Virus record (IMG/VR): IMGVR_UViG_3300031787_001061
Coordinates: 1 to 20,020 of that record
Strand: one strand, 5' to 3'
DNA: 20,020 nucleotides
From: a virus
Every line of letters starts with the position of its first letter. Position 1 is the stretch's first letter. Position numbers and translations under genes: made by a program. The notes below the pieces were generated by a model, which was not told the DNA's origin, searched no databases, and worked only from the letters and a program-made list of their open reading frames with translations. Below are positions 1-20,020 of this stretch, piece by piece.

Positions 1-2274
1 TCTAGCAAAAGCAGTATCAAGTCCTTCTACTATTGCAAGAAGTTCTTGTCCAGATCTGTATGCGCTACCGCCAAAGTGTGCAGCAGCAAAGCCTCCAGGA
101 ATATCAACTGCTGTTCCTGTTCCAAGACCTTTCCTGTATCCAGGAATATTTCCAGCAATCATTCCGTTAATTAATGCACCATACTTTTTAGTCATGTCTG
201 CAGGAATAACTGCTTCGCCAGGAGTTAGCATTGCTGGGACAGTATCTTTATTTCCACTTCCTGGTACTATCTGAACACCTTTATTATATTTCTTTGGTGG
301 CATCATCATGCCAGGATTACGCTGTGCAAATTGCTGTAATGCACTTAAAGCAGAACGATACTCATTAGCAAGATTTCTTATAGCGCCTGCTTCAGCATTA
401 AATGTTTGTGTTAGTCTAGCATGTGATTGATCAAGTGAGTGTGCAACAGCGGCAGCCCTTTGCTGCTCAACTGTTAGAAATTCTGTTTGTTCTCCAAGAA
501 CCTGTGTTTGACCAGTTAATCTTAAATACCCTTGTCTTAGAACAAGAGCGCCTTTAACAATATTTGCTAAACCATTTGCAAGCAAACCAAATGTCATAAG
601 TGCTACTGGACCTATTGCACCGATTGCAACAGTTAATACCACTATCGCTTTCTTTACTCCAGATGATAGGTTATTAAACTTCTCAAGTATTCCACCAATA
701 AATTCTAATATTGGGGTAACTGCCTGCAAGAATGTTTCTCCAACTGGAACAAGAGCCATCTTTAAGTCTTCAACAGACTTACGGAACTTATTCATTGCAG
801 AATCTGCAGTCATTCCTAATTCTTGCTCAGATAGTGCAGCAAGATCTTCAATTGATGTGCCTGCTAAATCTAGAACACGAGCAGCCTGACCAGTTTGATT
901 TGTTACGTTATCAAATAGTGTTGATAGACGAGCAAACTGGAATTTACCAAATAGTTGTTCAATAGCACGAGCACGAGTTAATGGGTCAAGAGTATCTAGT
1001 GCTTGTGCAAAAGCAATAACTGTACCTTTAAGATCACCCTTGTTTGTTTCAACAATATTTTTTATATTAATTCCCATGTCAGCAAGAACTCCTGCTGCTT
1101 TTTCTGTAGGATTAATTAATGATGCAAGACCAGACTTTAATGCGTTAGCACCTTCAGATGCATTTACTCCACCCTCTTTCATTGCTGCCATAAAGAAGGC
1201 TAAATCTTTTACGTCACCGCCAAGTTGTTGAATAACTGGAGCAACTTTAGGAATAGCAGTTGTAATATCATCAAGAGATACAACAGTTTGGTTTTCAACT
1301 GCGTTTAGAAAATCGATTGAACTAGCAAGACTTTCAGAAGACATTTTAAATGCATTCTGTAATGAAATTGTAGTTTCAAGTGCCTTTTGGCTTTCAATCT
1401 GACCAAGCACAGAAAGACGAGTTGCTTGTGCTGTCTGGCGTTGTAGATCAATACCTTGGAAGCCTGCTGCTGCAGCCTCTGCTGCCAAACCGACAGTTTG
1501 AGATACTGCTACTCCATACTTTGTAAACATTTGTCCAAGTGCAGTAACATCAGCAAGTGCCTGCTGTGTTTCTTCTCTTGGTGTAAATAAATCTCCATAT
1601 ACTTTTCTAAACTTTAGCGCTGCCGCTTCCATTTCCATAAATGTTCTTGCTGCAGTTGTTCCAAGAGTCGCTAGTGGTAGAGTAAAACCAACCATCAACT
1701 GACGGCCAGCCCACTGTGTATTCTTACCGAAATTTAGAAGGTTTGTAGAACCTTGTTTTACTAATTGATTAAATAGTGCCTGTCTTTGTGCTGCCATCTG
1801 TAACTGAGTTGACATTTTTGACATGTCAAGTTCATTTGGCATAATTGCGATTGCTCGCATTGCACCACTTGCATCACGACCCATCTTAATATACTGAGTC
1901 TGTAAACGCTTTACATTTTCTTCTGCTACCTTATTTATTGTGCTAAATTCAGAACTGAATAACTTACCGAATGTTTTTGTTGATGCCCCAGCATAGCGGA
2001 AGTATTCCCGCATTGAAAATTTATTTTTTTGTAAAGCGTCAGTAAATGATTCTGCTGTTGTTTTAACAGTTCGTAACTCTGCAGAGAACGCCCCAATAGC
2101 ATTTACGCCATTTAGGAAGTTTCTCTGCAGATCACGTTGTGCGAGTGCAGCAGTTTCGCTGCTTTTAGCAATTGAAGAGTGAAACTGTGATATCTGACGC
2201 TGTAATGCTTTTAGTTGTGCTAATGCATTCGACGTATCAATATTAACGCCAATATTAGCATTAACGTCAGCCAC
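1..2274 (-). CDS. phage tail tape measure protein (partial, C-terminus outside window)
   Basis: The frame is open for 758 codons from a GTG start at 2274 to the window edge. The start is fixed by an in-frame TGA two codons upstream (2280-2278) and by a GAGGTG ribosome binding site (2284-2279). The product begins MADVNANIGVNID. Residues about 150-450 look like a TP901-type tape measure core, with long amphipathic helices rich in Ala, Gln and Leu. A hydrophobic segment lies near residues 540-565 (IVVLTVAIGAIGP). Near residue 680 is TVPAMLTPGEAVIPADM, a motif type common in tape measure proteins of Gram-positive phages. The gene follows the two chaperone genes, its usual place. It sets tail length and helps DNA ejection. 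It is cut by the window and is not broken. Family assignment is secure from context and composition; the exact subfamily was not tested. Confidence 0.9.
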   Translation of the reverse strand, partial: MADVNANIGVNIDTSNALAQLKALQRQISQFHSSIAKSSETAALAQRDLQRNFLNGVNAIGAFSAELRTVKTTAESFTDALQKNKFSMREYFRYAGASTKTFGKLFSSEFSTINKVAEENVKRLQTQYIKMGRDASGAMRAIAIMPNELDMSKMSTQLQMAAQRQALFNQLVKQGSTNLLNFGKNTQWAGRQLMVGFTLPLATLGTTAARTFMEMEAAALKFRKVYGDLFTPREETQQALADVTALGQMFTKYGVAVSQTVGLAAEAAAAGFQGIDLQRQTAQATRLSVLGQIESQKALETTISLQNAFKMSSESLASSIDFLNAVENQTVVSLDDITTAIPKVAPVIQQLGGDVKDLAFFMAAMKEGGVNASEGANALKSGLASLINPTEKAAGVLADMGINIKNIVETNKGDLKGTVIAFAQALDTLDPLTRARAIEQLFGKFQFARLSTLFDNVTNQTGQAARVLDLAGTSIEDLAALSEQELGMTADSAMNKFRKSVEDLKMALVPVGETFLQAVTPILEFIGGILEKFNNLSSGVKKAIVVLTVAIGAIGPVALMTFGLLANGLANIVKGALVLRQGYLRLTGQTQVLGEQTEFLTVEQQRAAAVAHSLDQSHARLTQTFNAEAGAIRNLANEYRSALSALQQFAQRNPGMMMPPKKYNKGVQIVPGSGNKDTVPAMLTPGEAVIPADMTKKYGALINGMIAGNIPGYRKGLGTGTAVDIPGGFAAAHFGGSAYRSGQELLAIVEGLDTAFAR

Positions 2275-2292
2275 TTCTCACCTCTTTAGTTT

Positions 2293-2607
2293 TTAGTTGC
2301 CAAGAACGTCTTGAGCGACAGCAAGTTGTGTACCTGATGCAGCCTCAACGATCTTATATACGGTTGGCAAATCCAAGATATCCTCAAGTTTTGAGGGATC
2401 AGCCAACTCTGGCTTGTATTGCTGCATTGCAATTGCAACACATTCTACAAGAAGAGTCATAGACTTTTCATTATCATCCGCCACCGCCGCAACTCCCTCA
2501 AACTTCTTCATAAAAGGACGAAGAAGAGAAATTTTTAGAGGGCGAACTGAGATTTTTGTCCCATCCATAAGCGTGAGTTCTTTAGTCTCATGCGTAGTTG
2601 TTGCCAT
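2293..2607 (-). CDS. short tail assembly chaperone (gpG-like)
   Basis: This 104-residue protein starts at an ATG with an AGGAGG site four bases upstream and ends 18 bases before the tape measure start. Its residues 9-95 align clearly with the N-terminal part of the longer upstream chaperone: both have L.DGT, PLKI..LR.FM..FE, L.ECV.I.M.Q, and DLPT.Y.I. Lambda gpG-type chaperones coat the tape measure protein and recruit tail tube protein; position and homology point to that role here. It lacks the T-like C-terminal domain of its neighbour. The coding sequence is richer in GC than the long copy (28 of 60 bases in 2461-2520 against 17 of 60 in 3241-3300), like the capsid and tail tube genes, which fits high expression. 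Function is inferred from position and paralogy. Confidence 0.8.
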   Translation of the reverse strand: MATTTHETKELTLMDGTKISVRPLKISLLRPFMKKFEGVAAVADDNEKSMTLLVECVAIAMQQYKPELADPSKLEDILDLPTVYKIVEAASGTQLAVAQDVLGN

Positions 2608-2632
2608 TTTTCCTCCTATATAGGTTATGTTA

Positions 2633-2641
2633 ATTATAGCA
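2633..2641 (-). promoter_or_regulatory. extended -10 promoter candidate for short chaperone
   Basis: The minus strand reads TGCTATAAT, an extended -10 element, 25 bases before the ATG at 2607 and ahead of an AGGAGG ribosome binding site. No TTGACA-like -35 was seen at 16-18 bases. It would allow the short chaperone to be made independently of the long one. Confidence 0.5.
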
Positions 2642-2658
2642 CAAAAGGCCTATTTTTA

Positions 2659-3354
2659 CTAACTTCGTAAATCTTCGTAATCAAGCCCCATGCCAATTCC
2701 AAATCCAACTTTTCTAGCATTTTCTCCTTGTAATGCCAAGATATCATTACTATCTTGTGCTTTACCTTTGCTAAATACCCTGGCCTTCATATCTTCCCAT
2801 TCTTTTTGTCCACGTTCAGCGCCAGTAGCCTTGTCTAAATCTACCCCCTGAATTGCAGCCAAAAACTTTCTTTCTTGATAGTCAAGATCTCTCTTGCTTT
2901 CTAATGTAGTTAATAATTCTGGCATAGATAAAGACTTTTCTAATTCTTGATAATCTTTCCATATACCCAGCAAAAATACTTCTGATTCTAGTTTTGCCAG
3001 ATCTAAGTCATCCCAGGTTTTACCACTACTTGTTGCCTGCTTTTTGACAGGCTCTTCTGATTGTTGATTAATCTTTATTCCAGCAGAAATATCTAGTATT
3101 TCATAAATAGTAGGTAAATCTATATTGTCTTCAACGTCTTCAGTTGTTTTTGATATTTGTGGATAAAACTGTTTCATACATATTCTTACACACTCTATTA
3201 ATTTTTCAATTGCTTCATCATCACTTTTTGACTCTTTTACATTTTCAAAAGCAACCATAAACTCCCTAAGATATTTGATCTTAAGTGGAGTTATTTCTAA
3301 TTCTGTACCGTCGATTAGAAAAATATTACCCTTTTTATAAACTTCTGTAGCCAT
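2659..3354 (-). CDS. long tail assembly chaperone (gpGT-like, G and T domains in one frame)
   Basis: A 231-residue protein beginning MATEVYKKGN. Residues about 5-88 are paralogous to the short chaperone encoded next. The rest (about 95-231) is a charged helical domain that includes TWDDLDLAKLESEVFLLGIW and would correspond to the T part. In lambda-like phages gpG and gpGT share one start and differ by a programmed frameshift; here the G and T parts are continuous in one frame. The chosen ATG at 3354 has no convincing Shine-Dalgarno sequence. The frame extends upstream to a TTG at 3390, but that lies inside a terminator hairpin and is less likely. A TGATAGAAT element ends seven bases before the ATG, which suggests a leaderless message. 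The role is inferred from position before the tape measure gene. Confidence 0.78.
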   Translation of the reverse strand: MATEVYKKGNIFLIDGTELEITPLKIKYLREFMVAFENVKESKSDDEAIEKLIECVRICMKQFYPQISKTTEDVEDNIDLPTIYEILDISAGIKINQQSEEPVKKQATSSGKTWDDLDLAKLESEVFLLGIWKDYQELEKSLSMPELLTTLESKRDLDYQERKFLAAIQGVDLDKATGAERGQKEWEDMKARVFSKGKAQDSNDILALQGENARKVGFGIGMGLDYEDLRS

Positions 3355-3361
3355 TTTATCT

Positions 3362-3370
3362 ATTCTATCA
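3362..3370 (-). promoter_or_regulatory. extended -10 promoter candidate (leaderless) for long chaperone
   Basis: The minus strand reads TGATAGAAT, matching TGnTAnnnT, and is followed by only seven bases (AGATAAA) before the ATG at 3354. It sits just downstream of a terminator hairpin, so the end of one transcript and the start of the next may be packed into about 50 bases. Confidence 0.42.
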
Positions 3371-3374
3371 TAAC

Positions 3375-3404
3375 GAAAAACCCGCCACAAAAAATGTGAC
3401 GGGT
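3375..3404 (-). terminator. Rho-independent terminator after major tail protein gene
   Basis: On the minus strand a 10-bp stem (ACCCGTCACA with TGTGGCGGGT, one U-G pair) encloses a five-T loop and runs straight into TTTTT, with GTT nearby. The 3' arm is 3389-3380 and the 5' arm 3404-3395. It lies 24 bases after the major tail protein stop codon. Confidence 0.85.
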
Positions 3405-3427
3405 TTCGTTAATCTAAAACTAGATTA

Positions 3428-4063
3428 TTATGATGCTGGTGCCCAAGTACGGTCAACGAGTTTTCCGTAAGAAGCACTAGTATCTTCAGGAAGAAGACGG
3501 AAGGAAACCTCAAACATTGAAGGTTCGTCACGCTTTGCGGATACAGTTACGTTCTCAATTGAGAGCGCACGATACGCAGCGTAAACACGCTCAACATATG
3601 CGGAGTCTTCGCAATCTCCAGTTCCAGGACCTACAGCAACAATACCACGCTCAACTGGGCATTCTCCAATGTCTCCTGCGGAGAGATTAAGAGTTTGTCC
3701 TGCTGAAGTAGATTTTGTTCCTGATAGTTCAGAATCGCTGTAAGCAAGGGCCAAGAGAAGATTCTCAAGGGTAGCCTCAGCAAAAGCAGTTGCCATATTT
3801 ACTTGCATTCCCTGCTTGTATAGTTTAGCAACGTCAAGAAGTTGGTCAACCTGTACTTCACCGAAGTCTGGTTGGAACTGCAATTCAAGACCATTCATGG
3901 TATAGCCAACATTTGTAAAATCTAAATCATCGGAAAGAGTATCTCTGTACGACTCATTTGCATCAAATGCTGGTAGTGTGCCTGCTGTCAATGTTGTATC
4001 TGCAATAAAGAAAGCGGCTGCACCGACGATAATATTATTCGATGTACCACGTGTATATGCCAT
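3428..4063 (-). CDS. major tail protein (tail tube)
   Basis: A 211-residue protein beginning MAYTRGTSNN. The ATG at 4063 has a GAGGTG ribosome binding site six bases upstream; the frame extends to a TTG at 4084 but that start would overlap the binding site. Position between the tail terminator and the chaperones, its size, and its beta-rich, low-cysteine composition identify it as the tube subunit that stacks around the tape measure. GC is higher than in the neighbouring connector genes, as for the capsid gene, which fits a highly expressed protein. It has its own upstream promoter candidate with a leader of about 55 bases and its own downstream terminator, so it may be made mainly from a single-gene transcript. 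No catalytic motif is expected or seen. Confidence 0.82.
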   Translation of the reverse strand: MAYTRGTSNNIIVGAAAFFIADTTLTAGTLPAFDANESYRDTLSDDLDFTNVGYTMNGLELQFQPDFGEVQVDQLLDVAKLYKQGMQVNMATAFAEATLENLLLALAYSDSELSGTKSTSAGQTLNLSAGDIGECPVERGIVAVGPGTGDCEDSAYVERVYAAYRALSIENVTVSAKRDEPSMFEVSFRLLPEDTSASYGKLVDRTWAPAS

Positions 4064-4124
4064 ATTTTTCACCTCTACTTTCAATAGAATCTATATGAAG
4101 TTTTTGGCGGGTTTCCTCACCACA

Positions 4125-4133
4125 AGTATAACA
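4125..4133 (-). promoter_or_regulatory. extended -10 promoter candidate for major tail protein
   Basis: The minus strand reads TGTTATACT, 61 bases before the ATG at 4063. The upstream side overlaps the end of the tail terminator gene. No TTGACA-like -35 lies at 17 bases. The leader would be about 50-55 bases, the longest of this set apart from the reductase gene. Confidence 0.55.
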
Positions 4134-4139
4134 GTGTTT

Positions 4140-4694
4140 TTAATTATAGGGGTAGTCTGGAGGGGTATTAGAATGATAGTCGTACTCAATAATCAGTTTA
4201 TTTGCATATACCGTTCTGGCTGAGGCCAACTCAAGAATATCCCTAGTTTCATCTGCCTGATATACCCTGATATTATGAAAATATATGTTAAATGGAACAG
4301 TCTTAGGAGAAACGCTGGCACAGTAAGTGTTTACGTCTTGTGCTGCTGCGTCTTCACGATCTAAAGCATCACTAATGATTCTATGTGCATCAGTAATCTT
4401 GCTTAGATCTGTACAATAAAGATAGTAGACTACCTGCTCTCTTTTGTGTCTATAAAATGGAGTTGGTCTAAATCTAATCAATCTTTCATACTGAATTAGT
4501 AATGGATCATCTACTCCAGGTGCTCCCACGTAGTTCTTAAATACGTCTTCTATATTTGTTGGAGTAGTAGGAAAAATTGGAATCATTTGTTCAAACCCAC
4601 TTAAAATATCAAACATTTTTAATTGTTCTACCACATATTGATTTATAAATATAGGTGGAAAAGATGTGTCTGTTAATTTAGATACATACGGCAT
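4140..4694 (-). CDS. tail terminator / tail completion protein (probable)
   Basis: A 184-residue protein beginning MPYVSKLTDT, starting four bases after the stop of the preceding gene. It has the size and position of the tail terminator, the fourth member of the head-tail connector set, directly before the major tail protein. The middle region (about residues 85-155) alternates hydrophobic strands with a helix (ITDAHRIISDALDRED), as expected for the alpha/beta fold of that family, which caps the tail tube and joins it to the connector. There is no diagnostic motif, so the assignment rests on gene order and size. A weak GAGGT site lies 11 bases upstream, inside the end of the previous gene, so translation may be partly coupled. 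Confidence 0.6.
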   Translation of the reverse strand: MPYVSKLTDTSFPPIFINQYVVEQLKMFDILSGFEQMIPIFPTTPTNIEDVFKNYVGAPGVDDPLLIQYERLIRFRPTPFYRHKREQVVYYLYCTDLSKITDAHRIISDALDREDAAAQDVNTYCASVSPKTVPFNIYFHNIRVYQADETRDILELASARTVYANKLIIEYDYHSNTPPDYPYN

Positions 4695-4698
4695 AATC

Positions 4699-5376
4699 TT
4701 ATTCTACCTCAATCTTGGCATTGGTAATCCATTTATATCCAGTGGAGACGCCCTTTGATCTACCCTGCCTTGCCCCTGCTGCAAAATTTTGCTTAAATAT
4801 TTTAGGCTTTTTTATATAATCAAATAGCCCGCTTGCTCTTAAAAATCCTTGAGTAAAATATCTTTGCATGAACTGATCAAAAACTCTTTCAAAAGACCCT
4901 TGAACTTCTTCTCCCCCAGGATTTCTTACGGTTATTGGCTTTTTAACAAAAATGGTTTCTCCACCTTCATAAAATCTTAAAACAGAATTCGCTTTTGGTT
5001 TAATAGTAACTGGAACACCATTTTCCATAATTCTTGCTTTGTTATAAAATGGTGTATTACTATTTGTCTGGATTGTTCTAGACTGTCTAAAAGTAGAGCC
5101 AACAGATAGTCCAAGATTACTAACAGTATAATCAATATCAAATAATCTTGCAGATGGACTTCCAGTTTGATACCATTCATACACATGGTGTAAAGCACTT
5201 CTGTTTGATCTTGCTTCAGAATCTATATACATTCCAAGAGCCGCAATAGTTGTTTTACCTAAATTATCTAAAAATACTTTTTTGCCTTTATTAACACCAT
5301 CTATAAAACCAAGAGAATATTCTGCAATATTTATTAATTGTTTTTCAAAGTTATTGACTGTTAATGATACCCTCAT
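4699..5376 (-). CDS. neck / tail completion protein, HK97 gp10-like position
   Basis: A 225-residue basic protein beginning MRVSLTVNNF. Its ATG overlaps the stop of the preceding gene by one base in a TAATG junction, so translation is coupled. It starts with a helical stretch (about 1-50) followed by beta-rich segments and a lysine- and arginine-rich C-terminus (KKPKIFKQNF, RQGRSKG). Genes at this place in siphovirus clusters, between the head-closure protein and the tail terminator, usually encode an HK97 gp10-like tail completion protein. I do not recognise a specific motif, so the name is positional. Confidence 0.5.
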   Translation of the reverse strand: MRVSLTVNNFEKQLINIAEYSLGFIDGVNKGKKVFLDNLGKTTIAALGMYIDSEARSNRSALHHVYEWYQTGSPSARLFDIDYTVSNLGLSVGSTFRQSRTIQTNSNTPFYNKARIMENGVPVTIKPKANSVLRFYEGGETIFVKKPITVRNPGGEEVQGSFERVFDQFMQRYFTQGFLRASGLFDYIKKPKIFKQNFAAGARQGRSKGVSTGYKWITNAKIEVE

Positions 5377-5825
5377 TAGTCACCTACTGCCTGATTTTCT
5401 GTTCTACGCCATAGCATTCTATAATATTCAATATTGCCAAATGGATTTATAAAAGGTTCGATTGTACCAACTTCATATATGGTTCCACGACCAACTCTAG
5501 GTCCAGCGGTTTCTTTATATATCAATGTGTCAGATGCATTTCTAATATTAGTAACTAAGATATTGCTGACTGCATTATTAACTCCATCACCAGAAATACG
5601 AATATCTGATTTAGATCGTGCAACTAATTTACCATCATATTGTAAAAATACTTCTGGCTTTAATTCATCAGTTCCAGCCCCGCCTACTGTTGTGGCATTA
5701 CAAACTACAGTCCTATCAAAAACCCAATCTTTATTTGGTTGACCATATTGATTTTGAGTAATAATTGGATAATAGATATCCGCTTTCATTGGATATATAA
5801 AGTCTGTGGTTTCACAGGTATTCAT
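5376..5825 (-). CDS. head-tail connector, stopper / head-closure type (probable)
   Basis: A 149-residue protein beginning MNTCETTDFI, with TAATG one-base overlaps at both its start and its end, so it belongs to a translationally coupled block. Residues about 14-40 (MKADIYYPIITQNQYGQPNK) resemble the start of head-closure (stopper) proteins, which often open with a strand describing a polymer-like or isotropic barrel. The size and the place after the adaptor gene agree. It would seal the filled capsid beneath the adaptor ring. Function is inferred from order and size. Confidence 0.55.
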   Translation of the reverse strand: MNTCETTDFIYPMKADIYYPIITQNQYGQPNKDWVFDRTVVCNATTVGGAGTDELKPEVFLQYDGKLVARSKSDIRISGDGVNNAVSNILVTNIRNASDTLIYKETAGPRVGRGTIYEVGTIEPFINPFGNIEYYRMLWRRTENQAVGD

Positions 5826-6817
5826 TATAATACTCCAGGTGAACCAAAGTTGGTTATATATTTCTCCAAGATTTTATCAACTAAAAGATTGCCTGTTCCA
5901 AAGAAAGATCCTTTGTCTACTTGAACTTTAAATTGATCTGTTGAATAGTTTGTAATATATCTCTTATGATATTCTAATCTGCCACACTTTAAATCATCGA
6001 TAAGCATTAGAATTGCATCTTTAATATCATAGGGGACTACTTTATATCCCGTGGCCAATTGGAACAAGTAGTTCCATCCCATAGGGAATGTTACTCCTGG
6101 TGCTACAGCAATTGTGTTTGGGCTATCTTCTGAGTCATACATATATACGGAATCAGAGTATGCTAGTGGTACTCCTCTTGGAAAACTTGCTTGACGAATA
6201 TAAGAATCTGATTGTTGCGTCCAGTCTTTAATAATTGCAGTTTTATCTTTTGTTAAAAGGTAGTTCCACTGTCCATCTCCTTGTGCTTGCGGATTGTCAT
6301 CATAATCCCAAACAAGTTGATTATTTTCATATGCCTTCAAAATTAAATATGTTCTATCCCAAACTGGCATGAAGTCTGTATTATTTCCAATTGTTTCATA
6401 CCAAGATCTTTCATAGTAAAATCCTCCAGGAACAATTGAATCAATAATTGCTCTTGCTAATCCCTCATAATATGTATAATCTTTAATTTCTGTTGCTGTT
6501 GTTCCAAGTGTGCTTGGATCTACATATGGTCGCATAATCTCTAGATTATCTTCAACCACAATATCGCCTTCTTCTGCGCTTGTAGACGCAGTAGTATAAA
6601 CAGCATCATAAATTGTCAGCGCATATGACTCGTCGTATGTATTAAACATGTCTGGAAGAATATATGTGATCTGAGAACTTGCTGAAGATGTTATAGTTGC
6701 TGTAACATCATTTACATTTCGTGTACCCTCATTAATAACCAAAATATAATCAGTATTTGGCTCTGGTACATCATATGTAATTGAGAGCGGATATGGTGGG
6801 AGTCTTAAGATCTGCAT
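5825..6817 (-). CDS. head-tail adaptor with extra N-terminal beta domain (probable)
   Basis: A 330-residue protein beginning MQILRLPPYP. It starts in a TAATG overlap with the preceding gene and ends in another. Residues about 10-75 look like a small beta-sandwich (LSITYDVPEP, YILVINEGT, YALTIYDAVY). From about residue 110 a helical adaptor-like part begins (YYEGLARAIIDSIV, GGFYYERSWY), and the end (DIKDAILMLIDDLKCGRLEY) is typical of connector helices that touch the portal. Usual adaptor proteins are about 100-200 residues, so this is a large version with an added domain. The order after capsid and before stopper supports the name; no experimental homologue was recognised. Confidence 0.5.
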   Translation of the reverse strand: MQILRLPPYPLSITYDVPEPNTDYILVINEGTRNVNDVTATITSSASSQITYILPDMFNTYDESYALTIYDAVYTTASTSAEEGDIVVEDNLEIMRPYVDPSTLGTTATEIKDYTYYEGLARAIIDSIVPGGFYYERSWYETIGNNTDFMPVWDRTYLILKAYENNQLVWDYDDNPQAQGDGQWNYLLTKDKTAIIKDWTQQSDSYIRQASFPRGVPLAYSDSVYMYDSEDSPNTIAVAPGVTFPMGWNYLFQLATGYKVVPYDIKDAILMLIDDLKCGRLEYHKRYITNYSTDQFKVQVDKGSFFGTGNLLVDKILEKYITNFGSPGVL

Positions 6818-7167
6818 TATACTTTACCGTAATGTTTGGCTACCTCTTCAGGCTTTGCTAGTCGCACTGCCTTATGCTTTAGCCATTTTTCGGATACCTC
6901 CTTGGTAACAATATTATAACCCCTTTGGAGTTGCCCCACGCCATTCCAATGTAGGTTTCTTTCTGAAAATACCGCAATTTTTTCTTGAACGGTATCTGAC
7001 TTTACTTCTTGATGATCTTCTCTAGGAACAAAAGGTAAAATTGCTTCTAGTAAATCTAGTTTTGTTGTTGCACCAAATACATCAATATCGTTTTTCTTTG
7101 CATATGATTTTAATTGTGGTACTGTCATCTTATTGAATTTTTCTACTACTTCTTTTGTTGTTGCCAT
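6817..7167 (-). CDS. small protein with SAP/HeH-like N-terminus in the head region
   Basis: A 116-residue protein beginning MATTKEVVEKF. The ATG at 7167 has a GGAGG site five bases upstream; an in-frame GTG at 7179 would place the start inside that site. Residues 14-45 (TVPQLKSYAKKNDIDVF, then TKLDLLEAIL) form a helix-extended-loop-helix pattern like SAP, LEM or Rho-N domains, which often bind nucleic acid or act as small protein clamps. The rest is charged and includes RNLHWNGVGQLQRGYN. In many phages a short protein of this kind lies between capsid and adaptor genes. Its task here is unknown. Its stop overlaps the next start by one base. Confidence 0.6.
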   Translation of the reverse strand: MATTKEVVEKFNKMTVPQLKSYAKKNDIDVFGATTKLDLLEAILPFVPREDHQEVKSDTVQEKIAVFSERNLHWNGVGQLQRGYNIVTKEVSEKWLKHKAVRLAKPEEVAKHYGKV

Positions 7168-7183
7168 TTTATCCTCCACTGCT

Positions 7184-7192
7184 ATTATATCA
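7184..7192 (-). promoter_or_regulatory. extended -10 promoter candidate for connector block
   Basis: The minus strand reads TGATATAAT, 16 bases before the ATG at 7167 and just before a GGAGG ribosome binding site. The best -35 (TTTATA) at 17 bases is weak. It could drive the coupled set of genes from 7167 to 4140. Confidence 0.5.
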
Positions 7193-7199
7193 GAAATGC

Positions 7200-7412
7200 C
7201 TATTTATATAAACTTTGTGGTTTCTTCACCCCAGAAGGAGTTCCACTGATAATTACATTTTCTCCAAAGTTTGCTGTTGGTATACAACCAAGAGCATATT
7301 TTTGTGTTATTACTCCATTAGGTCCACTAATGATTGTTCCTATACCGCCAACTGCAATACATCCATCACCACTGTGTTGATGATCTACTGTTGGACTTCC
7401 TGGATATGACAT
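7200..7412 (-). CDS. 70-residue paralogue of the capsid N-terminal arm
   Basis: This small gene starts at an ATG with an AGGAG site four bases upstream. Its product is homologous to residues about 10-80 of the major capsid protein encoded immediately upstream. Over the first 23 aligned residues 17 are identical, including PTV.HQH.GDG and GGIG. After an equal 15-residue spacer both have LG.I.T.N, then an aromatic and G, then GTP.G. The DNA is also similar (about 7338-7406 with 8523-8591), which supports descent by duplication. It has no signal peptide or membrane segment and is rich in Gly, Pro and Ile. Possible roles are a minor capsid, cement or surface protein, or a partner that binds where the capsid arm binds. 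The function is unknown. Confidence 0.75.
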   Translation of the reverse strand: MSYPGSPTVDHQHSGDGCIAVGGIGTIISGPNGVITQKYALGCIPTANFGENVIISGTPSGVKKPQSLYK

Positions 7413-7427
7413 TTGTTCTCCTAATGT

Positions 7428-7462
7428 GATAAAGGAGGACAGTTTTACCTGCCCTCCTTATC
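7428..7462 (-). terminator. strong hairpin after major capsid gene
   Basis: Arms 7462-7449 and 7442-7428 pair over about 14 bp with a single bulged base (GATAAGGAGGGCAG with CTGTCCTCCTTTATC on the minus strand) around a six-base loop. It lies 16 bases after the capsid stop. There is no T-run after the stem on the minus strand, so it may attenuate transcription, stabilise the capsid mRNA 3' end or hide the SD-like AAGGAGG in its 5' arm, instead of being a classic terminator. Confidence 0.6.
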
Positions 7463-7478
7463 GGTTAGTTTTTACAAA

Positions 7479-8618
7479 CTATGCAGTTGGGTCAACGGCT
7501 GCATCTGCGTAAGCAACTGCATCCTGCTCTTCCCATTGAATACCAAAGCGGACGAATACTGTGTATTCAATTGTATCCTTCTTTGGCTTGTACTCACGGT
7601 TTACCGTGATATCACGCTGGAAGCCCCAAACACGGTTTGCAGGGAATGTCAAATCGACATAATCTGCTGGGTAATAAGGTACTTCCATAACATCGACACC
7701 GAGAACACGAGTTGTACGTGCTCCACCGAATGTCTGTCCAACACCATCAAGGTATTGCTGACGATTACGCTCTGTACCGCCAGTACGTGGTGCAAACGCT
7801 TCAGCAATAGCATCAGCGAGTGTACCATTATTCTTAACAATTCCTTGGAAAGCATCTGTACCAGCATAGAACTTTAGGTTCTGCTTGACAGCACGATACT
7901 TACGTGGCATTGCAAGAATAATGTCCTGCATGACTTCTGTTGTCCAGTTGTCATCGGTTACAGTAACGAGTGCTTCGTGAGCATCTCCGTCATTCTGTAC
8001 CTTGTAGACGAAACCTTCCATGATTGAAAGGAAGTCGCCTGTTGAACCATCACCATTAATAGCGAGGTCTTCGATATCGTTAGCAAATGCATTGGTCATC
8101 AAGCGAACTAGATGATCTTCCAACGCACCTCCTTCAATATTGTCTTCAAGTGATTCTGTAGATACTTCCCAATCAAGACGAATCTTTTTGGTTGTAAGTT
8201 CTACCTTTGTGAATGTAGCACCTGTATTTGTGTAGTCATTGCTTGCCTGTGCAGCAGCACGGATTACACGCTCACCAACGTTAACCTTTTCGATTTCCAT
8301 GGTGTTTGCTCGCATTGTAACTCTACGACCATCCTTGGCGAGAACTGTTGCATCCCACACGTAGTCGATGAAGCGGCGAGCCTGCTCTGGCAAAAGAATA
8401 CCACCTGGAGTACCAGTTGGATTTACAGCGTTTGCGCCATCAGTATCGCCCCAATTTGGAGTTGCGATGTTACCAAGGTTTGCACCAATATTGCTTGTGG
8501 TTGGGTTAGTTGCTGTTGCACCACCGATTCCACCTGAAGCAAAAGAACCATCACCATCATGTTGATGTGCGACAGTTGGAGCGCCTGGGTAATTCTTTAC
8601 GATTTCTTGTTCCGACAT
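7479..8618 (-). CDS. major capsid protein (HK97 fold)
   Basis: A 379-residue protein beginning MSEQEIVKNY. The ATG at 8618 follows AGGAGG with eight bases between; the GTG at 8627 overlaps that site and is less likely. Residues 1-75 form a Gly/Thr/Asn-rich arm with an HQHDGDG motif. From about 75 the capsid core begins (GGILLPEQARRFIDYVW) and continues with features of HK97-like subunits: EKVNVGERVIRAA, KIRLDWEVSTESLEDN, and a P-domain or A-domain end with NRVWGFQRDITV and RFGIQWEEQDAVAYAD. The arm is not a helical delta domain, which agrees with a separate scaffold being fused to the protease. GC is higher than in the connector genes, as expected for a very abundant protein. It is followed by a hairpin and by the arm paralogue. 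Confidence 0.9.
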   Translation of the reverse strand: MSEQEIVKNYPGAPTVAHQHDGDGSFASGGIGGATATNPTTSNIGANLGNIATPNWGDTDGANAVNPTGTPGGILLPEQARRFIDYVWDATVLAKDGRRVTMRANTMEIEKVNVGERVIRAAAQASNDYTNTGATFTKVELTTKKIRLDWEVSTESLEDNIEGGALEDHLVRLMTNAFANDIEDLAINGDGSTGDFLSIMEGFVYKVQNDGDAHEALVTVTDDNWTTEVMQDIILAMPRKYRAVKQNLKFYAGTDAFQGIVKNNGTLADAIAEAFAPRTGGTERNRQQYLDGVGQTFGGARTTRVLGVDVMEVPYYPADYVDLTFPANRVWGFQRDITVNREYKPKKDTIEYTVFVRFGIQWEEQDAVAYADAAVDPTA

Positions 8619-8646
8619 ATTGTTCACCTCCTAGTGAATATACCTT

Positions 8647-9969
8647 TTATTTAAATAGGTCGGCATTTTTGAGGAAACGACCGCCCCATAGGGATTTTTG
8701 AGTTCTCACTTCTGAAAACTCCTGTACGATCTCGCCTAGATCGCCAGACTTGCGGAATGCGGTATCTTTTTCTACAAGATCTACTCGCTTTCCAAACTCA
8801 TTAAAAGTTCCCTTTACTTGGCTTACCTCATTTGCTACAGCCTTAACTTCGCCTGTAACTGTTTCAAGGGACTTTGTGATTGCTTCAACGTTAGCCTGCA
8901 TAGACTTAACTGTTTCAGCAAGATTGCTCAAGGCATTAGTAAGAGAATCATTAATATCAGCAACAGACTTTGCAATCTCTGCTGCAGTATCAACAACTGC
9001 ATCTACTGACTTTTCCGCTGCACTATCATCAACAGGAGCGTCTGCTACTGGTGCTGATTCTGCCACTGGCTCTGCAACAGGTGCTTCTGCAGGAACTTCT
9101 GCTGGAGCATCTACTAGAGCCTCTGCTACAGCATCTGCTGGAGCCTCTGGAGCAACCTCAACATTTTCAACTACTTCTGCTGCATCTGCAACTGGTGCAT
9201 CTACAACTTCCATTGTTTCTTCTGTCATAGGATTTTCCTCCTTTGTCATCTTAATTGTTCTAATGCCTTTTGCACTATCAACTAAGAACTTTACTGTTGT
9301 GATATCTTCTTGATCTTCAACAAACCCAATGTTTTGCATTGAGCAGTTGCAAGATGGACAACTTTCATCAGAATCTTTTGAAAGTCTTACGATATCATCT
9401 GTCTTGCACCAATAAACTGTATCAACAACTGCCTTTGCCAAATACCCGCCAAGTTGTCCCTTTTCAATAGAGATAACATTAGCAAATTGATTTGCTGGGT
9501 TGTCGACAAGCGATAGTTCGTGCAAGTCATACTCTTTAATTATACGCACTGATTTATCAATTTTTTCATCATACATGTCGTCAGACTTTGTAATGTTTCC
9601 ACCGATGGAAAAACCAGTCAAAGTTCCATCAAGTACTTTTTCCCAGGTATCTTGTGCACCTTTGGAGACGTATGCAGAAACATAAACTCCGCTATAAAAC
9701 TTTTTAGCCTGTGGATCAAAATAACGATCCTCTTTAAAAGAAACAACCTTACCGACAGCACTGGGTTGATGCATTTCACGAAGGTTGCCACGGAATTTCT
9801 TAAATGCCTCTATACTTGCTTCTGTCGTGACAATATCACCTTGCTTATCTATATTATCTAGAGTAGCAAAACCAGAAACAATACGACGTTCTTGATCTAC
9901 TTTGCCAATGGGCATTGAAAAGCGAACATTGTCGCCATCAGTAACCCAGTGTGCTTTATTTATAGTCAT
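8647..9969 (-). CDS. prohead protease (XkdF/U35-like) fused to scaffold-like coiled coil
   Basis: A 440-residue protein beginning MTINKAHWVT. Residues about 15-172 are a prohead protease of the HK97/XkdF type: REMHQPSAVG carries the likely catalytic His67, GFSIGG the likely Ser121, and HELSLVDNPAN (150-160) is the conserved end motif. Residues 188-209 contain Cys188, Cys204, Cys207 and Cys209 in a zinc-knuckle-like pattern. Residues about 250-320 are a low-complexity linker of Ala, Pro, Val and Glu. Residues about 325-405 are a predicted coiled coil (LTNALSNLAETVKSM) like a scaffold or delta domain. It would guide capsid assembly and then cleave it. The ATG has no ribosome binding site; an extended -10 motif lies nine bases upstream, so a nearly leaderless message is likely. 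It lies between portal and capsid genes, as expected. Confidence 0.83.
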   Translation of the reverse strand: MTINKAHWVTDGDNVRFSMPIGKVDQERRIVSGFATLDNIDKQGDIVTTEASIEAFKKFRGNLREMHQPSAVGKVVSFKEDRYFDPQAKKFYSGVYVSAYVSKGAQDTWEKVLDGTLTGFSIGGNITKSDDMYDEKIDKSVRIIKEYDLHELSLVDNPANQFANVISIEKGQLGGYLAKAVVDTVYWCKTDDIVRLSKDSDESCPSCNCSMQNIGFVEDQEDITTVKFLVDSAKGIRTIKMTKEENPMTEETMEVVDAPVADAAEVVENVEVAPEAPADAVAEALVDAPAEVPAEAPVAEPVAESAPVADAPVDDSAAEKSVDAVVDTAAEIAKSVADINDSLTNALSNLAETVKSMQANVEAITKSLETVTGEVKAVANEVSQVKGTFNEFGKRVDLVEKDTAFRKSGDLGEIVQEFSEVRTQKSLWGGRFLKNADLFK

Positions 9970-9978
9970 GGCAGTATT

Positions 9979-9987
9979 ATTATAGCA
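9979..9987 (-). promoter_or_regulatory. extended -10 promoter candidate (near-leaderless) for protease/scaffold gene
   Basis: The minus strand reads TGCTATAAT, then nine bases (AATACTGCC), then ATG at 9969. With a start point seven to nine bases after the -10, the leader would be zero to two bases. No Shine-Dalgarno sequence is present. A TTGAGA occurs upstream but at 20 bases, too far for a normal -35. Confidence 0.5.
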
Positions 9988-10002
9988 TTTGTTTATAATG
10001 CT
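9984..10002. repeat. inverted repeat overlapping the promoter
   Basis: Perfect 6-bp arms AGCATT and AATGCT around a 7-base spacer. One arm overlaps the TGC of the extended -10 motif, so a bound protein could compete with RNA polymerase. A second short palindrome, CTCAAT/ATTGAG, spans the portal stop codon at 10006-10018. Both are short and AT-rich and may be chance. Confidence 0.25.
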
Positions 10003-10010
10003 TTTCTCAA

Positions 10011-11654
10011 TTATTGAGACGCTCTTCCTTCACCTTGTGGATTTCTTCCAGAGATAGTTGTAGGAGAGTCTGATTCATTATTGGCTCTTTCTGCATCCCT
10101 TTCTCTGTTACCCGCCAAGTTTGCCCTAGCGTCTGTTGCCTGTCGTGGACTCATTGTAAATGGGTCATCTCCATCTGGACGCTGTGACATATTTAGCATT
10201 TCACGAGCCTCATTAGGAGTAATAACCTGAGTCTTGACATAACGTTCAATAATCTGAGATTGAGCAATTTCATCTGTAAGAGTCAATTCATTGAATTTAA
10301 GTTCAAGAATATCAGTCTTTTCTTTAATAATCTTATTTACAATCTTTTCTAGATGACGCTGTGCTGGACGTGATACCTGCTCTTTGAATGTTCTGTCTTG
10401 TGACAAAGCAGCAGCGATAGCAGCCGAATCAGATCCTCCAAGTTTTGAAATAGGTACTTGGTGAGCAACTAAAATATCATCACGATTTTGTTTACGATAT
10501 TTTTCAAATGATCCTTCTTGAACACCGTTTTCAATAGGCTGCATACTAAACTCAACCTTATTTCCATCTGTATCTCCAGGAAGTGGGATATATAGCGTTC
10601 TGTGGTTTTGCCCCTTTAGTCCTGTTTGCATAAAACGGAACATCTTATCTTCAGCATCAGCAGAGAGTTTTGCACCCTTTACTGTAATAATATATCTTGG
10701 TACCGCCTTGTTTTGGAAGTAATCAATATTATATTGAGCAGCAAGAGAGTCTCCAACAAGTGAAGAAACTGCAGATAGAATATCTGGAACGCCATAAAAT
10801 GTGTTAAGTGGAGAGTATTGCTTGAAATGTAGAATCTCATTAGGACGTGGATCTGCAGTAAGCGGATTTATATTAGTTGCCCCAAAGTTTCTAAAATATA
10901 CTAACTTCTGACCAATAATCTGTACAAACCCATCACGTAAACGACGAACACGAACTGTGGTTGCTGGAATATGTCCAACATATCCAATTTCTCCAGTTAC
11001 TGTACGACCAATTTCAAGGAATCCATTTCCTGTGGCCTGAACATCTGTATAAAACTTTTCCATTGTTTGCTGGAAAGTATCCTCATCATTTAATGATTCT
11101 AGCCAGTCACGAACCTCTAGTTTCATACGCTCAACACGACGACGAGCACGGTCAACAGCCTCATCATCATCGTTCATCTCAAAACGCAACATTGTGCGAT
11201 CTGTCAAATCAAACTTGTATCCAAGACCAACAACATTTTCTACCTTAGCATCAATAGCAGCATGATTAGCAAAAGATGTATCATAATAACTTGCTAGTTC
11301 ATATAGATTGTATGGTGGTGTAATAACATCAAATAGACCATAGCCATTTTGATATACCGTTCCAGGATTAATCTGTTTTGACTGTGCACCCTCTTTACCA
11401 GAAGCAAAAGCATTTGCATCATTTAGGTATTGTGGGGTTGGATTAATTGCTGGGTAGCGTGGATTATAACTATCCATTGGCAAAGTATATTTAGCCATAT
11501 TTCTAGTTGTTCTACGCTTAAAGTTTGTATCCATTCCAGACAAGTCTTTTAGTTGATCCCATGACTTTAAAAATGGATCATTCTCAATAAACTGATTATT
11601 ATCTGTATACTCAGTATTTAGACTTGCTTGAATATATTCAAATTCTCTATCCAT
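10011..11654 (-). CDS. portal protein (PBSX XkdE-like)
   Basis: A 547-residue protein beginning MDREFEYIQA. The ATG overlaps the end of the upstream gene by eight bases, so translation is coupled. Portal features include the N-terminal region with PPYNLYELASYYDTSFANHA (about 112-131), a wing region (IDAKVENVVGLGY), the YSPLNTFYGVPDILSAV motif that leads into the stem, LAAQYNIDYFQNKAVPRYII, and a clip or crown end. The PBSX/XkdE-type pattern HQVPISKLGG is present. The C-terminal 60 residues are polar and probably disordered (RANLAGNRERDAERANNESD). Twelve copies would form the DNA channel at one capsid vertex. The gene precedes the protease and capsid genes as in most tailed phages; no terminase is visible in this window. 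Confidence 0.9.
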   Translation of the reverse strand: MDREFEYIQASLNTEYTDNNQFIENDPFLKSWDQLKDLSGMDTNFKRRTTRNMAKYTLPMDSYNPRYPAINPTPQYLNDANAFASGKEGAQSKQINPGTVYQNGYGLFDVITPPYNLYELASYYDTSFANHAAIDAKVENVVGLGYKFDLTDRTMLRFEMNDDDEAVDRARRRVERMKLEVRDWLESLNDEDTFQQTMEKFYTDVQATGNGFLEIGRTVTGEIGYVGHIPATTVRVRRLRDGFVQIIGQKLVYFRNFGATNINPLTADPRPNEILHFKQYSPLNTFYGVPDILSAVSSLVGDSLAAQYNIDYFQNKAVPRYIITVKGAKLSADAEDKMFRFMQTGLKGQNHRTLYIPLPGDTDGNKVEFSMQPIENGVQEGSFEKYRKQNRDDILVAHQVPISKLGGSDSAAIAAALSQDRTFKEQVSRPAQRHLEKIVNKIIKEKTDILELKFNELTLTDEIAQSQIIERYVKTQVITPNEAREMLNMSQRPDGDDPFTMSPRQATDARANLAGNRERDAERANNESDSPTTISGRNPQGEGRASQ

Positions 11655-12057
11655 TTTCGTATATATCTCTTCCGTGTGTCTTTAATGTTTGTTGTGCGGC
11701 ATGAATAGCACCAAGATCGTTTAGAGAAGGAATCATTCCTTGCTTAAACCTATCCATTTGCTCACTATGCTCTTCTTCACTAATTCTTGTAAGGCCTGCT
11801 ACAAATACCGCCTGACCTTCGCCATCATCTCCATAATGTAGTGCTGCCTGCTTTAATTTTGCAATTTGGCTAATATCGCCACGGAGAGAGGGTATGTTCA
11901 AAATACTACCATTGCCATCAGTAAACCACTTACCATCAGCCTTTTTATAAACATAAAGACCCCAGTTATAGTCCTTCTCAATAACCTTACGACGGACATT
12001 ACCTACAATAGGTTTACCAGTTTTTGGGTTGATCAATGGATTATTTTTAGAACTCAT
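11647..12057 (-). CDS. 136-residue protein of unknown function next to portal
   Basis: The product begins MSSKNNPLINPKTGKP and I do not recognise a family. Residues about 1-25 are polar and rich in Lys and Asn; about 30-50 contain YNWGLYVYKKADGKWF and look beta-stranded; from about 65 it is helical (ISQIAKLKQAALHYG, then QGMIPSLNDLGAIHAAQQTL). An upstream in-frame start at 12105 overlaps the preceding gene, but the ATG at 12057 is preferred because a TGCTATACT element ends six bases before it and there is no Shine-Dalgarno sequence at either. Its last codons overlap the portal start by eight bases, so the two are probably translated together. A role in packaging or portal assembly is only a guess from position. 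Confidence 0.65.
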   Translation of the reverse strand: MSSKNNPLINPKTGKPIVGNVRRKVIEKDYNWGLYVYKKADGKWFTDGNGSILNIPSLRGDISQIAKLKQAALHYGDDGEGQAVFVAGLTRISEEEHSEQMDRFKQGMIPSLNDLGAIHAAQQTLKTHGRDIYENG

Positions 12058-12063
12058 ACCATA

Positions 12064-12072
12064 AGTATAGCA
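12064..12072 (-). promoter_or_regulatory. extended -10 promoter candidate (leaderless) for 136-residue gene and portal
   Basis: The minus strand reads TGCTATACT followed by six bases (TATGGT) and ATG at 12057. The predicted start point falls on or next to the start codon. It would begin a transcript carrying the small gene and the portal. Confidence 0.5.
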
Positions 12073-12074
12073 GA

Positions 12075-15000
12075 TTATACTGGTGTTGCGACATTGGTTG
12101 ACCAAAGTACCTGAGAATATACGCTCAAGTTGTTCGGTTCAATACTAAGACCCTGATCATCATCAATAATAATCTTGTTTGTACCAATATATGTCTTATA
12201 AACATCTGATGGGTCTACACCATAAAGTTCTGAGGAAGAAATAATTAATACACCTTCCCATGTATAACTATTTAACCAGTAATCCCAGTCAAAACTGGTC
12301 AATCCATCAGACTGAACTCTTAGCCAAGGTCTAGTAAGATTACTTTGTACTTGCTGTAGATTATTAGCCTGATAGTATGCAATGTTATTAAATACCAACG
12401 GTCCATTAAGATTAATACCGCCAAGATATAAATCAAAGTTTAGGGCTGTTGCAAATGATACCCCAAGAACGCCCCATTCCTTTAATGTTAGCACTGGCTC
12501 TCTTACCAATACACCATTCCAATAATATGCAAGACCATTAAATGCTAAACCAGTATTTAGACTTTTTGCAAATACTCTCGCCCTAGCACCATCTTCTCCA
12601 AGAGCCTCCATAAAGAACTTAATAGTGTCACCTTTATATTCAATTTCAAATAATTCTGTTTCTGCAAGTGGGAATCTATCTAAATCTGAACGCATCCACA
12701 CCTGCATAGCGCTTACACGGTAGTTATCTGAAATAGTTTTATTAATTGGAATAGCGATACCACGACTATTTTGTGGGTCATACTGTCCACGAATTTCAAT
12801 TCCAGATGTTCTATTCAGATAAAGGTATGGTGTACTACCCTTATAAATGCTAAATGGATTTTTAGCCTTATAGTCATAGTAAAGGCCAGCACGTGTGTAT
12901 GGGAATAGATCAACTCCGAATCTAGTTCCTACTGGATTAAATGAGTTATCATTAAATGCTTGCGATGCAAGTTCAAGTCTACGAAGCGTAATAGGCTTTG
13001 TCAAGATACCACGGATATTGAACTCTAAATGATACACAATTGCAAGTTTATTAAAGTCAACTGATTTATTTGGATAAACAAGAGTATTATCAACTACCTC
13101 AAACTTTGTAACATCCCAGTTTGTATATTCTGAAATATCAATAATAGATCCTTCTTTTGGCGGCTCTATGTGTGTAAACGCTGACTGCGGTGCGTTTGCC
13201 CCTTCTGCAATATATTGGAAAGTAAGATAACTTCTAATTGACGCTTCTGAGGTATCATATTCATAGAACTTAATAGATTTTGATTCCATATCTTCATAGT
13301 TATTCCAGCCAGTAAATAGGTAGTTATCTAAGTCATTATATGTTCTTTGAACTGGATGACCGTATTCTTGGAATAAATCTTCATATGTCCAGGAAGATGT
13401 TTCTTCACCCTCAAGTAATTTTGATGGTTTAGGATAGCCAATATTAAATTGAATAAAGTCTAAGTCGTAATATGAAGCAGCGTCCTGATTAGTAACAAAT
13501 TGACCAAAATATGATAATGGTAAATAATCTTCCCAATACCCCGCAACTCCAATATCTAAGTAATATGTGTCATAGGCTTCTGTTGGCAGCAGCGTATAAC
13601 TTGCTGTATGGGCAAGAAGCGCTAAAGCATTAGCAGATTCAGCAGAACCAGTTGCTAAATAACTATCAAGAATTGCAGTGCCATTTGTTTCAAAATGGTC
13701 TTCAATTTCAAATGCATTATATGAAGTAGATAATCCTACGGAATAAATCTTCCCAGTAAACTGATAGTTGCCAGTCTCATCTCCACCAACATACATCTTT
13801 AGTCCATTTTGATTACCAAAGAATGCAGCAACATTACCGCCAAAATAGTTAGAAAGTGCCTGAATCTGAATACCAGCGGCATACTTTTCATCTTGTACAA
13901 TTATGTCTGTTGTATAAATTTCTTCTTCTACTCCATTAAATGTTAGGTAGTAATGGACTTCATCAAGATCTTTTCTAATACTGAAAGAATTGCCTGTTAG
14001 CGGGTTATAAATCTTAAAAAGAGTTTCTTCTGTTAAAAGGTCATCAGATGAAAATACTCCGTATATGCTATGAATACCATCATTAATAATATTAAATCTA
14101 GGGAAATTAAAATATGACTGAACTGATACCCACGATGTATTTGGTCTAAAGGTTATAAAGGTATCATCATTAGGATCTTGAATGGCCTGATTATCATCAT
14201 ATAATTCTTGTAGTGTTTTTGTTTCCGTGCTAATTTCTGGTAAAGAGTAGTTTGGTGTTGTAATTGATGTTTCTGTTGTTACAAGATTATCAAACGTACC
14301 CTGATCCCATCTGGCAAAATCTGGGTAATTATAATTAGCAGTATAGTCTGCAAATGGATAATCTATAAAAGCCTGTGTTCCTCCATAAGCAGAGTTGATT
14401 GCTTCTGGAGACAAAACTCCTTGTCCATAAACCCAACGACGCTTTGCAACACTTACTGCAACTGAATACGGATAGATTGCAATACAGTCTAATTCAATTG
14501 GGCTTACCTCTTCATATGCATAAAATCCTAGCCAGTCCTGATCATCTCCACTATTATTAAGAATGTCTGGCAAATCTAAAGTATCTGTATTAATATTTAA
14601 GGAAATAACTTCTTCTCCATTTATTAATACTGTTGCATTATTTCTAATGATACGAACATGCACTAGCATTGGTCTAAACCACTCACCAACGAAGTGAGAA
14701 GCAAATGTATTTCCAATTACTAAAGTTAAAAAACCACCCTCAATATAAAGACCATCTGTTGATGATATTGGACCAAAAATTCTTTTAGGAGCAAAAGTGT
14801 TTGAATTTACTCTCATCCAAAACTCAACAGTATATTCTTTAAATTGTCCTGCTTTATTTAAAAACCCTTTTCCAGGAATAATTAAAGATGGCTCTCCACC
14901 ATTTTCTCTTAGCCTTGTAATATTTGATGCTCCATAAACCATTGGCAACGCAGTATTACGAGCCTTAAGATTATTGCTTGAAACTAAATAGTATCCCACA

Positions 15001-15683
15001 TCCCCACCTAGACCATATGGGTCAGCAGGTATACACTCTAAAGTTGTTAGTGGAATATTTGATGGTAATGAAATTGGAGTGACTCCAAGAGATGTTGTAT
15101 TAAAATCTTCAGACCATTGTCCAAGCGTTATTCCATTAGTATAAAATACATAATCTGATGTTGATCCGCCTTGATCATATGTAAACTCTAATACAATTCT
15201 TAAATCTGTATCTTCATCTGGAATATCAAATGTGCCAGAAACAAAGCCCCATGCTTCAAAAATATTAGTATCAAATGTTTTTACTCTTTGTATGATTTGA
15301 GATGATGTTGTATCTGTATATTGATACCCGATTGATACTGAAGTTAAATATGCGCTTTGAGAATAAAAATATGCGCCAATACAAAATGTTTTAAGGGTCT
15401 GGTCTAAATCTGTAAAATTAACAATATTAGGACTTACGCATAGTACACTGCCAGAACTTACTGCAGGAACATCTCCATCTATCTCAGTTGTTACGCTATC
15501 TGGAAATGGCTCATTTACGACTGAAGAAGTTGTTGCTGTTCCATCTGTGATTGTCCAAAGACTAACATTTCTATCTGTTTCATCAACAAGGCTAATATAA
15601 TCAGCACTGTCATCTAATGCCCACATGATGGTGGGATGTTCCGCAAAGATTTTTTCTGCGTATAAATTAGATGGGGTAGTCAT
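12075..15683 (-). CDS. large LamG-like surface/tail protein
   Basis: A 1202-residue protein beginning MTTPSNLYAEKIFAEHPTIM. The opening, with the following WALDD and SLVDE, resembles a family of large phage structural proteins that carry laminin-G/concanavalin-like domains. I see three likely jelly-roll modules: about residues 280-410 (YTVEFWMRVNS, LVHVRIIRNNATVLINGEE), about 535-660 (YLTFNGVEEEIY, YQFTGKIYSVGL) and about 985-1100 (QVWMRSDLDRFPL, FDLYLGGINLNG). The composition is rich in Tyr, Asn, Asp and Ser and poor in Cys. Such domains bind sugars, so adsorption to the host surface or virion decoration is plausible. The ATG has AGGAG six bases upstream. It lies between the reductase and the portal, away from the tape measure gene where most tail fibres are found. 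Role inferred from domains. Confidence 0.75.
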   Translation of the reverse strand: MTTPSNLYAEKIFAEHPTIMWALDDSADYISLVDETDRNVSLWTITDGTATTSSVVNEPFPDSVTTEIDGDVPAVSSGSVLCVSPNIVNFTDLDQTLKTFCIGAYFYSQSAYLTSVSIGYQYTDTTSSQIIQRVKTFDTNIFEAWGFVSGTFDIPDEDTDLRIVLEFTYDQGGSTSDYVFYTNGITLGQWSEDFNTTSLGVTPISLPSNIPLTTLECIPADPYGLGGDVGYYLVSSNNLKARNTALPMVYGASNITRLRENGGEPSLIIPGKGFLNKAGQFKEYTVEFWMRVNSNTFAPKRIFGPISSTDGLYIEGGFLTLVIGNTFASHFVGEWFRPMLVHVRIIRNNATVLINGEEVISLNINTDTLDLPDILNNSGDDQDWLGFYAYEEVSPIELDCIAIYPYSVAVSVAKRRWVYGQGVLSPEAINSAYGGTQAFIDYPFADYTANYNYPDFARWDQGTFDNLVTTETSITTPNYSLPEISTETKTLQELYDDNQAIQDPNDDTFITFRPNTSWVSVQSYFNFPRFNIINDGIHSIYGVFSSDDLLTEETLFKIYNPLTGNSFSIRKDLDEVHYYLTFNGVEEEIYTTDIIVQDEKYAAGIQIQALSNYFGGNVAAFFGNQNGLKMYVGGDETGNYQFTGKIYSVGLSTSYNAFEIEDHFETNGTAILDSYLATGSAESANALALLAHTASYTLLPTEAYDTYYLDIGVAGYWEDYLPLSYFGQFVTNQDAASYYDLDFIQFNIGYPKPSKLLEGEETSSWTYEDLFQEYGHPVQRTYNDLDNYLFTGWNNYEDMESKSIKFYEYDTSEASIRSYLTFQYIAEGANAPQSAFTHIEPPKEGSIIDISEYTNWDVTKFEVVDNTLVYPNKSVDFNKLAIVYHLEFNIRGILTKPITLRRLELASQAFNDNSFNPVGTRFGVDLFPYTRAGLYYDYKAKNPFSIYKGSTPYLYLNRTSGIEIRGQYDPQNSRGIAIPINKTISDNYRVSAMQVWMRSDLDRFPLAETELFEIEYKGDTIKFFMEALGEDGARARVFAKSLNTGLAFNGLAYYWNGVLVREPVLTLKEWGVLGVSFATALNFDLYLGGINLNGPLVFNNIAYYQANNLQQVQSNLTRPWLRVQSDGLTSFDWDYWLNSYTWEGVLIISSSELYGVDPSDVYKTYIGTNKIIIDDDQGLSIEPNNLSVYSQVLWSTNVATPV

Positions 15684-15700
15684 TAATATCTCCTACCCCA

Positions 15701-15709
15701 ATTATAGCA
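15701..15709 (-). promoter_or_regulatory. extended -10 promoter candidate for LamG-like gene
   Basis: The minus strand reads TGCTATAAT, 17 bases before the ATG at 15683. The bases in between hold GGGGTAGGAG, so the leader would be about 11 bases and begin almost at the ribosome binding site. No -35 match was found. It overlaps the region just after the reductase stop at 15711. Confidence 0.5.
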
Positions 15710-15710
15710 G

Positions 15711-17741
15711 TTAGGATATTTTAATCATACATGTATCTGTAGTACAGTATGCTTCGCCTTCAGCCTCTAAATTGTCTACCCCGTCATAAATGGCAGACCA
15801 ATTAATCTTCTTTATCTCACCAACATAGGCGTTATATTCGTCTTTTGTAATTTGAGTGTATGGTTGCTGTGGGTATGTTTTATTACCCATAGGCAAAAAT
15901 GACACAGCCTTGAGTTGACCCTCATACATATGAAGTGCTGGAGCAACATGCTCTGTCTCTTTGTCCTTGTCAAATGAAAGGGTAACAGAAACACCATTGT
16001 CTGACCAATACTTTTGAGTTGTAGCAGCAAGACCAATCTTCTCAAATAAAGTGACATCTTTTTCAGATCTAGCATGTCCAGAATGAACAGGGAAATATAC
16101 AACAGTTGTATTTTGTGATACAAGATCTGCTTCCATTTTATACCCTGCTGCTTTAAACAAACTAATCATTGGATCTTGGTTACCAAATCGGATTGCACGA
16201 AGAAAGAAGTTTCCTCCTGGTCCCCAGTGAACTCCTGGAGTTGCACCAGATAGAAGTGATACCGAGCCTGAAGGCTTTACTGTTGTTACACGAATTGATT
16301 CACGAACACATAGCCATTCAGAATATGAATGATCATATTTACGAATTGTTTTATATCCTTCGTCCATCCACTCACGAACTGTTGGCAAGCCATTTTGATC
16401 TGCAAATGATGCAATACCAGTTAATGATGTTCCGATTCGACGATTGCGTTGCATAATACCATTTGTAATCTGCCAATGTGTAGGAACAAGTGTAACTGTT
16501 TTGCCGTAGAGATAAGCAAACTTCAAAGTACGCAAGAAATCTTCTTTTGATTCGTGACGATTTAGATGAACCTCAACAAGAGTACAAAGTTCATAGGATT
16601 CTAATGGTTGTTCTGCACATGGATTAAATCCCATAACACGATAGTCTTTTCCATCTGCTGGATCTGCAAGACGACCATAGTTACGAGCAACATCAAGCCA
16701 AATAAATCCTGGCTCTCCATTATTTGCAATTAAATCAACATAGTCTTCATATTTTGTTCCCACCTTAGCAGCAATAGAGTTATTGCTCATCCATGCCCAA
16801 CCAGGATTTTCTGGATCAAATGAATTTCTGTCAGGAAATACTTCTGAATTCTTTAGATTAATAAAGTCTTTATCTTCTGGCAAACCCAAGGCAAGTGTTG
16901 CAGAACGACGAACGTTACCAGCAACAACGCAGGTACCAATAAGATTTACAACATCTACAATTGCACGAGAGTCAAGAGTTTCTCCTGCTCTATCTCCAAT
17001 AACTTTACGAATTGTTTCATGCAATTTAATAAGTGGTGCTGGACCTGAAGCGGTACCACCAAATCCCTTAATAGGAGCACCAAGTGGTCTAATCTTAGAA
17101 TAATCAAAATTAATCTTAGCCTGTCCTGGCTTTAGGTATGAATTAAGAAGAAGTCTTACAGACTCTACCCATCCTTCTCTTGTATCAGGAATTTCATATG
17201 TTATTTCTTCTTTGGTATTGGGATATATTTCCATACCCTTTTCTTGGCCAAGGGTGTCAAATCCTACCCCTACCCCAAGCATCAAGGCATCCATAACCCA
17301 GCCAAAAAGGGCACCTGGATCGTTTCTATCAATGTCCCTAGTAGATACCATGGCGCAGTTCTGCAAGGCTGCCGAATTGCGTCTCTCCATCGTCATAGGG
17401 GTACCAAAAGCCCATAGCCCACGTCCTGGTGGAGTCCATTTCAAATTAAACATTCTGTCATATGCTTCTTGGGCTGATTTCTGTGCTTTATTGTCATTCC
17501 AAGGTAAACGGTTTTCTTTAGCATGGTTCTTTTGAACAGAATACATTCCTTCAATTACCCTCTTGCAAACCTCATGCCAGCGTTCCTTTGTGCCATCTTC
17601 CTTGACTCTGGAGTATGTACGGATAAAGGTAATCTCACCTAAAGAGTTGCCACCTGCATCGGTAAAGCCAAAAGGAGCCTCAATATCCTTATATTTATTA
17701 ACAAATTCTTCCAAAAGCCTAAAAGAAAATACATCTGACAT
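15711..17741 (-). CDS. nrdJ: adenosylcobalamin-dependent ribonucleoside-triphosphate reductase (class II, monomeric RTPR type)
   Basis: A 676-residue enzyme that turns ribonucleoside triphosphates into deoxyribonucleotides, using adenosylcobalamin to make a thiyl radical, with no oxygen requirement. It matches the Lactobacillus leichmannii RTPR family (739 residues). NPCAE gives Asn373, radical Cys375 and Glu377; Cys386 and Cys129 (LQNCAMVST) form the reducing pair; the C-terminal CTTDTC (Cys666, Cys671) is the shuttle pair. VKPSGSVSLL at 488-497 fits the substrate phosphate loop. All key residues are present, with no frameshift and no intein. The ATG follows a weak AGAGG site. A promoter lies 62 bases upstream in an AT-rich region with inverted repeats. 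It is an auxiliary metabolic gene placed inside the structural cluster in the same direction, so it may be expressed late or by its own control. No cobalamin riboswitch is seen upstream. Confidence 0.93.
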   Translation of the reverse strand: MSDVFSFRLLEEFVNKYKDIEAPFGFTDAGGNSLGEITFIRTYSRVKEDGTKERWHEVCKRVIEGMYSVQKNHAKENRLPWNDNKAQKSAQEAYDRMFNLKWTPPGRGLWAFGTPMTMERRNSAALQNCAMVSTRDIDRNDPGALFGWVMDALMLGVGVGFDTLGQEKGMEIYPNTKEEITYEIPDTREGWVESVRLLLNSYLKPGQAKINFDYSKIRPLGAPIKGFGGTASGPAPLIKLHETIRKVIGDRAGETLDSRAIVDVVNLIGTCVVAGNVRRSATLALGLPEDKDFINLKNSEVFPDRNSFDPENPGWAWMSNNSIAAKVGTKYEDYVDLIANNGEPGFIWLDVARNYGRLADPADGKDYRVMGFNPCAEQPLESYELCTLVEVHLNRHESKEDFLRTLKFAYLYGKTVTLVPTHWQITNGIMQRNRRIGTSLTGIASFADQNGLPTVREWMDEGYKTIRKYDHSYSEWLCVRESIRVTTVKPSGSVSLLSGATPGVHWGPGGNFFLRAIRFGNQDPMISLFKAAGYKMEADLVSQNTTVVYFPVHSGHARSEKDVTLFEKIGLAATTQKYWSDNGVSVTLSFDKDKETEHVAPALHMYEGQLKAVSFLPMGNKTYPQQPYTQITKDEYNAYVGEIKKINWSAIYDGVDNLEAEGEAYCTTDTCMIKIS

Positions 17742-17777
17742 TTAATTTACGAACCTCTCACTAAAAATAATATTAGA

Positions 17778-17796
17778 ACTTTACAAATCGTAAAGT
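17778..17796. repeat. inverted repeat in the leader of the reductase gene
   Basis: Perfect 7-bp arms ACTTTAC and GTAAAGT around a five-base loop. It lies at the predicted transcription start of the reductase gene and shares AAAGTACT with the repeat at 17881-17905. It may be an operator or a short mRNA hairpin. Confidence 0.45.
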
Positions 17797-17803
17797 ACTC
17801 CCA

Positions 17804-17833
17804 AGTATAGCACAAAGTTTTATTTAAAAACAA
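17804..17833 (-). promoter_or_regulatory. promoter for the reductase gene
   Basis: The minus strand has TTGTTT (17833-17828), an 18-base spacer and TATACT (17809-17804) with an extended TGC in front. It is the only site of the set with a recognisable -35. Transcription would start near 17797, giving a leader of about 55 bases. Confidence 0.62.
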
Positions 17834-17855
17834 ATTGATTTATAACGATTTTATA

Positions 17856-17879
17856 AACTTTAACTATCAAGTTAAGGTT
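17856..17879. repeat. inverted repeat after the tail fibre gene
   Basis: Ten-base arms AACTTTAACT and AGTTAAGGTT with one mismatch around a four-base loop. There is no U-run, so it would be a weak terminator at most. It lies between the fibre stop and the reductase promoter. Confidence 0.4.
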
Positions 17880-17880
17880 G

Positions 17881-17905
17881 AGTACTTTTAATTTTACAAA
17901 GTACT
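17881..17905. repeat. inverted repeat, AGTACTTT arms
   Basis: Perfect 8-bp arms AGTACTTT and AAAGTACT with a nine-base AT-rich spacer, 12 bases after the tail fibre stop. The same AAAGTACT occurs again at 17793-17800 at the reductase transcription start, so the two could be sites for one regulator. Confidence 0.45.
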
Positions 17906-17917
17906 ATTGTTATTTAC

Positions 17918-19798
17918 TTAAGCAGACTTTCCATTCTTCAAATCTCCCCATGTTAGAGAGGCTGGAATGAATCCTTGTAATGCTATTGTACCTGTAGCAT
18001 CAGGAAGTGTGATTGTTCTGTCTGCTGTTGGATTTGTAACTGTTAGAGTAGTTTCAAACTCATCTGCAGAAGAACCTTCAAAAACAATGCTTGAGTCATT
18101 AAGTGTAAGGCCAGTAATTATTGGGCTAGTTAAAGTCTTATTAGTAAATGTTTCAGATCCTGCAAGGGTAGCAAAATCAGCATCTGTAAGAGCGGTATTA
18201 AACTGAGCAATAGTTCCTGAAATAGTGTTGTTTCCAAGAGCAATTGTTTTATTTGTTAGTGTTTGTGCAGTACTAACATCAACCGTTGTTCCAGTATTAA
18301 TACTAAAAGTATTACCTGTTAAAGTTAGTCCAGTACCAGCCAAATATGTGCCAGCACCTGAGAACTGAGTAAATACGATAGGGTCTGTTCCTAGAGTGGT
18401 AACTGTTTGAGTCTGAACCCATCCAGTATTGTCATTTACTGTACCACCAGAAACGAATACGAAATCGCCTGGATCAATTTCTGCTGCTGTGTTATAGTCT
18501 GCTGCACGAGCAAGATCTCCATTAATTACAACATAAATACCGTTTTCTGATGTTGTGCTCTGATTCTTAAGAAGAACACGATCATTGATAGAAAGTGAAA
18601 CGCCGTCCAACGTTGCTGGAGCAGTTGGCAAAGCAATATTGCTAGTTGAAGCAGCAACTACAGAAGCATGAACATGCAATCCTTCTGCCACTCCATCAAC
18701 ATAAGCCTTTGTAGCAGCATCTGATGCATTTGTAGGGGTACCAAGACCAGTTACTTTATAAGTTGCTGCTGACAAGTCTGCAGAAAGTGCTGTTCCAGAA
18801 CCTAGAGTTTTATTGGTAAGTGTTTGAGAACTAGATGTTGTAGCAATTGTAGAATCAACGGCAATTGTTACTGCAGCAGATCCATCATAAGAAGTACCTG
18901 AAAGACCTGTGCTGATTGTCAAAGCATTTGGATTTACGGCGGTAACAGTAGCAGATCCACCTAGTGAAATTGAACTACCATTTACTGTAATTGAAGAATT
19001 AGTTAGTGATGTATTAGCAAGGTTTGTTATTGTATTGCTAGTACCTGAAATTGATTTATTGCTTAATGTTTCAGAGCCAGAAATGGTTGCAAAATCTGCA
19101 TCCGTAAGTGCTGAGTTGAACTCTGCTAGTGTTCCAGAAACAGTATTTGAACCAAGAGCAATTGTTTTATTAGTAAAGGTAAGGGTATTATTTGTGGTAG
19201 CAACGACTGTGGTATCAACATTAAGAGTTACGGTACCACTTGTACCTCCTCCTGTTAAACCTGTGCCCGCTGTAACTCCTTCAATATCTCCAGCAATAGA
19301 GATACTTCCACCAAGAGCAACTGGTGTACCATTAATAGTAATTCCAGAATTAGAAAGTTTATCATTAGCAATAGAGCCAGCAAGCATAGCATTTGTGACT
19401 GTTCCAGTATCTCCACTAGTAATCATATTTCCAGTGACATTTGGAACTGTAATTGTTGCATCTTGTGTAGGTTCTACTACAGTAATTGTGGTTTGATAAG
19501 AATTTGTTGTTGCACCCTCAAAAATTACAGAAGATGCAGTTAAAACATTTTTATTAGAATCTAATTCAGCAACACCGTTTACTGCGCCTTTTTCTGTAAG
19601 TTCAATATAGTTACCAAGACTTGTAGTAAGTTCAGCATCTGTAACCATATAGTCAAGAGATGACCAGGCTGTAGAACCGTCACCAATTTTGATTTGACCT
19701 AGGGTAGTATTGTATCCAATTTCACCTTCATTAAGAATTGGGTCTGCGGTATTCCAGTCAGAGGTGGAACCTCTACGCATTTGAATTCTAACGGCCAC
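17918..19798 (-). CDS. repeat-containing tail fibre protein
   Basis: A 626-residue protein beginning MAVRIQMRRGSTSDWNTADP. The GTG start at 19798 has GGAGG six bases upstream. Residues about 6-50 (LNEGEIGYNT, IGDGSTAWSSL) are the N-terminal attachment module common in phage fibres. The body is built of Thr/Ser/Asn/Gly-rich repeats such as TLTNKTIALG and ALTDADFAT, and of FEG...TPTADRTITLPDATG-type units near residues 92-130 and again near 570-605. Residues about 365-465 form a domain seen in many tail fibres (GLHVHASV, NDRVLLKNQ, ENGIYVV). The protein is likely trimeric and fibrous and may touch the host surface. It lies far upstream of the tape measure gene. The residue repeats are nearly identical in parts, so the gene may recombine internally. 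Confidence 0.82.
   Translation of the reverse strand: MAVRIQMRRGSTSDWNTADPILNEGEIGYNTTLGQIKIGDGSTAWSSLDYMVTDAELTTSLGNYIELTEKGAVNGVAELDSNKNVLTASSVIFEGATTNSYQTTITVVEPTQDATITVPNVTGNMITSGDTGTVTNAMLAGSIANDKLSNSGITINGTPVALGGSISIAGDIEGVTAGTGLTGGGTSGTVTLNVDTTVVATTNNTLTFTNKTIALGSNTVSGTLAEFNSALTDADFATISGSETLSNKSISGTSNTITNLANTSLTNSSITVNGSSISLGGSATVTAVNPNALTISTGLSGTSYDGSAAVTIAVDSTIATTSSSQTLTNKTLGSGTALSADLSAATYKVTGLGTPTNASDAATKAYVDGVAEGLHVHASVVAASTSNIALPTAPATLDGVSLSINDRVLLKNQSTTSENGIYVVINGDLARAADYNTAAEIDPGDFVFVSGGTVNDNTGWVQTQTVTTLGTDPIVFTQFSGAGTYLAGTGLTLTGNTFSINTGTTVDVSTAQTLTNKTIALGNNTISGTIAQFNTALTDADFATLAGSETFTNKTLTSPIITGLTLNDSSIVFEGSSADEFETTLTVTNPTADRTITLPDATGTIALQGFIPASLTWGDLKNGKSA
18147..18262 (-). 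repeat. internal fibre repeat, copy 2
   Basis: About 115 bases encoding TNKTIALGNNTISG, ALTDADFAT and GSETFTNKT, closely similar to 19065-19180 in the same gene and frame. It encodes a repeated fibre module. Confidence 0.7.
19065..19180 (-). repeat. internal fibre repeat, copy 1
   Basis: About 115 bases encoding TNKTIALGSNTVSG, ALTDADFAT and GSETLSNKS; the partner of 18147-18262. The protein is more alike than the DNA, so this is an old duplication under selection. Confidence 0.7.
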
Positions 19799-19821
19799 AA
19801 TAAACCTCCAAGTTAACTTCC

Positions 19822-19830
19822 ATTATACCA
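19822..19830 (-). promoter_or_regulatory. extended -10 promoter candidate for tail fibre
   Basis: The minus strand reads TGGTATAAT, 23 bases before the GTG at 19798 and ahead of its GGAGG site. It starts eight bases after the stop codon of the upstream gene. No -35 match at 16-18 bases. Confidence 0.5.
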
Positions 19831-19837
19831 AAATTTG

Positions 19838-20020
19838 TCATGCTGCTGAACCTCCATCAATTACTGATGTAAATGATGTTGTTGCTGGTGTATCGCCATC
19901 AAGCGAGGTTCCAAGCCATGGTCCTACTGGGCCATTTCCTTGATACTGATAAACATCTTCTACAAAGCCATCTGTATTATGTGTGTGATCTGTTACTCCA
20001 GAAGTATCGTCATAATTTGC
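19838..20020 (-). CDS. C-terminal end of a tail-associated protein (partial)
   Basis: Sixty codons are open from the right window edge to a TGA at 19840-19838. The visible residues are polar and Gly/Thr/Asp-rich, with VTDHTHNTDGF, GPVGPWLG and SLDGDTPATTSF. This looks like the end of a phage tail or fibre protein, and the place directly before a fibre gene agrees. The H-x-H motif near an NTDG recalls metal-binding H-x-H sites in phage fibres and the HQH.GDG motif of the capsid arm, but it is too short to prove a link. The N-terminus and the start codon lie outside the window. Confidence 0.55.
   Translation of the reverse strand, partial: ANYDDTSGVTDHTHNTDGFVEDVYQYQGNGPVGPWLGTSLDGDTPATTSFTSVIDGGSAA

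Follow-up and report, generated by a model that had tools for sequence, protein, structure and literature searches.

The gene directly downstream of the major capsid protein (MCP) gene in an uncultured virus encodes a 70-residue, free-standing homologue of the N-terminal arm of that MCP. A new observation reported here is that the first ~15 residues of the small protein and of the MCP arm co-vary within each genome. From these sequence comparisons, it is somewhat more probable than not that the small protein is an accessory capsid protein derived from the MCP arm, one that would dock at MCP-arm sites and place its basic tail on an acidic partner. The analyzed stretch of 20,020 bases, which we will call the window, comes from an uncultured virus record and carries its head module on the minus strand. 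The relevant features are as follows.

10011-11654 (-): portal
8647-9969 (-): protease
7479-8618 (-): MCP gene, HK97-type, from PHROG matches and best Foldseek matches
8547-8591 (-): tip motif of the MCP arm, residues 10-24, which co-varies with the tip of the small protein
8400-8591 (-): inserted N-terminal arm of the MCP, residues 10-73, absent in the Streptomyces and Rhodococcus relatives
7428-7462 (-): hairpin between the MCP stop codon and the small gene, read from the sequence
7418-7422 (-): AGGAG, likely ribosome-binding site of the small gene, read from the sequence
7200-7412 (-): small gene, 70-residue free-standing arm homologue, from BLASTP, hhalign, and dN/dS
7362-7406 (-): YPG...HxH.GDG tip motif of the small protein, residues 3-17
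7184-7212 (-): promoter-like site with TATAAT, 3' of the small gene and ahead of 6817-7179, from a consensus scan
6817-7179 (-): next gene, weak SAP/Rho_N-like N-terminus, syntenic marker (phrog_3281, E=8.8e-8)

A sequence-only reading of this DNA had proposed that the capsid arm is duplicated as a separate protein, and BLASTP, hhalign, shuffled sequences, and the homologues in other genomes all strongly support this proposal, which also withstands the refuting conditions set in that reading. BLASTP aligns the small protein to the MCP with 29 of 70 residues identical and 5 gap positions (E=8e-14, composition-based statistics), and an hhalign comparison of 15 small proteins with 18 arms gives a significant profile match along the arm (probability 99.6%, E=2.3e-24, 71 columns). 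The Smith-Waterman score between the two proteins is 121, while shuffled sequences reach a mean of 29.9 (sd 5.0, maximum 61, n=2000) and the next best of the window's 104 stop-to-stop frames with 50 or more residues reaches 44, leaving the MCP as the sole strong partner. Chance similarity and glycine-rich low complexity are therefore ruled out. The 17 identities in the first 23 aligned residues and the spacing of 15 residues from GGIG to LG in both proteins, both pointed out in the earlier reading, have been confirmed by eye on the translations. The same reading had taken the small protein as a full-length homologue of about the first 80 residues of the MCP, which is correct for the stretch from YPG to about GTPGG and incorrect for the first eight to nine MCP residues (MSEQEIVKN), which are missing. 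Its first residue corresponds to MCP residue nine; from there it tracks the arm as far as GTPxG and stops at the point where the capsid core would start, carrying a basic tail in place of the capsid fold. After GTPxG, all 55 distinct small proteins have two to six lysine or arginine residues and no aspartate or glutamate. This basic C-terminus and the middle motif GxIIxGPxGxITQ are common to the small proteins and absent from the arms, which argues that the small proteins are one family and not repeated fresh copies. The median dN/dS of the small gene is 0.131, with all values below 0.5 in 350 same-length pairs, and on this comparison it is a real gene under purifying selection.

The MCP gene starts with the ATG at 8618, its stop codon ends at 7479, and its 379-residue product matches phrog_1623 (E=6.6e-72) and phrog_10, major head protein (E=3.4e-6), with no Pfam match and no PDB sequence match. 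Its structure model is of low confidence (pTM 0.53) and gives the P4 procapsid as the best Foldseek match (E=2.1e-12), with HK97 also among the matches, placing the product among the HK97-fold MCPs by sequence family and by fold. The relatives of this MCP are from phages of Streptomyces and Rhodococcus, and one further relative, whose arm is reduced and which is not accompanied by a small gene, comes from a 4.9-kb contig in a metagenome-assembled genome of Actinomycetota. Based on these relatives, the phages of this group likely have an actinobacterial host. The MCP residues MSEQEIVKN correspond to the N-terminus of the arm-less relatives, of which those of Streptomyces phages TunaTartare and Tomas and Rhodococcus phage Weasels2 were inspected; these show MSxxxLxKVI followed almost at once by GGxLLxxEQ. 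The capsid modules of Stanwilliamsviridae and Weaselvirus carry portal, protease, and MCP in the order of the window. Their MCPs are 38-44% identical to the window MCP over residues about 73-367, and the gene after the MCP resembles the window gene at 6817-7179 by eye in two of three cases, but these MCPs have no arm, and the annotation of the three inspected regions shows no small gene between the MCP and the next gene. The product of 6817-7179 itself has Rho_N and SAP matches below the Pfam cut-offs. A tblastn search of cultured phages with the 88-residue arm region found nothing better than E=0.3, with matches mostly at the capsid-core end.

Arms of middle length have also been found. Loci L279-L330 form a separate MCP clade with arms of 46-64 residues, their own motif MSNELLEK...TFAST.GG.G.H, and no small gene. 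This clade lies away from the long arms on the MCP tree, so a smooth series of lengthening arms is rejected, and the separate motif points to arm extension more than once. Some MCPs of the long clade have a different tip and no small gene after the MCP, namely L332 (an arm without the YPG tip) and the L106-like loci (KSFNHPTGDG instead).

The small gene was found at 37 loci in the first scan, and further scans used other small-protein and MCP queries. It lies directly 3' of the MCP in 152 entries, a number that includes the window and some contigs fetched twice; removal of 59 identical pairs, 5 truncated arms, and 3 truncated or differently started small proteins leaves 85 distinct usable pairs. 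Among the 321 loci with an MCP frame, it directly follows the MCP in 111. The other matches at E<0.1 in those loci are L004, where the MCP is split, L130, where a small gene is present but its MCP is not in the locus, and L117, where the MCP is doubled. The last of these, on the same contig as L361 (IMGVR_UViG_3300012286_000260), has a second MCP-like frame of 398 codons at about 4502-5699 of L117 with a scrambled 5' end, which overlaps the MCP end and precedes the small gene; it is either a tandem MCP duplication or an assembly chimera. A tblastn search of 50,697 phage records with the small protein gave no match at E up to 1.

The occurrence of the small gene follows the length of the arm. 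Among 233 distinct MCPs with at least 400 bp of downstream sequence, the gene accompanies 60 of 160 long-arm MCPs and none of 70 with short or middle-length arms (33 and 37, respectively), while three more (L005, L011, L068) have the gene and an MCP start cut by the contig end and were set aside; this count leaves out L117 and the 16 MCP fragments in which the core-start motif is missing. Of the long arms that carry HxH, 57 are accompanied by the gene and 15 are not; for long arms that do not carry it, the corresponding counts are 3 and 85. Because many long non-HxH rows come from one query lineage, the counts do not represent population frequencies, nor are they unbiased, since the loci were fetched with MCP or small-protein queries. 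On a tree of the MCP core (125 of 224 rows; the Weasels2 branch, at the base of the long-arm clade, is flagged as long), the long arms form one clade (SH-aLRT 100) and the short arms lie outside it. The presence of the small gene changes 12 times on this tree, a number inflated by a thinning step that kept rows differing in small-gene status. The association of HxH with gene presence comes down to two independent pairs on supported branches and is not significant. Near-identical MCPs can differ in the gene, which is present in L084 and absent in L082.

Since the long arms form one clade and the gene is scattered inside it and often absent, the small gene is likely arm-derived and accessory. 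In the most likely order of events, as judged from the sequences, the arm came first and the small gene arose from it by partial duplication; the opposite order, in which a small protein was inserted into the MCP, would be less likely. Of 28 whole records searched with profiles, nine have the small gene and the MCP arm, 12 the arm only, and seven neither. No third or relocated copy of the arm was detected by profile in these records, some of which may be fragments, or in the fetched loci. Also, the DNA pattern of the tip motif occurs twice in five of six records, with no third copy, and is absent from the sixth, which has a different motif.

Within each genome, the two tips match. All 85 distinct pairs agree in HxH, which 75 have in both proteins and 10 in neither, although the 10 pairs without HxH may reflect very few evolutionary events. 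An earlier, smaller count gave 56 pairs with HxH in both, 3 in neither, and a single discordant pair, L067, whose small reading frame has no normal start and which was excluded from the tip-pairing permutations in the seven-lineage set and from the codon comparison. With seven lineages clustered at 90% MCP-core identity, the true tip pairing is the single best of 5040 permutations (p=3.5e-4 in the random-permutation version), and it is again the single best of 120 permutations among the five HxH lineages. In the enlarged set, the tip gives Z values of 3.8, 4.3, and 5.2 at three cluster cut-offs yielding 7, 9, and 15 clusters, and the observed value is reached by 29, 5, and 0 of 100,000 permutations, respectively. 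Along the remainder of the arm the effect is far smaller (Z of 2.6, 2.8, and 2.3 in the enlarged set; 642 of 5040 permutations in the seven lineages but 3 of 120 among the HxH lineages), and this weak same-lineage signal means that the co-variation is not confined to the tip. In the clade of MCPs starting with MSEDI, 25 of 28 pairs have one of three tip pairings, HGHD-HSH(N/D), HTHT-HTH(V/I), or HAHS-HNHF, and the other three have none of these. Had the two proteins diverged independently, a small protein would be no more like the arm of its own genome than like other arms, and the observed similarity to its own arm is greater.

The similarity of the DNA, described as visible in the earlier reading, is only modest. 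Where a residue is identical in both proteins, the codon also agrees 54% of the time within the motif and 43% of the time elsewhere in the arm (59 pairs; 0.537 and 0.431, with 0.447 and 0.373 expected). Because this agreement is only slightly above expectation, the tip match is kept mainly at the protein level. Recent gene conversion is unsupported, as the codon identity is far below the level such an event leaves; the slight excess in both regions makes old gene conversion possible.

The AlphaFold2 monomer model of the small protein has a pLDDT of 45.6, with three low-confidence strands at residues 18-37 and no confident structure, and the MCP arm is likewise mostly below 50 pLDDT with no confident structure. 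The low values for the small protein would fit a segment that becomes ordered on binding, and prove nothing. Searches of the small family against Pfam, PHROG, and PDB sequence families gave no match at a meaningful score, and among 33 relatives there was a single chance-level match in each of the Pfam and PHROG libraries. The small protein thus belongs to no decoration-protein family described there, and at only 70 residues it is not an MCP paralogue of the T4 gp24 kind with the HK97 fold kept.

A G/C-rich, stable hairpin 3' of the MCP gene is conserved in the long-arm relatives with or without the small gene, with minimum free energies of -21.2 to -29.1 for similar stems (29 valid of 30 rows listed; raw values with no shuffle control). 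In the window it has no U-tract, and a scan for U-tract terminators did not call it. A Shine-Dalgarno-like sequence lies upstream of 75 of 85 distinct small genes. The promoter-like site at 7184-7212 has 10 of 12 matches and a TG before the -10 element, with seven such sites in the whole stretch and 4.4 expected. TATAAT occurs within 80 bases after the small stop codon in 63 of 63 rows and within 110 bases after the MCP in all 100 long-arm rows without the small gene, while it lies between the MCP and the small gene in one of the 63. In L094 compared with L097, the small gene and its ribosome site appear to be inserted between the hairpin and the promoter. As a result of this layout, transcription of the small gene, if it occurs, seems to be by extension of the capsid transcript.

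The earlier reading had suggested a competing or complementing capsid module, and the general idea is supported by the co-variation of tips from the same genome and by the restriction of the gene to long-arm MCPs. Since the tips must match, the simplest reading is that both proteins bind at one common site or that their arms bundle together in the capsid. We propose that partial duplication of the extended MCP arm gave rise to a gene for an accessory protein present in the capsid. The protein alone would probably be largely unfolded, and its tip (YPG...HxH.G.G or the equivalent in the lineage) would dock where MCP arms dock, so that the protein either mixes with the MCP arms or fills arm sites that the MCP leaves free. 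The basic tail may contact something acidic, which could be the packaged DNA, within reach if the small protein is internal, or an acidic part of the protease or scaffold protein. The small protein would then stabilize or tune the shell and be non-essential. The absence of the small gene beside 100 of 160 long-arm MCPs, including the 15 with HxH, counts against such docking. It is plausible, if tentative, to regard the small protein as an assembly arm released as a trans-acting subunit, with free arms joining the MCP-arm network and the matched tip serving as a lineage-specific lock (HxH in most lineages, LN.x.G in others).

The same co-variation data would also fit a role in assembly only, in which the small protein competes with the MCP arm or limits or nucleates shell growth inside the prohead, held by arm-like contacts and an acidic scaffold and hardly or not retained in the finished virion. 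Because the gene lies past the hairpin at the 3' end of the capsid transcript, and only the one row has a TATAAT in between, the protein may be made in smaller amounts, and the protease gene next to the MCP encodes an acidic coiled-coil stretch (read from the translation; coiled-coil families are matched) that could receive the basic tail. On the other hand, an essential assembly role is hard to reconcile with the loss of the gene beside the near-identical MCP of L082, and we regard the assembly-only role as unlikely. More doubtful still is that both proteins independently show the same tip to a third partner, such as a host surface, a metal ion, or a phage protein, in which case they need neither touch nor share a capsid site. 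In its favour, the co-variation is strongest in the tip, HxH presumably resembles a metal site, and the small family has a weak, chance-level similarity to the trimeric T4 gp5 spike (E=2-2.3). A third phage protein with the motif is nevertheless not apparent, as the profile matched only the MCP and the small gene in the 28 records, and the DNA pattern of the motif gave only its two copies in five of six records and none in the sixth with the different motif. The least probable of these explanations is a selfish or decaying, functionless partial duplicate kept alike at the tip by recurrent gene conversion or re-duplication. The frequent gain or loss on the tree and the slight codon excess are consistent with it, but purifying selection at the dN/dS given above, the middle and basic tail that cannot have been re-copied from each arm, and the distance from the codon identity of recent conversion all argue against it.

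Second capsid genes can arise by duplication of the MCP gene, as in T4, where the vertex protein gp24 is a paralogue of the MCP gp23. While gp24 keeps the whole capsid fold, the small protein copies the arm alone. The fold of an accessory capsid protein is usually unrelated to that of the shell protein, which leaves the origin of such proteins obscure. If the proposed docking is correct, a capsid cement has here been made from the shell protein's own arm instead of an unrelated fold. The donor (the MCP arm), the product (the free arm), relatives without the arm copy, and co-varying pairs are all available, a natural and testable series for how a shell protein yields its own cement and which residues govern entry into the capsid. 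The matched tips predict specificity, with weaker binding expected for cross-lineage pairs.

In the cited passages, the closest described proteins are the gp4 proteins of Patience and Adjutor (102 and 54 residues), accessory head or capsid stabilization proteins of actinobacteriophages (PMC10635136). They are random coil in solution by circular dichroism and ordered only in the capsid, where gp4 threads between MCP subunits beside the N-arm, and their length differs among relatives (PMC10635136). Compared by description, the small protein is like gp4 in being small and probably from an actinobacteriophage, but those passages describe no origin of gp4 from an MCP arm (PMC10635136), while the small protein is arm-homologous. 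The decoration or cement proteins gpD, Soc, Dec, and P74-26 gp87 are, as far as the cited passages describe them, likewise small, accessory, and encoded near the MCP, and P74-26 gp87 binds through a disordered N-terminal Dec-arm (PMC7602432). The small protein resembles them in size and in the position of its gene, and differs in matching no known family and in having no predicted folded domain. No description of a free-standing MCP arm was found in open-licence PMC papers searched by words, not ideas. The isolated Nanopelagicales phages E7 and F5 have 39-kb genomes in the cited passages, while the largest records here exceed 100 kb (PMC10202952).

Two further genes of the window have been noted. 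The product of the gene at 17918-19798 (-) is fibre-like: it contains an Mtd_N domain (E=6.5e-14) and also matches phrog_2647, annotated 'head decoration' (E=2.6e-32). A ribonucleotide reductase gene lies amid the structural genes at 15711-17741 (-), and its product has an RNR alpha domain (E=1.2e-32) and a B12-dependent-type insertion domain (E=2.7e-18).
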